In this document: positions 1 to 64,000 of the stretch, piece by piece
Position numbering within the stretch: the first letter of the stretch is position 1
How the letters are laid out: the number at the start of each line of letters is the position of its first letter
Source: Candidatus Bathyarchaeota archaeon
Lineage (GTDB): Archaea > Thermoproteota > Bathyarchaeia > Bathyarchaeales > Bathycorpusculaceae
NCBI GenBank assembly: GCA_023488905.1
Contig: JAMDCQ010000014.1
Location: 34,025-98,024, forward strand
Direction of reading: 5' to 3'
DNA: 64,000 nt
Position numbers and translations under genes: made by a program
The notes under the pieces: model-generated
Told to the model about the DNA's origin: nothing
The model's database searches: none
Seen by the model: only the letters and a program-made list of their open reading frames with translations

Positions 1-186
1 ATAAGGCGCGCCCAACTTGCGGGGGATAATCACGTCCAACGGCAAATCCAGCGCCTCAGCAATTTCGTAGCCCACGACTACGCCGCCGCGGGGAATCGCC
101 AAAACCACCCCGTCCCCGCCAGCGAAACCTTTGAGGGCCACTGCTAAGCGTTTGCCCGCATCGGCGCGGTCAACAAAATAAGTCAC
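1..186 (-). CDS. Phosphoribosyltransferase-family protein (N-terminal part, runs off left edge)
   Basis: Only the first 62 codons are in the window. The translation contains AIPRGGVVVGYEIA followed by DVIIPRKLGAP, the beta-strand and glycine-rich turn of stand-alone type I phosphoribosyltransferase-like proteins. Such enzymes transfer or release phosphoribosyl groups in nucleotide metabolism, but many members of this group have no known substrate. The acidic PRPP-binding motif would lie beyond the edge, so catalytic competence cannot be judged. I chose the GTG at 186 because an AGGGAG stretch lies about nine bases upstream. The next gene to the right is also leftward but is unrelated. Confidence 0.7.
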   Translation of the reverse strand, partial: MTYFVDRADAGKRLAVALKGFAGGDGVVLAIPRGGVVVGYEIAEALDLPLDVIIPRKLGAPY

Positions 187-267
187 GCCATCAAACTCCC
201 TAAAACTCTACCTAAATTTAATGGGCCGCTTGGAGTATAAAAAGTAGTTACTTAAAAAAAATCCGCA

Positions 268-2070
268 TTACTTGCATAAAGGGAGGTCCATTATGAACTT
301 AGCTCCCATGCCCACCTTGCTTTCAAAATAGATTACTCCACCTTGTGCCTCAATGACTCTTTTGCATACAGCTAACCCGAAACCTTGACCTTTTGCTTTT
401 GTAGTAAACAAAGGTGTAAAGATTTTAGGTTTAATCTCCTCAGAAATTCCCGGTCCGTTATCTGTAACTGTTATTCGCGCTTTTTTCTTGCGCGCATCCG
501 TATTTCCTTGTATTGTTATTTCTCCGCCCTGAGGCATGGCTTGAACTGAATTAGTCATTAGGTTGATTAAAACTCTTTTTAGCAACTGGGGGTCAATGTT
601 TAGTTTTATTTTCTCATCTATCGACATGTGTGTCTGGATATTTTCTGGAACATTGACTTGTGCCAGTGTTGAAACCGTTAGCTCTTTTAGGTTAACTATT
701 TGCTTGTGGGCTTCCACTGGCTTAACGAACGTCTGTAAATCACTGACAATCTTGTCCATGTAGACGACTTGCTCAGAAATGTCCTCTAGACTTTCCTTCA
801 AGGCAGCTTTCAGTGGACCTTCAGGCACTGTTTTTAGCTCGCCTTCCGCAAGATAGAGTTCACTTATTATAGTCTGCAAAGGGTTGCGAAGGTCATGTCC
901 AACCATGCCCGCCGTTTGTCCTATGGCGGCAAAATGCTCAGACTCTTTTACTTTCTTTTCCAGTTTTTTACGTTCGGTTATGTCTGTGGCAATTAAAGCT
1001 ATTCCTTCAACTGAGGGATAGGTAGACATCAGTTTATCTCTCCCACAGTATTGTCCATGTATTTCGAAGCGTCTGACTTCTCTTCTTTCCATTGCTTCGC
1101 GTAAGTTTTGTTCAAAGGGGGTTCCTTTATTCTTAGGAAAAAGTTCCCAAAAGTTTTTGCCAACTATATCTTCAGGTTCCAAACCGACAAGTTTTGATGC
1201 TTGACTGTTTGCATAAACAAAGTTCCAGTTAAAATCAAGAACCATGAAATCATCCGAAATACTTTCAAGAATCTCATTGAACCTTCGGTTGTCCCGTATA
1301 AGCGCTTCTTCAGCTTTCTTGCGTTCAGTTATATCTTCTGAGAAACCTATCAGCCCAATTACCTCCCCGTTCTCGGCAAAAGTTGGATATTTGTCTGTTT
1401 TTATCCATCTAACTCCAGTTGGAGACTCATAGGGCTCTTCTATACCCAATTTAGGAAGCTTCGAATTAAAAACTTCAATATCATCGTTTGTCATGTTCTG
1501 GGCAAGTTCGGCTGAATATAGGTCAAAAACTGTTTTCCCCAACAAACTCTCTTTAGGTACTCTAAGGACTTCAGCAAATGCTTCATTGGCTTGTATAAGT
1601 TTGCCTTCTTTATCCTTATAGAAAATTATTACTGGCGAAGAATCCAAGATGCGGGTAAGTTCTTTCTGCTTTTGCAGAAGAGTGTCCTCAGCTCTCTTCC
1701 GTTTGGTTATGTCGTTTAGTACGATTGAGATTCCTTTGGGTGCAGGGATAACTTTTGCTTCATAGTAGCCAGTTGCGATGTAGCCTTTGGTGTCGAAGTG
1801 TCTATATTCATTTTTTTCCATTGCGTCACGGAAGTTTTCTTCAATGACGGTTCCTTTTAGTTTAGGGAAACATGTCCAAAAGTTCCTATCGATTACATCT
1901 TCAAGGCTGACGTTCCACATTCTGCACAAACTTGAGTTAGCATAGAGAATAGTCCAATCTCGGTCTAGAGCAAAAACACCGTCGTCTAAACTCTCAAAAA
2001 TATCTAACTCTGTTTTATTAGTTAACGCGACAGACTCCTCAGACGTTTTATGGCTTTCACTGATGCTTTT
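268..2070 (-). CDS. Multi-PAS sensor histidine kinase, 5' end unresolved
   Basis: This is a soluble sensor kinase that would autophosphorylate a histidine in response to a cytosolic signal. The order is three PAS domains, each ending in a TERKKAE-like helix, then HisKA with the H-box GHDLRNPL, then a HATPase with N-box NLMTNSVQAM, G1 box DNGPGIS and G2 box GQGFGLAV. No transmembrane segment is visible. The first PAS domain clearly continues upstream of the first available start (TTG at 1929): codons down from 2070 encode DIFESLDDGVFALDRDW, a typical PAS strand. The frame opens after a TGA at 2071-2073 and has no ATG, GTG or TTG before 1929. Removing one A from AAAAA near 2066-2070 would join it to an upstream ATG. 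No receiver gene is adjacent. Confidence 0.85.
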   Translation of the reverse strand, partial: KSISESHKTSEESVALTNKTELDIFESLDDGVFALDRDWTILYANSSLCRMWNVSLEDVIDRNFWTCFPKLKGTVIEENFRDAMEKNEYRHFDTKGYIATGYYEAKVIPAPKGISIVLNDITKRKRAEDTLLQKQKELTRILDSSPVIIFYKDKEGKLIQANEAFAEVLRVPKESLLGKTVFDLYSAELAQNMTNDDIEVFNSKLPKLGIEEPYESPTGVRWIKTDKYPTFAENGEVIGLIGFSEDITERKKAEEALIRDNRRFNEILESISDDFMVLDFNWNFVYANSQASKLVGLEPEDIVGKNFWELFPKNKGTPFEQNLREAMERREVRRFEIHGQYCGRDKLMSTYPSVEGIALIATDITERKKLEKKVKESEHFAAIGQTAGMVGHDLRNPLQTIISELYLAEGELKTVPEGPLKAALKESLEDISEQVVYMDKIVSDLQTFVKPVEAHKQIVNLKELTVSTLAQVNVPENIQTHMSIDEKIKLNIDPQLLKRVLINLMTNSVQAMPQGGEITIQGNTDARKKKARITVTDNGPGISEEIKPKIFTPLFTTKAKGQGFGLAVCKRVIEAQGGVIYFESKVGMGAKFIMDLPLCK

Positions 2071-2222
2071 TCAGCCTCATGTGTTATGCGATAAAACCCT
2101 TAACTCAATTTATTCTATGGTGATTTCAGCATTTAAAGACTAGTATAATCAGCTTTTAGTGACTTTCCTGCCTTAGTCCAGAAACCTTGACTTGGATTAG
2201 TCAACAAACCTGTACAAGAAGC

Positions 2223-2230
2223 CTTTAAAG
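2223..2230 (+). promoter_or_regulatory. TATA box for the surface-protein gene at 2263
   Basis: CTTTAAAG lies 33 bases upstream of the ATG, giving a predicted start site a few bases before the gene and so a nearly leaderless mRNA, as is common in archaea. Confidence 0.5.
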
Positions 2231-2262
2231 CTAAACCCGCCTCAAGTCTTTTTGTGGTTTAG

Positions 2263-2994
2263 ATGAGAAAAACCTCCGCTTTAGCCCTCATAATTGTCTT
2301 AGTTGCTTCTGGTTTGATGCTGGTTGAATCTGCCTCTGCTCAGTCAAGTTATCCTGCAATTACCGAATTCAGCCTGAAGTACGTAGACCATTCATACGAC
2401 GTAGCGCCGACTACAACTTCTTCAACCGACCCCTACACTGGCAAAACAACAACCACAACAACCCCCGGCTACCATGTGGAAAACAAGACGATAGAAGTGG
2501 TAATCAAGAATCCCTCTGGTGCGTCTTACTATAATTTCAGGTACAAAGGACATTATGAAGACAAATGGACGTACTATCCCTTCAGCCCCAGCTCCAGCGG
2601 CTACAGCCTTGGCGATACCTATTCGGTTCCATATCAAGCTTCGACGTCAAGTTACACTGTAGCAGCTTTGCCCTCTTATTTCGTCCAATCTATCACCCAA
2701 GGCGGAGAGGGTGATGTTCAAGTGCAAGCATTATACGGCAGTTTTCGGGCAGTCCCGTACGGTCATATACAACCTATCCCTGGCGGTCCAACATACGATT
2801 TCTATTTTGAAGGGGAAACAAGCGAGTGGAGCAGCACCCAAACCATAACTATACCTGAAACCTCGCCTTCCCCCTCCGTACCCGAACTATCTACCTTTGC
2901 GCTTTTCCCGCTGTTAATAGCGGTACCCTTGATTGCGTTTTTTGCTCTGAGGAAAAAACCAATTCGAAAACATATGGCTGGGGTGGCTGGATAG
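2263..2994 (+). CDS. Secreted protein with C-terminal membrane anchor
   Basis: The 243-residue protein has a clear signal peptide (KTSALALIIVLVASGLMLV, cleavage expected after SASA). An ectodomain of about 185 residues rich in Ser, Thr, Tyr and Pro follows, and then a C-terminal hydrophobic segment beginning VPELSTFALFPLL and ending in a basic tail. The proline-rich stem plus VPEL plus helix plus basic tail resembles the anchors (PEF-like) found on many archaeal surface proteins, though a sorting enzyme is not seen here. The ectodomain is not recognised. It probably heads a surface cluster with the two genes that follow; its TAG stop overlaps the presumed start of the next gene. Confidence 0.75.
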   Translation: MRKTSALALIIVLVASGLMLVESASAQSSYPAITEFSLKYVDHSYDVAPTTTSSTDPYTGKTTTTTTPGYHVENKTIEVVIKNPSGASYYNFRYKGHYEDKWTYYPFSPSSSGYSLGDTYSVPYQASTSSYTVAALPSYFVQSITQGGEGDVQVQALYGSFRAVPYGHIQPIPGGPTYDFYFEGETSEWSSTQTITIPETSPSPSVPELSTFALFPLLIAVPLIAFFALRKKPIRKHMAGVAG

Positions 2995-4325
2995 AAACGG
3001 ACAAAGCTGCTGGGCTGCTGATTAGTCTGCTTTTAGGTGCATCTTTGGCAGGTCTCGTTCTGCCTGTCTATGCAGATGAGGCAAAGACGATTGTGGTTCC
3101 AGACGATTACCCAACCATACAGGAAGCCATTAACCGCGCAGATCCCGGCGATACAATCTACGTTAAAGCAGGGCAATACAACGGCAGCTTGGTTATCAAA
3201 CAGTCAATAGCACTCATAGGCCAGAAGGGCGCGGTTATTAACAGTTGGGTTATAGATGTGCAACCTGCGATTCTGGTTAGCGCAAACAACGTGATAGTGA
3301 AGGGATTAACGATTGACAATCCCTCAGCGAGTCCACCATGGAAATTTAAGTTGGGCATCCATCTTCTTGGCGCAATCAACTGCACAATCTCAAACAATGT
3401 AGTCACTAATTGTGACAGAGAGGGCATCTGGCTCTACCAGTCCGCAAACAACACTGTAGAAGGCAACACGGTTTATAGCGTAAGTACAGGTATCGACGTA
3501 GGTGCATCAACAAGTAACATAGTCAGAAACAACTCAGTAAGATACAACTGGATAGGCATCCACTTGTACAACTCAGCCGCCGAAAACACAATCAGCGGAA
3601 ACGACTTAGACCACAACCAATACGGTTTATACTTAAGCAGCGCTTTTAGAAACCTGTTTTATGAAAATAAAGTCTTTAACAGTGAACTAGGAGTTGACCT
3701 CACCGACGGCTCCTATGGAAACATGTTTGTCCACAACAACTTCGATAATTCAAAAAACGTTGAATCTTCTTTATCTGCCCTAAACGTCACAAACACATTT
3801 GACGATGGCAAAGAAGGCAACTACTACAGGGACTACAACGGAGTAGATGCAGACGGCAACGGGATAGGCGACAGCCCATTCACAATGGTTACTCAGGGCG
3901 CAGACATCACCGACCACTATCCCCTGATGAAGCCGTGGGCCGGAGACAACCTACCACCAGTCATCATCGTACTCTCGCCACAAAACGCAACCTACACCAA
4001 AAGCGCGGTTTCTCTGAATTTCAGCGTCAGCGAACCTTCTTCCCAACTGAGGTACACTTTAGACAACGAGACTTTTACCATCACTGGAAACTTGACCTTA
4101 ATGGAACTAGCTAACGGCAACCACACCCTCGTCATTTACGCGGTGGATTTGGCTGGAAACGAGGCAGCGCCCAAAGCAGTCAATTTTACTGTTGATGTTC
4201 CAATGGTTGAGGCGTTGCCGATTTTAGTTATTGCCGTTTGTGCCCTTCTGGTTGCGGTGCTTGTCATCGCGGTATGGTTACTTTACCGCAAGAAGCGTAA
4301 GTCAAACCTTCTTGGTAACGCTTAA
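2991..4325 (+). CDS. Secreted parallel beta-helix (NosD/CASH-like) surface protein
   Basis: After the signal peptide the protein reads IVVPDDYPTIQEAINRA, the classic opening of NosD/pectate-lyase-type right-handed beta-helix proteins. Repeated short turns follow (NNTVEGNTVY, NIVRNNSVRY, NTISGNDLDH), then a DGNGIGDSPF loop, an Ig-like domain and a C-terminal transmembrane helix with KKRKSN. Such proteins bind or process surface glycans. The first canonical start (TTG 3045) falls inside the signal peptide. The n-region and core (TDKAAGLLISLLLG) are encoded upstream as far as an ATA at 2991 that overlaps the previous stop as ATAG. I extended the gene to there; the true start is unresolved. Confidence 0.78.
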   Translation: METDKAAGLLISLLLGASLAGLVLPVYADEAKTIVVPDDYPTIQEAINRADPGDTIYVKAGQYNGSLVIKQSIALIGQKGAVINSWVIDVQPAILVSANNVIVKGLTIDNPSASPPWKFKLGIHLLGAINCTISNNVVTNCDREGIWLYQSANNTVEGNTVYSVSTGIDVGASTSNIVRNNSVRYNWIGIHLYNSAAENTISGNDLDHNQYGLYLSSAFRNLFYENKVFNSELGVDLTDGSYGNMFVHNNFDNSKNVESSLSALNVTNTFDDGKEGNYYRDYNGVDADGNGIGDSPFTMVTQGADITDHYPLMKPWAGDNLPPVIIVLSPQNATYTKSAVSLNFSVSEPSSQLRYTLDNETFTITGNLTLMELANGNHTLVIYAVDLAGNEAAPKAVNFTVDVPMVEALPILVIAVCALLVAVLVIAVWLLYRKKRKSNLLGNA

Positions 4326-4364
4326 ATTTTGACGATACTATACCCCTTCTCTGAGGAGAAACTG

Positions 4365-5429
4365 TTGCCTTATTGTCGTCGATGTGGAACCCAGCTAGAA
4401 GAGGATGCGCATTTCTGCCACAAATGCGGCACCCCATTCACCACCTTCACCCCACCAGCCGCCCCAGCTAAACCCCTCCCGCCCCTAAGAAAAGACCCCT
4501 ACGTGATAGGAGCCGTGGCTTTGGTTGCGATTTTGGTGACGGTGGTGGTTATTGCTGCAGTGTTTGTTGCGCCATTCTCAACTTGGGGCACCAGCAGTTC
4601 CTTCTCCGACCAAACGGAGGGCGTGAAAACGCTGAACCTCAACTTCGACACAGACGTCGGCCGAGTAACCATTTTCACCAGCAAAATCGGTGACAGCAAC
4701 GTCGGCATCTTCATCCAAGTCAACGGTTCACGCGGCATCACAGGCGGCGAAAACCCCCTAAGCGTGGCATTTGTGAACCAGACCGTCGGCGACGTCTTAA
4801 CCGTAGATGCAAAGGTAGCGGTGGAGGATGCTTTGTCGGGGACAGCGAACGTGGTTTGCCAAATCTTTGTTGACCCCGCCCTAAACCTCAATTTGAACGT
4901 GACTTCGAGCACGGGGCAGGTTAGCTTCTCCGCTGACAAACCCACCACCATCCAAAGCCTCACACTGCGCGCCACGACGGGCGAGGTGGAAGCAAATCTG
5001 CAGAGCAACGTCATCATCGCAGGAAACCTAACGCTATCCACCACTACAGGCGAAGTTAACTACCGCATGGCTGAAACCAACGTCAACGGCAACTGCAGCC
5101 TGAATCTGCATTCAACCACGGGTGCAGTTAACATGGATATAACCCAAACCAGAACCTTTCAGGGCAATTTGGCAGTAGACGCCGAGACCGTCACGGGCTC
5201 TATAAACTTGGGCTTAGTCATAGACAGCGGTGTAGGCGCAAAAATAACCTCCGAAACCAACGTTTTCGGCGACATCAACACCAACCTTAACAACTTCTCA
5301 GGCGACAAATCCCCAATCCAATCCAACAATTACCCCGCCCAAAGCAATATAGAAATCACGAACCGCGTAAGCGGCATCGGCAGTATCTACATAGACGCCA
5401 ACTACAAAACACAGGTCATCTCCTCCTAA
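4365..5429 (+). CDS. Zinc-ribbon membrane protein with repetitive beta ectodomain
   Basis: The protein starts with a zinc ribbon (YCRRCGTQLEEDAHFCHKCG, two CxxC knuckles). A proline-rich linker, one transmembrane helix (YVIGAVALVAILVTVVVIAA) and a C-terminal domain of about 260 residues follow, the latter built from beta repeats of the type TTGEV and STTGAV. This last part is like the DUF4097/adhesin-type beta-solenoid repeats of archaeal and bacterial envelope proteins. I chose the TTG at 4365 because GAGGAG stands six bases before it; an earlier in-frame TTG at 4329 has no such site. The role is unknown. The ribbon faces the cytoplasm and the repeats probably lie outside. Confidence 0.75.
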   Translation: MPYCRRCGTQLEEDAHFCHKCGTPFTTFTPPAAPAKPLPPLRKDPYVIGAVALVAILVTVVVIAAVFVAPFSTWGTSSSFSDQTEGVKTLNLNFDTDVGRVTIFTSKIGDSNVGIFIQVNGSRGITGGENPLSVAFVNQTVGDVLTVDAKVAVEDALSGTANVVCQIFVDPALNLNLNVTSSTGQVSFSADKPTTIQSLTLRATTGEVEANLQSNVIIAGNLTLSTTTGEVNYRMAETNVNGNCSLNLHSTTGAVNMDITQTRTFQGNLAVDAETVTGSINLGLVIDSGVGAKITSETNVFGDINTNLNNFSGDKSPIQSNNYPAQSNIEITNRVSGIGSIYIDANYKTQVISS

Positions 5430-5480
5430 GCAGGCAAGCCCCTAAACCTTTAAAGCCCCCTTCAAACCCAATAGGTATAG

Positions 5481-5729
5481 GTGAAATTTTTGGCACAAAC
5501 AAAAAAAGTTACACAAGAAGAACTCATAGCAAACGACGGCAAAAACGGTAAACCCGCATGGATAGCCTACCAAGGCAAAGTCTACGACGTCACAGACAGC
5601 AGTTTCTGGAGGGAAGGCGAACACATGAGTATGCACAGCGCAGGTAAAGACCTTACCGAAGACTTAGAGATGGCACCGCACCGAGACGAAAACTTTAGCC
5701 GCATCAAACTCGTCGGCGAACTAGAATAG
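5481..5729 (+). CDS. Cytochrome-b5-like heme/steroid-binding domain protein
   Basis: This is an 82-residue single-domain protein. The motifs GKPAWIAYQGKVYDVTDSSFW and HSAGKDLTEDLEMAPH fit the archaeal/bacterial predicted heme/steroid-binding cytochrome b5 family, where His residues near these motifs can ligate a b-type heme. It has no signal peptide or membrane segment, so it is probably cytosolic. The start is GTG at 5481. A CTTTAAAG box lies about 30 bases upstream, suggesting its own promoter. The partner oxidoreductase is not in the neighbourhood. Confidence 0.8.
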   Translation: MKFLAQTKKVTQEELIANDGKNGKPAWIAYQGKVYDVTDSSFWREGEHMSMHSAGKDLTEDLEMAPHRDENFSRIKLVGELE

Positions 5730-5737
5730 GCACCACA

Positions 5738-6228
5738 GTACACTGTATACTCGGCGCAAGCCTTCTAACACATTTTTTAGTTCCGCGCAGCCAACTGTTG
5801 CGTTTCTGGTGGATTTCGGTTGGTTTTTCAGTTAGGCTGTCGAAGGCAGCTTTTACATTCAAGTCGTTATTCATGTTGGCTTCGAAGTCAGCGGTTATTT
5901 CTGCCCCGCTTTGGGGTCTCTTTTACTTTGGCTGGCGGCTGTGTTTTCCTGCAAATCCACAACCAACCCACGAACTGCGTCCAGTTTTCTGCTTGCCGCA
6001 AGGAGCATCTCAAAAGTGAAATTCAACTGGGCACGGTAGGGCACGTAAATGAGGGAAAACCGTAACTGCTCCCCGCTAAACTCCCTCGTCAGCACGTCAC
6101 TTGTGTAGTAGACTTTGCCGCGGCTCTTAGACATCTTTTTGCCGTTCACATAGAGGTGTGCCCGCCGTGCTTCCAGAACCTTGAGAACGGTTTGCCCGAA
6201 ACCGACTCTGGGATTGCATGTGTAGTCG
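5738..6228 (-). pseudogene. cysS: Decayed cysteinyl-tRNA synthetase fragment
   Basis: The minus strand holds the C-terminal half of an archaeal-type CysRS in at least three frames. Near 6160-6225 the reading is SVSGKPFSRFWKHGGH. From 6149 to 5895 in another frame it is VNGKKMSKSRGKVYY followed by LIYVPYRAQLNFTFE (KMSKS loop and anticodon-side helices). Near 5828-5888 it is FEANMNNDLNVKAAFDSL, and near 5745-5786 VLEGLRRVYSVL. The pieces run in the correct order but are separated by frameshifts, and the Rossmann N-terminal half is absent, replaced by the tube gene at 6260. It is very probably a non-functional remnant left by a rearrangement. The family assignment rests on recalled motif similarity. 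Confidence 0.75.
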
Positions 6229-6259
6229 TGGATAAAGAAAGAAAAGCGGGTGAGGCTTG

Positions 6260-6940
6260 TTATGCGCTTATTTTGGTTTTGCTTTCTTTAGCTTTAGCGG
6301 CGGCCGTTGAAGCTACAGTCGCCGATGCCCCTGTCACTTTCCCCGTCGATGGCGCTTGCCCCGTTTGCAACTTGTACGCATCAACCAAGGTGGCGTGCAC
6401 TGCCTGCTGATTTGCGTAGACGCCACGGGCACCCAAATGGCTGTTAACCTCTGCGCCATCCAGAACTCTAAGCGTCAAATTAACCGTAGCACGCGTCGGG
6501 TTCAAACTTACGTCAAAAGCGGTCTCTTCAACACTTAAACCAACAACCCTCACCGCTACCACTCGCTTCGCGCCCCACTTGAAAACAACAATGGGCAGAG
6601 ACATCTTGTTGGCGGCGACCTGTGGCTGCACCATGGCCTCAAGCATGGCTAAGGCGGGGTGGATGCCAAGGTCTGTGGCCGTTTTGTTTTGGGCTTGGGG
6701 TTCGAGGTCTGTGCTGTCAAGTTCGAATGTTAGGTTGAAAAGCTCCAGTGAAGGGGCTTGGGCGTCTACAGCGGTGTTTCCAGTGGGTATGGATGGGTTG
6801 AAGGTGTGGACCAGCTTTTCTGGGTTGTACTGGAACACGAAGTAGCTGTTGGCGGCGGATATGTTTGCGTCTTTGGCGTTGGGCGCTAGCAGAATCAGGG
6901 TTCCCCTGTTACTGTTTGGTTGACTAGGCAAAGTGTGCAC
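6260..6940 (-). CDS. Contractile injection system tube-type protein (Afp7-like N-terminal domain)
   Basis: The 226-residue protein has SYFVFQYNPEKLVHTFNP near residue 32, the F-x-(F/Y)-NP-E signature of CIS_tube-type proteins (Afp7/gp53-like) that cap the inner tube at the baseplate. The family often carries a C-terminal LysM domain; here residues from about 185 on are a low-complexity Ala/Ser/Thr/Lys tail without LysM. The GTG start directly follows the stop of the tube gene upstream (TAG then GTG), so the two are co-transcribed. No sheath, spike, baseplate or AAA ATPase gene is present in the window. Family call by motif; function inferred. Confidence 0.6.
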   Translation of the reverse strand: MHTLPSQPNSNRGTLILLAPNAKDANISAANSYFVFQYNPEKLVHTFNPSIPTGNTAVDAQAPSLELFNLTFELDSTDLEPQAQNKTATDLGIHPALAMLEAMVQPQVAANKMSLPIVVFKWGAKRVVAVRVVGLSVEETAFDVSLNPTRATVNLTLRVLDGAEVNSHLGARGVYANQQAVHATLVDAYKLQTGQAPSTGKVTGASATVASTAAAKAKESKTKISA

Positions 6941-7438
6941 CTAGGTTTCTTTGGGTTCGGCTACTGCAGTGTCTCTTTCCCAGCCCTCATGCTCAATCGT
7001 GATGCTCTGTATCGCAACGGCGTTTTCGCCTGCATCCAAATCAGGCAGTGCCGTGTATTCTGAGACCTCGCATCGATAAACCTTGTAAGCGATTGCGGGC
7101 ACTCCTGCTTCGTTTAGTAATTCGATGACTATGTCATTGCGGAAGTTCTTAAGCGACATCGATCCAGTGTTCTTGTTAAAAACCAAGTTAGCCCACGACT
7201 CGAATTCATGGTCATGGGTTACGCCTCGCTGGAGGACGATGGGTGCATAGTGGGTTTTTCCCGGTGATTTGCGCTCCACGTTTGAGTCTCCACCTTCACG
7301 ATGTGTTATGACATCGGTTGTACGTTTTAGGGGACTCATTTTGGAGACTCCGGCAACGATTTTGTTGTCCCATTTTACTCTGAATTTGAATTTCTTGTAG
7401 GGGTCAATTCTTGATTGGTTAACGGTGAACTGTGGCAT
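6941..7438 (-). CDS. Phage tail tube / injection-system inner tube protein (gp19-like)
   Basis: The 165-residue protein matches the T4 gp19/eCIS inner-tube family pattern: DPYKKFKFRVKWDNKIVAG near residue 12, KMSPLKRTTDVITHREGGD, SPGKTHYAPIVLQRGVTHD and FESWANLV. These are the conserved strands of the Hcp-like beta-barrel that stacks into hexameric rings. Length is normal for the family. It is the first gene of a two-gene unit with the tube-cap-like gene, and is divergent from the radical SAM gene across a 250-bp gap. An archaeal host makes an eCIS remnant, a provirus relic or a two-protein tube device possible; the sequence alone does not decide. Confidence 0.8.
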   Translation of the reverse strand: MPQFTVNQSRIDPYKKFKFRVKWDNKIVAGVSKMSPLKRTTDVITHREGGDSNVERKSPGKTHYAPIVLQRGVTHDHEFESWANLVFNKNTGSMSLKNFRNDIVIELLNEAGVPAIAYKVYRCEVSEYTALPDLDAGENAVAIQSITIEHEGWERDTAVAEPKET

Positions 7439-7691
7439 AATCGATCAACAGCTTCAACTCTTCTGTATGTAGACTTATTACATTTGTGGTTCAAACATGG
7501 AAAACCAAAATCTACCAAAAAGTCAATACGAAAAAGTATCTGAGAGCTTTCGTCTGTACCCACCATTTTAGAGAGCGCAAAATTGACTTAGCCCTCAAAA
7601 ATCACATTCAGTTTTAGATATACTCCATGCCTATTTGCGCACAACATACGATTAGTTTTTATGGTTATGGTTAGCTTTTGAGGTAGCTTTG

Positions 7692-9518
7692 GTGTTTCAA
7701 CTGCCGTTCGAAAGAATCTTGCTTGTAAAGCCCTCTGGTCGAAAAGGCTTGAGTTTCGCTTTTGACTTGATACCTCTAGGTCTAGAATATATAGCAGCAT
7801 CTATCCAAGACGCTGTTGATCAAGTAAGCATTGTTGACATGGAGCTGGATCAAAGAAGCTTCCAGGAATGCCTCGATTTTTACAGTCCAGACCTAGTTGG
7901 CATTTCGTTGTCTGCAACTGAACATAACCAAACGCTCCGTTTGGCGAAGGCAGCTAAGAATTACGGTGCCACCACAGTTGTAGGTGGGTATCACCCCACG
8001 AGTGTTCCTGACTTGATGCTTTCCTACCCGCAAATCGATGTCGTTGTCCGTGGGGAAGGGGAACAAACCATGCGGGAACTTGTGGAGCAGGGCACTCCGC
8101 AAGGAGTTTTGGGTGCGTCTTACAAGCAGAGCGGAAGAATAATTCACAATAAGGATAGACCAAGAAGTGAGAACTTGGACAGTATCCCCTTTCCAGCTCG
8201 GCGTTTAAGGCAGTATCCCTACAAAAGCGCAGACCGCACAACCGACTGCGATGTACTGATGATGTCTAGGGGGTGCCATGGGTTATGCAGTTTCTGCTGC
8301 GAACCCAGCATGAGCGATGGCTGTTCACGGTGTCGTTCACCAGAAAACGTCATGAAAGAAATCCTTGAGATGGCAAAATTCCATGCAAATAAACCTGTAA
8401 GTGTTATGTTTGCCGACCCCAACTTCATCGGAAACCCAAGACAGGTTGAACGCCTTTGCGACTTGATAATGGCGCATGACTTGAACATAGAATTCGGGGC
8501 ATTAGTAAGAGCCGATATGATGGCAAATAATCCCCGTATAGTACGAAAGATGTGTCAAGCAGGCATTGTTAAATTCGAAATGGGTATTGAAAGCCCCAAC
8601 GCGAAGGATTTAGCGTCAACTAAAAAAGGTGTAGCTACAAAGTTCCATAAGCAGGCGGTTAAAAACATTCGTGAATACGGTGGCAGAGCAGGAGGCACAT
8701 TCGTTATAGGTCTCCCCGACCAGACCGAAGACGAAATCAAAACTTTTCCTGTTTACGCTAAAGAGATTGGTTTAACAGCTACCGCTTTTGGAATCGCTAC
8801 ACCTTTCCCGGGCACAGAATTCTATTCTGAACTCGATGTACAAGGGCTAATCTTTGAGACCAACTGGGACAACTTCGATGAGATGCACTCCGTCTTCAAA
8901 ACTAACCATCTAACAAAAGAGACAATTGAAGAGTTAGCGACCTACTGCATGGCAAAGTTCTGGAATTTAGACACCTTTATTGACCACGAATTTGTATCTC
9001 AAAAAAGAACCCTTAGAAAGAAGCCGATAGTGGATTTTGTTAAAGAACGCTCACTAAATCTTGGGTTCATGTCGAATAATGGCAATGAGTTACAAAAGGA
9101 CAACTTCCACCAGCACGTAAAGACGTTTCTTGAGGCGTATGTAGATCCCCGCGTAGAATCCTATACCCGATCAGTGGAAGTCCACGAGGTACTGGAGATT
9201 TCGAGAGTTCTTCGCCTTCTTGGTCCTCAAAAGGTTCAATGTACACTAAACCTTGACGAAACCGCAGTTAGTTTCGTGTTCAAAACTACTGGGAAAAGCG
9301 TTGAGTACATACAGGTGGCTCATGGAAGAGTGGATGATTCTACCATAAACTTGGATGTGGACTTGAATTGGCTCCTTGCACCGTCTACTTTGAATCTGCT
9401 CAAGACGCCTGCTTACTTATTCCAGAACAATTTGAGCGTCAAGAAGCTGTGGAGCACTTTTAGGCTTTTTGTTGCTGTGGGATCGGAGTTCTTGGTTTCA
9501 GTTCTTCCCGGAAAATAA
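7692..9518 (+). CDS. B12-binding radical SAM enzyme, class B type
   Basis: The N-terminal cobalamin-binding Rossmann domain (about residues 8-140) contains DLIPLGLEYIAAS, GISLSATEH and VGGYHPTS. It is followed by the radical SAM barrel with the cluster motif CHGLCSFCC (CxxxCxxC) near residue 197 and EMGIESPN plus IGLPDQTEDE later. A C-terminal region of about 150 residues is not recognised and may be a small lipid-carrier-like fold. Relatives methylate, cyclise or couple lipids, hopanoids and tetrapyrroles; the substrate here is unknown. GAGGT lies seven bases before the GTG at 7692; the TTG just before it is an alternative. It stands alone with no pathway genes beside it. Confidence 0.8.
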   Translation: MFQLPFERILLVKPSGRKGLSFAFDLIPLGLEYIAASIQDAVDQVSIVDMELDQRSFQECLDFYSPDLVGISLSATEHNQTLRLAKAAKNYGATTVVGGYHPTSVPDLMLSYPQIDVVVRGEGEQTMRELVEQGTPQGVLGASYKQSGRIIHNKDRPRSENLDSIPFPARRLRQYPYKSADRTTDCDVLMMSRGCHGLCSFCCEPSMSDGCSRCRSPENVMKEILEMAKFHANKPVSVMFADPNFIGNPRQVERLCDLIMAHDLNIEFGALVRADMMANNPRIVRKMCQAGIVKFEMGIESPNAKDLASTKKGVATKFHKQAVKNIREYGGRAGGTFVIGLPDQTEDEIKTFPVYAKEIGLTATAFGIATPFPGTEFYSELDVQGLIFETNWDNFDEMHSVFKTNHLTKETIEELATYCMAKFWNLDTFIDHEFVSQKRTLRKKPIVDFVKERSLNLGFMSNNGNELQKDNFHQHVKTFLEAYVDPRVESYTRSVEVHEVLEISRVLRLLGPQKVQCTLNLDETAVSFVFKTTGKSVEYIQVAHGRVDDSTINLDVDLNWLLAPSTLNLLKTPAYLFQNNLSVKKLWSTFRLFVAVGSEFLVSVLPGK

Positions 9519-9556
9519 CAGAACGCTAAGTATTCTCTACTCCAATGTTGCCTTAC

Positions 9557-9823
9557 CAGTAGATCAAAATTTTGTTCTGTACTCTTTATGTGGGTGTTTT
9601 GGTTTACGGCACACCACACGTCCGCTTGAGGCTGACGTTGCTTTTTGGGATTGCAACGTTTCTCCATTTCTGTTTCGGTGTGGGCTGTTCGATTTCCACC
9701 ACAAGAACAACATACCTCCATATTGAAACCCCCGCCATGTGAATGTGAAACCATGTATCGACTACTTTTTTCTTCCACAAGGATCAAACAACCCTAACCA
9801 GACCAACAAACCAACCTCTACTG
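9557..9823 (+). repeat. MITE-like element copy 1 (267 bp)
   Basis: The element begins CAGTAGATCAAAATTTTG, ends with the complement CTACTG, and is flanked on both sides by TTAC (9553-9556 and 9824-9827), a perfect 4-bp target duplication. The interior matches the copies at 46074 (inverted) and 50973, for example GGTTTACGGCACACCACAC and GTGAATGTGAAACCATG. No transposase is encoded. Confidence 0.85.
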
Positions 9824-9857
9824 TTACGTGTCTTTGAAGCGGTTTACTATTTTAAGT

Positions 9858-10775
9858 CTAGTTATTTAGTGAATGACGATTTTTTTTGTGAAAGAGCAGC
9901 GGTAAACCAACAAGGGGCAGTGACAAGAGCCATAGGTCGAGGTTGTGTCCCAAGAACCACGCATACCATTCATTCCAACCGCCAAAGAAAATCCACGTCA
10001 AATAGTTCCATAAGAAGTATAAGCCTAAAGATAGCAAGATGGCTCCGATGGGTCTCAACTCGAGTTCTTCCATTTGTTGGATGTTAGCTGATTTTCCTGC
10101 ATAGTACGTCGTGAATAATGCTAAGGTTAGCAATCCTGCTATTGTCAGGACTGAACTAACCATGGCTTCAGGATACGAGAACAGATACCCTGTACCTTTA
10201 TCAATTATAGTGGTCATCCACATACCAGAATTACTCAGCCAAAAAGATAGCACATAGAGTATGCCCGCAATGTACGCCCATTTCAACGGCTCTTTGATGG
10301 GACGTTTTGGATTAAGTTTGTAAGCTAAAATGAACAGGGAAACGGATATTCCTATTGAGGAGACCAAGCAGGGGATTCCCGTTGTCAACAACAAACTAGT
10401 ATTGAATTCTCCTTGTGTTGGAGAAATGCCCCATATTCCAGATGGCAGTAGCCCTATCCAATACAACCCTTCAAAAACTAGAACCGCTCTCAGCAGCTTG
10501 TTAGTGGTTGCTGGAGGTAGCCCTTTTTTGATGAAGTACAAAATTACAGCCGACACCGTGATGATGCTGGCTATGAATCTAAATATTAAAAACACATAGG
10601 CCGAGATGTCAGTGATGAATATCCAAGATGCTACTTGTGGATTATTTGCTCCAATGTACTCCCATTCGCCGATCCATGAGAGAACAAAGGTCGCATGCAG
10701 TGTAAACAGGAAGTATGCGATAGCTACTATGAGTAAGCCTACTTTTAGTGGAGTGACAAATTTCTGTTCCGACAA
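9858..10775 (-). CDS. Polytopic membrane protein, unknown function
   Basis: The 305-residue protein has about eight predicted transmembrane helices (for example GLLIVAIAYFLFTLHATFVL near residue 13 and VLTIAGLLTLALFTTYYAG near 208). Many aromatic residues occur in the last third (WNYLTWIFFGGWNEWYAWFLG), and the C-terminus is basic. No transporter or enzyme signature is recognised. It starts at a TTG and is transcribed away from the small membrane protein gene to the right. MITE copy 1 lies 34 bp beyond its 3' end. The sequence shows an integral membrane protein and nothing more specific. Confidence 0.65.
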   Translation of the reverse strand: MSEQKFVTPLKVGLLIVAIAYFLFTLHATFVLSWIGEWEYIGANNPQVASWIFITDISAYVFLIFRFIASIITVSAVILYFIKKGLPPATTNKLLRAVLVFEGLYWIGLLPSGIWGISPTQGEFNTSLLLTTGIPCLVSSIGISVSLFILAYKLNPKRPIKEPLKWAYIAGILYVLSFWLSNSGMWMTTIIDKGTGYLFSYPEAMVSSVLTIAGLLTLALFTTYYAGKSANIQQMEELELRPIGAILLSLGLYFLWNYLTWIFFGGWNEWYAWFLGHNLDLWLLSLPLVGLPLLFHKKNRHSLNN

Positions 10776-10899
10776 AACTGCCCAAGCCTCAATTGTATTT
10801 CGTGGTGTACTGTATATTATCCTTGCGGTTCAACGTCCGCTTGGTATGGTTAGTGTTAAATAGCCCTAACCCCTAAAATGCTAGTGCAGAGGGCTTAGC

Positions 10900-11130
10900 T
10901 TGGAGACAACAGATAAGGGCTTATCAAAACTTTTGTTCGCCGTAGAAGGCGTCGGCGCAGCTTTCGTCGGCATATTCTTAGCTGCGTACCTTGGCGGCTT
11001 GTTTGTGGTTCCGCAAACGACGGTTTTCCATTCTGACCCCACCATAAGATTGGCTTTGACTGTTCTGGGCGCGGCACTGCTGATACTTGTCTTGGTCACT
11101 GTCGTTATTTCAATCGTCAAAAGAAAGTAG
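10900..11130 (+). CDS. Small two-helix membrane protein
   Basis: The 76-residue protein has two hydrophobic segments (VGAAFVGIFLAAYLGGLFVV and LALTVLGAALLILVLVTVVI) joined by a short polar loop, with a KRK tail. The TTG start at 10900 is preceded by AGAGGG at a suitable distance, which supports real translation. A TTAAATAG box lies about 40 bases upstream. The family is not recognised. Confidence 0.65.
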   Translation: METTDKGLSKLLFAVEGVGAAFVGIFLAAYLGGLFVVPQTTVFHSDPTIRLALTVLGAALLILVLVTVVISIVKRK

Positions 11131-11218
11131 TGCACCCACCTATCTTGTATTTGCTTTTGTCTCCCAAACTTTCTAATGTCTAATAGGTTAAGCGGTTTAA
11201 CTTAGCCACAGATACTTC

Positions 11219-11860
11219 TCATAAGCTGCAGTTCGTGAAGTTTTGGCGTTCGCCATTTTTGAACACGTAGACTGTGCCGATGGCGGAGAGTTCGCCGTTT
11301 TCGCTGACAAGCGCGGATTTGGAGGGCACAGCAAAAATCGTCTCCTTCAAAGAAAACCGCTTAAGCACGTCGTCTCTGTTGCTTCGATAATGCGCTTTCA
11401 TGGTTATGTCAACCAATCCTAAGCCTTCGACGATTTTGGGCTTTTGGTTGCTTCGGCAAGTCGTTAAGCATTTGCTGCATAGCGCCAGCGCCCCAGCACT
11501 GCGTCCAACTATGACGCCGCGGTAACCTCTAAGCTGCCCCTCGAGGCGTATGTTTTTGATTCGCTCGATTAATGCGCTGGTTTGTCCGCCTGTCAGGTAG
11601 ACAAGGTCGGAGCCCGCGATTTTTTTGGTGTGGTCCTCTAAGTGGTCGTACTCGGCGAATTCGACGTTTTCCGCGCCTAAACTGCGAAAATAGTCTGTTA
11701 GGAGTTTGCGTTTTTGGTAGTTACGGTCGAACCCAGCGTTTGCCCACGGAAGCACCAAGATGTTTGGGTGCCCGCCTGCGTCTGCGAAGGCTTGGGCGTT
11801 GATGTGTTGGGCGCTTCTGTGGTGGACGTTTTCCCCACCGATGAGATACAGCTTAGGCAT
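11219..11860 (-). CDS. Peptidase S51 (dipeptidase E / cyanophycinase-like)
   Basis: This cytosolic 213-residue serine peptidase has the family's alpha/beta layout: LYLIGGEN at the N-terminus, YLTGGQTSALIERI near residue 90, and the nucleophile elbow GRSAGALAL near residue 120. S51 enzymes hydrolyse Asp-Xaa dipeptides or related substrates. A His near residue 155 (KAHYRSNRDD) could serve the triad; I cannot verify the complete triad. The gene is divergent from the RHH-like gene at 11908 with only 47 bp between them. Confidence 0.8.
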   Translation of the reverse strand: MPKLYLIGGENVHHRSAQHINAQAFADAGGHPNILVLPWANAGFDRNYQKRKLLTDYFRSLGAENVEFAEYDHLEDHTKKIAGSDLVYLTGGQTSALIERIKNIRLEGQLRGYRGVIVGRSAGALALCSKCLTTCRSNQKPKIVEGLGLVDITMKAHYRSNRDDVLKRFSLKETIFAVPSKSALVSENGELSAIGTVYVFKNGERQNFTNCSL

Positions 11861-11907
11861 GGCAAAGACATGGTGGAAGTGGGATTAAAACTGGCTGTTA
11901 CGATAGG

Positions 11908-12090
11908 ATGGCTGCAAACGGGAAAGTTCAGGTTCAAGTGGAATTTGAAGGCGAATCGCTCAATAAAGTTGAAGCGCTGAAAAAGTACTATGGCGTTGAG
12001 AGCGATGCTGAGCTCGTGAGGGTTTTAGTTAACGAGAAGGCTCGACAGCTTAACGTCGGTCCAGTGGAGGCTATTACAAATGATAGCTAA
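11908..12090 (+). CDS. Small ribbon-helix-helix-like protein
   Basis: The 60-residue protein has one beta strand (KVQVQVEFEGES) and two helices (LNKVEALKKYYG, DAELVRVLVNEKARQLN), the expected outline of a ribbon-helix-helix DNA-binding dimer such as many antitoxins. It overlaps the downstream gene by 11 bases, so the two are translationally coupled. The fold call is by secondary-structure pattern only. Confidence 0.6.
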   Translation: MAANGKVQVQVEFEGESLNKVEALKKYYGVESDAELVRVLVNEKARQLNVGPVEAITNDS

Positions 12091-12529
12091 TGATGCCGCC
12101 AACAAGTTGCCTGAAGAGCTCAGGGAAAATTACAAGGGGCATGCGCGTAAGGGTTCAGCTGTTATCGAGAGCCTCAAGGTTGCGGCGGCGCTAAAGTTGT
12201 GGTGTGATAGGGGTTATCGTGAGATGGGGTTTGAGGTATCGTCTGATCTTGGCGGAAAAACGTTTCACATTGACGTTGTGGCGCGGGATGAGAAGGGTAT
12301 GGTTGGCGTTGAGTGCATAAATAGCCCCCATTTAGGGTGGCTACGCTGGCGGGTAGCGCAGTTACGCCGCAGCCTACCTGAGGGCAGTTACCTGGTGGTT
12401 ATTTTTCCCTTTGGCTTGGATGAGCGACACATCGATAGGGCGGTAGAGTTGGTTGACGAGGTCTGGGTAACTGGAGAGGACGGCAGGGTTGAGCGAATGA
12501 TGTGCATGTCCGTCTTCCACAAGGGTTGA
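12080..12529 (+). CDS. Possible PD-(D/E)XK-fold protein downstream of RHH gene
   Basis: The 149-residue protein has a helix (VIESLKVAAALKLWCDRGY) followed by strands FHIDVVARDEKGMVGVEC. This helix and hairpin with an Asp at the start of one strand and Glu-x-Cys in the next recalls the restriction-endonuclease-like core, although Cys replaces the usual Lys, so it may be inactive. The remainder is a Rossmann-like alternation (SYLVVIFPFGLDERHIDRA). Coupling to an RHH-like gene suggests a regulator/effector pair, possibly toxin-antitoxin-like, but no toxin family is recognised. Confidence 0.55.
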   Translation: MIANDAANKLPEELRENYKGHARKGSAVIESLKVAAALKLWCDRGYREMGFEVSSDLGGKTFHIDVVARDEKGMVGVECINSPHLGWLRWRVAQLRRSLPEGSYLVVIFPFGLDERHIDRAVELVDEVWVTGEDGRVERMMCMSVFHKG

Positions 12530-12650
12530 AGAGGTTGCTACAAGTGCAGAAGACCAATGCATTCAGCATGTAATTACAAAAACAAGCCAGAATCAGGCGG
12601 GTTTGAATGCTTAAATACTCTTCCGCCCCACGAAATTTGAGTGGAGCATT

Positions 12651-13099
12651 TTGGATAAAATCGTTTTCTTCCCCATCGGCTACGTAAAAACTGACGCCGT
12701 CGGCGACCAAGTCAAAGATGGTGCGGTGGTTTCGCAGATTGTTTTGCAGCCTGAACTCGTCGAAGGCTTATAGATGGTTTGGTGGGTTTTTCGCATCTGT
12801 TTGTGCTCTTCTACCTAAACCAAGTCACCAAAGAACCGCTGATGCCACTGAAGATTCATCCCAAACGCCGAGCCGACCTGCCCCTAACAGGCATATTCGC
12901 GACCCGAACCATGCTTCGCCCAAACCCCATCGGCCTAACAATAGTTGAACTCCTAAAAGTGGATGGGAGCGTTTTGACTGTTCGGGGTTTAGACGCCTTC
13001 GATGGCACGCCCGTCTTAGATATTAAGCCCTATGACCCGTGGGATACTCCGCAGGGTGCCCAAGCGCCCGCGTGGTGGCGGAAACTCTACGAAACCTAA
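12651..13099 (+). pseudogene. trmO: TrmO/TsaA-like tRNA methyltransferase, single frameshift
   Basis: TrmO methylates N6 of threonylcarbamoyl-adenosine 37 in tRNA using SAM. The first frame (TTG 12651, GTGGAG upstream, TATA-like TTAAATA at 12611) gives KIVFFPIGYVKTD and ends EGL at a TAG (12771-12773). The rest continues in the -1 frame as DGLVGFSHLFVLFYL, RPNPIGLTIVELL and LDIKPYDPWD, all family motifs. One missing base near 12767-12772 explains the break. Everything else is intact and of normal length, so this is either a sequencing error, a recent mutation or recoding. Confidence 0.8.
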
Positions 13100-13596
13100 A
13101 GCAACTCGCCGACGCCATAGCGGTCATCAACCGCTTTGAGCAGAGCTTTGCGTAGTTCCTCGCCTTCCAAATCGTATGCCCTGATTTTCTCAACCTCGCC
13201 CGCTAAAGCCTCATCGTGGACCACGTCGCGGAGCCAATTCTCAAAGTCCCCACGGTAAACGTGAAAACCAAGCGAGTCCGAGACAACCTGCTTAATCAAC
13301 CGATAAAACTCTTCTATGGAGTGGGCGCTAAAACCCAGCGGCTTATCCACCGTCAGAAAGAAGCGAAACGCCTTCTCCTCTAGAACAGCGGCGGTGATTT
13401 TCAGTGCGTTTTTGCCTTTCTCAGTTATTGAATATCCAGCCCCAACTTTGTGCAAGAAGCCTTCTTGCGCTAGTTGCTGCATTTCTACGATGGTTTCGTT
13501 GGGGGTTAGGTTTAGGTTGTGGGAGAAGGTGGTGAAGTCGATTCTGCAGGTGGCTTCGTTCATGGTTTTTAGGATTTTGAGTTGGGTGTCTTTCAA
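13096..13596 (-). CDS. Winged-helix protein with DUF5752-like C-terminal domain
   Basis: The first 75 residues form a winged helix (LKILKTMNEATCRIDFTTFS, GFLHKVGAGYSITEKGKNAL). A domain follows containing FRFFLTVDKPLGFSAHSIEEFYRLI and SLGFHVYRGDFENWLRDVV, which I recall as the DUF5752-type domain seen in archaeal proteins. It probably acts as a transcription regulator or adaptor. It converges with the trmO-like gene, overlapping its end by four bases. Confidence 0.65.
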   Translation of the reverse strand: MKDTQLKILKTMNEATCRIDFTTFSHNLNLTPNETIVEMQQLAQEGFLHKVGAGYSITEKGKNALKITAAVLEEKAFRFFLTVDKPLGFSAHSIEEFYRLIKQVVSDSLGFHVYRGDFENWLRDVVHDEALAGEVEKIRAYDLEGEELRKALLKAVDDRYGVGELL

Positions 13597-13694
13597 GAAA
13601 GGTCGCCTCTACATCTAAGGAATGTGAGCGGCAAATAAATGTGTTAATGCCCAACTGCTGAGGCTTCTGAAGGACAGAAACAAAAAGCCCGCGC

Positions 13695-14423
13695 TTAACT
13701 CTTCGAAGCAGCCGCTTTAATGTAGCCCTCAAACGCCTCTTCCGAAAGCATCTCCATCTTCTTTGACGCGGCCGGAATCACGGCAATCTTTATTCTAAGG
13801 GGCAATTGCCTCGCTTCTAGGGCCTTCACCAAACACTTTACAGCAAGCTCGATGCTTTTTTGCAGAGATAAATCCTCTTTGTATTCTTCTTTGAGTATTG
13901 CTAGAGCGGTTTCTTTTCCTCCGCCTGCTGCGGTGGCTTTGTAGGGGCGGTAGGTTCCGCTTGGATGAGTCGCCAAAACATGTGCGCCTGTTTTGTCAAC
14001 TCCGCCCAGAATCATGGCTACGCCGAAGGGTCGTCCGCCGCCGTGCTGGGTGTAGGTGTGTTGGGTGTCGCATATTTTTCCTGTTAGAACTTCGACGTCT
14101 ATGGGTTCGTCGTAGGTTAGTTTGTTTCTCTGCGCGTCGAGGCGTGCTTGGTCAATTAGGATTCTGGCGTCTGAACTTAAGCCGACGATGGCTGCGCCGA
14201 GGTGGCTGTCTACGCGGAAAATCTTCCAAGAGCTGCCTTCTTCTTCGAGGGGCTCCACGTTTTCCTCTGAACCCAAAACCACGCCTTCAGGACATTGGAT
14301 GCCCACTATGGTGGCGCCGCGGTTGACTAGCTCCATTGCGTATTCTACTTGGAAAAGTCGCCCGTCAGGCGAGAAAACGGTGTGTGCATGATCGTATGCT
14401 CCGGGTGATGCAAACGCAGACAT
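13695..14423 (-). CDS. psmA: 20S proteasome alpha subunit
   Basis: Alpha subunits form the outer heptameric rings that gate the proteasome. The signature YDHAHTVFSPDGRLFQVEYA near the N-terminus is nearly canonical, followed by the core NRGATIVGIQCPEGVVLGSE and GVDKTGAHVLATHPSGTYRPYKA. Length (242) is normal. I start at the ATG at 14423 because a GAGG lies 11 bases before it and the family begins just before this point; a longer in-frame reading to 14501 adds no homologous residues. It is divergent from cutA. Confidence 0.93.
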   Translation of the reverse strand: MSAFASPGAYDHAHTVFSPDGRLFQVEYAMELVNRGATIVGIQCPEGVVLGSEENVEPLEEEGSSWKIFRVDSHLGAAIVGLSSDARILIDQARLDAQRNKLTYDEPIDVEVLTGKICDTQHTYTQHGGGRPFGVAMILGGVDKTGAHVLATHPSGTYRPYKATAAGGGKETALAILKEEYKEDLSLQKSIELAVKCLVKALEARQLPLRIKIAVIPAASKKMEMLSEEAFEGYIKAAASKS

Positions 14424-14560
14424 AGAGAGGTCCCTCAATTTTTGGTGTGACCTATAAAATAATCTATGGCTCATATAAGCATACGCTAATTCAACACCCA
14501 AAGCGCCACGGCGACAGGAAGCGTTTTAGCCATCCACCCCAAACATTAACCAGGGATGCT

Positions 14561-14884
14561 ATGGACACTGATTTTATAATTGTTTTAGTCACAACCAAAG
14601 ACAAAGCGGAAGCAGAGAAAATCAGCCAAACCCTCCTCGACGAAAAATTGATCGCCTGCGCCAACATCATCAGCCCTGTGGCGTCGTGTTTTCTGTGGGA
14701 GGGCAAAATCGACCGCGCCGAAGAATGTCTAATCGTGATGAAGACGCGCAAGGACTTGTTTGCGGAGTTGGCGGTGCGTGTTAAGGCGCTACATAGTTAT
14801 GAGGTGCCTGAGGTTTTGGCGTTGCCAGTTGTGGATGGCTCGGGGGAGTATCTTGCATGGATTCGGAGATCCCTCAAACAATAG
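14561..14884 (+). CDS. cutA: CutA1-family divalent ion tolerance protein
   Basis: The 107-residue protein matches CutA1 from end to end: FIIVLVTTKDKAEAEKIS, ACANIISPVASCFLWEGKI (the conserved ACxNI and WxGKI), and YEVPEVLALPV. CutA forms trimers of PII-like fold and is tied to copper/divalent metal tolerance, but its precise role is unsettled. The ATG at 14561 has a GGGATG site before it; the longer frame back to 14447 lacks homology. Confidence 0.93.
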   Translation: MDTDFIIVLVTTKDKAEAEKISQTLLDEKLIACANIISPVASCFLWEGKIDRAEECLIVMKTRKDLFAELAVRVKALHSYEVPEVLALPVVDGSGEYLAWIRRSLKQ

Positions 14885-14924
14885 TTGTTGAGTCTCTTTT
14901 TTGCAAAGGCTCGAGAGATTGCAG

Positions 14925-14997
14925 TAGCCCGTGAGAGATTCGAACTCTCGTCGTCGGGTCCAAAGCCCGATATGCTTGACCACTACACCAACGGGCT
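14925..14997 (-). tRNA. tRNA-Gln (anticodon TTG)
   Basis: On the minus strand the acceptor stem AGCCCGT pairs with ACGGGCT, the anticodon stem TCGGG pairs with CCCGA around the loop CTTTGGA (anticodon TTG), and a T-arm GAGAG/CTCTC encloses TTCGAAT. The discriminator is A and CCA is not encoded. A T/A-rich box (about 15023-15031) upstream on the minus strand is a plausible promoter. Confidence 0.93.
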
Positions 14998-15109
14998 GCA
15001 CCCGCCACATTTTATGTGCGGCGTTATTTATTGTTAGAGGTAAAAGGGCACCATTTTGCCTAATAAGCGTTCTTCCAGCGCCGAAGAGAAATATTTCAAC
15101 GAAAGACAA

Positions 15110-16183
15110 TCAGCCTATTAACCTCTTCAGAACTGGCACCTTCTTGAGCGGAACAAGCACAACCAAGCAAATCGCCAGCACCAAACCAACCATCAACGGA
15201 ACCCCCACAATCGAGTTAAGCGTGTTTCCATTCAACGCAAAGCCGAAGAAACCATTCTGAAGGGAATAAATTACCATCATGTGGAAGAGGTAAATTCCCA
15301 GCGTATTTTCGCTAATAACCCTCATAATTCGCTTCCGCCAAGAATGCTCCACAGGCTGACCACAGGGAGTTTTAAATGTGTTCAGCAAAAGAAAGAACGA
15401 AATCGAAGACAGAATCATGGTTGGGCTAAGGTATTCTTGGAAGTAGTAGCTTGTTCCGCCGCCCACGGTTCTTGACATCTGAAAAGTCCCAACCGCAGTC
15501 AACGCAACACCCAAACAAATCAAAGCCACCAAAGTTGACCGCTTCACCCGCACGTTGACGAGGTAAGCGCCCAAAAGGAAGTAACCCACGTATCCGGGGA
15601 TGGCGAATAGGTTGGGGTTGAAATCGTATGGTGTTGCAAGCTGGATTAAGGGCACTAACGAGACGCCCACGAACCACAGCCCCAAGAAGTACTTGAAGAG
15701 TTTATCAGTCATATAGGGCACCATCAAACGTAACAGCGGCGTAAGGAGATAGAGGCCCATGAGCATGTAGAGGTACCAGAACTGGAAATACGGTCCAGTC
15801 AAGATACCCTGCACGATGAAGCCCTGCGTCACCTGCTGTCCTTCAACGTAAATATCCCAGAGGAAATACGCGACCGCCCAAAACACAAACGGCAACCCAA
15901 TTCGGGAGAACCGTTTTTTAAAGAAAACGCCTAAGTCTTCTTTCTTAGGCGGCGCAAGCAACAGGGCTCCAGTCAGCATCACAAAGAGGGGAACGCCCAT
16001 GCGTCCGACGCTTTGGTAGACATCGACTATTACCCATCGCCAAATTTCTAAGTCGTTTATGACTTGGATGGTTAGGTCGTTGGCTGAGTGAAGCAGCAGC
16101 ACGCCTAATATGGCGACTGTTCGGATTAGGTCTACAGGGATTGCTGAGGGGGGTTGTTGGTTCTGTGTTTGCAGGGGGTGCAC
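15110..16183 (-). CDS. Acyltransferase-3 family membrane protein
   Basis: This integral membrane protein of about ten helices (357 residues) opens with PVDLIRTVAILGVLLLHSAN, which carries the catalytic-type R and H of the acyltransferase-3 (OafA/YrhL) family. GVPLFVMLTGALLL and FKKRFSRIGLPFVFW follow, as expected. Such enzymes O-acylate surface sugars or lipids. The start is a GTG. The gene stands alone between tRNA-Gln and the TFB gene. Confidence 0.85.
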   Translation of the reverse strand: MHPLQTQNQQPPSAIPVDLIRTVAILGVLLLHSANDLTIQVINDLEIWRWVIVDVYQSVGRMGVPLFVMLTGALLLAPPKKEDLGVFFKKRFSRIGLPFVFWAVAYFLWDIYVEGQQVTQGFIVQGILTGPYFQFWYLYMLMGLYLLTPLLRLMVPYMTDKLFKYFLGLWFVGVSLVPLIQLATPYDFNPNLFAIPGYVGYFLLGAYLVNVRVKRSTLVALICLGVALTAVGTFQMSRTVGGGTSYYFQEYLSPTMILSSISFFLLLNTFKTPCGQPVEHSWRKRIMRVISENTLGIYLFHMMVIYSLQNGFFGFALNGNTLNSIVGVPLMVGLVLAICLVVLVPLKKVPVLKRLIG

Positions 16184-16489
16184 CGTGCGTGATACTAGTG
16201 ATTTATGAAGTTATATCTTGCGGATGTGCCGCCTTAAGCGAAGTTTGTTTATGTAAAGGTTTATTTAAGAGCCCGTTGCGGGCGGTTTTACACATTTTTA
16301 CGTTATTTTCCATGGGCGACGCTTCTATGTTGAATAAAATCGAGTGGATTGTGTGCAATAGATTTAATAAACCACAACACTTAAATAGTAAAAGCGTTCA
16401 TCTGCTTAGACTGCGCGGGCCGAATGTACTATTTTCTAGCCAAATTGGCCTATGGTGACGGTTCTACGCATATTACGTGAGGTAGAAAA
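16184..16489. other. Intergenic region: divergent promoters and long TFB leader
   Basis: No credible gene is seen. A TATA-like CTTAAATAG around 16380-16388 would give a TFB transcript with a leader of about 80 bases, and GAGGT just before 16490 serves as its ribosome site. The left end probably carries the promoter of the leftward acyltransferase gene. Confidence 0.45.
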
Positions 16490-17434
16490 GTGAGCATAAA
16501 AAAAGAAGCACCCAAAACAGCCACTCGACAGGTTGACAAGTGCCCAGAATGCGGCGGACAAAACCTAGTTCATGATTACGACACGGGAGAAACCGTATGC
16601 GGCGACTGCGGCTTGGTCTGCTACGAGCAAATGATGGACAAAGGTCCAGAATGGCGCGCCTTCACCCAAGAAGAAAAAGCCTCCAGAAGCCGTGTTGGTG
16701 TCCCCACTTCTTACTCAGTCCACGACAAAGGCTTATCCACAGCGATTAGCCAAGTGGACCGCGACGCGTTTGGCAGAAAACTCCCCTTATCCACAAGACT
16801 GCAGATGTGGCGTCTACGCAAATGGCAAATCAGAAGCAGAGTCCACTCATCCATTGACCGTAACCTTGCACAAGCTATGGCAGAGCTCGACCGCTTATCA
16901 GACAAAGTCTACATTCCACCACCAATCAAAGAAAAAGCAGCTGTCGTCTATCGCAAAGCACTCGATAAAGGCTTAGTCAGAGGACGCTCAATCGCCGCCA
17001 TCGCTGCAGCTGCATTGTATGCTGCGTGCCGTGGAAGCGGAACACCCCGCACACTTCGTGAAATCGCTGAAGCCAGCTTAGTGGACAAAAAAGACGTTGC
17101 ACGCTGCTACAGGCTACTGCTACGTGAGTTAGAAGTTCACATGCCGATTGCAGACCCACTTACATACGTTTCAAAAATCGCTGAAAAAACAGGCATTTCA
17201 GGTCGAACACAGGGCGCCGCAATCAACATACTCAGGGAAGCCAGACGTAAACGTGCCGCTGCCGGTAAAGACCCGATGGGTTTAGCAGCTGCCGCCCTCT
17301 ACATTGCATGTCTCCAGAACAATGAAAAGAAGACTCAGAAGGACATCGCTGAAGCCGCTGGCGTGACTGAGGTTACAGTGCGAAACCGCTACAAGACGCT
17401 CAAAAAGCAACTTAATTTAGAGTTGCCCGACTAA
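16490..17434 (+). CDS. tfb: Transcription initiation factor B (TFB)
   Basis: The archaeal TFIIB homologue bridges TBP-promoter complexes to RNA polymerase. It has an N-terminal zinc ribbon (CPECGGQNLVHDYDTGETVC with a second CGDCG knuckle), a B-finger region and two cyclin repeats, each with the AAAALYAACRGSGTPRTLRE or AAAALYIACLQNNEKKTQKD core. Length 314 is typical. GTG start at 16490 with GAGGT seven bases before. A complete ribbon and both repeats mark it as a functional TFB. Confidence 0.96.
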   Translation: MSIKKEAPKTATRQVDKCPECGGQNLVHDYDTGETVCGDCGLVCYEQMMDKGPEWRAFTQEEKASRSRVGVPTSYSVHDKGLSTAISQVDRDAFGRKLPLSTRLQMWRLRKWQIRSRVHSSIDRNLAQAMAELDRLSDKVYIPPPIKEKAAVVYRKALDKGLVRGRSIAAIAAAALYAACRGSGTPRTLREIAEASLVDKKDVARCYRLLLRELEVHMPIADPLTYVSKIAEKTGISGRTQGAAINILREARRKRAAAGKDPMGLAAAALYIACLQNNEKKTQKDIAEAAGVTEVTVRNRYKTLKKQLNLELPD

Positions 17435-17446
17435 GGGCACTTTTCC

Positions 17447-17695
17447 CTATTCTTTATCTTCGTATAGTTCTCGTTTTTCTTGTTCAGAAGGCGCTTCTTT
17501 TTCAGGTTCTAACTCCATAACCAAGATTCCATGATAGCCACATTCGGGGCAATAATACTGTTTCGGCGTTAACCAAACATCTAGGCTGCTGTTTAGCTCG
17601 ATTTTTGGGCTGCAGCATCGGGGACAAAAAAGTTGGGTGGGATATCTGTGTTTTGTGTTTTTGAAAACATCGCGGATGCCGTCTAGCTTTTTCAT
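17447..17695 (-). CDS. Small zinc-ribbon protein
   Basis: The 82-residue protein has a CxxC pair (FCPRCCSP near residue 24) and a second (YYCPECGYHG near 49) separated by a strand-rich stretch, making one zinc ribbon, followed by an acidic tail. It is an archaeal type of unknown function, probably nucleic acid or protein binding. It converges with TFB with a 12-base gap and is leftward like the SUI1 gene behind it. Confidence 0.7.
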   Translation of the reverse strand: MKKLDGIRDVFKNTKHRYPTQLFCPRCCSPKIELNSSLDVWLTPKQYYCPECGYHGILVMELEPEKEAPSEQEKRELYEDKE

Positions 17696-17735
17696 GGATG
17701 AGTGCTTGCTTCCTTGCTTTTAATGGAGTTTGCGG

Positions 17736-18044
17736 TTACTGTAATTCAATGTTTTCTTGTGGATAGCCGGCTTTTATGAGGAATTCTTTGACGCGGTCGC
17801 GGTGGTCGCCTTGCAGCATGATTTGCCCGTTTTTGTGTGTTCCGCCACAAGCGCAGTAGGTTTTGAGTTTTTGCGCGACAGCTTGCAGGTTCGCGTTTTT
17901 GTCGTCCATGCCGTCGATTATGGTGGTTGCTTTACCAAATTTTCGGGTTTCAAGGCGTATGCGAATCCGTTGTTGCTCTTTCTCTATTTCTCCACAAACG
18001 CATAAATCCTTAGGGAGTCCGCATGTTGAACAAACTTCAGCCAT
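17736..18044 (-). CDS. Translation initiation factor 1 (SUI1/aIF1)
   Basis: aIF1 monitors start-codon selection on the 30S subunit. After an N-terminal CxxC motif pair (CSTCGLPKDLCVCG), the SUI1 domain follows: IRIRLETRKFGKATTIIDGM and ACGGTHKNGQIMLQGDHRD, both diagnostic. Length (102 residues) is right. I start at the ATG at 18044, the usual family start (MAEVCSTCG), rather than the in-frame codon 24 bases upstream. Confidence 0.93.
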   Translation of the reverse strand: MAEVCSTCGLPKDLCVCGEIEKEQQRIRIRLETRKFGKATTIIDGMDDKNANLQAVAQKLKTYCACGGTHKNGQIMLQGDHRDRVKEFLIKAGYPQENIELQ

Positions 18045-18201
18045 TTCGCTCAACAGAGAAATTATCAAGTGATGTATATAAGAGTTTCAAGAAGCAGAAA
18101 GTGGTTTTTTGCAGCTTGGGCTGCGTCGGTATGGAGGGTTAAGCCGTTTTAGCTGCTCTCGGGCGACTAGACCCCCCTTATTTAAAGGCGCAGACGGTGC
18201 T

Positions 18202-18325
18202 ATGAAGTCTTCATCGGATTGTTTTCGCTGCACTTATAGCGGTTCTTGTCGCAGCAGCATGTTTAGGCGCAGGGCTGCTTTTTCGTAGAAGCAAATACCG
18301 TTCAACCAAAGAAATGATGAAATAA
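18202..18325 (+). CDS. Small single-helix membrane protein with apparent +1 base after start
   Basis: A TTATTTAAAGG box near 18178 lies just upstream of the ATG at 18202, and a hydrophobic helix (IVFAALIAVLVAAACLGAGL) plus a basic tail ending KEMMK is encoded to the TAA at 18323. The ATG and the helix are in different frames; removing one A of the AA following the ATG gives a start MSLHRIVFAA. I therefore record one gene with an unresolved 5' frame. Confidence 0.45.
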
Positions 18326-18363
18326 TCGAAGAAACTATACTTTCTGAGCTAAGAGGATTTACT

Positions 18364-18540
18364 ATGAGGTGTACGCATCCCAAAAACATCCATCGGCTGA
18401 AATCGGAGAGCTGTCGCCCCGGGGCCTGTCCAAGGGTTATTTATTTTCCGTTAAGGGATGGCGCCTACTGGCTGAAAAACATGGAAAATTGCGCTAACAA
18501 AAGAGATGAACGCAAAAGAAAACAAAAACACACAGCCTAG
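18364..18540 (+). CDS. Short Cys-containing hypothetical protein (58 aa)
   Basis: The ATG at 18364 is preceded by AAGAGGAT at good spacing. The product has Cys at about 3, 17, 22 and 43 (RCTHPKN, SCRPGACPRV, MENCANK) and a very basic tail. No family is recognised. It may follow the small membrane gene in one transcript (38 bp apart). Confidence 0.45.
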   Translation: MRCTHPKNIHRLKSESCRPGACPRVIYFPLRDGAYWLKNMENCANKRDERKRKQKHTA

Positions 18541-18656
18541 TGAGGCATCAGTTAACTTTTGAATAGTAAATTTTTATGAAAATAGCGTCAGTATTCTTGT
18601 TACCCAATATTATTATTCTGTAAAGGGCTATAATATAATCAATGAAAATGCAGGGG

Positions 18657-18735
18657 ATGCGTTGTAGTCGTGTCGTGTTCCCCTTAGGTGTAGGTTGCTT
18701 CCTCTATCTTCCTCTTTTACGACTACAACTCTTAA
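18657..18735 (+). ncRNA. Candidate hairpin small RNA
   Basis: GTTGTAGTCGT (18661-18671) and ACGACTACAAC (18719-18729) form a perfect 11-bp stem enclosing 47 bases, the latter half being pyrimidine-rich (CTTCCTCTATCTTCCTC). TATAATATA at about 18629-18638 is placed so that transcription would start almost exactly at the stem. No reading frame is present. No known RNA family is recognised. Confidence 0.45.
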
Positions 18736-18814
18736 CCTAGCATAAATTATGTATAGCGTACTTAAGTCCTGTTACGACAAAATCAGTATTGAGTATCAAG
18801 GCGTTTTATTCATC

Positions 18815-19171
18815 TTAGCTTTTTTCTGAAGACAACTTATCGTAGAGTTTCTTAGCGACTGTGACGCTGATTATAATGAACCACATAAGACCCAAGCAGA
18901 CAACCACTATCTGCGCGAGGGACATAAGGTCTATCTGGGATAGGAGTTCCTGCAGGGTTGCGCTACCCACCGAGAGGGGTGAACCGGGGACGATTTTGGG
19001 GGTGGGGGTTGGTGTTGGAATTGGGGTGGGGGTTGGTTCAGGTGTCGACGGGATTGTGTAAGTTGGCGGCGTCGGGAATGGGTCAGCGATGTCTTGGGTT
19101 TGGACGACGGAAACAGCGAAGAATAGAGCCACAACTGCTAAACCCGATAGGATGCATGCCAGCCGCTTCAT
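18815..19171 (-). CDS. Secreted/anchored small protein with Pro-Thr linker
   Basis: The protein consists of a signal peptide (LACILSGLAVVALFFAVSVV), a Pro/Thr-rich stalk (TPEPTPTPIPTPTPTPK), a short region and a C-terminal transmembrane helix (IVVVCLGLMWFIIISVTVA) followed by a charged cytoplasmic tail. The layout is that of a stalked surface protein; the function is unknown. ATG 19171 is preferred because GGTGG precedes it; GTG 19183 is an alternative. Confidence 0.65.
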   Translation of the reverse strand: MKRLACILSGLAVVALFFAVSVVQTQDIADPFPTPPTYTIPSTPEPTPTPIPTPTPTPKIVPGSPLSVGSATLQELLSQIDLMSLAQIVVVCLGLMWFIIISVTVAKKLYDKLSSEKS

Positions 19172-19274
19172 AGGTGCCACCACAATTCAATTAGCACTTG
19201 AAAATTTAAAACTATCATTAAGACAAATACGAATAGAATGCAAAAAATTAAAAAATTGAATGAAGAGAGAAGTT

Positions 19275-22100
19275 TTAAGCTGGAGACGCTTCGCGCGTTT
19301 CCTTAGCGATTGGTTTTGCTTCGACAGCGGGTAACTCTTCCGATTTTGCTTCTTTAGTTTCGTGTGGTGGCTCGGGCAGGTTTCGTGTGATGCAGCGGTA
19401 GTCTATGTCTTCTCCTTTGAGGTCCAGTGTGGCTTTGACGGTGCCGTCGCTGAGGTATTCAATTTGGAAGCCCATCTTCTTGGTTAAGCTCAAGGCGCGG
19501 TAGTTATCTTGTAACATGATTGCGTAGACGCTTTCGATGCCCTTTTCTTTGGCGATGTCAAGCGTGTAATCCACCAGTTTGGTGCCTAACCCGAGACCTT
19601 GCCAGTAGTCGCTGACGATGAATGCCATTTCGCCGTGTTTGCCGTCGGATTCTATGCTTAGGCGGGTTACTCCGAGTATTTTGCGTTTGCCGTTTTCAAC
19701 CATCTCAGCTACAACGGCGACTTCTCTGTCATAGTCGATGTTGCAGTATCGGACGCGGACTTCGTGAGGTGTGTCTTTGAGCATTTGGAAGAAGCGGTAG
19801 CGGATGGATTCTTCGCTGAGGCTCTGGAACCATTCAATCCACATCGGTTCGTCTTCTGGCTTTATGGGTCTTAGGAGTACTTCTTGCCCGTTTTTGAGCA
19901 GCCAGAGGATCTCGTATTTTTTTGGGTACGGGCTGATAACCATGTGTTCGTGTGGTTCGAATTTTTTGCAGATTTTTTCTTTATCGATGACTATGCGGGC
20001 GTCGAGGATAGAGGCTTCTTTGTCGCTGATCAGCATTGGGTTTATGTCGATTTCTTTGATTTGTGGGAAATCAACCAGCAACTGTGAGAATAGCAGGATG
20101 GTTTCGTCGAGGCGTTTTAGGTCAACTGGTGCTGAGCCGCGGTAGCCTTTGAGGAGGCGGTAAACTTTGGTTTCCTCCATCATGCGTCGGATGAGGGTGG
20201 TGTTTAGGGGTGGAAGACCTATTGAGACATCTTTGAAGAGTTCAACGCCGACTCCGCCCATACCGAACAGGATAACTGGGCCAAAGACGGGATCAGTTTT
20301 TCCTCCCAATATGATTTCGTGACCCTTCTTCTCAATCATGGGTTGAACGGTGACACCGATAATTTGTGCGTTGGGGTTGTAGGCGGTTGCGCGTTGGATG
20401 AGCAGTTCGAAGGCTTCTCGGACTTCTCTAGCCGAGTTAACGTTTAAGATTACTCCGCCTGCATCGCTTTTGTGGATGATTTGGGGCGAGAGAATCTTGA
20501 GCACCACTGGGAAGCCCATCTCAGTTGCGAACGCGACGGCTTCGTCAACGGTGTTGGCGGCGGCTGTGCGTACAACTGGGAAATTGTAGTATTTGAGTAT
20601 CTTTTTTGCTTCGTCTTCAGTGAGGACTTCTCTGTCTTCAAACGCGGCGTTGCGGAGGATAGCCGTGATGGGGCGTTTTGGCGGTGAAGCATCGACGGGT
20701 AGTTCCTCGGGGGTTTCGTAGAGGAGGTCGATGTTGCGTTGATAGTTGTGCATGTACATGTAGGTTTTGATGGCTTGCTCGGGGGTGCTGTAGGTTGGGA
20801 TGTTGTTGGCGTTGAGGATGTGGTTTGCTTCCTGCACTGCACCGAAGCCCATAAACGATGTTACTATAGTTTTATTCTGGTAAGGTTTGTTGCGTACAAG
20901 CTCAACGATGTTTTTAGCTATTTCCACTGATTCAGAAACAGCTTGCTGAGTGAAAATAACCACAATGCCATCGACGTTGTCGTCGTTTAATGCGGCATCA
21001 ACAGCTGCCTTGTAGCGGTCTGCTTTTGCGTCGCCTAAAACGTCGATTGGGTTGCCGTGACTCCAGAATGGAGGCAGCACAGCGTTGAGGGAATCAATGG
21101 TTTTTTGGCTGAGTTTAGCAAGTTGACCGCCGAAGCCGATGAGGGCGTCGGTTGCCATGACTCCTGGGCCGCCTGCGTTGGTGATGATTGCAACGTTGTT
21201 GCCTTTCGGCAGGGGCTGAGTTCCTAAAACCTCGGCTGCGTTGAATAAATCCGCTATTTCGTTAACTCGAACTACGCCTGCACGTTTGAATGCAGCGTCA
21301 TAGATGTCGTCTGAACCCGAGAGTGAACCCGTGTGGGAAGCCGCGGCTTTGGCGCTTTCAGAGAATTTGCCGGATTTAACCACGATGATTGGTTTGGTCC
21401 GGGCGAAGTGCCGTGCAGCGCTCATGAATTTGCGGGCTTCAGTTATGCCTTCAACATACATGAGGATGCTTTTGGTTTTGGGGTCGCTGCCGAAGTAATC
21501 GATTAAGTCGCCGAAGTCCACATCAATCATGGAGCCGACGGAAACGAAATTGCTAAAACCTATGTTTTCATGAATTGCCCAATCCAAAATTGCGGAACCC
21601 AACGCGCCGCTTTGAGAGAGAAAGGCGACGTTACCGGCTTTGGGCATTTTATCCAAAAAGGTAGCGTTCAAGTTTATTCTGGGGCGCAAAACACCGATAC
21701 AGTTAGGTCCGATTACGCGGATTCCATATTTTTTGGCGACTGCGCCTACTTGGTCTTCTAAGGCTTTTCCAGCGGGTCCAGTTTCTTTGAACCCCGCGGA
21801 TACAATGATTACGCCTTTTACGTTTGCTTTTCCGCATTCCTCCATGACTTGGGGAACGGTTTTTGCGGGGGTAGCAATCATTGCTAAGTCCACTTGATCG
21901 GGGATTTGATCCACTGTTTGGTAAGTTTTAACGCCTAAGAGCTCTGTTTTTTTGATGTTAACATAGTATACTTTGCCAGCGAAACCTGACTGTGTAAAGT
22001 TTTTCACGATTGCATAACCGACTGAACCTTCCACGTCACTGGCTCCGATGATCGCAACACTTTGAGGACTGAAGACTTTGTCGAGGTTTGTGGTGACCAT
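19275..22100 (-). CDS. NDP-forming acyl-CoA synthetase (alpha+beta fusion) with C-terminal GNAT domain
   Basis: The 941-residue protein has a CoA-binding domain (VAIIGASDVEGSVGYAI), succinyl-CoA-ligase-like domains with the phospho-His loop AASHTGSLSGSD near residue 265, an ATP-grasp domain (GFPVVLKILSPQIIHKSDAG near 530), and then a GNAT acetyltransferase (LLRPIKPEDEPMWIEWF; YWQGLGLGTKLVDYTLD) before a Glu/Ala-rich tail. ADP-forming synthetases convert acyl-CoA to acid while making ATP, the main ATP-yielding step in archaeal amino-acid fermentation. The same layout occurs in Pat-type protein acetyltransferases, but the His loop looks intact here. It sits beside the arylpyruvate operon. Confidence 0.85.
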   Translation of the reverse strand: MVTTNLDKVFSPQSVAIIGASDVEGSVGYAIVKNFTQSGFAGKVYYVNIKKTELLGVKTYQTVDQIPDQVDLAMIATPAKTVPQVMEECGKANVKGVIIVSAGFKETGPAGKALEDQVGAVAKKYGIRVIGPNCIGVLRPRINLNATFLDKMPKAGNVAFLSQSGALGSAILDWAIHENIGFSNFVSVGSMIDVDFGDLIDYFGSDPKTKSILMYVEGITEARKFMSAARHFARTKPIIVVKSGKFSESAKAAASHTGSLSGSDDIYDAAFKRAGVVRVNEIADLFNAAEVLGTQPLPKGNNVAIITNAGGPGVMATDALIGFGGQLAKLSQKTIDSLNAVLPPFWSHGNPIDVLGDAKADRYKAAVDAALNDDNVDGIVVIFTQQAVSESVEIAKNIVELVRNKPYQNKTIVTSFMGFGAVQEANHILNANNIPTYSTPEQAIKTYMYMHNYQRNIDLLYETPEELPVDASPPKRPITAILRNAAFEDREVLTEDEAKKILKYYNFPVVRTAAANTVDEAVAFATEMGFPVVLKILSPQIIHKSDAGGVILNVNSAREVREAFELLIQRATAYNPNAQIIGVTVQPMIEKKGHEIILGGKTDPVFGPVILFGMGGVGVELFKDVSIGLPPLNTTLIRRMMEETKVYRLLKGYRGSAPVDLKRLDETILLFSQLLVDFPQIKEIDINPMLISDKEASILDARIVIDKEKICKKFEPHEHMVISPYPKKYEILWLLKNGQEVLLRPIKPEDEPMWIEWFQSLSEESIRYRFFQMLKDTPHEVRVRYCNIDYDREVAVVAEMVENGKRKILGVTRLSIESDGKHGEMAFIVSDYWQGLGLGTKLVDYTLDIAKEKGIESVYAIMLQDNYRALSLTKKMGFQIEYLSDGTVKATLDLKGEDIDYRCITRNLPEPPHETKEAKSEELPAVEAKPIAKETREASPA

Positions 22101-22252
22101 TGTCTAACCTTCTGCTTTAGGGTCGTGTATTGGCTCAAATTAAAGCTTATTGTTCAATAATCCAAATTTTTCGAACCTAAACATAATTTTATGAGACAAA
22201 ACTGCCGTTTAAACTTTCCATCACAGAGAACGGCAAAAACAGCTAAAGGTGG

Positions 22253-22708
22253 CTACTTGAAGTTTTTCTGCAAATCATCCAAAGAAAGCACCGTAATTCC
22301 GCCTGCCTTGAGTAATTCCTCTGCCTTTACCACGTCGCTGATCCGTATGATTAGCGCAACTTTTCCATCTACATGGATGCCTGAAGAATAAGCGTATTCA
22401 ATGTTCATGCCGCTATCACCCAGAATCTTGGTGATTTTGGATAAACGGTCTTTTTCAGAGCTAAAAATCGCGGTGACTTCAGTGTTCTTCTTGGACTTAG
22501 CTAAATTGAACCCTGCATCCTCCAACAGCGATTCGGCACGTTGAGGGTTCTCGGCGATTAGGCGCACTAGACCGAATTCTCCTGCATCTGCGATGGAGAT
22601 GGCGAAAACGCGGATTTGGTTGTTATCCAGCTGGGACATGGCTTCGAAGAGGGAGCCTGGCCGATTATCGAGGAATACGCTGACTTGAGCAATGGGCAAC
22701 AGATACAC
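22253..22708 (-). CDS. Tandem ACT-domain protein
   Basis: The 151-residue protein carries two ACT folds: QVSVFLDNRPGSLFEAMSQL at the start and VTAIFSSEKDRLSKITKILG near residue 77. ACT domains bind amino acids. Stand-alone double-ACT proteins are repeatedly found next to phenylacetate-CoA ligase and indolepyruvate oxidoreductase genes, exactly as here, which suggests an amino-acid sensor for the divergent operon. It is divergent from livG across a 139-bp promoter region. Confidence 0.85.
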   Translation of the reverse strand: MYLLPIAQVSVFLDNRPGSLFEAMSQLDNNQIRVFAISIADAGEFGLVRLIAENPQRAESLLEDAGFNLAKSKKNTEVTAIFSSEKDRLSKITKILGDSGMNIEYAYSSGIHVDGKVALIIRISDVVKAEELLKAGGITVLSLDDLQKNFK

Positions 22709-22796
22709 CCATGTACCGTATAGTGCAATGTGTATTTAACTTTAACCAAACTGATCAGCGTTAAAAAAATCGCGGGGAAAAAATGGTTTTTTACCA

Positions 22797-22807
22797 ACCT
22801 TTATATT
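22797..22807 (+). promoter_or_regulatory. TATA box of the liv-paaK-ior operon
   Basis: CCTTTATATTT is followed about 28 bases later by the AGGAG site and TTG start of livG. It is the only strong box in the divergent region. Confidence 0.5.
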
Positions 22808-22847
22808 TCCACTTGAATAATTCCTTGCTGACTAGGAGATTGAAAGC

Positions 22848-23588
22848 TTGTTAAAATGCGTCGGTGTCTCCAAACGCTTCGGAGGGCTTCAAGCCTTAAA
22901 AAACGTTGATTTTATAGTAAACGACGGAGAAATCGCGGGGCTTGTTGGCCCCAACGGTTCAGGCAAGTCTACGTTGCTAAACCTCGTAAGCGGAGTCTAC
23001 AAACCTGACTCAGGTCAAATCCTGTTGCAGAACGAAGAAATCTCAAAGCTTCCTCCTCATGTAATCTGTGCTAAGGGGGTTACGAAGACCGCTCAGACGG
23101 TACAGTCTTTCCCCGAGATGACCGCGACAGAGAACGTGTTGACAAGCGTGCTTTTTAACAAGAAAAAAGACGACGAAACCGACGGCGTCACAAAAGCGCA
23201 TGAGTTGTTGACGTTTGTTGGGTTGGATAAGGAAAAGTTTGATGTGAAAGCCAAAAACCTAAACGTCGTGGAACTCCGTCGTATTCAACTTGCGAAGGCT
23301 TTGGCGACTAATCCTAAGCTGCTCTTGCTTGACGAGTTACTTACGGGTTTGACGCCTAAAGAATCCGACGAAGCCATCCAACTAATAAAGCAAATCAACA
23401 AGCAAGGCGTAACTGTCCTTTTGGTGGAGCACGTTATGAGAGTCATCATGGGTTTATGCAGCCGCGTCATCGTTTTGCATCATGGCGAAAAAATCTGCGA
23501 GGGCAGCCCCAAAGAAGTTTGCACTGACGATAACGTTGTGAAGGTGTATTTGGGTAAACGGTTTACTTTCGGCGAGGAGGAAGCTTAG
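22848..23588 (+). CDS. livG: Branched-chain-type ABC transporter ATP-binding protein LivG
   Basis: The 246-residue ATPase of a HAAT-family importer has Walker A GPNGSGKST near residue 37, a divergent signature region (LNVVELRRIQLAKAL), Walker B LLLLDELLTGL and the H-loop LLVEHVMRVI. In the signature the usual LSGGQ is replaced by LNVVE, which is odd. The D residue after Walker B is followed by ELL rather than EP, also atypical. The start is TTG with AGGAG upstream. It is the first gene of the operon; livF begins immediately after its stop. Confidence 0.88.
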   Translation: MLKCVGVSKRFGGLQALKNVDFIVNDGEIAGLVGPNGSGKSTLLNLVSGVYKPDSGQILLQNEEISKLPPHVICAKGVTKTAQTVQSFPEMTATENVLTSVLFNKKKDDETDGVTKAHELLTFVGLDKEKFDVKAKNLNVVELRRIQLAKALATNPKLLLLDELLTGLTPKESDEAIQLIKQINKQGVTVLLVEHVMRVIMGLCSRVIVLHHGEKICEGSPKEVCTDDNVVKVYLGKRFTFGEEEA

Positions 23589-24293
23589 ATGCTGGAAGTT
23601 GAGAATGTTTCTGCAGCTTACGGTATGGTGCAGATACTCCGAGATGTCTCATTCAAGATAGAGAAAGGAGAAATCGTCAGCATCATTGGCCCAAACGGGG
23701 CAGGAAAAACCACGCTGGTCAAAACCATTATGGGCTTCCTTAAACCCCAAACAGGCACCATCAAATTCAAGGGCGAAAACATCGAAAAATTAGCCACCAA
23801 CGACATTGTCAAAAAAGGGTTAACGATGATTCCTGAGGGCAGAGAAATCTTTCCCCGCATGTCTGTTGAAGAAAACTTGATGCTGGGCGCCTACACCATC
23901 ACGGATAAAGAAAAGATTAAGCAAACTAAAGAGAACGTTTACAAAATTTTTCCTGTGCTAAAGAAGAAGGAGAAAGCATTAGCTCAGACTCTTAGCGGGG
24001 GGGAACAGCAGATGTTGGTTATCTGCCGGAGCCTCATGTCGAACCCTGAGTTGCTGATTTTGGATGAACCCTCACTGGGGTTGGCGCCCATCATTGTTGA
24101 GAAGGTTCTTGATACGGTACGCGCGATCAACGAGGAGGGTGTCACCGTGCTTTTGGTGGAGCAGAACATCCATGACAGTTTAAACGTTGCCAACCGCGGC
24201 TACGTTCTTGAAGAAGGCAGGATTGTCTTGGAAGGAAAGAGTAGGGAACTTTTATCTAATAGTCACATAAAAGAAGTGTACTTAGGTCTCTAA
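23589..24293 (+). CDS. livF: Branched-chain-type ABC transporter ATP-binding protein LivF
   Basis: The 234-residue second ATPase has Walker A GPNGAGKTT, Q-loop region, signature LSGGEQQML, Walker B LLILDEPSLGL and H-loop LLVEQNIHD, all canonical, in contrast to its divergent partner. It begins at the ATG directly after the livG stop, so the two are translationally coupled and probably form the heterodimeric motor for LivHM. Confidence 0.93.
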   Translation: MLEVENVSAAYGMVQILRDVSFKIEKGEIVSIIGPNGAGKTTLVKTIMGFLKPQTGTIKFKGENIEKLATNDIVKKGLTMIPEGREIFPRMSVEENLMLGAYTITDKEKIKQTKENVYKIFPVLKKKEKALAQTLSGGEQQMLVICRSLMSNPELLILDEPSLGLAPIIVEKVLDTVRAINEEGVTVLLVEQNIHDSLNVANRGYVLEEGRIVLEGKSRELLSNSHIKEVYLGL

Positions 24294-24312
24294 AGCAGAG
24301 AGGGCAAAAACC

Positions 24313-25629
24313 GTGGATGGCAAGTACTGGAACCGGAAAATCGAAACCATGCCAAGGCAGCAAATAAAAGAACACCAACTACAAAAGCTCCGAGAACAAG
24401 TCAAATACTGCTACGAAAACAGCAGTTTCTACCACAAAAAATTCGACTCAGTAGGCTTAAAACCCCAAGACATACAAACATTAGAAGACCTAACGAAAAT
24501 TCCTTTCACAGTTAAAAGTGACTTACGTGACAACTACCCGTTTGGGATGGTTACCGTAAAACCCACTGAAATCGTGGAGATTCATGCCTCAAGCGGAACC
24601 ACAGGCAACCCTATAGTGGGCGCATACACCCGAAACGACATGGACGTCTGGTCGGAACTTATGGGTCGCTCCATCTACACCACTGGCGGCAGACCCCAAG
24701 ACGTCATCCACATCGCATACGGTTACGGCTTGTTCACGGGCGGCTTAGGCTTCCATTACGGCGCCCAGAAAGTCGGCGCAAAAATCATCCCTGCCAGCGG
24801 CGGCATGACCCAACGCCAAATCAAACTTATGAAGGACTTAGGCGCCACCATCTTGGCTTGCACGCCTAGCTTCGCGGTTTACCTTGCCGAAACGATGGCT
24901 CAAGAAGGTGTAGACCCAAGAAAGGACCTTAAACTCAAAAGAGGCATGTTCGGCGCGGAGCCCTGGTCAAGCAAGATTCGCGAGCGAATCGAGCAGCAAA
25001 TCGGTATCGAAGCGTTTGACGTTTACGGATTGACTGAACTCTGCGGTCCAGGCGTCTCTATCGAATGTGAGCAGCATGACGGTTTGCACATTTGGGAAGA
25101 CCACTTCATCGTGGAAACCATCGACCCTGACACGGGCGAGGTTTTAGCGGATGGAGAAGAAGGCGAACTGGTCTTCACAACTCTCACTAAAACAGGTTTA
25201 CCCATGCTTCGCTACAGAACCCGAGACATATCCAAAATAACCACTGAACAATGCAAGTGCGGTCGCACCCACTCGCGAATGCTCCGTGTGCAAGGACGCA
25301 GCGACGACATGCTCATCATACGCGGAGTAAACGTGTTTCCCTCACAAATCGAGTACGCAGTCATGTGCTTCTCCGAATTAGCCACCCAATACCTAATTGT
25401 TGTTGATAGACCCGGAGCACTCGACACCTTCGTAGTCAAAGTTGAATTATGTGAAAAAGCCGCCAGCAACCCACAGCTCGACAAAAACGCTTTGAAAAAT
25501 GAAGTCCAAAAACGAATCCACATCGTCACAGGCATAAGCGCCGACGTAGAAATCGTTAAACCAGACGAAATCCCAAGAACCGAGGGCAAAGCGAAAAGAG
25601 TACTTGACTTGCGCAAAGGTAAGATGTAA
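24313..25629 (+). CDS. paaK: Phenylacetate-CoA ligase (AMP-forming)
   Basis: The 438-residue adenylate-forming enzyme activates aryl acids to CoA thioesters at the cost of ATP to AMP. The P-loop SSGTTGNPIVGAYT is near residue 97, the aspartate motif YRTRDISKI near 300, and the C-terminal hinge GRSDDMLIIRGVNVFPSQIE is typical of PaaK. Its place between transporter ATPases and IorAB indicates work with aryl acids such as phenylacetate or indoleacetate, in either direction. GTG start, 19 bases after livF. Confidence 0.93.
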   Translation: MDGKYWNRKIETMPRQQIKEHQLQKLREQVKYCYENSSFYHKKFDSVGLKPQDIQTLEDLTKIPFTVKSDLRDNYPFGMVTVKPTEIVEIHASSGTTGNPIVGAYTRNDMDVWSELMGRSIYTTGGRPQDVIHIAYGYGLFTGGLGFHYGAQKVGAKIIPASGGMTQRQIKLMKDLGATILACTPSFAVYLAETMAQEGVDPRKDLKLKRGMFGAEPWSSKIRERIEQQIGIEAFDVYGLTELCGPGVSIECEQHDGLHIWEDHFIVETIDPDTGEVLADGEEGELVFTTLTKTGLPMLRYRTRDISKITTEQCKCGRTHSRMLRVQGRSDDMLIIRGVNVFPSQIEYAVMCFSELATQYLIVVDRPGALDTFVVKVELCEKAASNPQLDKNALKNEVQKRIHIVTGISADVEIVKPDEIPRTEGKAKRVLDLRKGKM

Positions 25630-25638
25630 GGATTAACG

Positions 25639-27828
25639 ATGACTAAGATTGCAGCAGATAAGCCAGGCACTTTCGCCTTGCTTAACGGAGATGAGGCAGT
25701 TGCACGCGGGGCACTGGAAACCGCAGTCAAGGTTGCCGCCGCCTATCCGGGGACTCCTTCTACAGAAATCTTGGAAGCCATAGCAGAAGTCGCCAAACAA
25801 TTCGGGATTTATGCGGAGTGGAGCATTAATGAGATTGTTGCCGCCGAAGTCGCGGTTGGTGCTTCCATGACCGGTGTCCGTGCAATCGTGTGCATGAAGC
25901 ATGTGGGGCTAAACGTCGCTGCCGACGCGGTCATGACGTTGGCGTACACGGGTGTTGAAGGTGGCTTGGTAATTGTGGTTTGTGATGATCCAGCCTTGCA
26001 TAGCAGTCAAAACGAACAGGACACCCGCTTCTTCGCCGTCCACTCCAAGTTGCCGCTGCTGGATGCGGGTAGCCCCCAAGAAGCCCTTGACATGGCACGC
26101 TATGCCTATGAACTTAGCGAGAAACTTCATCTTCCTGTAATCCTCAGATTGACCACCCGTGTTGCCCACGGTAAAGCTCGGGTAAAGTTGGGTGCCTTAG
26201 AGAAGATTATTCGACGCCCCGATTTCGACAAGAACGGCTCCAAATGGGTCATGGTGCCCTCAAACGCAATACGTCAACACCGCGTCTTGGAAAAAAGGCT
26301 ATCCGAGGCGAAGCTTGATGCAGAAACCTCACAATTCAACAGCTTAGAAGACAACGGAAGCGAAATAGGCATCGTAGGCAGCGGCGTCGGATACTGCTAC
26401 GCCCGCTCAGTCTTAGACACCAAAAAGTTTTCATGGCTAAAACTCGGGTTCGTGCACCCCTTCCCAGCCGAAATGGTTAAAGCGTTTGCATCGAAAGTCA
26501 AAAAACTCATCGTCATCGAAGAACTCAGACCATACTTAGAAGAAAACATCCAACGCCTAAAACTCGACGTGACAGGTAAAGCCGAGTTGGGATTGGAAGA
26601 AATCGGGGAGTTAACCCCTGATAGAGTCCGCGAAGCCTTTGCCAAGCTAGGCTTAACCGACAAACCAGAAGCCCCTCAACAGGTTGATTTGCCCCCTCGC
26701 CCCCCAGCACTGTGCCCCGGATGCCCCCACCGCGCGTTTTACTATGCGCTTAACATGGTTAATCAGTCTGTCCAGTGTGACAGCGACAAATGCGTCGGCT
26801 GCGACATATGCGAATACATCTGCTCCTTTGAGAAGGAAGGCATCTTTAACCCACTAAAATCCCGCATACGCGCCGTACGAATTAAAGTCATCAATAATAC
26901 GGCGATAACCTGCAAAGCTTGCATAAACGCGCCCTGCGTTGCAGCGTGCCCAGAAGATGCCCTTATTCAGTCAAAGCAAACAGGCACCGTCACAGTTGAC
27001 GAGGACAAATGCAAGGGCTGCGGCTGGTGCATAGAATCATGCCAATACGGCGCACTCACACTTCACCCAGTTACACATAAACCCCTAATCTGCGATACCT
27101 GCGGAGGCGACCCCAAATGTATCCCACTCTGCCCTGAGAGTGCCCTTAGCCTCAAGGGAAGGTCCGATGACAAAATCGTTACTGGCGACATCGGGTGCTA
27201 TACGCTAGGCGTTTTGCCTCCGGTGAAAGCGGTTCAATCCTGCCTCTGCATGGGTGCGGGAATCTCGCAGGCAGCAGGCATGTACCACGCCGGTGTAAAA
27301 GACAAAGTGTTCTCAGTTATCGGGGACTCAACGTTTTTCCACGGAGGCATGCCGGGACTGCTAAACATCGCTTACAACAAAGCCAACGTCTGCGTCGTCG
27401 TCATGGATAACAGTGTGGTTGCTATGACGGGGCATCAGCCGACGCCTGGGTCAGGCAAAACCGTCATGGGCGCGAACACAAAAATCATCCAAATAGCCGA
27501 CATCGCCAAAGCCGTCGGCATAGAAAAAGTCGTAACCGTAGACCCCTACGACTTAGAAGCCACCATAGCTGCCCTCAGAGAAATTACAAACTACGACGGT
27601 CCCTCAGTTCTCATATCCAAACGTCCCTGCCCACTCCTAACCGAAAAAGGCCCCAAACGTCAAGTTAAAGACACATGCAACGCATGCGGAGTCTGTACCA
27701 AAGCCTTCGGATGCCCAGCCATCACCCAAACAGGCGCACACGCCGAAATCGACACCACCCTCTGTAATGGGTGTGGAGTGTGCGAAACAGTATGCCCCTT
27801 TGGCGCCGTCGGGAGGAAAGAAAAGTGA
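25639..27828 (+). CDS. iorA: Indolepyruvate ferredoxin oxidoreductase alpha subunit with inserted 4-cluster ferredoxin domain
   Basis: IorAB oxidatively decarboxylates arylpyruvates to aryl-acetyl-CoA, reducing ferredoxin. The N-terminal pyrimidine-binding part (GAYPGTPSTEI-like AAYPGTPSTEILEAIAEV) and the TPP part (GDSTFFHGGMPGLLN) are standard. Between CPGCPHR near residue 358 and GDIGCYTLG near 516 there is an insert of roughly 135 residues. It contains four 4Fe-4S motifs (CVGCDICEYIC, CKACINAPCVAACP, CKGCGWCIESC, CDTCGGDPKCIPLCP), the pattern of DMSO-reductase-B/CooF-type subunits. The usual C-terminal two-cluster domain (CNACGVC, CNGCGVCETVC) is also present, for six potential clusters. 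The length (729) exceeds the usual about 600. The insert is unusual for the family. Confidence 0.93.
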   Translation: MTKIAADKPGTFALLNGDEAVARGALETAVKVAAAYPGTPSTEILEAIAEVAKQFGIYAEWSINEIVAAEVAVGASMTGVRAIVCMKHVGLNVAADAVMTLAYTGVEGGLVIVVCDDPALHSSQNEQDTRFFAVHSKLPLLDAGSPQEALDMARYAYELSEKLHLPVILRLTTRVAHGKARVKLGALEKIIRRPDFDKNGSKWVMVPSNAIRQHRVLEKRLSEAKLDAETSQFNSLEDNGSEIGIVGSGVGYCYARSVLDTKKFSWLKLGFVHPFPAEMVKAFASKVKKLIVIEELRPYLEENIQRLKLDVTGKAELGLEEIGELTPDRVREAFAKLGLTDKPEAPQQVDLPPRPPALCPGCPHRAFYYALNMVNQSVQCDSDKCVGCDICEYICSFEKEGIFNPLKSRIRAVRIKVINNTAITCKACINAPCVAACPEDALIQSKQTGTVTVDEDKCKGCGWCIESCQYGALTLHPVTHKPLICDTCGGDPKCIPLCPESALSLKGRSDDKIVTGDIGCYTLGVLPPVKAVQSCLCMGAGISQAAGMYHAGVKDKVFSVIGDSTFFHGGMPGLLNIAYNKANVCVVVMDNSVVAMTGHQPTPGSGKTVMGANTKIIQIADIAKAVGIEKVVTVDPYDLEATIAALREITNYDGPSVLISKRPCPLLTEKGPKRQVKDTCNACGVCTKAFGCPAITQTGAHAEIDTTLCNGCGVCETVCPFGAVGRKEK

Positions 27829-28412
27829 AGCTTGACGTAGTGTTTAGCGGTGTAGGCGGACAAGGCGTCGTAGTATTGAGCGATATCTACTGTGAAGCCG
27901 CTATGCTTGAAGGGTTCGATGTTGCTAAAGCGGAGATACATGGTATGGCTCAGCGAGGCGGCTCCATAGTTGCGTTTGCCCGGATCGGTAACAAAGTAGA
28001 ATCGCCCTTGATTGAGACCGGCAAGGCGGATGCTGTTGTAGGCTTCGAAATTCTCGAAACCGCCCGAGCATTACCGATGCTAAAAAAGAACGGCACAGTT
28101 ATTGTTAACATGAAACTTATTCAACCCAGCTGCCTGCCATCAGGCGTTAAACCTAAAACCAAAGACCAACTCATATCGCTACTCAAAGCGAAGGCTTTGG
28201 TGCATGAGGTGGATGGCATGGGCATCGCCGAGAAGCTTGGCAACATGCTTGTCGTCAACACGGTGCTGCTAGGGGCGCTCTCAGCGCTTCCCGAGATACC
28301 GCTCAAAGTCGAGTCCTTCCAGCAGGCTATAGCGGGCAGACTTAAAGAAAAATACATCAACCTGAACCTCAAAGCCTTCCAACTGGGCAGAGAAAGCGTG
28401 TTAAAGAGTTAA
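27825..28412 (+). CDS. iorB: Indolepyruvate ferredoxin oxidoreductase beta subunit
   Basis: The gamma-type subunit (195 residues) begins KLDVVFSGVGGQGVVVLSDI, with the GxGGQG loop, and contains EIHGMAQRGGSIVAFARIG, both diagnostic. The GTG start overlaps the iorA stop (GTGA) and has GGGAGG eight bases upstream, so it is coupled to IorA, with which it forms the alpha2beta2 enzyme. Length is normal. Confidence 0.93.
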   Translation: MKLDVVFSGVGGQGVVVLSDIYCEAAMLEGFDVAKAEIHGMAQRGGSIVAFARIGNKVESPLIETGKADAVVGFEILETARALPMLKKNGTVIVNMKLIQPSCLPSGVKPKTKDQLISLLKAKALVHEVDGMGIAEKLGNMLVVNTVLLGALSALPEIPLKVESFQQAIAGRLKEKYINLNLKAFQLGRESVLKS

Positions 28413-28468
28413 TTTTATTAATCAAACGCTGAGATATAGCAAAGATACCATTAAAAGAGGATGTTAAT

Positions 28469-29848
28469 TTGCAAAAGAAAATGTTACTTGCATTAGTAGT
28501 CGTTGTAATCGTTGTCGTCTCAGCAGTAGCAGCGATACAATTAATGCCCAAACCCGCATCACCCGAAGCTAGAAACATCAAAATAGGCTTAGTCGCCCCT
28601 GTCTCAGGCTCGCCGATTGGACAAGACATGGAACGCGCCGCAAGAATGGCAGTTGACGAAATCAACAACGCAGGCGGCATCTACGTCTCAGCATGGAACA
28701 CCAAAGTCAACATAACCATCGTCGTCGCTGACACAGTCAACGATGCCCCAGGCAACGCCGTAACACCCGTCACCCGCGCGGTCGAAACCGACGGAGTAGA
28801 CCTCTTAATCGGAGGATACGGCAGCGCAGGCACACTCGCCAACGAAATCGTCGCCATCGAAAACAGAGTCCCCTACATCATCGCTGGAGCATCCAACGAA
28901 CTCGTAACCCGACGTGGACCACAAGGAAACTACGGCGGCCTCGGCGCACAAGGCACATACAGCATAAGCGACGAGGAAGGAATGAGCTACGTATTCCATT
29001 ACTGCACCACCACTCTTGACTATAGCAAAACCGTTGTTCAATTCTTCGCCAACGAAATGAAACCACTGGTCGCAGAAGACCGCGACTTTAGATTAGCATT
29101 ACTTTACCGCAATGACGCCTTCGGAACAGGAGTTGCACAGGCAACTAAATTCTGGATAGAAAACCTCAGCTTACCTATAACCATAGTGGCTGACAGAAGC
29201 TACGAAACCACAACAACCAACTACCAAACCGACTTAACCGCTGTTAAATCAACAAACCCCGACGCAGTCTTCGTCGTAGACAACCCCGACAAAACCCCCC
29301 TCATAATCAAACAGGGCTGGAACGAGGTTGGCCTAAAGTCAGTTTATATAGCCGTTGAAAACAATCAAGACCCCGCATTCTACACACTTCTAGGCGAAAC
29401 AGGCAGCGGACAGCTACTTGAATCAAAGCTTGACCCATTCATGAGTCCCTCATACCTACCAGCTGTAGAGGAATACTCAGAGAAATTCCTAGAACTATAC
29501 GATGTCTATCCAGGCATGATGGGCGCAGACACCTACGACGCATTCTACGTAGCTAAAGACGCCATAGAGAGAGCAGGAACACTTGACAAGGCAGAAGTTC
29601 GCACAGCCATAGAAAACACAGACCTACCACAGATGCTAATAATGACTGAATCAGGCAGAATACGATTCAGCACAGGCATAAACTACCACGAAATCAGCCC
29701 AGTAACATTCATAGAACAACTATACTGGGACAACACAAGCAACGCACTAAAGTCACGCATCGTTTGGTCACCGTTCTCACCAGGCGGCATGGAACTAAAA
29801 CAAGCAGACTTCGCTTTGCCCACCGGCTACCAAGCTGGAAGCCCATAA
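28469..29848 (+). CDS. livJ: ABC transporter substrate-binding protein (LivJ/LivK type)
   Basis: A short N-terminal hydrophobic segment (MLLALVVVVIVVVSAVAAI) acts as signal or anchor. A periplasmic-binding-protein type I domain follows: IKIGLVAPVSGSPIGQDMER, DLLIGGYGSAGTLANEIVA and MMGADTYDAFYVAKDAIERA. It would capture branched-chain or aromatic amino acids or their keto acids outside the cell for LivHMGF. TTG start with GAGG upstream. A T-rich stretch right after the stop may end part of the transcripts. Confidence 0.88.
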   Translation: MQKKMLLALVVVVIVVVSAVAAIQLMPKPASPEARNIKIGLVAPVSGSPIGQDMERAARMAVDEINNAGGIYVSAWNTKVNITIVVADTVNDAPGNAVTPVTRAVETDGVDLLIGGYGSAGTLANEIVAIENRVPYIIAGASNELVTRRGPQGNYGGLGAQGTYSISDEEGMSYVFHYCTTTLDYSKTVVQFFANEMKPLVAEDRDFRLALLYRNDAFGTGVAQATKFWIENLSLPITIVADRSYETTTTNYQTDLTAVKSTNPDAVFVVDNPDKTPLIIKQGWNEVGLKSVYIAVENNQDPAFYTLLGETGSGQLLESKLDPFMSPSYLPAVEEYSEKFLELYDVYPGMMGADTYDAFYVAKDAIERAGTLDKAEVRTAIENTDLPQMLIMTESGRIRFSTGINYHEISPVTFIEQLYWDNTSNALKSRIVWSPFSPGGMELKQADFALPTGYQAGSP

Positions 29849-29892
29849 ATTTTTTTCCCTCCTTTTCTTTTGTTCTCGCATATTTTAAATAG
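29849..29892 (+). terminator. T-rich terminator followed by a TATA box before livH
   Basis: ATTTTTTTCCC and CTTTTCTTTTG directly follow the livJ stop, an archaeal-type T-rich terminator. ATTTTAAATAG at about 29881-29891 then looks like an internal promoter for livH-livM-paaI, allowing the binding protein to be expressed separately from the permeases. Confidence 0.45.
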
Positions 29893-29944
29893 TTAACATG
29901 CTAAATTATGTCAACCGCTGCAGAGGGAGAGAGGAAAACACTAC

Positions 29945-30823
29945 ATGGATATCACGGCACCAACAATCATCTTAACTTTAGTTTGGGGTGTCGCCATCGG
30001 CTGCGTCTACATCCTGCTCGCCACAGGGTTGAACCTTATTTTCGGCGTCATGAAACTCGTCAACTTCGCCCATGGACAGCTCCTCATGTTAAGCGCCTTT
30101 TTAACGTGGACTATATCCGTTGCTTCAGGAATGAACGCTTACCTCGCCATCATCGTCTCCATGATTGTCGTAGCCCTCTTAGGCGTAGGAGTAGAAAGGC
30201 TAACGTTTCGCAGAGTGCTTGGAACAGACAAGCTTAACGAGATTTTCGTTAGCCTCGGCTTAATCTACATCTTCGAAAACGCCGCCATGCTCATCTGGGG
30301 ACCACAACCAAAACAGATCGTCAGCCCCTTTAGCGGCATGAGCCTTGCATTACCAGGAGTATCCATAACCTACGACCGCATAATCGCCGTGGTCGTCGTA
30401 GTCGCTGCTTTAGCGGCTTTTGGGGTGCTCATAAAGAAAACAAAAATCGGCTTAGCCATGCGCGCCACCAGCCAACGAAACACCACCGCCATGCTCATGG
30501 GCATAAACGTGGAAAAAATCTACATGATAACCTTCGCCATCGGCGCGGCTTTAGCGGCTGTTGCAGGCGGACTTTACGGCATAATTTTCTCTTTTGATTA
30601 TCAGGTTGGCGCGATGCCCACTATCATAGCGTTTGCTATCATTATCATGGGTGGGTTGGGAAGCATCAAAGGCGCCATAGTTGGCGGATTGCTATACGGC
30701 ATAGCGGAACAGTTGGCAACACTGTTTTTGGGCGGTATCTGGGGAAGCGCCGTCGCCTTCGCCCTACTCATCGTAGTGCTCGTGATTAGGCCCAACGGAA
30801 TATTCGGTGAAAAAGGAGAATAA
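29945..30823 (+). CDS. livH: Branched-chain-type ABC transporter permease LivH
   Basis: The 292-residue polytopic protein has GVAIGCVYILLATGLNLIFGVMK and FAHGQLLMLSAF near the N-terminus and AIIIMGGLGSIKGAIVGGLL near residue 235, the EAA-like coupling region of LivH. About eight helices are visible. It pairs with LivM, which starts two bases after its stop. The GTEK-type loop GLAMRATSQRNTTAMLMGIN is also characteristic. Confidence 0.93.
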   Translation: MDITAPTIILTLVWGVAIGCVYILLATGLNLIFGVMKLVNFAHGQLLMLSAFLTWTISVASGMNAYLAIIVSMIVVALLGVGVERLTFRRVLGTDKLNEIFVSLGLIYIFENAAMLIWGPQPKQIVSPFSGMSLALPGVSITYDRIIAVVVVVAALAAFGVLIKKTKIGLAMRATSQRNTTAMLMGINVEKIYMITFAIGAALAAVAGGLYGIIFSFDYQVGAMPTIIAFAIIIMGGLGSIKGAIVGGLLYGIAEQLATLFLGGIWGSAVAFALLIVVLVIRPNGIFGEKGE

Positions 30824-30825
30824 AA

Positions 30826-31944
30826 ATGACGCTAAAACAACAACTCACCAAACTTGTCCGCTCCAAAAGCTTCCTCTTCATGATCGCCGTCTTCGCCGTC
30901 CTCGCGCTACTGCCGATATTTATCAGCGACAACTTTTTCCTAACAGTCCTCACCCTAATCACCATCTTTTCCATCTATGCGGCGAGCTGGAATTTCTTGG
31001 CGAACTCGGGTCAAGGCTCCCTTGGGCACGCCCTCTTTTTAGGCGTCGGCGGCTTTGCTTCAGCAATCATAGGTAGCTCAATCGCGACGGCTACAGCCAA
31101 CTTATTGGGTTCAACGCAGTTGCCAGTCGGTGCCCTCTCAGTAACCATTCAAATCTTATCTCTCCTCTTAGGCGGTTTGCTTTCTGCGGGAATCGGCTTG
31201 CTGATCGGTTTAGCCTGCGTTAGACTGAAAGCATGGTACTTAGCTATGGTGACTTTCGGCTTCTCAGTCATCGCTGCAACGCTCTCAAGCCAATTTGACG
31301 CGATAACACAGGGCATAAACGGCTTCCCCACTACAACACTTGTTACCAGAGGCTTTCCCTTCTACATTTTAGTCCTCTCCTTCGCGATTGTATCCATAGC
31401 TGCTATGTACATAATCACAAAATCAAGAATGGGAATGGCGTTCAAAGCAATCCACGGCAACGAACCAGAAGCAAAAATGATCGGCATCAACACAGCAAAA
31501 TACAAACTCATCGCATTCGTAATCAGCACCTTCTTTGCAGGCATAGCTGGAGGCTTATACGCCTACTTCATCAGACTCATCGACAACTCGGTGTTTTCCC
31601 CGTTGAACTCGTTTACGCCGCTGATCATGACGGTCATCGGAGGATTAGGCACAGTGGTAGGTCCAATCATAGGCACCGTCTTCTTGGTTTCAATCCAACA
31701 ACTCTTAGCCTTGCCAAGCGTGGTTGATTCGCTTCGAGCCTCTCTGGGGCCACTGTTCCCAGAAGTCAGCAACGTAGGTGCGCCACTTGGGTTTCTGATT
31801 ATAGGAATAATCCTACTTGTAATAGTTATTTTCCTTCCAAAAGGGCTTGTTTCTCTTCCACAAAAATCTAAAACTATGATGCCGAGAATTCAGAAACTCG
31901 TTAAACGTATTAGCAGCAAATTTAAGAGGAAAAAACCGAAATGA
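30826..31944 (+). CDS. livM: Branched-chain-type ABC transporter permease LivM
   Basis: The 372-residue permease has AASWNFLANSGQGSLGHALFLG and MAFKAIHGNEPEAKMIGIN (coupling loop) and GGLGTVVGPIIGTVFLV, all typical of LivM, with about ten hydrophobic segments and a long basic tail (KLVKRISSKFKRKKPK). It overlaps the thioesterase gene by four bases (ATGA), keeping the last three genes coupled. Confidence 0.93.
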   Translation: MTLKQQLTKLVRSKSFLFMIAVFAVLALLPIFISDNFFLTVLTLITIFSIYAASWNFLANSGQGSLGHALFLGVGGFASAIIGSSIATATANLLGSTQLPVGALSVTIQILSLLLGGLLSAGIGLLIGLACVRLKAWYLAMVTFGFSVIAATLSSQFDAITQGINGFPTTTLVTRGFPFYILVLSFAIVSIAAMYIITKSRMGMAFKAIHGNEPEAKMIGINTAKYKLIAFVISTFFAGIAGGLYAYFIRLIDNSVFSPLNSFTPLIMTVIGGLGTVVGPIIGTVFLVSIQQLLALPSVVDSLRASLGPLFPEVSNVGAPLGFLIIGIILLVIVIFLPKGLVSLPQKSKTMMPRIQKLVKRISSKFKRKKPK

Positions 31945-32303
31945 AGGGCACAGACTACTTCGCAGACGCCTTAGGCATAAAAGAGCATGAAGTCAAAGAC
32001 GGCTACGCAAAAGTCTCCATGCAAATACAGAAAACCCACACTAACGCCTTAGGATTCACGCACGGCGGTGCCATCTTTTCACTGGCGGACTACGCTTTTG
32101 CGTTAGCATGCAACTATGGCGACAATGTGGCGGTTGCGGTTGAGGTTGACATCAAGTTTCTGCGTCCCACTGTTGAAGGGGACTGCTTAACTGCGGAGGC
32201 GACGCGGGTTTCGGATGGGAAAACCACGGGGTTGTACCATGTTGCGGTGCGCAAAGATGACAAGTTGGTTGCGTTTTTTTCGGGTTTAGCGTTCAAAAAG
32301 TAA
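31941..32303 (+). CDS. paaI: PaaI-type hotdog thioesterase
   Basis: The 120-residue single hotdog domain has TNALGFTHGGAIFSLADYAFALACN, the PaaI signature with the active Asp in the helix, followed by strands VAVEVDIKFLRP and GLYHVAVRKDDKLVAFFSG. PaaI hydrolyses phenylacetyl-CoA-type thioesters that accumulate. As last gene of the aryl-acid operon it would free CoA when ligase or IorAB products build up. Confidence 0.9.
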   Translation: MKGTDYFADALGIKEHEVKDGYAKVSMQIQKTHTNALGFTHGGAIFSLADYAFALACNYGDNVAVAVEVDIKFLRPTVEGDCLTAEATRVSDGKTTGLYHVAVRKDDKLVAFFSGLAFKK

Positions 32304-32310
32304 CCGCGGA

Positions 32311-32355
32311 CATATTTGGATCCTAATAGTGGTTCTATGCAGAAACCTATAGAGG
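32311..32355 (+). repeat. Short dispersed hairpin repeat, copy R1
   Basis: CATATTTGGATCCTAATAG, then GCAGAAACCTATAGAGG. It shares this pattern with two tandem copies at 55316 and 55376. GGTT and AACC inside can pair as a small hairpin. Confidence 0.6.
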
Positions 32356-32410
32356 GAGGTAGCGGGTAGCGTTTCTGAGCGCTACATGCGGAGCGGGGTT
32401 TGGCGAACAA

Positions 32411-32418
32411 TATATTTA
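32411..32418 (+). promoter_or_regulatory. TATA box of tRNA-Cys
   Basis: TATATTTA lies 34 bases before the tRNA 5' end, at the usual archaeal distance for a short leader. Confidence 0.55.
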
Positions 32419-32444
32419 TGTGGGACTTTTCATAGTGTTGCGGT

Positions 32445-32520
32445 GCTGGGGTGGCCGAATGGCTTAGGCGGTAGCCTGCAGAGCTGCTCTATATGGGTTC
32501 AATTCCCATCCCCAGCTCCA
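32445..32520 (+). tRNA. tRNA-Cys (anticodon GCA), CCA encoded
   Basis: Acceptor GCTGGGG pairs with CCCCAGC. The anticodon stem GTAGC/GCTGC (one G-T pair) holds the loop CTGCAGA with anticodon GCA. The T-arm ATGGG/CCCAT encloses TTCAATT. The discriminator is U, the main identity base of tRNA-Cys, and CCA is encoded. Confidence 0.95.
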
Positions 32521-32635
32521 ACTTCTACCATACCACTTAAAAATGATGGGGCACAGCAACCAACACAGCCCTCCCCGTCATATTCATCAACGCTGATGAA
32601 GCGTTAAGTGCCACAGAGTGCAAGAACTTCAGACG

Positions 32636-34363
32636 CTATATAACTTGACAACGGAGCGGCAATGTAAAAGTAAAGGTTGAGCCTTGTCCTTTGGTGCTCT
32701 CAAACGTTAAGGTTCCCTCATGAGCATCGACCAGCCGTTTACATATAGCTAAACTCATACCCATCCCTTTGGCTTTCGTTGTAACGAGCGGGGTGAACAG
32801 CTTATCTCTTACCGACTCAGATATGCCAACTCCAGAATCAGAAAAAGATACCTCAACATAACCGCCGTTTATATGACTGCTGATTCTCAGAGCCCCTCCC
32901 TCTGGCATCGCATCAACCGCATTCTGAATAACTCTCCCAAACGCAACCTCCATCTTCTTTGCGTCAACAAGCAATATAGGTTCATCTGATGAAAGATTAA
33001 CAACACTAATCCCATTAGGAATCTTCAACGTAGAAAGAGCCCTAACAGTCAAAGACTTAGGCGTACAATACTCCATCTCCAGATTTAACTCGCTTGCATA
33101 ATCCACAAGACTACTAATTATCCTATCCGAATCAGAGATTGCATCCTCAATCCACCCACAAATCTCAATCCGTTTATCCGCTGACATCAAGGAAGCATTC
33201 TTATTTATAAGATAAACCCCATTCTTAATAGCCGACAACGGATTACGTAAATCGTGACCAACCTGCCTTGCAAGCTCACCAACCAAAGCCAGCTGTTCAC
33301 TCTTAAGAAGCCGTTCCTCCATCTCAATTCGTCCGGTAATATCTTTGATGAAGCAGGTCAGGCCAATTGGTTTTCCGCTTCTACTGCGAACGAATGAACC
33401 TGAAAACAAAACTATTCTCCTGCCGCCCGTTTTGGTTAAGAATTTAAGTTCAAAATTCCTCAGAACACTATGCTCAGACAGTTGATAAACAATGTTGTTC
33501 CAGTTGCACTTTTCTTCTGGGCAAAGCAAATCAGATATGCGGGAAGATGTTAGTTCCATGGCTGAGTAACCTAGCAAATCAACTAAACTGTCATTGACCC
33601 CTAATATTTTCCCGTCTGGGTCAGCTAAAATAAATGAATCTGGGATAGCGGCAATAATGTTTTCTGCCGCCAAGTCAGTGTCAACCGAAAACAAGTCATA
33701 ACGGGCAACAGCATAAGCAATAAAGAGACTGAAAAATAAAGTAGACAAAATTCCTAGGTTAGGAAAGTCGATACTCAAAGAACGCACCAAGATATTTGTG
33801 ACAATAAAGGCTACTATCGGTATCGCTAAACCGATGGCAACGATTTTTCTCTGTTGCCTTTGCACTGAGTCCGTAGTGGAGCGATAGGATCTAAAACACA
33901 AAATAAACGCTATAATCGGCAATACAGCAGTCCAAACAGACGATAAATAATAAAATACGCCGTTTGAAGCGACATCGTTAAACCCCCAATACTTCAAAAC
34001 GGGAGGAGTATTTATTTCGTCGGTGAATAGGTCCAGCAGCCAAAAAGCAACAGCAGGCAGATACAGAATCAAATAGTTACGCCGCTTTTTTAACCATTTA
34101 CTGTTTGTAAAAACTAATGTGAAATTGAGAACCACTGCTACGAAGAAAGGCCAAATCGTACCCATTTTATGCCAAAAATAAGCATCTTGCGCGTTAGCGG
34201 ATGTCCACATCAGGATCGTTGTGAAGGAGTAAACAAAGAGGGTTAAGTTGCCGATCAGAAAGAGTTTGTTCAATAGGGCTTTCCTGTCGAGAAAATAAAC
34301 AATGATGCCTGCTAAGAGGCAAGTGATTGTTGCGCAAAGCGAGAATAAGATAAACCAAATCAA
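32636..34363 (-). CDS. Membrane sensor histidine kinase (7TM-PAS-HisKA-HATPase)
   Basis: The first about 225 residues form seven transmembrane helices resembling the histidine-kinase N-terminal 7TM region (WHKMGTIWPFFVAVVLNF, then VARYDLFSVDTDLAAENI). A PAS domain with PDSFILADPDGKILGVNDS follows, then HisKA with GHDLRNPLSAIKNGVYL, then HATPase with NAVDAMPEGGAL, DSGVGISES and GMGMSLAI. The C-terminal half closely resembles the kinase at 268-2070. The signal is probably a membrane or extracellular small molecule. Start is a TTG; no response regulator is nearby. An AACATT/AATGTT inverted repeat at 34389-34407 lies in its upstream region. Confidence 0.9.
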   Translation of the reverse strand: MIWFILFSLCATITCLLAGIIVYFLDRKALLNKLFLIGNLTLFVYSFTTILMWTSANAQDAYFWHKMGTIWPFFVAVVLNFTLVFTNSKWLKKRRNYLILYLPAVAFWLLDLFTDEINTPPVLKYWGFNDVASNGVFYYLSSVWTAVLPIIAFILCFRSYRSTTDSVQRQQRKIVAIGLAIPIVAFIVTNILVRSLSIDFPNLGILSTLFFSLFIAYAVARYDLFSVDTDLAAENIIAAIPDSFILADPDGKILGVNDSLVDLLGYSAMELTSSRISDLLCPEEKCNWNNIVYQLSEHSVLRNFELKFLTKTGGRRIVLFSGSFVRSRSGKPIGLTCFIKDITGRIEMEERLLKSEQLALVGELARQVGHDLRNPLSAIKNGVYLINKNASLMSADKRIEICGWIEDAISDSDRIISSLVDYASELNLEMEYCTPKSLTVRALSTLKIPNGISVVNLSSDEPILLVDAKKMEVAFGRVIQNAVDAMPEGGALRISSHINGGYVEVSFSDSGVGISESVRDKLFTPLVTTKAKGMGMSLAICKRLVDAHEGTLTFESTKGQGSTFTFTLPLRCQVI

Positions 34364-34599
34364 TTTGTTAGGCTTTTCCTTTCGTTTGCAACATTGTTAG
34401 GTAATGTTGAGGGCAGCAAATAAATTAAAGCATTATGAACTTATCCTACGTGAGGTTTTTAAAGACTTGAAAAATCGGATTTAGCTGAAAATCAACATAT
34501 TGGAACTCCGAGCATATTCTTTTTAGGAAATGATATTAATCCCTGAACTTCGCTTTTATTCGAAGTACGAATATGATTCTTTTTAATAGGTGAATAACG

Positions 34600-35056
34600 C
34601 TGTCATCACAGAATATCGATGAATTAGACAAAAAAAATATTGCATTCCCTTTGCGAGGGTATATACTCATATGAAGACGTTGCAAAGAAATGCGGCGTAA
34701 CCCGCAACACAGTTTATCGCAGAATCCAAACCTTAGAAAAAAACGGGTTCATTCAAAACATCACAAGAGCACTATTCAACTACGACAAATTAGGAATTTC
34801 AGCCATATCTTTCGGCATAAAGGTTCCTCAACCCGATTTGCAGAACGTTATAGCTCAGCTTACATCCGACAATAAAGTCAAATTGTTGTTAAGAGCATAC
34901 GGACAGCATAACGTCATTTTTATCGTTTTTTCTGATAAAGGTGAAGAGGGAAAAACCATCAGCAGAGTAAGCGAGGTCCTTGAGAGAATGAAAATTTACA
35001 ATCCTGATGTTTCAGTTGGTTTTGTGTGGAAAAAGTCCAATTTCTGCCCGTGGTGA
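34600..35056 (+). CDS. Lrp/AsnC-family regulator, broken frame at an A8 run
   Basis: The protein from 34640 (HSLCEGIYSYEDVAKKCGVT, TRNTVYRRIQTLEKNGFIQ) is an AsnC-type helix-turn-helix followed by a RAM-like domain, but it lacks the first helix. That helix is encoded just upstream in another frame: CTG 34600 gives SSQNIDELDKK and runs into A8 at 34630-34637. Seven As instead of eight would join them as IDELDKKILHSLCEG, the family's standard beginning. AGGTGA lies six bases before the CTG; no ATG, GTG or TTG is available in that frame. I treat it as one gene; the break may be a sequencing error or slippage site. Confidence 0.65.
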
Positions 35057-35160
35057 AATGAGAAACCGACGTTGACGATATTGCAAGAGAAATAGCCAAA
35101 GCGCTGTTCAACCCAAGTTTTGTGCTACTATTTCGCTTCACACCCGCCTAAAAATAGGGT

Positions 35161-35451
35161 CTATGATTTCAGTAGCTTGAATTTTCCGTTCCCGAGGTAG
35201 TAGAAATACGGGTGGTTGTTACGGGCAGAGGGCCAATGGCCGCTGAAGGGATGGTTTGGAGCCATCGCAGTAACATAACTCTTTATGCTGATTTCTGGCA
35301 CCGCAGGGTTTGCTCCATGCACTTGCTTGACTATGTCAGAAACAGTGAAGGCTTCGCACTCTAGTCGATCGGCTGCCTCAGCAACCAATTGCCAAATCGG
35401 TTTTCCATACTTCAAACCCGCCACCGATAGCAATAAGGGGCTAAAGTACAT
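35161..35451 (-). CDS. Small helical/winged-helix-like hypothetical protein
   Basis: The 96-residue protein contains LKYGKPIWQLVAEAADRLE and FTVSDIVKQVHGANPAVPEIS, a helix arrangement like the small DUF7669/HARE-type winged helices often linked to DNA or nucleoprotein binding. It starts at an ATG six bases from the carbonic anhydrase gene's end, so it follows that gene on the same strand. Function unknown. Confidence 0.6.
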   Translation of the reverse strand: MYFSPLLLSVAGLKYGKPIWQLVAEAADRLECEAFTVSDIVKQVHGANPAVPEISIKSYVTAMAPNHPFSGHWPSARNNHPYFYYLGNGKFKLLKS

Positions 35452-35457
35452 AAAGGC

Positions 35458-36186
35458 TCATAATCTTTTAACCAGAGCATCAACGGTATTTTTACCTAAG
35501 TTCTTGACGATAGCCATCTTTTTTATTTCCGCGCCATCGGTCACGCCGTTAATGTTTGTAATGTATGTATGTGCGGCTTCTTTGCCATAGACGCAGTGAA
35601 TATCAAACATCATCCCGATAACGTAGAGTTCCTGTTTTTCGACTTTGTTTTTTAAATTGAAATCGGAGAGGATTCTTTGTATCTGGTAATCTACATTGGC
35701 TTGGGCGTATAAGGCAAGCTTGTTTTCGTCAGATACTTTCGTTATAGCCAAGGTTTGGTCGGCTAGTTTGATTATGTTGACAAGCCCGATTAACTCCCGC
35801 TGTATTGCGTCATCTTCGCCGCGATTGTCAGAAAGCGCCGCTTTAATCGCGCCGCAGCCAGTATGCCCCAAAACAATCAACAAAGGAGTCCTCAGGTGAA
35901 TAATCGGGTACTTGACTGACCCTTCGGAGTTTCTAAATTGGTTCCCGATATTTTTCACTACAAATAACTCGTTAAGACCATCCATATCAAACAGATTCTG
36001 TGGAACCCGTGAATCGCAGCAAGTTAGTAGAGTTACTTTGGGAGATTGTTTGGTTTTGAGTTTGCCGAATTTACAACAACACTTTTTGGCATAGTGTATG
36101 TTGCCTTCAATTAGTTGCTTTAAGGTTTGTTTTGGATCAGAAGACGTTGAGTTTGCGGTTTGGTTATTGGCGAGATCTTTTGACAT
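35458..36186 (-). CDS. Beta-class carbonic anhydrase
   Basis: The zinc enzyme interconverts CO2 and bicarbonate. The zinc and catalytic residues are visible: CCDSRVP near residue 56 and HTGCGAI near 107 (Cys, Asp-Arg dyad, His, Cys). NIGNQF and the SDNRGED loop also fit. The 242-residue length includes a polar N-terminal tail. It is a cytosolic enzyme; it may supply bicarbonate for biosynthetic carboxylations or handle CO2 from IorAB. ATG start; the small gene at 35161 follows. Confidence 0.92.
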   Translation of the reverse strand: MSKDLANNQTANSTSSDPKQTLKQLIEGNIHYAKKCCCKFGKLKTKQSPKVTLLTCCDSRVPQNLFDMDGLNELFVVKNIGNQFRNSEGSVKYPIIHLRTPLLIVLGHTGCGAIKAALSDNRGEDDAIQRELIGLVNIIKLADQTLAITKVSDENKLALYAQANVDYQIQRILSDFNLKNKVEKQELYVIGMMFDIHCVYGKEAAHTYITNINGVTDGAEIKKMAIVKNLGKNTVDALVKRL

Positions 36187-36254
36187 TCATGAGTCTCCGG
36201 CTTAGATTACAAAGAACGGGAAATATTAAGGGTGATTGTTTGGGGTTAACTCTT

Positions 36255-36674
36255 TTATGCGAGTAGAACTTTGAAAACGCCTAAAGCAACCCCTAAAAAT
36301 GCAGTAGCAACCACACAAATCGCTGCCAACAAAGAGGGATAGAGTTTGCTAGGTTTGATACCTATTAGGCGGCCAACAATCGCTAGCTGAATCGGGGAAA
36401 GAACTAAAACGCCCATCACTATACCGACGCAGCCGTATTTGTCGATGAGTTTTTGGCCCCTTGCAAGCCGTCTTTCAAGCCAAGTCTTAAAACCTTTTTT
36501 CCACTCAAACAACCGATCCACTACCTTTACAGCAACAACAATCCCCAAGAAATTGATGAGTATGGCTGCTGGAAAAACCAGTAACGGGTCGAAGCCTATT
36601 CCGACGCCGTAGATTATGCCCATGCCGCATTCAAGGACGGCGGATAATAATATGAAGATGAATAGCTCGTACAC
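36255..36674 (-). CDS. Small multidrug-export-type membrane protein (COG2426)
   Basis: The 139-residue protein has about four helices. The motif VLECGMGIIYGVGIGFDPLLV and the C-terminal PIQLAIVGRLIGI match the 'putative small multi-drug export protein' family, whose actual substrate is unproven. A GTG start leads leftwards. It lies 69 bp from the carbonic anhydrase gene, possibly one unit. Confidence 0.8.
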   Translation of the reverse strand: MYELFIFILLSAVLECGMGIIYGVGIGFDPLLVFPAAILINFLGIVVAVKVVDRLFEWKKGFKTWLERRLARGQKLIDKYGCVGIVMGVLVLSPIQLAIVGRLIGIKPSKLYPSLLAAICVVATAFLGVALGVFKVLLA

Positions 36675-37242
36675 TTATGCATCCGACGGATTAGGGATTG
36701 CTTATCAGTCAGGGGATATTAATTTTTTGGGATTTTAAACAGAAATAAGGCTGCAAAGTAAAGTTCAGATTCATTGCTATACTAACAACCATGTTGCGGA
36801 AAAGTTTTTTGAGGGGGTTGCTGGGGCTCTGGAGCATTTAAGGAGAAAATAGGAGAAAGATTAAACGCAAGGAACTTGGAAACCTTCTCCAGAGCCCTAT
36901 CAGCGCCCAACGCATTCAATTAAAGAGGGGAGTGGTGAAAGGGTATTTTCGTTTGGTTTTGTTGTCCGCCGGAGCTGTTTGATATGTCAAACGGTGTGTC
37001 GTGGTTGTATTGTGTCGGCGTTGGCAGTTGGGTCATTTTAGTGACTTTTTTGCTGAGAGATATTGTCAGCAGTATGAGGCTGAATTTGATGGGTTTTTGT
37101 CGATTTGCTCGCACCTCCTTACAGAATAAGGAGTTGCCGAACGCTTATTAAACAATTTTTCAAATTTAGTCCCGTAAATACGCAGATTATCGCCAGAATT
37201 AAGCCCTAATTACACACCTGTCGATAAAACCAACAGTAAAGA
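36675..37242. other. Intergenic region with two hairpins and no convincing gene
   Basis: GGGCTCTGGAG near 36824 and CTCCAGAGCCC near 36887 form an 11-bp inverted repeat. CTCCTTA and TAAGGAG (37118-37135) form a 7-bp stem with a five-base loop. Reading leftwards, the second would hide an AAGGAGGTG site in front of a 64-codon frame (37114-36920) that looks unlike a protein. A rightward remnant frame ends at about 36852 (HVAEKFFEGVAGALEHLRR) without a start. Confidence 0.4.
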
Positions 37243-38451
37243 TTAGAAACTGACGAAATCAAACTTTATAATGGAAACCACACCCCACAGATTAACCAGC
37301 ACACTCAAAACAATCAGAGCCTTCTCACTCCACCCTAAGCTTTGCCCCATACCCTTAGCCGTAAGCAACAAAAGAAACGGCGTAAAATCCAAACTGAAAC
37401 GGTATCCAAACTGCGTAAACCCAACCGTGCCATGTGTAATTAGAGGTGGCAGGATACATAAAACAGCAAGGGCGGCTCTTTTGCTGAGGCTACTCCAAGG
37501 TCCCTTAAAGATGTAGATGAATGCGGGCGTAGTGAAGAATAGGCCAAGACCCATCCATGATGGCTTGAAATATGGGAAATAGTCAACGTAGATTGGTCCT
37601 TGGAAGAGTATGGCGTAGATGTTGCGGGGGATGTAGCTTATGCTAAAGATGCCTTCTGTAAAGTAGGGGTCTTCTTGTATGCCGGGAATTAGGTAGTAGC
37701 CGATATCGTTGAAAACGCCGTAGCGTGCATAATTGTAGAGCGCGTTTAGTCCGACGAGTATGGCTAAGCCTGCAAAGAAATAAGCTGCTTGCTTAAGCCT
37801 CAGCTTCCAATTGTCCTGTTGCTGGTAAATAGTTAGCAAAAAGAAGGGGAATGATAACACGACAGGCAACCGTGCAAGCGTAGCACAACCCAACAGCAAA
37901 CCAACCAAGAAATAATGTTTCTTAAACAGCGACAAAACAATAGCGGACGTGAGGAATAACACCGCAACAACGTGCTCTATGTACCACGAAGAACCCACAG
38001 ACGCAATAAACCAAAAACAGGTTCCAAACCCAAACAGCGCCGTTAACCAAAGCGCCTTCTGAGTGGGGGAGCCAGTCTTTTTTAGCATTAAATACATCAC
38101 TGAAACACATAAGCTGGCCAGAATCACTGAAAGCAGAGCCTGATCAAAGGTTGTGCCGAAAACCGCGACAAAGGGCAAAAGCAGAATTGCAGGCATCGGC
38201 GGATAAACAACATAATAGTTGTCGCCAAATGGGACGACTTCGGCGAGGTTTACGCCGTCTCCAGATAAGCTTAAGCTGCCGTGTAGAAAAGAGTCGGCTA
38301 AATAGACAAAGTGGTTCTGCCCAGGCGGCAGACCCTTAGAGAGCAAAAAGACAATCAGCGCTACAGAGGCTATTATGATCAGTTGATAGCGGACTCTAAG
38401 AGATACAAATTTCTGGCAGACTCCAACGATTGCTGAGCGGATTTTTTCCAT
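37243..38451 (-). CDS. GT-C-type membrane glycosyltransferase
   Basis: The 402-residue protein has about ten helices. After the first helix it has FVYLADSFLHGSLSLSGDG and NYYVVYPPMPAILLLPF, the extracytoplasmic loop pattern of archaeal PMT/ArnT-like polyprenyl-phosphate sugar transferases with an acidic catalytic region. These enzymes add sugars to lipids or proteins at the outer face. Start ATG; no other glycan genes adjoin it. Confidence 0.75.
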   Translation of the reverse strand: MEKIRSAIVGVCQKFVSLRVRYQLIIIASVALIVFLLSKGLPPGQNHFVYLADSFLHGSLSLSGDGVNLAEVVPFGDNYYVVYPPMPAILLLPFVAVFGTTFDQALLSVILASLCVSVMYLMLKKTGSPTQKALWLTALFGFGTCFWFIASVGSSWYIEHVVAVLFLTSAIVLSLFKKHYFLVGLLLGCATLARLPVVLSFPFFLLTIYQQQDNWKLRLKQAAYFFAGLAILVGLNALYNYARYGVFNDIGYYLIPGIQEDPYFTEGIFSISYIPRNIYAILFQGPIYVDYFPYFKPSWMGLGLFFTTPAFIYIFKGPWSSLSKRAALAVLCILPPLITHGTVGFTQFGYRFSLDFTPFLLLLTAKGMGQSLGWSEKALIVLSVLVNLWGVVSIIKFDFVSF

Positions 38452-38473
38452 TCAGGGCTAACCTGCATGGTTC

Positions 38474-38881
38474 TTATTGGGTGCTAAAATATTCTTTAAG
38501 GGGGTTCCAGTAGAACTCCATCCAGCCCTGCTCCACCTCAATCGCCTACGCTTTAGGAACATTTGAGTGCACCATCACGATTTCTGTGCCCTCAGGTACC
38601 GCTCGAAAAGTCAACTCTAACTTGGAACCAGGATAACCATCTTCCCAATCGGTAGTGGCCCAGCTTTGGACGACACGTTTACCGTCTTCAAGCTCAAGGT
38701 ACTTGCCAAAGATGTAACCGTCCCAAGTTGAGAATTTGCCGCCAACGACTGGTTTGCCTGTTGCTTTGCTGTCAGTGAACTCGCTGTGTTTTTTTGGGTC
38801 TGTGTATGCCTCGTAGACTTGTTTTGGGGTAGCCTTTGGAATGGTAACATTTTGTTTGATGGTTGTGACTTCAAGTTTCAA
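38474..38881 (-). pseudogene. AHSA1/SRPBCC-family protein with in-frame TAG
   Basis: The 111 codons from 38881 to the TAG at 38546-38548 encode an AHSA1-type START-like fold (PKQVYEAYTDPKKHSEFTD, GGKFSTWDGYIFGKYLEL, EIVMVHSNVPKA). The same frame continues past TAG with AIEVEQGWMEFYWNPLKEYF to a TAA at 38474-38476. That C-terminal long helix is obligatory in the family, so the TAG interrupts the natural protein. It may be a nonsense mutation, an error, or a UAG that is read through. The family binds hydrophobic ligands or Hsp90-type partners; the role here is unknown. Confidence 0.8.
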
Positions 38882-38979
38882 GTTAATTCGCCTAAATAGT
38901 TAGGAAGCGAGGGAGCATTTAACTGTGACTTCACCAATCAAAAAGGAAAACGAACGCTTGTTTCTGGATAAGAAAAACA

Positions 38980-38992
38980 AAAAAAGAAAGGG
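38980..38992 (-). terminator. T-rich terminator for the propeller gene at 39005
   Basis: On the minus strand a T-rich run (CTTTTTTTGTTTTTC) follows the stop of the leftward gene, as expected for archaeal termination. Confidence 0.4.
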
Positions 38993-39004
38993 GGAAAGTT
39001 TGTT

Positions 39005-41554
39005 TTATGGCCGTTTTCTTACGATAAGCATTAATGCGGCTGTTGCTACTGCGACTGCAACGATAACAGCGATGCCCATACCTATGATGTAGCTTTCGTA
39101 GGGTGGAGCCGCGGCGACTGGTGTCGGTGTAGGTGTTGGCTCTGTTTCCGATACAACTATGGCAGTTTCTGCACTTGAAGGCCAGTAGGATTCTGAACCT
39201 GCGAACGTAGCAAACACTGAGTATTCGCCTGGAACTTCAGGGGTGAAGGCTAGTTTGTAGAATCCGTTTGAGTCGCTGGTTGTGGTGCCGACGTTGTAGG
39301 CGTTGCCGTTGGGGTCAAGTACGCTTATGGTTACTTTGACGCCGGTTGCGTTGGTGGGTTTCGGTTGCTGCATGTAAACGTATTCCATCCATGCGCTTTG
39401 GCTTTCGTCGGAGACCGCGGGGACGCCGTGTGGGAATCTTGCGGTTCTGTCTGAGTCTGTTGTGCCTGCGGATATGTCGATTACATTGCCTTCGACGAGG
39501 ACGGCGGTACCTTGCTCGGAGATTTTGGGTGAAGCTGCCACTATAGTAGATGAGGGACCCTTGCCTATTGAGTAGATTTGGCTGTCAAAGCTGTTCCATT
39601 GGATCAGGTAACCATCGGCAGCGGCTGTAGGTACACGACCAGTGAAGCTCAGAATGCTCCACACAAGTTCGCCTGTTGTAGTGTTTATTGCAAGTTGCTG
39701 CGCGCCCGGATAGACTGGTGGGTCGTACATGTGGCTTTCTGAGATGAAGAGTTTGCCGTCTGCAATCATGCCGTTGTACCAGACGGGGTAGATGCCATAG
39801 CCAGTGTTGTATCCTGAACTTCTCGGTACATAAGTCCAGTCGATTTTTCCGGTCTCTAAGTCAACTGCGTTGACGTATCCGCCAAAGCCGAAAATGAAGA
39901 TTTTGCCGTATGCGACTTCTGCAGCTATTGATATGTGGTCCCATGCATTGCCAGGAAGCTTTACGGGTCCCCATATCAGGTTACCGTTTTTCATCGAGTA
40001 ACCGTAGGCTTCGTTTGTGTCTTTGTTGTGTAGCACGTATGTATTTTCGCCTGCACCCATGACTGCTACATCCTGCAGTTTAGGTATGGTTTGGTTCTTG
40101 GGGCCCCAGAGTAGTTGACCTGTTTTTGCGTTGTAGCCTGCTGTCACTTGGGAGCCATAGCTTAGTGAAGAGAACTGGTTGTATGTTGGCGCATACCGAA
40201 GTACTATCACGTCATGGTCGCGTATTGCTATTCCGCCTGGGGATATTTCTGCTGGAAGCTGCACGGTCCATTCGATTCCTTCAGTCCAGTTTTTGGTGCC
40301 TGAGGGGCGCATTGTTATTCCATCTGCGCCTAGCATGAGTCTGCTGGAATTCCACATTGTGAGGTTGCCGCCGCTTGTGTAGTAACCAAGGAGGCTTCCT
40401 TTCTGGTCTGAATCTTCTATTTCATCGATTAAGAATGCTGGATTTTGGATGTTAGTGATGTTCATTAAATATTCGCCGCTGTAGGCATCGTAGACGGACA
40501 TGTATTCGGGGGTGCCAAAGAATGATGCTGATGGACAGCTGTATAGGAAGGCCCAGGAGCCGAATTCCTGTATGGATTTGAAACGCATTACTTGACCCAT
40601 GCGGATGACTTCGTTTCCTGATTCACCAGCAGACCTTGTCCACAGGGTTTCGCCTGTGCGTATGTCAACAGCTACCCAAGCGGATTTTATGGCGCTGGGA
40701 CCCGCGTATTCAGTGTAGTAGAGGACTCCGTTGAGGATTATTGGTTCGAAGTAGTTAGTTGCGATTGTAGTTGTCATGTAGTTGCTCATTTGGTCATTAG
40801 GTATTGGAAGCCCTGGTTGTCCGCCAAAGTGTGTAGATTTAACCCACATTATGTGTCCAGTGTTTGGTGCAGTGCCGTATGGCTGGAAGTTGCCAGTAGC
40901 ATCGTAACCGCCGGTGGTTGCAAATGCTGGTGCTGCTAACCCATACCAGTTGGAACCTAGCTCAGCCCAGAAATAGTTTTGTGCCTGAATTGGTCGTGAC
41001 CAGTACTCGGTTGGAAGCGGAGCGGTATTGAACATAGGTATAGGGTCTTCTTGAACTATGAGGGTAACGGTTTCACTTTCGCTTTTTAAGTAGGTGATAT
41101 TGTAGAAAGTCGGGGGACCGAAGAAATTCATTACGGTTTCTTCCGCGTGCTGTCCGGGGTAGGTGGCTTTGAATGTGTAGTTGCCCGTTTGGTCAGGTGT
41201 AAAGTTGGTCCATGTTCCACCAGTGCTGTCAGATTTGCCCATATCAATAGTCATCTTGCTTCCGTCAGGCTTTGTGACTGCAACTTTGATGCCTTCATAC
41301 ATTGTTCCTGTTCCCATGAATCCAGCGGTAATTGGCGGTTTTGTCATGAAAGCATTAACAAGTGCTTCTTGTCCAGCCCCTATTGGGTTGGGAGCAACGT
41401 TAATCATTAGAAAGGTAGGGACTTCCGTGGCTACGGAGCCGTCGTCTTGCGCATTAATGAGCGGCAAAGCAGAAAGCGTGCTCATTGCTAAAAATAGAAC
41501 CATTGCGATTACAGTTGATATTTTAGATGTATGCAGTTTTAGTTTTAATTTCAT
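39005..41554 (-). CDS. Surface PQQ-like beta-propeller protein, paralogue 1
   Basis: The 849-residue secreted protein consists of a signal peptide (IAMVLFLAMSTLSALPLINA), an N-terminal beta domain, a PQQ/quinoprotein-like propeller with repeats such as WVAVDIRTGETLWTR and VNAVDLETGKIDWTY, an Ig-like domain (VKVTISVLDPNGNAYNVGTT), and a Pro/Thr stem with a C-terminal helix. The repeats lack an obvious PQQ ligand set, so it may be a binding or structural protein. The ATG at 41554 follows AAGGAG at good spacing; upstream residues in frame are not a signal peptide. The paralogue at 42942 shares its architecture and promoter. Confidence 0.82.
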   Translation of the reverse strand: MKLKLKLHTSKISTVIAMVLFLAMSTLSALPLINAQDDGSVATEVPTFLMINVAPNPIGAGQEALVNAFMTKPPITAGFMGTGTMYEGIKVAVTKPDGSKMTIDMGKSDSTGGTWTNFTPDQTGNYTFKATYPGQHAEETVMNFFGPPTFYNITYLKSESETVTLIVQEDPIPMFNTAPLPTEYWSRPIQAQNYFWAELGSNWYGLAAPAFATTGGYDATGNFQPYGTAPNTGHIMWVKSTHFGGQPGLPIPNDQMSNYMTTTIATNYFEPIILNGVLYYTEYAGPSAIKSAWVAVDIRTGETLWTRSAGESGNEVIRMGQVMRFKSIQEFGSWAFLYSCPSASFFGTPEYMSVYDAYSGEYLMNITNIQNPAFLIDEIEDSDQKGSLLGYYTSGGNLTMWNSSRLMLGADGITMRPSGTKNWTEGIEWTVQLPAEISPGGIAIRDHDVIVLRYAPTYNQFSSLSYGSQVTAGYNAKTGQLLWGPKNQTIPKLQDVAVMGAGENTYVLHNKDTNEAYGYSMKNGNLIWGPVKLPGNAWDHISIAAEVAYGKIFIFGFGGYVNAVDLETGKIDWTYVPRSSGYNTGYGIYPVWYNGMIADGKLFISESHMYDPPVYPGAQQLAINTTTGELVWSILSFTGRVPTAAADGYLIQWNSFDSQIYSIGKGPSSTIVAASPKISEQGTAVLVEGNVIDISAGTTDSDRTARFPHGVPAVSDESQSAWMEYVYMQQPKPTNATGVKVTISVLDPNGNAYNVGTTTSDSNGFYKLAFTPEVPGEYSVFATFAGSESYWPSSAETAIVVSETEPTPTPTPVAAAPPYESYIIGMGIAVIVAVAVATAALMLIVRKRP

Positions 41555-41576
41555 TTTTTCTTTTCTCCTTATTTGA

Positions 41577-41615
41577 ATTGAGCAAAACTGAGATGACATG
41601 TCAGCTCTGCTCAAT
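41577..41615 (-). promoter_or_regulatory. Leader hairpin upstream of propeller gene 1
   Basis: ATTGAGCA (41577-41584) and TGCTCAAT (41608-41615) are perfect inverted repeats enclosing the palindrome TGACATGTCA. A related ATTGAGCA/TTGCCCAA pair occurs in the same position upstream of the paralogue (45550-45590). It may be an operator or a mRNA leader stem. Confidence 0.5.
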
Positions 41616-41640
41616 AGTTTGCCTTATCGAGGACTTGCAC

Positions 41641-41654
41641 TTATAAAATTTGCG
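41641..41654 (-). promoter_or_regulatory. Promoter block of propeller gene 1
   Basis: TTATAAAATTTGCG on the plus strand (its complement CGCAAATTTTATAA carries the TATA box) recurs without change at 45613-45626 at nearly the same distance from the second propeller gene. Confidence 0.6.
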
Positions 41655-41858
41655 TAAAAAGCGAAAATACTGAAAAATTATAAGGAAGTATTCTTAAAAT
41701 ATTTTAGTAATTTCCAAAAAATCGCGAATATAGAATGACGTTAACAGATATCCATCAAAATAAAAACGAAGATCATGATGATTAGTTCACAAATAGAGAG
41801 AACTTTAAAAGTCAGGCAGTTTTAGATTGGTATATTCGCTTGAGGGGGAGACTGGGGT

Positions 41859-42815
41859 ATAGCGATAGATATTGATGAGATAGACGCAAAAATAATTACA
41901 GCTCTTTTAGGAAATGCAAGAAAAAGCTTCGTTGAAATCGCTACTGAAACTAGTCTATCCACCGCATCAATAAGTGACCGTTTCTCTGAACTTGAGCGGA
42001 ATGGAGTAATCACCGGTTCCACAATTCAAATCAATCGCAGAGCATTAGGACGTAGTACAATCTACACCATTACAATTACAGTCGAAAAAGAAATCGATGA
42101 AGTAATAAATTATATCCGAACACTTCCCTTTGAAATCCCATTCATATTCCGAGACCCTAAGAATAACATTAACTTTTTTGCGGGCTTCGGCCAAATCGAT
42201 GAAATAGCCAATTTAAAGGAAACCCTGAGGAAAAATAAATTTGTGCGCGATTTAAAAGTTGAAACGTGGATAGGTGTAAAAAATATGCCTGAGAATCTGC
42301 AACTATCCAAGAAAACACATCCAAAAATAACTTTTAAAGAGAAACAAAACCTTGATTTGGAATTGGACAGCACCGACTTACAATTAATTGAAAGAATGAC
42401 CGAAAACAGCATGCAACCATTTAGTAAAATAGCTAAAGAAATCGGCACATCCATAAATACTGTATCGAGGAAATACAGAAAACTTGTTAACAGTCAAATA
42501 ATAAGCCCAGTTCTACAAATAAATCCTCAAAAACTTGGCTACAATGCAATGGTTGTTTTTGCTTTGTCATTTGCTTCCCAAAGCGACATGTCATCAGTCA
42601 TCGAAGCCGTGATGAGAATAAAAGATACTTTTCTTATCATCAAAACAAGCGGTAATTATGATCTTTTCTTCCAAGTTTTTGTTAGGGATATTGACCAACT
42701 ATTATCTACCCAAAACCAGGTCGCAAACATCCCAGGGATATCTACAATCGAAAGCACAATTTACCCGATTCCGACTCAATGGCCTCTACTGGGAGAATAC
42801 ATATCAACCTTCTAA
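41859..42815 (+). CDS. Double-module Lrp/AsnC-type transcription regulator
   Basis: The 318-residue protein holds two Lrp-like modules. The first opens IDIDEIDAKIITALLGNARK with the helix-turn-helix ATETSLSTASISDRFSELER; the second opens LDSTDLQLIERMTENSMQPF with IAKEIGTSINTVSRKYRKL. Each is followed by a RAM-like domain (GYNAMVVFALSF in module two). The frame has no ATG, GTG or TTG at the start; ATA at 41859 stands eight bases after GGAG (within GGGGGAG) and fits the family's first residue exactly. A TTTAAAAG box lies about 50 bp upstream. Lying between the two propeller genes, divergent from one, it probably regulates them. Confidence 0.82.
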   Translation: MAIDIDEIDAKIITALLGNARKSFVEIATETSLSTASISDRFSELERNGVITGSTIQINRRALGRSTIYTITITVEKEIDEVINYIRTLPFEIPFIFRDPKNNINFFAGFGQIDEIANLKETLRKNKFVRDLKVETWIGVKNMPENLQLSKKTHPKITFKEKQNLDLELDSTDLQLIERMTENSMQPFSKIAKEIGTSINTVSRKYRKLVNSQIISPVLQINPQKLGYNAMVVFALSFASQSDMSSVIEAVMRIKDTFLIIKTSGNYDLFFQVFVRDIDQLLSTQNQVANIPGISTIESTIYPIPTQWPLLGEYISTF

Positions 42816-42900
42816 AAAAATATCAACACATGCTGTGTTAGCACTGTAACCCTAATGAGCAAAATGAAAGTCTACTTAGACTAACATTGTTTTTATGAAA

Positions 42901-42909
42901 AAAAAAGAG
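42901..42909 (-). terminator. T-rich terminator for propeller gene 2
   Basis: The minus strand reads CTCTTTTTTTTTCAT just after the stop of the leftward gene. It lies between convergent genes, so the opposite strand has no such run. Confidence 0.5.
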
Positions 42910-42941
42910 GAAAGAGAGAGAGGGGGTCTCTCAGTATTCAT

Positions 42942-45524
42942 TTAGGACCGTTTTCTGATTATGAGTACTGTGGCTACTGCGACTGCGATGATTACGGCTA
43001 TACACATACCCACGATGTACATTTCGTAAGGTGGACTAGCTTGGATGGGTGTTGCTGTTGCGGTTGGCTGAGGTTCTTCAACCATGAATGCGGTTTCGGC
43101 GTGTGAACCGTAGTATGCTGCGGATCCGTCGAAGCTTGCGTGTACATGGAATTCGCCGGGGATGTCGGGAACCCAGTTTAAGCTGTAGAACCCGTCTGAG
43201 CTGCTGGTGGTTGTGCCGATGCTTCGGTAGTTGCCGTTAGAGTCGACTACACTGATAGTTACTGGTACACCTGACGTGTTTGCTGGTCTAGCGAACTGTT
43301 TGTACGTGTATAGCATCCAGTCTGAGATTGAGGCGTCTGAGACTGCCGCTACGCCGTTTGGAAAGCGCAGTTTCACCGATTCATCTTGGGTACCTGGCGA
43401 AATGTCGAGAACTGTGCCTTTGATAGTTACTGATCTTCCGAATTCTATACCCATGTCTGGTGCAGTAACGGTGGTTGCTGTGGGTCCTTTGCCTACTGCG
43501 TAGACCATCTGGTTGTAGGTGTCCATGGTTGCGATGATGCTGTCACCCATGACTGCGCTTCCGCCCCAGTCTGTCTGTCTGAGCATGCCGGCAATTGACC
43601 AGATTACCTCTCCTGTTGTTGCGTTGATGCAGACGAAGGGTGCGCCGCGGGGTTGTGGTTGGTTGACTGAGTGTTCGCTTTGTCCGAGGTAGATTTTGCC
43701 GTCGGCAACAATACGTGGACGTAATGAAGACCAGTAGTCAGACCACAAGGTTTCTGACCATGGATCCTTGTAGGTATAGTTCCATAGCAATTTGCCTGTC
43801 TGTGCGTTGTATGCGTACATTATGCCGCTCATGCCGTTTGAGTAGAGTATGCCGTTGTAGATACGCGGATACATGGCGAAGACGTCAAGATAGTTCTGTG
43901 GTGCAGTCGGTCCCCATTTCAGGTTGCCTGTATCGATATCATAAGCCCAGAATTGCGCTAGTTCCTTGCTCCATAGACATATGACTCGGTCTTCAGCGCT
44001 TCCTGCCGCAACTGAAAGGGTTACGTTTCCTGATGGTGCTGCAATGGTCTTGTTGAATTTCAATGCGCCTGTTTTTGCGTCAATTGCCCACAGTACGAAC
44101 GGTGCATCGTTGAGAGTGACCACCGTGAACATTCCAGTTGTCTGGAGTCTTTGGTAGCCAACTATTACGTCATCGGGGTATACGTATTGGGCGCTTCCGA
44201 GCAAGCCTTTGGGTATGGTGATGTTCTTGGTGTAGCCGTTGTATCCGTATGGTGTTGCTGATGTTACTGGGCATGGTCCGGTGGCGTTGATGGTTTTTCC
44301 TTGTGGTTGCCATGAGCCAAACATTGGGCTGTTTTGGGTTGTGCCCCAGTATGCGTCGATGACGGCGGTTGAATTCCAAATAGTCATGTAGCCAGCCTGA
44401 TAGTTGAGAGTGTAAATTAGGATTTCACCGTTTGGCCCGTACATGCGAGTTCCGCTGGGCATGTTTGTGTAGGTGAATAGCCAACGTCCAGTGAAGGGGT
44501 CAAAAGCGTCTAATGTGGTTGAACCTCCGAAGCCAAAGAAACCGCTACTTGTTGCACAGAATAGGTATGGATAGACACCTTGGGTGTTAAAGCTCTTCCA
44601 ATACATTATTTGGCCATATTGTGGTACTACACGTTCGCCTGCTGGGTTCTTGAGGTCTTTCTGCCAGAGGGGTTCTCCAGTGTGGATGTCGACTGCAATT
44701 ATGGAGTTGTTCAGTGCATTGCCACCAACTGTATCGAATTCTTGGTAGATTAGTACACCCATGATTACTAGAGTATTGGTGAATTTGCCTTCGTATGCGT
44801 CTCCTGGGAACACTGCTGCTTGTTCAGAAATACCTATGCCGCCAGCTAAACCGCCGATCTGTAATGGTTTTTGCCATAGAACGTGCGCAGTGTCTGGTGC
44901 ATCGTCTTGTCCTTTGACAAATTGACCGCCGTAGCTACCTGGAGACAACCAACTGCCTGAAATTACGTTCCATTCTCTGATTTGAGAGTCGATGGGCCGT
45001 GACCAGTATTCAGTTGGCATGGGTACTCCAGGCCAGTATTGTTTTTCTTCGGCGCCCACTACGAGTTCGAGTATTGGGCTGTCGTCAGCTTTGTATAGGC
45101 ATTTGACATCTTGTGCTCCTAAGAAGAAGTCATAGGTACTATAGTTGTACCATTGTTCGGGGAAATGGGTTTGAAGTTTATACGTGCCTTCTTGGTCAGG
45201 TACATAAACTGTGCCTGTGCCTCCTGTTGAGTCAGTATCGAATGGGCCAAGCATCTGGGTTGTATTGTCGGGTTTTGTAATTGTGACGGTTAAGCCGCGC
45301 CATTTGTCCTCGGTTATTTGTAGCGCTTCAGTGATACCAATGTGTAAAAGGACTTCTTCGCCGACAGCGCATGGGTTAGGTGTGGCTCCGATGTACGCAT
45401 ATGAAGCTTTCCAACCTGTGTAGCTTTGTGCACGAATAGGTATGACCAGCATCGAAGAAATCATTGACAATATTAGAGCGATCGATAGAGCTACCGCTAT
45501 CTTTTCGAATTTAACAATTTTCAT
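42942..45524 (-). CDS. Surface PQQ-like beta-propeller protein, paralogue 2
   Basis: The 860-residue paralogue of the protein at 39005 has the same order: signal peptide (IALILSMISSMLVIPIRAQS), beta domain with VTITKPDNTTQMLGPFDTDS, PQQ-like propeller (IIAVDIHTGEPLWQKD, LWAIDAKTGALKFNK, MYAYNAQTGKLLWNY), Ig-like domain (VPVTISVVDSNGNYRSIGTT), Pro/Thr stem and C-terminal helix (YIVGMCIAVIIAVAVATVLI). GTGGAG precedes the ATG. The pair was probably formed by duplication around the regulator. The substrate or ligand is unknown. Confidence 0.82.
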   Translation of the reverse strand: MKIVKFEKIAVALSIALILSMISSMLVIPIRAQSYTGWKASYAYIGATPNPCAVGEEVLLHIGITEALQITEDKWRGLTVTITKPDNTTQMLGPFDTDSTGGTGTVYVPDQEGTYKLQTHFPEQWYNYSTYDFFLGAQDVKCLYKADDSPILELVVGAEEKQYWPGVPMPTEYWSRPIDSQIREWNVISGSWLSPGSYGGQFVKGQDDAPDTAHVLWQKPLQIGGLAGGIGISEQAAVFPGDAYEGKFTNTLVIMGVLIYQEFDTVGGNALNNSIIAVDIHTGEPLWQKDLKNPAGERVVPQYGQIMYWKSFNTQGVYPYLFCATSSGFFGFGGSTTLDAFDPFTGRWLFTYTNMPSGTRMYGPNGEILIYTLNYQAGYMTIWNSTAVIDAYWGTTQNSPMFGSWQPQGKTINATGPCPVTSATPYGYNGYTKNITIPKGLLGSAQYVYPDDVIVGYQRLQTTGMFTVVTLNDAPFVLWAIDAKTGALKFNKTIAAPSGNVTLSVAAGSAEDRVICLWSKELAQFWAYDIDTGNLKWGPTAPQNYLDVFAMYPRIYNGILYSNGMSGIMYAYNAQTGKLLWNYTYKDPWSETLWSDYWSSLRPRIVADGKIYLGQSEHSVNQPQPRGAPFVCINATTGEVIWSIAGMLRQTDWGGSAVMGDSIIATMDTYNQMVYAVGKGPTATTVTAPDMGIEFGRSVTIKGTVLDISPGTQDESVKLRFPNGVAAVSDASISDWMLYTYKQFARPANTSGVPVTISVVDSNGNYRSIGTTTSSSDGFYSLNWVPDIPGEFHVHASFDGSAAYYGSHAETAFMVEEPQPTATATPIQASPPYEMYIVGMCIAVIIAVAVATVLIIRKRS

Positions 45525-45612
45525 CTTTGTTTCTCCACTTTTTTGATTTTATTGAGCAAAAGTTTGCACTATTTACCCTTGCCCAACAATTTGTCTTATG
45601 AAAGAGATTTAT

Positions 45613-45626
45613 TTATAAAATTTGCG
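45613..45626 (-). promoter_or_regulatory. Promoter block of propeller gene 2
   Basis: This is identical to the TTATAAAATTTGCG at 41641. The nearby TTTGTCTTAT and ATTGAGCAAAA also recur upstream of paralogue 1, so the two genes share a promoter and leader. Confidence 0.6.
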
Positions 45627-45819
45627 GTAAATACCATGCATCACAGCAACTTTATGTCATTAAAAATAAAAAAATGAAAAATTATTAAAAGACAAACAAT
45701 TTCGACATTAACAAACCAGCAAATTCGCATCAACACATTTTTCGAACCGATAAAAAGAACCGCCCCCGCATCAACTCAAAATATAAAAGAGTGAAATACA
45801 CAATCTTCAACGAACACCC

Positions 45820-46038
45820 ATGGGCAGATGCACAAAAACAGTCGGAGAACGCCGCCTCGGCAGAACCATTTACAAACTCGGAAACAGCGTAGAACTCAGC
45901 AGCAAAGAAGACAAAACCAAACTCGCCGAACAAAAATACAAACAAAAAAGCCAAACGTCACAGGGCTTTACTGAAGAGTCACCCATCCAAAACTTGCGGG
46001 ACGCCTCAACTTGGAAGAAGCAACAACCTAAACGATAA
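45820..46038 (+). CDS. Small basic hypothetical protein
   Basis: The 72-residue protein is very rich in Lys, Gln and Ser (KQKSQTSQGFTEESPIQNL, KKQQPKR tail). A TATAAAAGAG box about 35 bases before the ATG supports transcription with a short leader. No family is recognised. A leftward frame over the same bases is hydrophobic but has no ribosome site. Real but uncertain. Confidence 0.45.
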   Translation: MGRCTKTVGERRLGRTIYKLGNSVELSSKEDKTKLAEQKYKQKSQTSQGFTEESPIQNLRDASTWKKQQPKR

Positions 46039-46073
46039 CACCACTACAATGCACCATCCAATTTCTTCTTTAT

Positions 46074-46343
46074 CAGTAAATCAAAAAGTTTGATTTGTGT
46101 AGTTGTTTTCGCACTGTCATTGATTCTTGTGGAGAAATAGACAAGCCGTACATGCTTTCACATCCACACCGTTGCAGGTTCAACATGGAGCCATGTTGGG
46201 CGTGTGGTGGAAATCGTTGATGCTACACCAAAACAGAAACGGAAAACCGTTGCAAACACAGAAAGCAGCCGCATCCAGTTGCAGTCTTGTAGTGTGCCGT
46301 AAACCACCACACTCACACAAAAAGACAAAAATCGATTTGCCTT
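46074..46343 (-). repeat. MITE-like element copy 2 (about 270 bp, inverted)
   Basis: The lower end begins CAGTAAATCAAAAAGTTTG after a TTAT (46070-46073). The other end is eroded (GGCAAATCGATTTTTG in element sense) and is followed by TTAT (46344-46347). The interior is the complement of copies 1 and 3, including CCAACATGGCTCCATG in element sense. Confidence 0.8.
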
Positions 46344-46471
46344 TTATAGGGGAAAGGGGTCTATAGCAGAGCAACAAAGCCCCGTAAACACATTAAAATG
46401 GCACGCTACCTTTTTCGATTGGATAGAGACTTTTTATTTGTGAAGCTCCATCTGGTGTTAGTGTGGACTCT

Positions 46472-46831
46472 ATGTCGGCTTCTTTAAACGTTGAGAGCGG
46501 CTTCACCTTCCGAAAACTGGACAAGCGCTTAGTAGTTGTTAAAACTAAAAGTGCGGCGGTACGGAAAGTTGCAGTCCAAGACATCGTGTCTAATCTGATG
46601 TTTGCTGTTGAGGTGCCCAGCAGCATTGATATGCAGTCTCTTGAGGTTAACAGTGAGTACCTCTTCAACATCAAAGTTGAGACCTCAAAAAACGTAGCGG
46701 ATGTGGATAAAGAGTTTGTCAGCTTCTTTGAAGCCATCGACGTGGAGCAGAGCACAGACGACTTCATAAAGGCGTATTGGATTTACCCAGCCAAAATCCG
46801 CTTTGAACTCGTAGAAGCCGAAGAACCCTAA
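46472..46831 (+). CDS. Conserved-looking hypothetical protein, 119 aa
   Basis: The protein alternates strands and helices (GFTFRKLDKRLVVVKTKSAAV, VQDIVSNLMFAVEVPSSID, EYLFNIKVETSKNVADVDKE) with an acidic C-terminus. No family is recognised. It begins at the ATG at 46472 with a weak GGTG site; a GTG slightly upstream is possible. It converges with ftsY. Confidence 0.55.
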   Translation: MSASLNVESGFTFRKLDKRLVVVKTKSAAVRKVAVQDIVSNLMFAVEVPSSIDMQSLEVNSEYLFNIKVETSKNVADVDKEFVSFFEAIDVEQSTDDFIKAYWIYPAKIRFELVEAEEP

Positions 46832-46843
46832 TCGGCACGATTA

Positions 46844-47749
46844 TCAGCGGAGAACCATGTTGACAAATTTATCTGGGTTAAACAGTTCCAGATCCTTGTA
46901 GGTTTGCCCCACACCGATGAATAATATCGGCTTCTGCGTCACGTATGTTACGCTGAGGGCTGAACCGCCTTTGACATCGGCGTCCACTTTGGTGAGTATG
47001 GTTGCGTCTATGCCGACAGCTTTATTGAATTCTTCCGCCTGCATTACCGCGTCGTTGCCGATGAGTGAGTCCACTGTGAAAACTGTTAAGTCGGGTTTTA
47101 CGACGCGCTTGACTTTTATGAGTTCGTTCATAAGGTTCTGGTTAGTCTGCATACGCCCCGCCGTGTCAATTAAGACGATGTTTATGCCGTGTGCTTTAGC
47201 ATGGTTCACAGCGTCATAGGCCACAGCCGCTGGGTCCCCGCCATAGGTGCTCTTGATAACTCGGACACCCAAACGCTTCCCATGCTCTTCCAACTGTTCA
47301 ATTGAACCTGCTCGGTAAGTGTCTGCACCTGCCAAAACAGTGGAGTAACCTTTGTCTTGGAAGAATTTGGCTACTTTGGCGATGGTGGTGGTTTTTCCAG
47401 TGCCGTTGATACCCACAAACATCAAGGTGAGCGGCTCTTTTTTGGCGCGCTTTTCGTCGGCTTTCTGGAGAAGATCGATGCGTATGTTGGTCAGCATGAC
47501 TTCAAGGAGGACTTGGCGAAGGTTTTCGTCAACGATTTTTTTGCGGTCTTCCAAGCGTTTAACCTGCACACCTGAAAGCCGCTTGATGAGGTCGTCGCCG
47601 ATTTTGTCCGCGACTGGAAAAGCCACATCGTTCTCGGCGAGACTCATTTTAAAATCTGATAAAATTGGGGTTAGGTTTTCTTCTTTAAGCTCAGCCGTGG
47701 TGACTTTGGTAACTAGGCCCTTAAAACCCGACTTGAGCTTCTCAAACAT
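46844..47749 (-). CDS. ftsY: Signal recognition particle receptor FtsY
   Basis: The SRP GTPase docks ribosome-nascent chain complexes at the membrane. After a helical N domain (residues 1-100) the G domain shows FVGINGTGKTTTIAKVA (P-loop), ADTYRAGSIEQLEEHGKR, IDTAGRMQTN (G3) and TKVDADVKGGSALS (G4/G5 region). At 301 residues it is the short archaeal form without a long acidic extension. It is the last gene of the ribosomal/translation operon, right after prefoldin alpha. Confidence 0.95.
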   Translation of the reverse strand: MFEKLKSGFKGLVTKVTTAELKEENLTPILSDFKMSLAENDVAFPVADKIGDDLIKRLSGVQVKRLEDRKKIVDENLRQVLLEVMLTNIRIDLLQKADEKRAKKEPLTLMFVGINGTGKTTTIAKVAKFFQDKGYSTVLAGADTYRAGSIEQLEEHGKRLGVRVIKSTYGGDPAAVAYDAVNHAKAHGINIVLIDTAGRMQTNQNLMNELIKVKRVVKPDLTVFTVDSLIGNDAVMQAEEFNKAVGIDATILTKVDADVKGGSALSVTYVTQKPILFIGVGQTYKDLELFNPDKFVNMVLR

Positions 47750-47761
47750 AGCTCAATCGCT

Positions 47762-48202
47762 CTAATGTTTGGCTTGTCGTGCGTCAGAGAGCAACGACTC
47801 CAGTCTGCCTCGACCGGTGTTTATGCGTTCGGCGACTTGGCTGAATTGTTGCTGGGCGCTGGTCATGGTTTTTTCGAGTTCGTCGAGGCGTTCTTTGAGG
47901 GTTGCTTTGGCGTCTGTGAGGGTTTTCTCGACTGATACGCCTGCGCCTAAACCGACGATAACTTTGTTGGGGTCTGCAAGTTTGACTTTTACGTATGAGC
48001 TTCCGCCGATTGGAACCAGCATCTCTGCGTTTTCTTTCTCTTTTTCTATGCCGTCGAGTGTTGCGTTGGCGTATGTGAGGTCAGCTATGGCTGTGTTCAC
48101 CATGCTTATGCGTTGCTGTAGGGCTTCTGCGGTTTGTTCGAGGTACCGCATTTCGACGCTGAGTCTTCTGAGTTCCTCTTCAGCGGGGGCTCTTTGAGTC
48201 AA
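47762..48202 (-). CDS. pfdA: Prefoldin alpha subunit
   Basis: The 146-residue subunit of the hexameric chaperone hands unfolded proteins to the thermosome. It has two long coiled-coil helices (EEELRRLSVEMRYLEQTAEA and the C-terminal stretch ending AERINTGRGRLESLL) and the central beta hairpins with MLVPIGGSSYVKVKLADPNK and VIVGLGAGVSVEKT, diagnostic of the alpha type. It follows the LX gene. Confidence 0.95.
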   Translation of the reverse strand: MTQRAPAEEELRRLSVEMRYLEQTAEALQQRISMVNTAIADLTYANATLDGIEKEKENAEMLVPIGGSSYVKVKLADPNKVIVGLGAGVSVEKTLTDAKATLKERLDELEKTMTSAQQQFSQVAERINTGRGRLESLLSDARQAKH

Positions 48203-48203
48203 T

Positions 48204-48434
48204 TTATTGTTCTCCAGTAACGATTTTCTTAACTACCGGGTTCTCAATTTCGTCAGCTTTAAGCTCTTTTGTGCTGGTGATTTTGATGTGGCAACGCCTT
48301 ACACGGTGTCTGCTACCTATGTCAGCGTAGACCTTTTCAACAGCATGTTCGCTTTTGTCAGCTAAGACTTCGCGTGCGAATGGAGTCGAAAGTTCTGGCT
48401 TGTTGATTTCACCGGTTACTTTGAAAGCTTTCAT
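48204..48434 (-). CDS. rpl18a: 50S ribosomal protein L18Ae/LX
   Basis: The 76-residue protein reads MKAFKVTGEINKPELSTPFA and ends near RRCHIKITSTKELKADEIEN, the LX family pattern. It lies in its standard place between aIF6 and prefoldin alpha and overlaps the aIF6 stop by four bases. Confidence 0.93.
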   Translation of the reverse strand: MKAFKVTGEINKPELSTPFAREVLADKSEHAVEKVYADIGSRHRVRRCHIKITSTKELKADEIENPVVKKIVTGEQ

Positions 48435-49117
48435 AGTATTTTTTCTTCCTGCACAACATCCAGTGCATTCCCAATTATAAACATCTCGGGTCCAGTTGTC
48501 ATAGAACCAGCTACTGCCGCATGGGAATTGGCGATTAAGCCTGTGCCAACATAGGGGATGCCGCAGTTTATTGTGCCCACGTCCACGGGGACTTTTAAGA
48601 CGTTTTCAAGGATTTTCTTTTCGTCCTCTTTCAACAGCGGGTGAGCTAAGACGCCTTTGTTAGTTGCACATGCAAGTGAACCCACATATGGCAGTGCGGC
48701 GATTTCACTGGGAACTACTTCCACGCCGAGTGTGTCTGAGATGTGTCTGATTTCGTTGGCTTTGAATCGAGGATCAACGACAGCGCCTTTATCGTTGGCT
48801 AAAACTAGGTTTCCGTAGGCGGTTTTTTTGGTTTCCATGACTGTGACGTTGCCTTTGAAGACGGCTTTGATGCGATCAAGCTCCTCTTGGCGAACAGAGT
48901 TTGGGAGTAGCATGCCGTTGCTGTTGGCGCTTGCGAGGGCGCCGATGAGGACGGAGCCGCTGATGGAGGTGTAGATGAGGTCGGCTTTGAGCCAGTCGGC
49001 GTATTCTTGGGCTTTATCCTGCGGCACCATAACTGGGATGATCACTACTTTTTCGTTGGCCAGTGAGTATACGCCGATGCTTGGGCTTCCAACGATGCTG
49101 GATAAGTAAACAGTCAA
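48431..49117 (-). CDS. Translation initiation factor 6 (aIF6)
   Basis: aIF6 binds the 50S subunit and prevents premature joining. The protein (228 residues) shows the pentein-fold repeats: GSPSIGVYSLANEKVVIIP, LLPNSVRQEELDRIK, VLANDKGAVVDPRFKANE and NSHAAVAGSMTTGPEM. Length and repeats are normal. Start is a TTG. Gene order L31e-aIF6-LX is the usual archaeal one. Confidence 0.95.
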   Translation of the reverse strand: MTVYLSSIVGSPSIGVYSLANEKVVIIPVMVPQDKAQEYADWLKADLIYTSISGSVLIGALASANSNGMLLPNSVRQEELDRIKAVFKGNVTVMETKKTAYGNLVLANDKGAVVDPRFKANEIRHISDTLGVEVVPSEIAALPYVGSLACATNKGVLAHPLLKEDEKKILENVLKVPVDVGTINCGIPYVGTGLIANSHAAVAGSMTTGPEMFIIGNALDVVQEEKIL

Positions 49118-49216
49118 GAAGTTTGGTCTCCTAGATGCGTGTGCGAGAAGGTTTCATGCAATCTGCTTATTTTACGTTACGGTAAAAACATGTATTAAAA
49201 ATGGAGAAGGGTGTGT

Positions 49217-49702
49217 TTATTGGTTTTCTGCCAAGTATACAGTTACGTTGCCGTCTCTGTCCTTGGTTACCCGCGTCTTGATTCTGCGTGGGGGCTTCTC
49301 GATTCCTCGGTCCCAGATTTTCTCGTTCACTTCTTGAGTGACGACAAGTTGGGGCAGCTCTTCAGCCTCTTCTTCGTCAGAAACTTTCATGTCCATTTTC
49401 ATGTGTTTAGCTACGAAGATTTTGATTAGTTGCATGGCGCGTGGGGCACGTTTTTTGGGTGGACGAATCAAGGCTTTCTGGAGAGGGATTGTGTAGAATC
49501 TTTCTTCGACGATTTCGTCTTCTTTCTTTTTGCGTTTTGGTTTGGCTTCTTCCTCTTCGGCTTCTGCTTTTGCGGGGACCTCTGCTTGGGCTTCGGTTGC
49601 TTGTGCTTCTTGCGGTTGCGCCTCTATCTCTTCTGCGAGTTCTTCGGTTAATTCTTCTTCGGCTTCTTGTGGTGCTTGTTCTTGTTTAGTTTCTTCGGTC
49701 AT
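49217..49702 (-). CDS. rpl31e: 50S ribosomal protein L31e with long acidic N-terminal extension
   Basis: The C-terminal about 85 residues are L31e (ERFYTIPLQKALIRPPKKRA, AMQLIKIFVAKHMK, LPQLVVTQEVNEKIWDRGIE). The N-terminal about 70 residues are a Glu/Ala/Gln-rich tail (EELTEELAEEIEAQPQEAQA) ending in KPKRKKK, which the family normally lacks. The ATG at 49702 has GAGGAAT upstream, and the frame is continuous, so the extension is probably translated. Confidence 0.92.
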   Translation of the reverse strand: MTEETKQEQAPQEAEEELTEELAEEIEAQPQEAQATEAQAEVPAKAEAEEEEAKPKRKKKEDEIVEERFYTIPLQKALIRPPKKRAPRAMQLIKIFVAKHMKMDMKVSDEEEAEELPQLVVTQEVNEKIWDRGIEKPPRRIKTRVTKDRDGNVTVYLAENQ

Positions 49703-49717
49703 CTTGCATTATTCCTC

Positions 49718-49876
49718 TTATGCCTTTATTTTGCGGGTTCGCCAGTTGCGTCGCTGTTTAGGGTTAACTCTGACTTTGCCGTCGGTTCGGGCGATTACCC
49801 ATGTTGGAACTGACTGTGATTCTCTGCCAGCTTTGGCTAATCTGAGTTTTTTCGCGGTTGGTTTTACTCTTGCCAT
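49718..49876 (-). CDS. rpl39e: 50S ribosomal protein L39e
   Basis: This is a 52-residue protein reading MARVKPTAKKLRLAKAGR, PTWVIARTDGKVRVNPKQRR and NWRTRKIKA, an exact L39e pattern. It lies between the PDCD5-like and L31e genes, overlapping neither. Confidence 0.95.
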   Translation of the reverse strand: MARVKPTAKKLRLAKAGRESQSVPTWVIARTDGKVRVNPKQRRNWRTRKIKA

Positions 49877-49880
49877 TTTT

Positions 49881-50210
49881 CTATATCCTTCTGATTGTTG
49901 TCTCTCGCTTCCTTGATTGAAGCTGAATTAGGATCGACTTGAGCTGCAAGTCTGAGAGGGGAATGGGCAACTTGCCTGTTTGCGCCATCTCGATGAGTTG
50001 CATCTCGATTTGGTCGGCGAAGTCCTTCTTTACCATTTTAAGGTTGTTGAGTCTTTGCCGAGCTTCAGGCGCCAATATCTTTGCTAATAGCGCCTGTTTT
50101 TGTTGTTCATATTGTTGTTCTGCTTGAGCTTGCCTCTGCTCGTCGCTTACGCGATTCTGCATCGAGAGAAGTTTTCGTTTACGGATCTGCTCAAGTTCAT
50201 CATCTGACAT
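49881..50210 (-). CDS. PDCD5-family DNA-binding protein
   Basis: The 109-residue helical protein has DELEQIRKRKLLSMQNR, a helix rich in Gln, then LLAKILAPEARQRLNNLKMV and QIEMQLIEMAQTGKLPIPLS, as in archaeal PDCD5 homologues of the 'DNA-binding protein' annotation. Its cellular role in archaea is not settled. The position after S19e is conserved. Confidence 0.93.
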   Translation of the reverse strand: MSDDELEQIRKRKLLSMQNRVSDEQRQAQAEQQYEQQKQALLAKILAPEARQRLNNLKMVKKDFADQIEMQLIEMAQTGKLPIPLSDLQLKSILIQLQSRKRETTIRRI

Positions 50211-50216
50211 GGTTTC

Positions 50217-50681
50217 CTATTCGCCTTGATACTTCTTGAGCTCAGGGACAGACTTACATAGTTCTTTGCTGAGGTCTCCGGAGACTTCCTGCATCATTTT
50301 GCGGCCTTTGGGAGTCATGATTCTGCCTTGAGGTTTCATGATTTGGATTAATCCTGCGGTTTCGAGTTGTTGAAGGCTTTTGCGTATGCCGCTGCCGCCT
50401 GCTTTGGTGACGTGGTTCTTTTTGACGCCGTTGTTTTTGCGTCCTCCGTAGTCGCTACGGAGGTTTTCTAGGCCGATGGGGCCGTGAATGTAGACTTTGC
50501 GCAGAACTGATGCGCTTCTTGTGTACCACCAGTTTGGATTCTGGGGTTGCTTCTCGACGTGGGTACCTGTCTTGGCGAAGGTTGCCCATGCTGGAGGCTG
50601 GACTTCGTCAACGTTTTCCCTAAGATACTTTGCTAATCTGTCGATGAATTTTGAAGCTGGAACGTCATGAGGAGTCGTCAA
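50217..50681 (-). CDS. rps19e: 30S ribosomal protein S19e
   Basis: The 154-residue protein shows DVPASKFIDRLAKYLRENV, PQNPNWWYTRSASVLRKVYI, YGGRKNNGVKKNHVTKAGGS and LQQLETAGLIQIMKPQGRIM, covering the family from end to end. It is the first gene of the operon S19e-PDCD5-L39e-L31e-aIF6-LX-pfdA-ftsY. Confidence 0.95.
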   Translation of the reverse strand: MTTPHDVPASKFIDRLAKYLRENVDEVQPPAWATFAKTGTHVEKQPQNPNWWYTRSASVLRKVYIHGPIGLENLRSDYGGRKNNGVKKNHVTKAGGSGIRKSLQQLETAGLIQIMKPQGRIMTPKGRKMMQEVSGDLSKELCKSVPELKKYQGE

Positions 50682-50732
50682 AGATGCTCTATCCTATTGG
50701 TTTTTCCTTGCAGTAAAACAATGAAGCCTAAT

Positions 50733-50745
50733 ATAAATATGTCTC
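50733..50745 (-). promoter_or_regulatory. Promoter of the S19e operon
   Basis: On the minus strand CATATTTATATTAGG lies about 55-65 bases upstream of the S19e ATG, the best TATA box in the region. Confidence 0.5.
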
Positions 50746-50972
50746 TAAGCCAAAAAGCAAACTTTAGTGCACGCGACAATCAATAGCCCGCTTAATCAGG
50801 GGCGTAACATGTGCATAGTTAGCTTTTTGCGGGACGATTGGCGTCTGCTGGTTGGGGTGCTTCGCAGGGGTATATTGGCGGGGGGTGTTAAATGGTTTTC
50901 CAGGGAGCCTTATCAAGCTTGTTTTTCTGCGTCCGATTTGGGTTACAGAGTAGTTGTGGCTGATTCCGCAAA

Positions 50973-51240
50973 CTGTTGATCAAAATTTTTGTTCTGACTC
51001 TTTATGTGGGTGTTTTGGTTTACGGCACACCACACGGCAGCGTTTGGATGCGATTGCGTTTTGGGGTTGCAACGTGTTTCTGCGTCTGTTTCGGTGTGGC
51101 ATACGCGTTTTCCACCACACACCCAACATGGCTCCATGCAGAATGGGGCAGGATGTGAATGTGAAACCATGCAAGGTTGTTTTTTTCTTCCACAAGAACA
51201 AACAAGCCAATACCAGAAACCAAACATCTTTGATTTACTG
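50973..51240 (+). repeat. MITE-like element copy 3 (268 bp)
   Basis: The left end is CTGTTGATCAAAATTTTTG and the right end is GATTTACTG (complement CAGTAAATC). The interior is nearly the same as copy 1 (GGTTTACGGCACACCACAC; TTTCTTCCACAAG). No target duplication is visible at this copy. The 280 bases to its left hold a 70-codon rightward frame that I do not accept as a gene. Confidence 0.8.
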
Positions 51241-51254
51241 CTATTAAGGGGAAC

Positions 51255-51749
51255 TTAGCAAATAGCCTCGATAACCCTGTCCACCACAGCCTCGTCACTG
51301 AGCCCCGCCACGTCTATGATTACGTCGGCATATCGCCGATAAAGCGGCTGCCTCTCCTCAAAAACTCGCTCCAACCCCTTCGCCTTTAACCCGACGATTC
51401 CTCTGCCCGAAAAATCTGGGGTACGCCGTCTGATTTCCTCTAAAGAAGCATCCAAAAACACGACTTTAGAGGCGCTCTTCAAAAAAGCCATAGCCCGCTC
51501 CGAATAAACTGAACTGCCGCCCGAAGCGATAACCGAATCAGCAACCGCCACCAAAGCCAAAACAGCGTTCTCCTCTAACTCCAGAAACTTGGCGTCACCC
51601 AAACAATCAACCAAATCCTGCAACCGCCTGTTATGAGCTTCCTCAATTACCCTGTCAACATCAATAAAGCGATAATTCAACCGCTTAGCCAAAATCAGCC
51701 CTATGCGGCTTTTTCCTACACCAGACATACCTATCAGGGTAACATTCAT
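51255..51749 (-). CDS. Shikimate-kinase-like P-loop kinase
   Basis: The 164-residue protein shows LIGMSGVGKSRIGLILAKRL (Walker A), the strand YRFIDVDRVIEEA with the DxD of shikimate binding, FLELEENAVLAL (FRxxE-like), VIASGGSSVYSE (GGG-like loop) and RRTPDFSGRGIVG (adenine loop with Arg). The pattern is that of bacterial AroK, whereas most archaea use a GHMP-type shikimate kinase, so it may be transferred or have another small-molecule substrate. Start ATG 51749; the in-frame TTG six codons upstream is less likely. Confidence 0.75.
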   Translation of the reverse strand: MNVTLIGMSGVGKSRIGLILAKRLNYRFIDVDRVIEEAHNRRLQDLVDCLGDAKFLELEENAVLALVAVADSVIASGGSSVYSERAMAFLKSASKVVFLDASLEEIRRRTPDFSGRGIVGLKAKGLERVFEERQPLYRRYADVIIDVAGLSDEAVVDRVIEAIC

Positions 51750-51925
51750 AATAACAATGTATAGCAATCGGGGTTATTTCCCTTTTATGAGACAAATTGC
51801 AGACCAAGAACCGAGGCGTCTCCAAAAAACCCCTTAACCCCCCAGATAGGGCTAATCAGAGTTCTGCAAAGTCCGCGACTGCTAATGGGAATCAGAGAAA
51901 AAGCCACATCAAATATTTACTATGA

Positions 51926-52087
51926 TCAGTTAGTTTTTGGGTGCCTCGGGTCTTCATTTGAAACGGGAAAGAAGGTCTCAACTATTTTGGTGTTCTGATA
52001 CTTCTTTTTAACCCCCTCTTTGGGCCTATATTTGGTGAAGTCTGTTTTGTGTGTTAAGTCATGATTTTTTGATTTTTTCGTTGTCAT
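51926..52087 (-). CDS. Small basic hypothetical protein (53 aa)
   Basis: The ATG at 52087 is preceded by TAGAGGTAG, a good ribosome site. The product is Lys/Thr-rich with YRPKEGVKKKYQNTKIVE and an end VSNEDPRHPKTN. No family is recognised. Its promoter region contains the 8-bp-arm palindrome at 52139. From 51750 to 51925 nothing else is seen. Confidence 0.5.
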   Translation of the reverse strand: MTTKKSKNHDLTHKTDFTKYRPKEGVKKKYQNTKIVETFFPVSNEDPRHPKTN

Positions 52088-52138
52088 TTCTTTCTACCTC
52101 TAAACTTTTTGATTCGAAGAATTTGATGTCATTCGAGC

Positions 52139-52157
52139 ATGGAAACATTGTTTCCAT
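52139..52157. promoter_or_regulatory. Palindromic operator-like site
   Basis: ATGGAAAC ATT GTTTCCAT is a perfect 8-bp inverted repeat with a three-base centre, about 50 bases upstream of the small gene ending at 52087. Confidence 0.45.
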
Positions 52158-52193
52158 TAATCCCTCATCTGAGGCGACCTTAGACTGTGATGT

Positions 52194-52325
52194 TTAGTTC
52201 TGTTTTTTACGTTTACCATCCGTATACTTGCCCATTCCACAATCAAAACATTTTACTTCTTTTTCCGAGCTTTCAAGATTGCTACTTCCGCAATATGGAC
52301 AATCTGTCCCAAATTCTTTAGACAT
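52194..52325 (-). CDS. Small zinc-ribbon protein (43 aa)
   Basis: Reading leftwards from the ATG at 52325, the protein has DCPYCGSSNLES and KCFDCGMGKYTDG, two CxxC knuckles forming one zinc ribbon, and a KRKKQ tail. Strong motif support despite its size. The partner or target is unknown. Confidence 0.75.
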   Translation of the reverse strand: MSKEFGTDCPYCGSSNLESSEKEVKCFDCGMGKYTDGKRKKQN

Positions 52326-52417
52326 AATAAATCATACTCTACAAGACACCCTATGCGACAGGTCTCCCTGTTAAAGATGTGGGTAACAAATATGTAATTC
52401 AAAAAAGAACGCGCTGA

Positions 52418-52660
52418 TTACTTTTCTTCTTTTACCCAAATCCTAAACATTTTTTCCTTATCTTGCGTATAGCAACTAAAATCTGGTGCAGCTACTTCCT
52501 CAACCTCCACATTAGTTTCCCCATAAATTTCTCTGTACTGCGCCAGCCAGTTAACAAAATGTGCGCCCCCACCCGCGTATTTCTTAACCCACCTCTCACC
52601 ATGTTCATCTAATTTTTCTATAATCAATTCTTCTCTTGGGTCCGCGCATGATTCTGGCAT
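52418..52660 (-). CDS. Hypothetical protein, 80 aa
   Basis: The small acidic protein contains ELIIEKLDEHGERWVKKYAG and HFVNWLAQYREIYGE helices and ends in a strand plus VKEEK. ATG start. It contains two Cys. No family is recognised; frame and composition look protein-like. Confidence 0.6.
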   Translation of the reverse strand: MPESCADPREELIIEKLDEHGERWVKKYAGGGAHFVNWLAQYREIYGETNVEVEEVAAPDFSCYTQDKEKMFRIWVKEEK

Positions 52661-52694
52661 AATCTAAAGCCTAAGGTGTCTTGGAATAAGAGAT

Positions 52695-52874
52695 TTATCC
52701 TCGTGAGATTGCCGCGAAGAATGGTTCAGCCCCCATTTCTGCTGTAGAGTAACAACCATCTCTAGTGCCCAACACGTCGTCATGTGTGCCCTGCGGGTGA
52801 TGCCAGCCTATAGCTCCGTCTTTGTTTAGGCTGTAACGTTCCACGTTTAGTTCGATGCAGATTTCGACCCGCAA
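52695..52874 (-). CDS. Possible small protein or 3' remnant (59 aa)
   Basis: From a TTG at 52874 the frame reads VEICIELNVERYSLNKDGA and TRDGCYSTAEMGAEPFFAAI up to a TAA. It reads like real protein sequence but has only a weak ribosome site, so it may be the tail of a lost gene. Confidence 0.35.
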   Translation of the reverse strand: MRVEICIELNVERYSLNKDGAIGWHHPQGTHDDVLGTRDGCYSTAEMGAEPFFAAISRG

Positions 52875-52903
52875 TCCACGGGTTGAGCAGGCTTGCTTAT
52901 TGG

Positions 52904-53176
52904 TTATAGTCTAAACTCAGGGGTATCATCAAAGAGGCGACGATATGTCTTGTTAAAGAGGGCGATGTATTCGCTGGCTTGCGCTGTGGATTTGAGCAGG
53001 GTCATGCCGCCGTTTTCTACCTCTACAAGAAAATGCCGTTGCTTTAGGAAGTCTAGGTGGGTTTGCCCAATCTTCGAGTTCAAATTACAGCGGTTGATGA
53101 TGCTGGTGAAAGACCGTGGCGTGCGGCAGAAGGTTAGGATTTCCCAGAAAATCTCGTAGTGCGTCCGCTTCATCAC
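52904..53176 (-). CDS. Winged-helix DNA-binding protein
   Basis: The 90-residue protein reads THYEIFWEILTFCRTPRSFT, SIINRCNLNSKIGQTHLDFL and VEVENGGMTLLKSTAQASEY, the single wHTH pattern of archaeal ArnR-like proteins. Its ATG overlaps the stop of the membrane protein gene upstream, so it is coupled to that gene and may regulate it. Confidence 0.75.
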   Translation of the reverse strand: MMKRTHYEIFWEILTFCRTPRSFTSIINRCNLNSKIGQTHLDFLKQRHFLVEVENGGMTLLKSTAQASEYIALFNKTYRRLFDDTPEFRL

Positions 53177-53814
53177 TGAGCTTCTCCTAGAGCTTTCTGC
53201 AGTTCCACTTCAGCCTTAGCCGTTTGCGCTAAGCGTTGGTCCCAGACTGTGGAGTATTTCCCAAAAAAGTGAGGGATGATGAAGCAAGCCGCAGCCATTG
53301 CAAGGTTGATAGCGACGTTTGAAATTTGAGCTGCGTTAGCCCAGAGCGGTGCATTGGTCAGAGCACCAGCGATTACGCCGCCTAGAGCCAGTACTGCAGC
53401 TATGCCGAAGCATACGCCAGCTATTCGGCTAATCGTCACCATCAGCTTAAGGGTGGGCTTGTTTTCTCGGTAAGCTGCCGTCATATCAACGATTAAGCCT
53501 GTTAATGCTTCATCGTTTAGCGTGTTGTTTTTCTTGTGTTCGGAAAGGCTGCTGGTTAAGGTAGAGTTGACTTCGATCATTTCGGCGCTGGAAATTAACC
53601 ATCGTATAGCGATGGCGAAGGCTAAACCGCCAAGAATAATCAAACCTATCTGGTTTAGCTCAATAGTCAGTGTTGTTGCCAGCGAGATCAGATTGGGCAT
53701 AAGGAAATAGGCTCCGAAAGCCAACGCTAACGCGCTGCAGACTATGTTTATTATTGATAAGCCTAGTAGGCTGTTAAGTTCATGCTGCAATTTTTGTGCT
53801 GTAGTTGTTGCCAT
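53173..53814 (-). CDS. Four-helix membrane protein, unknown
   Basis: The 213-residue protein has four hydrophobic helices in two pairs (IINIVCSALALAFGAYFLM, IGLIILGGLAFAIAIRWLIS, ISRIAGVCFGIAAVLALGGV, VAINLAMAAACFIIPHFFG) and a helical C-terminal tail. Residues between pairs are charged and cytoplasmic. No family recognised. ATG start, operon with the winged-helix gene. Confidence 0.65.
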   Translation of the reverse strand: MATTTAQKLQHELNSLLGLSIINIVCSALALAFGAYFLMPNLISLATTLTIELNQIGLIILGGLAFAIAIRWLISSAEMIEVNSTLTSSLSEHKKNNTLNDEALTGLIVDMTAAYRENKPTLKLMVTISRIAGVCFGIAAVLALGGVIAGALTNAPLWANAAQISNVAINLAMAAACFIIPHFFGKYSTVWDQRLAQTAKAEVELQKALGEAQ

Positions 53815-53995
53815 ACATTGTCACCGATAGCACAGTATCGCTTAAAATGCATATAAAGAACCACGAAACATCGTTACATACCCAAGTTCTCTACACAAAA
53901 AAAGGGTGGCTGACCGCCTGGTGAAGGTTTGTTTTCATAGACCCCTATCCCCGATAAAAAAGAAACCTTTGATATAACTTGGCAGCGGATTGCGA

Positions 53996-54580
53996 TTAAT
54001 TCGTGGAGCTGACAGAAATTGAGGTGACTGGTTTGGCGGCTTTTCTGTGGTAAACCCTTGCGGCGAAGCAGAGCACCACGACAGCTATGGCGAAGTAGAA
54101 TGTCCAGTTGAAGAACGCTGAAACCGCCACTTTGACTGTTATACCGCCTGAAAGTATATCTGGAAGCTGAAGGGAGGCTGAGCCGATAAGCGGCAAATTA
54201 ACCCCGGTTAGCAGCGTCACGGATAGGTAGAGGACGATTAATTCAACCATGAACAGTATGACTGCGTAGAGGGGTTTTTTGTATCCGAAGCCCAGCAGGG
54301 ATTTAGCGTACGATTTGGTTGGTAGAACCGAGTAGACAAGCAGGGATATGCCGCCTGCAAGCAGAGTCAACAGACAAGCAAGGTTCAGAGCCCAAATGAT
54401 GGGCACCGTGAGAATGGTGTTGAACAATGCTAAGTTAAAGTTGACTGGCGAAAAGTTAACGCTGGCCAGCGCGGGGTTGCCGACGTTGAATTGCCACCAT
54501 GGAACAAACACGGAGGCAGCTATCAAAACCAAAGTCAGGACGCCTGCGACTAAAGCTACATAGTTTATTTGTCTGGGCAT
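53996..54580 (-). CDS. Membrane protein, partner of 54585 gene
   Basis: The 194-residue protein has about four helices (YVALVAGVLTLVLIAASVFV, ALNLACLLTLLAGGISLLVY, AVILFMVELIVLYLSVTLL, FYFAIAVVVLCFAARVYHR) with an extracellular loop after the first. It begins a few bases after the stop of the 54585 gene, so the two are one unit. Function unknown; such pairs recur in related archaea as far as I recall. Confidence 0.65.
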   Translation of the reverse strand: MPRQINYVALVAGVLTLVLIAASVFVPWWQFNVGNPALASVNFSPVNFNLALFNTILTVPIIWALNLACLLTLLAGGISLLVYSVLPTKSYAKSLLGFGYKKPLYAVILFMVELIVLYLSVTLLTGVNLPLIGSASLQLPDILSGGITVKVAVSAFFNWTFYFAIAVVVLCFAARVYHRKAAKPVTSISVSSTN

Positions 54581-54584
54581 AGGT

Positions 54585-55175
54585 TTACCCCGTTACGGTT
54601 ATGCCTGAGGTGGACATTGGGACTGTGATTTGGATGGGTTCGCTTAATTCGACCGATACACCGTTGACATCCACTACTGTGTTAACTAGCACGACATCGG
54701 CTGCTTCGCTTGTGGAGTAATGTTCCATAAAGTACGCCTCACCAGTCTGTGTCCATGAACCCTCCACCGTCACCAGGGCGCTTTCGCCTGGAGCTATCAC
54801 GTAGGGGTTGCTTAAGCCCACGGCTGTGATTCGTTGACGGTCGGGTGTATCTACGTCTGTGCTGAGGCTGTTGAGGGTTAAATCAATCGTGAAAGAATTC
54901 GTTAAGTTAACAGTGACTGAGAAGGTTCTTGCGGCGTTGTCGATGTTTGCGCTGACGAATTCAGGCTGCACGAAGCTTCCAAAGGGCGAATCGTCTCCAT
55001 CGTTACCTGAATTATCGTTTATGAATAAGCTTGAGTCGCCGTTAACTAAGCCTTTGACTTCGGGCGGGATGATTAATCCGCTTAAATCATCTTTGTATAT
55101 GTATACTACGGCGCCGACTGGTCCGACGACCAATCCTACGCTGATTAAGAGCAGAACTATCCCGATTAGCTGCAT
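54585..55175 (-). CDS. Single-anchor protein with LEA/Ig-like beta domain
   Basis: One N-terminal helix (LIGIVLLLISVGLVVGPVGA) anchors a beta-rich extracytoplasmic domain of about 150 residues (FSVTVNLTNSFTIDLTLNSL, YVIAPGESALVTVEGSWTQ) like LEA-type or DUF-type Ig-like folds. It is coupled to the membrane protein at 53996. No enzymatic motif. Confidence 0.65.
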   Translation of the reverse strand: MQLIGIVLLLISVGLVVGPVGAVVYIYKDDLSGLIIPPEVKGLVNGDSSLFINDNSGNDGDDSPFGSFVQPEFVSANIDNAARTFSVTVNLTNSFTIDLTLNSLSTDVDTPDRQRITAVGLSNPYVIAPGESALVTVEGSWTQTGEAYFMEHYSTSEAADVVLVNTVVDVNGVSVELSEPIQITVPMSTSGITVTG

Positions 55176-55315
55176 TCAAGCTTCCTCAATATACAAGATA
55201 CCGCCGTGCCTTTAAGCATTATTCATTTTCAATCAACAAGGGCAAATTGCGGCGAGATTTAACCAAAAAAATCCACTATCTAAAATCAGTGAGTTAATTT
55301 TAATGCAGAAACATG

Positions 55316-55361
55316 CCTATTTGGCTCCTAATATTCAAGGTATGCAGAAAACCTATAGAGG
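55316..55361 (+). repeat. Short dispersed hairpin repeat, copy R2
   Basis: CCTATTTGGCTCCTAATA and GCAGAAAACCTATAGAGG match R1 at 32311. AGGT and ACCT inside can pair. Confidence 0.6.
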
Positions 55362-55375
55362 GGATCCCTTTTGGG

Positions 55376-55420
55376 CATATTTGGAGCCTATTAGGATATC
55401 ATTGCAGGAACCTATAGAGG
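55376..55420 (+). repeat. Short dispersed hairpin repeat, copy R3
   Basis: CATATTTGGAGCCTATTAGG and GCAGGAACCTATAGAGG match R1 and R2; TAGG and CCTA inside can pair. R2 and R3 lie in tandem in a 290-bp gap that otherwise has no gene. Confidence 0.6.
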
Positions 55421-55465
55421 AGAGAGAATAGTGGGCCCCTTCAAATAATGAACGGGGGGAAGCAA

Positions 55466-55780
55466 TTATGGCTGGGGCTGCTCTGAGGGGGTTTCAGGAG
55501 ACTTACGCTTCCTAAACAGGATGAACACGTGACCTCGAACTTCAACCAATGCGGCTTCGGTTGCCTGAGCTGCCTTCTTCGCGATTTCCTCAGCGGTAGT
55601 TAGCTCTTTGAGCGCCGCGGGGAGTATTCTGACCTTTACCATCTTGTTCTTCTGAAGCTGCTTCTCCATCTCCGCAATTGACTGCGGTGTTAAGCCGTCT
55701 TTGCCCACCCAAATCGTTGGGTTCTCATCTTTCAGTACGTGCCTAACGTGGCGCTTCATCCTTGTAGTTATCTTGCTCAA
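55466..55780 (-). CDS. YhbY/CRM-domain RNA-binding protein
   Basis: The CRM domain binds structured rRNA. The protein reads VRHVLKDENPTIWVGKDGLT, QSIAEMEKQLQKNKMVKVRI and FILFRKRKSPETP, with the GxxG-type loop region as in YhbY. It overlaps the RNase P subunit gene upstream. The ATG at 55780 or 55759 is possible. Confidence 0.9.
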   Translation of the reverse strand: MSKITTRMKRHVRHVLKDENPTIWVGKDGLTPQSIAEMEKQLQKNKMVKVRILPAALKELTTAEEIAKKAAQATEAALVEVRGHVFILFRKRKSPETPSEQPQP

Positions 55781-56102
55781 CTGTGTGTTGCACCTTTTTG
55801 TTTAACATATAACGGGTTTGTTTCCCGCAGTTTAAACATGTTACTACGACGTGAGGCTCCCTTTTCTGCTTTACCCTAACCCGACAGTTAACCCCATGCA
55901 CAAACAACGCATTGCATTCCTTACAGGTTTGCCTGCGGAATTCGGTGGGCAAACGGATTTTTGCTGCCATAGCGATCCGTCGCGCAGAGCCTATGTACTG
56001 GGCTGCCAGTTTGGGATTGACTTTAACTACTTTTTTGGCTTGCTCAAAGAGTATCTCGATGCGTTGATTAGCAATCTGCTTAATGCTGCTCTGCTTCATC
56101 AT
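55743..56102 (-). CDS. rnp4: RNase P protein component 4 (Rpp21/Rpr2)
   Basis: The protein subunit of archaeal RNase P binds zinc by four Cys, visible here as CKECNALF and CLNCGKQT. Helices with QIANQRIEILFEQAKKVVKV and YIGSARRIAMAAKIRLP match the family. I choose the ATG at 56102 (MMKQSSIKQ) over the upstream TTG. Downstream it overlaps YhbY; the pair is a common archaeal arrangement. TTATTTAAGC near 56136-56145 is its likely TATA box. Confidence 0.92.
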   Translation of the reverse strand: MMKQSSIKQIANQRIEILFEQAKKVVKVNPKLAAQYIGSARRIAMAAKIRLPTEFRRQTCKECNALFVHGVNCRVRVKQKREPHVVVTCLNCGKQTRYMLNKKVQHTVEQDNYKDEAPR

Positions 56103-56156
56103 AACTGTAAACAATGCAGAAAGGTACGGTTCGCTTAAATAATACTTGCGCTGCCA

Positions 56157-57056
56157 CTAAGCCTTTTTCTGTGACAGCTCCGCTTTTAGCCGCTCAAGCG
56201 CTTCATCCAGCGTTAACGGTTTATATTGCAGGATCCGTTGAGCCAACGAAGTGTCAAGCGAGGAGTCGGTTGGGCGTTTAGCTGGCCATGCGAACTGAGC
56301 GGAAGAGGCTTTATCGATTAAGCTTTTATCTAATTCGAAGGTTTCGGCGATTTTTTTGGCAAATTCGTAGCGGCTAACCCGTGTGGCGCCACACAAATGA
56401 TAGAGCCCAGTCAAACGGCGTTCGATAACTTCCAGAGTCATCTCAGCCAAATTAGTGTTCAAGGTAGGCGTATTCCATTGGTCAGTAACGACTTTTACGC
56501 GCTCACCCTTTCGCAGAGTTTCAATCAGCCAAAGCGCGAAGTTCACTTTTCCAGCTGCAGGCGTCGAACCGTAGATGACGCTGGGGCGAGCGATTAAAAA
56601 GTCAGATTCAGCAAGATTCTGCATCACGACAGTTTCTGCTTCAAGCTTTGTTAAGCCATAGTAGTTGACGGGTTCGGGAGAATCTGATTCCACATAGTAT
56701 CCTTTTTCGCCGCTAAACACGTAGTCGGTTGAGATGTAGATTAGAAATGACTCTGCGTTTTTGGATGCTTCAACGATGTTTTTTGTGCCGTCCACATTAA
56801 CCGCCCAAGCCAGATGTTTGTTTAGTTCACATTTATCCACATCTGTTAGAGTTGCAGCATGAACAACTACATCAGGCTTAACAGTTCTAAAGACATCGTT
56901 AACCTCTGCCTTAACTGAGACATCCAGCTTAACGGATTTACCATAAACCGATTGAGCCTGAATATCAGAGGAGTAAACCTCAAAACCCCTCTCAAGCGCC
57001 AGTTGCGCCAGTTTTGACCCGTAAAGGCCGCCAGCACCAGTAATTAGCAGCTTCAA
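56157..57056 (-). CDS. rmlD: dTDP-4-dehydrorhamnose reductase
   Basis: This enzyme makes the last step to dTDP-L-rhamnose. The Rossmann start LKLLITGAGGLYGSKLAQLA, the catalytic YGLTKLEAE (YxxxK) and VIYGSTPAAGKVNFALW are typical of the family. TTG start at 57056 overlaps the rmlB stop (TTGA). Last gene of the four-gene rml cluster. Confidence 0.92.
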   Translation of the reverse strand: MKLLITGAGGLYGSKLAQLALERGFEVYSSDIQAQSVYGKSVKLDVSVKAEVNDVFRTVKPDVVVHAATLTDVDKCELNKHLAWAVNVDGTKNIVEASKNAESFLIYISTDYVFSGEKGYYVESDSPEPVNYYGLTKLEAETVVMQNLAESDFLIARPSVIYGSTPAAGKVNFALWLIETLRKGERVKVVTDQWNTPTLNTNLAEMTLEVIERRLTGLYHLCGATRVSRYEFAKKIAETFELDKSLIDKASSAQFAWPAKRPTDSSLDTSLAQRILQYKPLTLDEALERLKAELSQKKA

Positions 57057-58060
57057 CGGGAGCCACCAAGCTTCCAAGGAGTCGGATGCAAAATCACGTC
57101 AGTCGCAAACGGTGTCCACCAATGCTCGTTTTTAAGGTACCACTCCACCGTTGACTCTAAAGCGTCCTCGAAGGTGGCTTTAGGTTTCCAACCTAATTCT
57201 TTGCGTGTCTTGGTGGAGTCGAGGCTGTAGCGGGTGTCATGTCCTGGTCGGTCCTCAACAAAGGTTATGAGGGCTTCGGGTTTTTTGAGTAGGCTGATGA
57301 TTTTTTTGACTATTTCTATGTTGGTGACTTCATTGCCCGCGGATACATTGTAGATTTCGCCAGGCTCGCCCTTCTCTAGCACGGTACTTATGGCTTCACA
57401 GTGATCGCTAACGTAGATCCAGTCGCGGATGTTAGTGCCTTTGCCATAGATGGGGATGGGCAAATCCCTCAGGGCGCGGATGACTGTTTTGGGGATCAGT
57501 TTCTCAGGCATCTGGTAGGGTCCAAAGTTGTTTGTGCATCGGGTGATTGAGACATTTAAGCCGAAGGTTTTGTGGTAGGATAATGTGAACATGTCTGCGG
57601 CGGCTTTGGATGCCGAGTAAGGGTTGGATGGTTTAGGCGGAGAATTCTCCGTGAAAGAACCCTCCAGAGCTTCGCCGTAAACTTCGTCAGTAGATACCTG
57701 CAACAGGCGAGCTTTATGGTTGTGGCGGCGTATACCTTCGAGGATGGTGAAAGTGCCCAGGGTGTTGTTCTGGAGGAAAACGTTTGGGTCGGCGATGCTG
57801 CGGTCCACATGTGTCTCCGCGGCGATGTTCACTACTGCATCCACTTGGTGAATCAGTCGGTTCATCAGTTGGGGGTTGCAGATGTCGCCTTTTATGAAGG
57901 TATAACGTTTGTCGTTTTCTATATCATGCAGGTTTGCGGGGTTAGCTCCGATGCCTACTTTGTCAACATTTATGATTTCGTAGTCGGGGTATTTTGCAAG
58001 CATGAGCTTACAAAAGTTGCTGCCGATAAAACCTAAGCCGCCAGTCACTAACACTTTCAT
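57053..58060 (-). CDS. rmlB: dTDP-glucose 4,6-dehydratase
   Basis: This extended SDR enzyme forms dTDP-4-keto-6-deoxyglucose. It shows VLVTGGLGFIGSNFCKLML, AAETHVDRSI, STDEVYGEAL, YSASKAAADMF (YxxxK) and TRCTNNFGPYQMPEKLIPK, all characteristic. 335 residues, normal. It lies between rmlC and rmlD. Confidence 0.96.
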   Translation of the reverse strand: MKVLVTGGLGFIGSNFCKLMLAKYPDYEIINVDKVGIGANPANLHDIENDKRYTFIKGDICNPQLMNRLIHQVDAVVNIAAETHVDRSIADPNVFLQNNTLGTFTILEGIRRHNHKARLLQVSTDEVYGEALEGSFTENSPPKPSNPYSASKAAADMFTLSYHKTFGLNVSITRCTNNFGPYQMPEKLIPKTVIRALRDLPIPIYGKGTNIRDWIYVSDHCEAISTVLEKGEPGEIYNVSAGNEVTNIEIVKKIISLLKKPEALITFVEDRPGHDTRYSLDSTKTRKELGWKPKATFEDALESTVEWYLKNEHWWTPFATDVILHPTPWKLGGSR

Positions 58061-58066
58061 ATTTCA

Positions 58067-58576
58067 TCACTTATGTGGGGGGTAATTCCAATCCCAACTT
58101 TTACCAACACGTTCATCAGATGCTTTGCCGTTGATTTTCTTTGGAATGAGTGTTGGGTCATCCCAGTCGCGCCGTTCTTCATCAGGGCTCTTTGAATCGT
58201 ACATTTTAGTTGTGAAATAGACGAGCATGACGGGTTCTGTGCCTACTGCTTTGAAGCCATGCCAGTAGTGCCCCGGCATCCTGACCCCCTGTAAATCCAA
58301 GCCGCTTGAGACAATTTCATTCAATTCGGCGGATTTGTCGTCGAAGGCGCAGATTTTTGCGGCCCCCTTAAGCACCAAGAAGTAGTCTACCTGACCTCTT
58401 AGGTGACGGTGCCAAGCACGAACAACACCGGGATAAGTAAACGAATGATTAACTTGAACTATTGCGTCGTCCCCGAAGAGGTCTTTCCAGTCAGATCGCA
58501 TAACCTCACAGAAGAAGCCCCTCTCGTCAGAGAAACGCTTCACTGGTTTAATTCTTATCCCGTCTAACATAACCAT
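58067..58576 (-). CDS. rmlC: dTDP-4-dehydrorhamnose 3,5-epimerase-like cupin
   Basis: This is a 169-residue cupin of the RmlC family: RIKPVKRFSDERGFFCEVMR at the start, VVRAWHRHLRGQVDYFLVLK (catalytic-type His) and MPGHYWHGFKAVGTEPVMLV. The end is longer in polar residues. It lies six bases before rmlB on the same strand. The C3/C5 epimerase role is inferred from context; a closely related deoxysugar epimerase is possible. Confidence 0.88.
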   Translation of the reverse strand: MVMLDGIRIKPVKRFSDERGFFCEVMRSDWKDLFGDDAIVQVNHSFTYPGVVRAWHRHLRGQVDYFLVLKGAAKICAFDDKSAELNEIVSSGLDLQGVRMPGHYWHGFKAVGTEPVMLVYFTTKMYDSKSPDEERRDWDDPTLIPKKINGKASDERVGKSWDWNYPPHK

Positions 58577-58634
58577 CCTTGCCTGCCTGTCAAATTATCG
58601 ATTGAAAATATTTATAATATTCCCCAATTTAGCC

Positions 58635-59693
58635 CTAAACTTCGAGTTCCGAGAAATCGCCTACATGCAACTTTAGGGTACGGTTGCGTTGGTTACGGGT
58701 GACTTTGGTGTTTTTGCCGATTAAGCTGTCCTCTAAACGCTCAACGTCTTTTATGGTAACGTTGTCTTGCACGACGCAGTATTCGAGGTTGGAGCTGCAG
58801 ATTTTTGAGCCGTCGCCTATGCTTGTGTATGGCCCGATGAACGAGTTCTCAACCAGGACATTCTTGCCAATAACACAGGGGCCTCTTATGGTGCTGTTCA
58901 CAATTTGGGAGTCTGCCGCGACCTTTACTCGTCCATCTACGGTGCTGTTGGTTACGGTGCCTTTGACGTCACGTTCGATGTATTCGTCTAAGATTTTGGC
59001 GTTAGCTGAGAGTATATCGTCTTTTTTGCCTGTGTCAAGCCACCATGAATTGAGGATTTCAGCCTTAACTGAGAAACCCATGTTAATCATTTCTTGGATT
59101 GCGTCGGTGATTTCGAGTTCGCCTCGCCAAGATGGTTTGATGCGCTCTATGGCTTGGTGGATTTTGTTGGAGAACAGGTAAGTGCCGATGATTGCGAGGT
59201 TTCCCATTGGGGTTTTGGGTTTCTCAACTAGGCGCACAATGTTGCCCTTCGCATCCAGCTGGGCTATCCCGAAAGCGGAGGGGTTATCGACTTCTTTGAG
59301 AATGATAAGCGCATCCAAATTCTCAGTCTTGAATTTCTTAACAAACGCCTCTAATCCTTGACCAGTAACGTTGTCGCCGAGGCACATGACAAAGGAGTCT
59401 TGCCCAAGAAAATTCTTAGCAGTCTTCACTGCATGCGCTAAACCCAAGGGCTCCTGAGGGATGTAGTTCACGTTAAAGCCCCAAACGATACCGTCACGGA
59501 CATAATCCTCAACGAATTGTCCTGTTTCATGTGCCGTGATGATGCCGACTTTTTTTATGCCTGTTGAGGCAACTTGGTCTAGAACGTAGCCTAAGATGGG
59601 TTTGTTAGCTACTGGAATGAGTTGTTTGGCGCAGGTAAAGGTTAAGGGTCTTAGCCGTGTTCCTTTGCCGCCGCTTAGAACGAGCGCTTTCAT
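58635..59693 (-). CDS. rmlA: Glucose-1-phosphate thymidylyltransferase, long form
   Basis: The first enzyme of dTDP-sugar synthesis reads ALVLSGGKGTRLRPLTFTCA, PVANKPILGYVLD and GDNVTGQGLEAFVKKF, the nucleotidyltransferase signature, and ends in a left-handed beta-helix (SQIVNSTIRGPCVIGKNVLV) as in the 350-residue long form. ATG start. First gene of the cluster, read rmlA-rmlC-rmlB-rmlD. Confidence 0.93.
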   Translation of the reverse strand: MKALVLSGGKGTRLRPLTFTCAKQLIPVANKPILGYVLDQVASTGIKKVGIITAHETGQFVEDYVRDGIVWGFNVNYIPQEPLGLAHAVKTAKNFLGQDSFVMCLGDNVTGQGLEAFVKKFKTENLDALIILKEVDNPSAFGIAQLDAKGNIVRLVEKPKTPMGNLAIIGTYLFSNKIHQAIERIKPSWRGELEITDAIQEMINMGFSVKAEILNSWWLDTGKKDDILSANAKILDEYIERDVKGTVTNSTVDGRVKVAADSQIVNSTIRGPCVIGKNVLVENSFIGPYTSIGDGSKICSSNLEYCVVQDNVTIKDVERLEDSLIGKNTKVTRNQRNRTLKLHVGDFSELEV

Positions 59694-59865
59694 GTCAATC
59701 GTAACCTGTAGTTGAAGTGGATATTATGAGTTGGATTGCCCAGCGTTATATGGCTTCCTATGTTCAGAAATGACACACGACAACAGAATTTACCCTAAAG
59801 CTTTAATTCAAAAGAATTAGTGATAAAACAAAGAAAAAATAAAAACGTGAAGAAGCTAAAGCTTC

Positions 59866-60249
59866 TTAGGCGTATTTTTTGTCGTTGTAACAGTACCAGC
59901 GCTGGTATTGGGGAATCCATGTCAAGGGTTTGCCACAGGTTTGGCAAAGCGGCTGCGAAGATGCCTGTTGCTGAGCGGGGGCTGCGGTTTGAGCGGCTGG
60001 CTGCTGATAGCTTTGTTGATAGGCGGCTTGGGCAACGGGTTTTAGGATAATGAAGTCTGAGGCTGCTTGGACTTCTTCCCATGCGACGTTTTGGATTTGT
60101 CCATCATCGTTTTCAACGGTTAAGGCGATGCCCATTTTGCCGACGGCAAACGCGACATCTTTTACTTTGCCTAGTAATCGTCCTTTTGCGTCGATTACTT
60201 GCATTGAAACTAGTGCGTCTCTTGTTAGGGGTTTATCGTTTTCGCTCAT
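59866..60249 (-). CDS. PRC-barrel protein with C-terminal zinc-ribbon-like motif
   Basis: A PRC-barrel (VSMQVIDAKGRLLGKVKDVAF, IALTVENDDGQIQNVAW) is followed by a Gln/Ala-rich linker and a C-terminal CQTCGKPLTWIPQYQRWYC, a zinc-binding-like end common in proteins of related archaea. PRC-barrels bind RNA-processing or other partners. Probably a cytosolic adaptor. ATG start. Confidence 0.8.
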   Translation of the reverse strand: MSENDKPLTRDALVSMQVIDAKGRLLGKVKDVAFAVGKMGIALTVENDDGQIQNVAWEEVQAASDFIILKPVAQAAYQQSYQQPAAQTAAPAQQQASSQPLCQTCGKPLTWIPQYQRWYCYNDKKYA

Positions 60250-60403
60250 CTTGGTTCACTCAGGTTTTGAATAGCTGTTTCTTCTTAAAAGAATTTTCTG
60301 TTCACAGATAAACGCTGCTCGAAAGATGGCAACAACCAAACGGTGTCTTGATTAGCAACGGCTAAATACCCCCAAACCTGTAACTTAAATGGAAGGTGTT
60401 TTT

Positions 60404-60646
60404 ATGTCAAATATTGATTTATCCCAAGAGGCAACAGCAAAAATTAAACAAGCCATAAACGAATTTAAAAACTCCCTTGGAACCTATTTTAAAGACAACA
60501 CTATCGAAATTAAAACTTGGAAGTTCGCCGTCGAAAATAACGAAACAGGCTACAGCATAGATGCCGCCGTTAAAATCCAAATAAAACCCAAAGAAAAACC
60601 CGCTGACCCCACCAAATCTTCAAGCACAACTGAACTGCTCGGATAA
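60404..60646 (+). CDS. Small hypothetical protein, 80 aa
   Basis: The protein has one helix (SQEATAKIKQAINEFKNSL) and strands (TIEIKTWKFAVENNETGYSI, VKIQIKPKEK) with a Ser-rich tail. GGAAGGTG precedes the ATG at 60404, deciding the start over an ATG 15 bases upstream. No family is recognised. Confidence 0.6.
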   Translation: MSNIDLSQEATAKIKQAINEFKNSLGTYFKDNTIEIKTWKFAVENNETGYSIDAAVKIQIKPKEKPADPTKSSSTTELLG

Positions 60647-60683
60647 AAGAAACGCGGCTTTGCGGCCATTAGAAGCCACACCA

Positions 60684-61772
60684 TTAAATTTCAGCAGAAG
60701 GCAGCGGCGACGGTTCTGTTTTCTGCACACTTTTCGCAACCGAAGCCTTTAGTCCAGCTATATTGATGAGCGGGTAACCGATTAGCACTTGACACCAAAA
60801 AGTGATTAAGCGGGTAAGTGTGGTTGCTGCGGCAGCGGTGGCAAGGGGGACACCGTAAAGGCTGAACATGTTCACCATAGTTATCTCGACTGCACCAACT
60901 GGGAACCCAGCGGTCAAGGTTTCAACGGTGGATGTGACGCTGAAAACGGTAGCTAAACTAAAAATGCTAATCTCTGGATACCCCAAAGCATAGAACACCA
61001 TCAAGTAAACTAGCAGGCTAAATATCCAAGCGATTATGGCAAAAAACAGCGGTTTAAGCAAAAGCTGTGGACGATTTCGGTAGGTTTTGAAGGATACACT
61101 AAAAGAGAACAGGGTTTTCTGCAGGGATTCCTTTTCTTTTTCCAGCCATGAAGGTTTCTTGATGATTATTCGGGTGATATTCATCACAATGTTGACTAAG
61201 CGCTCGGCGGCGCCTTCTTTGAGGGCTATGTAGAGGATAATAGCCACCACTGACGCTGTCCCAGCAGTAACTAAGGTAACAAGCAAAACAAGGTAAGATG
61301 TAACCCAGCCATTAATGACTAAAGCAATGAAACCAACAATCAACCCACCCGTATAAACAAGCGTACTTAACAAACGAGAAGTAATGACGGTCGCCGAGGA
61401 AATCCCAGCGTCATTTTCGGGTTCCCGCTTGGCAAGGTAGATTCGTGTAGCTTCCCCACAGACGGTTTGGCAGGGAAGAACCATCTCGATAAAGTTCCCA
61501 ATCCAGTTGTAGAGCATGATGCGGCGGAATTTTATGTTGATTCTTAATGCACCAAGCAGTGAATGCCAAATTAATGAGTCAAAGAACACAGCCATCACTA
61601 CGCATAGAATCGCCAGTGAATAGAAGAAGGCGTAGTTGGTGAAGTCAAGGGTGCTCAGAAGCACCAAAAACCCGGCGAAGTCGCCGAAAAACAGCAGATA
61701 AAGGATGAATGCGATTAGCCCAAGTAGCATAAGAACGATGGATTTGCGGGTTTGGGCGAAGGCTAACGACAT
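60684..61772 (-). CDS. Flippase-like / LPG-synthase-transmembrane-domain protein
   Basis: The 362-residue polytopic protein of the UPF0104/MprF-flippase-like family contains IRINIKFRRIMLYNWIGNFI and LPCQTVCGEATRIYLAKREP (the conserved loop), SATVITSRLLSTLVYTGGLI and a TAGFPVGAVEITMVNMFSL motif near the end. Such proteins may move lipids or lipid-linked sugars across the membrane. It could serve surface glycan assembly with the rml genes nearby. Confidence 0.82.
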   Translation of the reverse strand: MSLAFAQTRKSIVLMLLGLIAFILYLLFFGDFAGFLVLLSTLDFTNYAFFYSLAILCVVMAVFFDSLIWHSLLGALRINIKFRRIMLYNWIGNFIEMVLPCQTVCGEATRIYLAKREPENDAGISSATVITSRLLSTLVYTGGLIVGFIALVINGWVTSYLVLLVTLVTAGTASVVAIILYIALKEGAAERLVNIVMNITRIIIKKPSWLEKEKESLQKTLFSFSVSFKTYRNRPQLLLKPLFFAIIAWIFSLLVYLMVFYALGYPEISIFSLATVFSVTSTVETLTAGFPVGAVEITMVNMFSLYGVPLATAAAATTLTRLITFWCQVLIGYPLINIAGLKASVAKSVQKTEPSPLPSAEI

Positions 61773-61927
61773 ACCATTTTTCTCACATGTTTTTTAAAAC
61801 CTGGGGGTAAATAGGGTTTCAAGCGCTAAATACCATACATCAAAACACAGCGTGAAATGTAATAAGAATTGTGGTAACTATGGGTACACCAGAAAAGAGC
61901 AAGCGACTACCTGAATTCAGCGCTTAT

Positions 61928-62101
61928 CAGTAGGTCAAAATTTTATTTTTTCTATAGTAGTTATTGCCGAAAACCCCCTATACACAACAACAACCAACAG
62001 AATGCGTTGCCGATTGAGTTTTGTTTTCTGCATCTCAATAAAGCAGCAAACGGGTTGTGCAAAAAGCCACAAGCAGACCAGAAAGCCATTTTGAACTACT
62101 G
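61928..62101. repeat. MITE-like element copy 4 (174 bp, internal deletion)
   Basis: The element begins CAGTAGGTCAAAATTTTA and ends with CTACTG (complement CAGTAGTTCAAAATGG), and is flanked on both sides by TTAT (61924-61927 and 62102-62105). The middle is shorter than and mostly unlike that of the full copies. The right TTAT overlaps the stop codon of the next gene. Confidence 0.8.
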
Positions 62102-62647
62102 TTATTGCAGGGGGATTTCCCAGTAGCTGATTATATCACCCTTCACCCATCTGCCACCGAGGCTACGAACGGTCTCGTTAATGTCCTCCCATTCAGCCTT
62201 CAAAAACGTCACAGGCTTAACCACCACACAGTTATCTTTAACTGTGAAGCTGAGGAGTTTGCGTTGGTCGGGGCTGAATTCGTTTTCCATCTTGGCGGCG
62301 TACCGGCTGAGTGGAGGCTGGGTCGGCTTGGGGATTAGCGGCTTTGTTTCAGGCGGGGTGGGTTCGGGTTTTGGTTCAAACCTGAGCACTGAGGATGTGG
62401 GGTTGGGGGCTGCGGCGGGTTTTGTTTCTGATTTGGTTGTAGGGGCAAGTTCGGGGATGGGGATGTTTTCTGCGATGTCTTCGAAGCTGTCGCTTCTAAC
62501 TACCAGCGAAAACTGTCTTGAGAAAAGGTCAGCTTTAGCATCTAGAACTTCGAGGTCGCTTGGTAGGTTACCTGAGAGCGGTGAAGGTTTGCCTTGGAGT
62601 AAAGCGGTGAGTTGTTCAGGGGTTAGTTTTATGATTCGCAACTTCAT
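62102..62647 (-). CDS. Hypothetical two-domain protein with proline-rich linker
   Basis: N-terminal about 65 residues (KLRIIKLTPEQLTALLQGK) and C-terminal about 60 residues (LSFTVKDNCVVVKPVTFLKA, VRSLGGRWVKGDIISYWEIP) are separated by a Pro/Thr/Lys-rich linker. The C-terminal W-rich end resembles small domains seen in related archaeal proteins. The TAA stop lies within the target duplication of MITE copy 4. ATG 62647 is chosen over the codon five upstream. Confidence 0.6.
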   Translation of the reverse strand: MKLRIIKLTPEQLTALLQGKPSPLSGNLPSDLEVLDAKADLFSRQFSLVVRSDSFEDIAENIPIPELAPTTKSETKPAAAPNPTSSVLRFEPKPEPTPPETKPLIPKPTQPPLSRYAAKMENEFSPDQRKLLSFTVKDNCVVVKPVTFLKAEWEDINETVRSLGGRWVKGDIISYWEIPLQ

Positions 62648-62747
62648 GATAGCGGCACTCATTGAGCTTTAGGCGACCGATAACATAAAAGCGTTGCCAT
62701 CAACCGCAGCTACTGCAAGAAAAATGCGTTTGGAAAAAAGAAAAAGG

Positions 62748-63341
62748 TTAGAGGGGGTTGGGTGTGGCTTTTCGTGCTCGCCAACCGGCAAAGCCGCCTG
62801 CATAGACGCCCCATGCATGTAGTCTCGGCGAAATCGCCCTGATCAACGCGGGGCAAGCGATAATGACGATGGGCAAGTTGAGGGCAAAGGTTCCGGGTAA
62901 GAGGGGCCAAGCGATCTCTGCAGGGAATAATCCGACTGCGACGAACTGCCAAAGTATAGCTATTGTGCCAACTAAGAGTGAGAGGGCGTAGACGCTTCCT
63001 AGGACTATGAGGCCCTTGAGGGTTTTTGCTTCTGCAGCAAATCTTGGAATTAGTAGCCAGTTTAAGGCGTAGATGATTACGACTGTTGTGACTTCGACCC
63101 AGGCTAGATGTAGGGGTAGTGATTCAACGTAGACTCCGCCGATGTATGCGCCAAGCATGCTGCCGATTAAGCCGCCCCAGCCGAACCAGATGGGGATGAC
63201 TCCGAGGAGGATGATTGGGAGGTAGAGGAAGGTGAAGGTTGGGAGTGAGATGAGTTTTGAGAGGTAGAAGAATATTGCAAAGAGGGCTGCTGTCATGGCC
63301 ATTATGGAGACTTGTTTTGCTTTGCTTTGGTTTGATTTCAT
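62748..63341 (-). CDS. ECF-transporter S-component-like membrane protein
   Basis: The 197-residue protein has six hydrophobic segments. The N-terminal VSIMAMTAALFAIFFYLSKL and LGVIPIWFGWGGLIGSMLGA resemble the QueT/vitamin-type S components of ECF importers, which bind a vitamin or its precursor. No A/A'/T component lies in the window. I choose the ATG at 63341, preceded by AAGGA, and drop the 29 codons upstream, which lack homology. Confidence 0.7.
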   Translation of the reverse strand: MKSNQSKAKQVSIMAMTAALFAIFFYLSKLISLPTFTFLYLPIILLGVIPIWFGWGGLIGSMLGAYIGGVYVESLPLHLAWVEVTTVVIIYALNWLLIPRFAAEAKTLKGLIVLGSVYALSLLVGTIAILWQFVAVGLFPAEIAWPLLPGTFALNLPIVIIACPALIRAISPRLHAWGVYAGGFAGWRARKATPNPL

Positions 63342-63490
63342 TTTTGATTCCTTTATGTGAGAGTTTAGGTTTTGACTGTTAGGATTGCATAAAAGCATTT
63401 TTGCGTGTATTACATATGTAATACACAAATTCTGGGCAGGCTTGAAGGTGGGGTGTTTTTGTTTGATTCAGTAGCCAAATAGGTGTTCGG

Positions 63491-63520
63491 GTACAGTTTT
63501 GTACAAATAAGCCTTAAATA
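63491..63520 (+). promoter_or_regulatory. TRP-box-like operator and TATA box before trpE
   Basis: GTACAGTTTTGTACA contains TGTACA (63500-63505) and a mirrored GTAC; TGTACA is the TRP box described for the archaeal regulator TrpY. CTTAAATA (63513-63520) directly follows and is a good TATA box for trpE. Confidence 0.5.
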
Positions 63521-63571
63521 CAGCATTGCTGTATGGTTGTGAACTATACTGGAGCATGATTCAAATGGGGA

Positions 63572-64000
63572 ATCGCCTTTGGCACACAAACAACCACGGC
63601 AACCAAGCCGCTCAACTACGTTAAATTCACCTACACAAACCAACCCATAGAAGTATTCTCAAAACTTCACCAACACTACCAAACCGCCTACCTCCTCGAA
63701 TCCATCGAAGGTCCTCAAAAACTCGCCCAATACAGCTTCTTAGGCTTCGACCCAAAAACCACCATAACCGCCAAAAACGGCACCCTAACCACAACCAACA
63801 CCAAAACAGGCCAAACCACCACCCAACAAACCAGCGACCCCTTCAAAATCATCCAGCAGCAACTGCGCCCTTACGACAACGACATGGTGGACTTCCGCTT
63901 TGTCGGAGGCGCATTAGGCTACATCAGCTACGACGCCATACGCTACATCGAAAAACTCCCCAACCAAAAACCCGACACACTCGGCTTCCCAGACATCGAA
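63572..64000 (+). CDS. trpE: Anthranilate synthase component I (5' part, runs off right edge)
   Basis: The frame reads KPLNYVKFTYTNQPIEVFSK, YLLESIEGPQKLAQYSFLGF, FRFVGGALGYISYDAIRYIE and NQKPDTLGFPDIE, the N-terminal half of TrpE, which forms anthranilate from chorismate for tryptophan. The frame is open from 63560 but has no ATG, GTG or TTG. ATC 63572 is used as a placeholder. Reading ATGGGGAATC at 63565 with three Gs instead of four would give a normal ATG start. Confidence 0.85.
   Translation, partial: MAFGTQTTTATKPLNYVKFTYTNQPIEVFSKLHQHYQTAYLLESIEGPQKLAQYSFLGFDPKTTITAKNGTLTTTNTKTGQTTTQQTSDPFKIIQQQLRPYDNDMVDFRFVGGALGYISYDAIRYIEKLPNQKPDTLGFPDIE

Follow-up and report, generated by a model that had tools for sequence, protein, structure and literature searches.

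The alpha subunit of indolepyruvate:ferredoxin oxidoreductase (IorA) encoded in the analysed 64,000-nucleotide stretch of a Bathyarchaeia genome (the window) contains an additional domain with four [4Fe-4S] motifs, which constitutes a real, conserved and clade-specific domain insertion. Judged by sequence, the insert is closest to the WorS/AorA family of small subunits in tungsten aldehyde oxidoreductases, rather than to DmsB or CooF, and by alignment it interrupts the loop between ligands 2 and 3 of the proximal cluster, i.e. the first electron hop from TPP. On balance, we lean towards the view that this captured domain serves as a second electron conduit at the proximal cluster.

The four-cluster domain within IorA

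The iorA product scored 706.5 bits against the IorA equivalog model TIGR03336 (cut-off 650.9) and combines POR_N and TPP_enzyme_C domains in one chain, with iorB adjacent and with both the proximal-cluster cysteines and the C-terminal two-cluster domain of the family present; its predicted activity, by family, is that of an arylpyruvate:ferredoxin oxidoreductase. It is the only IorA in the window's 1.79-Mb genome, whose close relatives include, among the matches listed, Candidatus Bathycorpusculum. The ATG start codon of iorA lies nine bases past the paaK stop codon, and a promoter scan scored below chance, which is uninformative because the scan is built for bacterial promoters. The coordinates of the gene, its cluster motifs and its neighbours are compiled in Table 1.

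Table 1. Features of the insert-bearing iorA locus (positions within the window)
Feature	Position	Strand	Basis
iorA: indolepyruvate:ferredoxin oxidoreductase alpha subunit with four-cluster insert, 729 aa	25639..27828	+	TIGR03336, PF01855, PF02775
Proximal-cluster ligands 1 and 2, CPGC (C359, C362)	26713..26724	+	hhalign to CAGC of POR beta; conserved in all IorAs
Four-[4Fe-4S] insert, aa about 376-512	about 26764..27174	+	phmmer to 6x6u, 6x1o, 9mqx, 8c0z; absent from other IorAs
Cluster motif I, C385-x2-C388-x2-C391-x3-C395	26791..26823	+	invariant in 36 insert rows and 30 standalone S subunits
Cluster motif II, C425-x2-C428-x4-C433-x3-C437	26911..26949	+	invariant in 36 insert rows and 30 standalone S subunits
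Cluster motif III, C458-x2-C461-x2-C464-x3-C468	27010..27042	+	invariant in 36 insert rows and 30 standalone S subunits
Cluster motif IV, C485-x2-C488-x5-C494-x3-C498	27091..27132	+	invariant in 36 insert rows and 30 standalone S subunits
Proximal-cluster ligand 3, C520 (GDIGC)	27196..27198	+	aligned to QATGC of POR beta; invariant
Proximal-cluster ligand 4, C664 (RPC)	27628..27630	+	aligned to APC of POR beta
C-terminal two-cluster ferredoxin domain usual for IorA, C680-C719	27676..27795	+	invariant in insert rows
iorB: beta subunit, PF01558, overlapping the iorA end	27819..28412	+	adjacent in every sufficiently flanked insert-IorA locus examined
paaK: arylacetate (phenylacetate)-CoA ligase, AMP-forming	24313..25629	+	TIGR02155, 570 bits, under the cut-off of 646
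livG, livF: ATPases of a branched-chain amino acid-type ABC importer	22848..24293	+	livG family hits; conserved in operon
livK, livH, livM: binding protein and permeases of the same importer	28469..31944	+	PF13458 for LivK; LivH/LivM by sequence and position
PaaI-like hotdog thioesterase	31941..32303	+	TIGR02286, 116 bits, slightly under the cut-off of 118.9
ACT-domain-like protein, divergent from the operon	22253..22708	-	position conserved; assigned from sequence without profile scan
ADP-forming acyl-CoA synthetase alpha-beta fusion with C-terminal GNAT acetyltransferase domain, 941 aa	19275..22100	-	TIGR02717, over cut-off

The TIGR03336 match to IorA is divided into two stretches, leaving approximately 135 residues between CPGCPHR and GDIGCYTLG unmatched, and the 16 motif cysteines located in this gap are without exception conserved in alignments of 29 and of 36 insert-bearing IorAs. 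A first-pass annotation of the same DNA had described such an insertion at 26770-27180, in good agreement with the boundaries given in Table 1, as a four-cluster ferredoxin domain with complete 4Fe-4S motifs, present alongside the customary two-cluster domain at the C-terminus; this description is confirmed by the model gap and the invariant cysteines, by the recognition of the insert by Pfam Fer4 families and its homology to solved Fe-S subunits, and by the retention of C680-C719. The Fer4 matches, the homology and the recurrence in 41 genomes also speak against a chance pattern. A seventeenth cysteine, C380 (26776..26778), is situated shortly ahead of motif I and is invariant in all insert-bearing IorAs; the corresponding position in standalone S subunits is mostly occupied by alanine.

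The insert evolves under purifying selection with its frame intact (dN/dS of 0.03-0.21 across seven pairs), although it evolves faster than the IorA core (mean pairwise identity of 0.58 versus 0.76), its variability exceeding that of the core except at the cysteines. As the majority of the genomes are metagenome-assembled, the insert could in principle be an assembly chimera or a pseudogene; however, its recurrence in 41 independent genomes, some of them single-contig assemblies, together with the intact frames and low dN/dS values, refutes this explanation, to which we attach practically no weight.

Kinship, distribution and origin of the insert

When the insert was compared to solved structures by phmmer, the Fe-S subunits of tungsten oxidoreductases ranked first (6x6u, 2.7e-25; 6x1o, 4.8e-25), with the aldehyde oxidoreductase subunit 8c0z at 1.4e-22, while DMSO-reductase-type subunits ranked lower. 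The best standalone matches in related genomes were open reading frames of approximately 170 aa (up to 64% identity) which adjoin aldehyde oxidoreductase (AOR) large-subunit genes; for example, S subunit G059:C1:119271 lies 3' of a large-subunit match ending at 119169, and S subunit G050:C80:11994 adjoins a large-subunit match at 12506. All 16 insert cysteines are common to the 36 insert-bearing IorAs and 30 standalone S subunits. The insert therefore resembles the WorS/AorA subunits of class II-III tungsten oxidoreductases (WOR5, 6x6u; AOR, 8c0z) in its four motifs, their order, the aligned positions of the 16 cysteines and its homology to the solved members, and shares 46-64% identity with Bathyarchaeia S subunits; in contrast to these, it is not a separate gene paired with the large-subunit gene (WorL) but is joined to IorA at both ends, in an operon without WorL. 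The DMSO-reductase-B/CooF character originally attributed to the insert holds as regards motif order and the double-ferredoxin fold, both of which it shares with four-cluster ferredoxins of the DmsB/CooF/HycB type, but not as regards the closest family, since the sequence distance to these proteins is greater than that to WorS.

With a profile of the insert and its flanks, the insert was detected in 41 of 257 Bathyarchaeia genomes (E < 1e-100), the next matches being standalone S subunits at about 1e-58. Of these, 28 belong to the window's genus (32 genomes), 10 are spread over six other genera of its family, and three come from one genus (g16) of another family; one of the latter, G102, is probably the same as the Bathyarchaeum record L075. 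No insert was found outside the class among 398 genomes drawn from the phylum (threshold 1e-62), nor among 247 genomes drawn from the phylum of a Methanococcoides and 247 from that of a deltaproteobacterial genome (1e-50). The insert-bearing IorAs share with other TIGR03336 members the domain order, the TPP domain, the proximal-cluster cysteines, the C-terminal two-cluster domain and the adjacent iorB, whereas their CPGCPHR-DIGCY spacing is 145-151 residues instead of 14-33, with four extra clusters. Measured independently of insert similarity, the CPGC-DIGC loop falls in the longer range throughout the insert lineage and in the shorter range in about 55 IorAs from other phyla and eight from other Bathyarchaeia. 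Thus, across the genomes sampled in both the insert and the loop-length surveys, the insert is restricted in its phyletic range rather than common throughout IorA proteins, none having been found outside Bathyarchaeia.

Both IorA types were not encountered together in any sampled genome, aside from one genome with a full and a shortened copy. In this genome (G018), the second IorA (L043:8839-10824, on G018:C54) adjoins an iorB without the PaaK/Liv operon and displays an in-frame loss of about 75 insert residues, by which motif I is left with its first three cysteines and motifs II and III are gone, motif IV being complete; this could reflect natural reduction or an assembly error. Barring this copy and one contig-edge fragment, every IorA found in the window's genus has the insert, and three genomes of the genus (G013, G022 and G029) yielded no IorA core match at 1e-20.

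In a tree of the IorA core, computed without the insert, the insert-bearing IorAs group in a single clade (SH-aLRT 100) and the insert-free IorAs of other Bathyarchaeia form their own separate clade. Likewise, in a tree of the inserts with 30 standalone subunits, the inserts form one clade (100/100), and a single insertion is thus the simplest reading of the two phylogenies. Losses, and possibly transfer of the operon as a unit, are suggested by the patchy distribution within genera and by the occurrence of the operon in two families. Six IorAs from Nitrospirota, TA06 and Altiarchaeota (L081, L084, L099, L110, L113 and L114), with lengths of about 526-603 aa, adjoin the insert clade on the core tree with a support of 85. 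Seven insert-free IorAs in the alignment are without the C-terminal two-cluster domain, and apparently derive mostly from this Nitrospirota/TA06/Altiarchaeota group.

Operon, candidate partners and reaction direction

The gene order ACT, LivG, LivF, PaaK, IorA, IorB, LivK, LivH, LivM and PaaI is preserved in most insert loci of both families; some loci are without Liv genes, with PaaK-IorA-IorB still together, and insert-free IorAs are located elsewhere. The ADP-forming acyl-CoA synthetase is found near the operon in close relatives only (L058, L193, L194 and L195). Elsewhere in the window, the minus strand encodes, at 39005..41614 and 42942..45524, two large and possibly secreted or surface-located proteins that contain PQQ/BamB-like repeats and, in one case, an Ig-like region.

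The first-pass annotation had further proposed that electrons from arylpyruvate oxidation would be delivered to a dedicated partner. No such partner emerged: the conserved insert-IorA operon contains no redox protein genes, and searches for AOR, hydrogenase and HdrB yielded no gene that tracks the insert. A hydrogenase-coupled IOR was not supported, as five insert-bearing genomes (G019, G020, G026, G027 and G031) gave no match to NiFe hydrogenase (PF00374, 1e-10), while HdrB-type PF02754 is present in 58 of 61 genomes whether or not they bear the insert and, being near-universal, is uninformative in this respect. The homology to WorS raises the possibility that the insert has kept its ancestral docking role and recruits WorL, such that arylacetaldehyde leaked by IOR would be oxidized in one complex with shared wiring; indeed, an OFOR can release aldehyde without use of its cluster (PMC5020499), and AORs are present in 59 of 61 relatives. 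However, both WorL genes of the window genome (on C17) already adjoin their own WorS, five genomes (G004, G012, G017, G023 and G028) carry the insert with only a remote WorL match, and the operon is without AOR, and we therefore regard this arrangement as unlikely.

The oxidative direction assumed in the earlier proposal could not be established either, because the AMP-forming ligase of the operon fits reductive carboxylation equally well. The ligase and the importer are compatible with arylacetate assimilation, a role for which PaaK and IOR have been argued in Bacteroides and methanogens (PMC13285125). Accordingly, the insert might be the electron entry for reductive carboxylation, whereby PaaK would activate imported arylacetates and IorAB would carboxylate the CoA ester to arylpyruvate, with electrons supplied by way of the insert, for aromatic amino acid salvage. 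This reading, which concerns direction and may be true together with the conduit explanation, gains from the retention of the AMP-forming PaaK and the importer in most operons, and from a 2026 study according to which an IOR beside an AMP-forming arylacetate ligase may be biosynthetic, as in methanogens (PMC13285125). It is tempered by chorismate synthase, which almost every searched genome of the genus possesses, so that de novo synthesis is probable and salvage would not be essential, and by the ADP-forming synthetase adjoining the operon in close relatives, which is suited to ATP gain and would fit fermentation; with arylacetates as the presumed importer substrate, we hold it as a tentative possibility, somewhat short of an even chance. 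A termite-gut study assumes a fermentation role and lists Ior in these archaea, the insert being unmentioned in the portions of that work considered here (PMC7886697).

Placement at the proximal cluster and the proposed electron conduit

In this enzyme family, two of the proximal-cluster ligands are provided by the GC of the loop following the CxGC loop and by a late PC. The TPP domain of IorA (with the insert removed) was aligned by hhalign to the beta subunit of pyruvate:ferredoxin oxidoreductase (POR) of the same genome (E of 3.3e-9), whereby all four cysteines, C359, C362, C520 and C664, coincided with POR beta cysteines, and it is this correspondence that places the insert between ligands 2 and 3. 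The CxGC loop itself is the proximal-cluster motif (PMC5020499). An AlphaFold2 model based on an alignment of 130 rows, including insert-free IorAs and standalone S subunits, reached a mean pLDDT of 92.3 and a pTM of 0.87 (insert blocks about 81-94), while the use of 29 close sequences only gave a weak model (pLDDT 67). The insert in the model displays the helix-strand pattern of the double ferredoxin fold, and the best solved matches to the model are pyruvate:ferredoxin oxidoreductases (PFORs). The PFORs of Desulfovibrio africanus and Moorella (domains I-VII) are alike in overall fold, proximal cluster and the two-cluster ferredoxin domain as electron exit, but possess a single two-cluster exit branch and a proximal-cluster loop without an inserted domain.

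We propose that a WorS/AorA-type subunit, formerly a separate partner in a tungsten aldehyde oxidoreductase, entered an ancestral IorA at this loop in a single event, such that the chain would bind a predicted seven clusters (the proximal one, four in the insert and two in the C-terminal domain) and the insert would be anchored at the cluster through which electrons pass to and from the TPP intermediate. Its position within the cysteine loop of the proximal cluster is one from which the insert could carry electrons. In the AOR of Aromatoleum, AorA moves electrons from the cluster of the catalytic subunit to FAD, the catalytic cluster being 11.9 A from FS1 and all gaps among the four AorA clusters being below 15 A (PMC10413684), and class II WorLS enzymes pass electrons to ferredoxin (PMC13328260); the insert is therefore taken as a putative second built-in conduit, beside the C-terminal two-cluster branch, between TPP and soluble ferredoxin or, alternatively, another acceptor or donor encoded elsewhere. 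The enzyme would act with PaaK, IorB and the Liv-type importer on arylpyruvates and aryl-CoA esters. While the anatomy, origin, placement, conservation and operon were computed, we infer the cluster loading, electron path, partner and direction. Of the initial idea of a built-in polyferredoxin delivering electrons, the complete four-cluster domain and a placement compatible with electron transfer were upheld, and the dedicated partner and oxidative direction were not. The invariant cysteines, WorS kinship, ligand 2-3 placement, confident model, purifying selection and single clades argue for the conduit, whereas the retained C-terminal branch, which makes a second conduit not obviously needed, the faster evolution of the insert relative to the core and the lack of a partner gene tracking the insert in the searches made argue against it.

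Since the insert sits at the proximal-cluster loop, it might instead mainly shield or stabilize this cluster against oxygen, or serve assembly, without electron transport, in the manner of the extra domain of DaPFOR, which covers the proximal cluster and gives oxygen stability (PMC5020499); yet the 16 ligands are invariant in 36 sequences despite divergence elsewhere in the insert, and such a role seems to us improbable. Less probable still, and by a wide step, is that the insert forms a filamentous wire joining numerous IOR units, in the way that AorA builds the AOR nanowire (PMC10413684), given that AorA filaments depend on a particular C-terminal helix restricted to the subclade of AorA (PMC10413684) and that the C-terminus of the domain is here joined back into IorA. 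The preferred conduit reading may be extended, with considerable doubt, to a two-exit keto acid oxidoreductase in which electrons could proceed from the proximal cluster into either the C-terminal branch or the captured WorS wire. No description of such wiring was found for any 2-oxoacid:ferredoxin oxidoreductase, nor any report of the IorA insert, in the open-licence papers searched. Two exits, if real, would permit two acceptors of different potential or a complex with another oxidoreductase.

The capture of an entire electron-wire subunit from one enzyme family in the first-cluster loop of an unrelated family indicates that electron-transfer modules can enter active-site-proximal loops, besides being added at chain ends, and offers the testable prediction of a branched electron path in 2-oxoacid:ferredoxin oxidoreductases. 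Amino acid use by Bathyarchaeia has so far mostly been a matter of genome-based inference, and the insert can serve in these archaea as a specific marker of the metabolism of aromatic keto acids.
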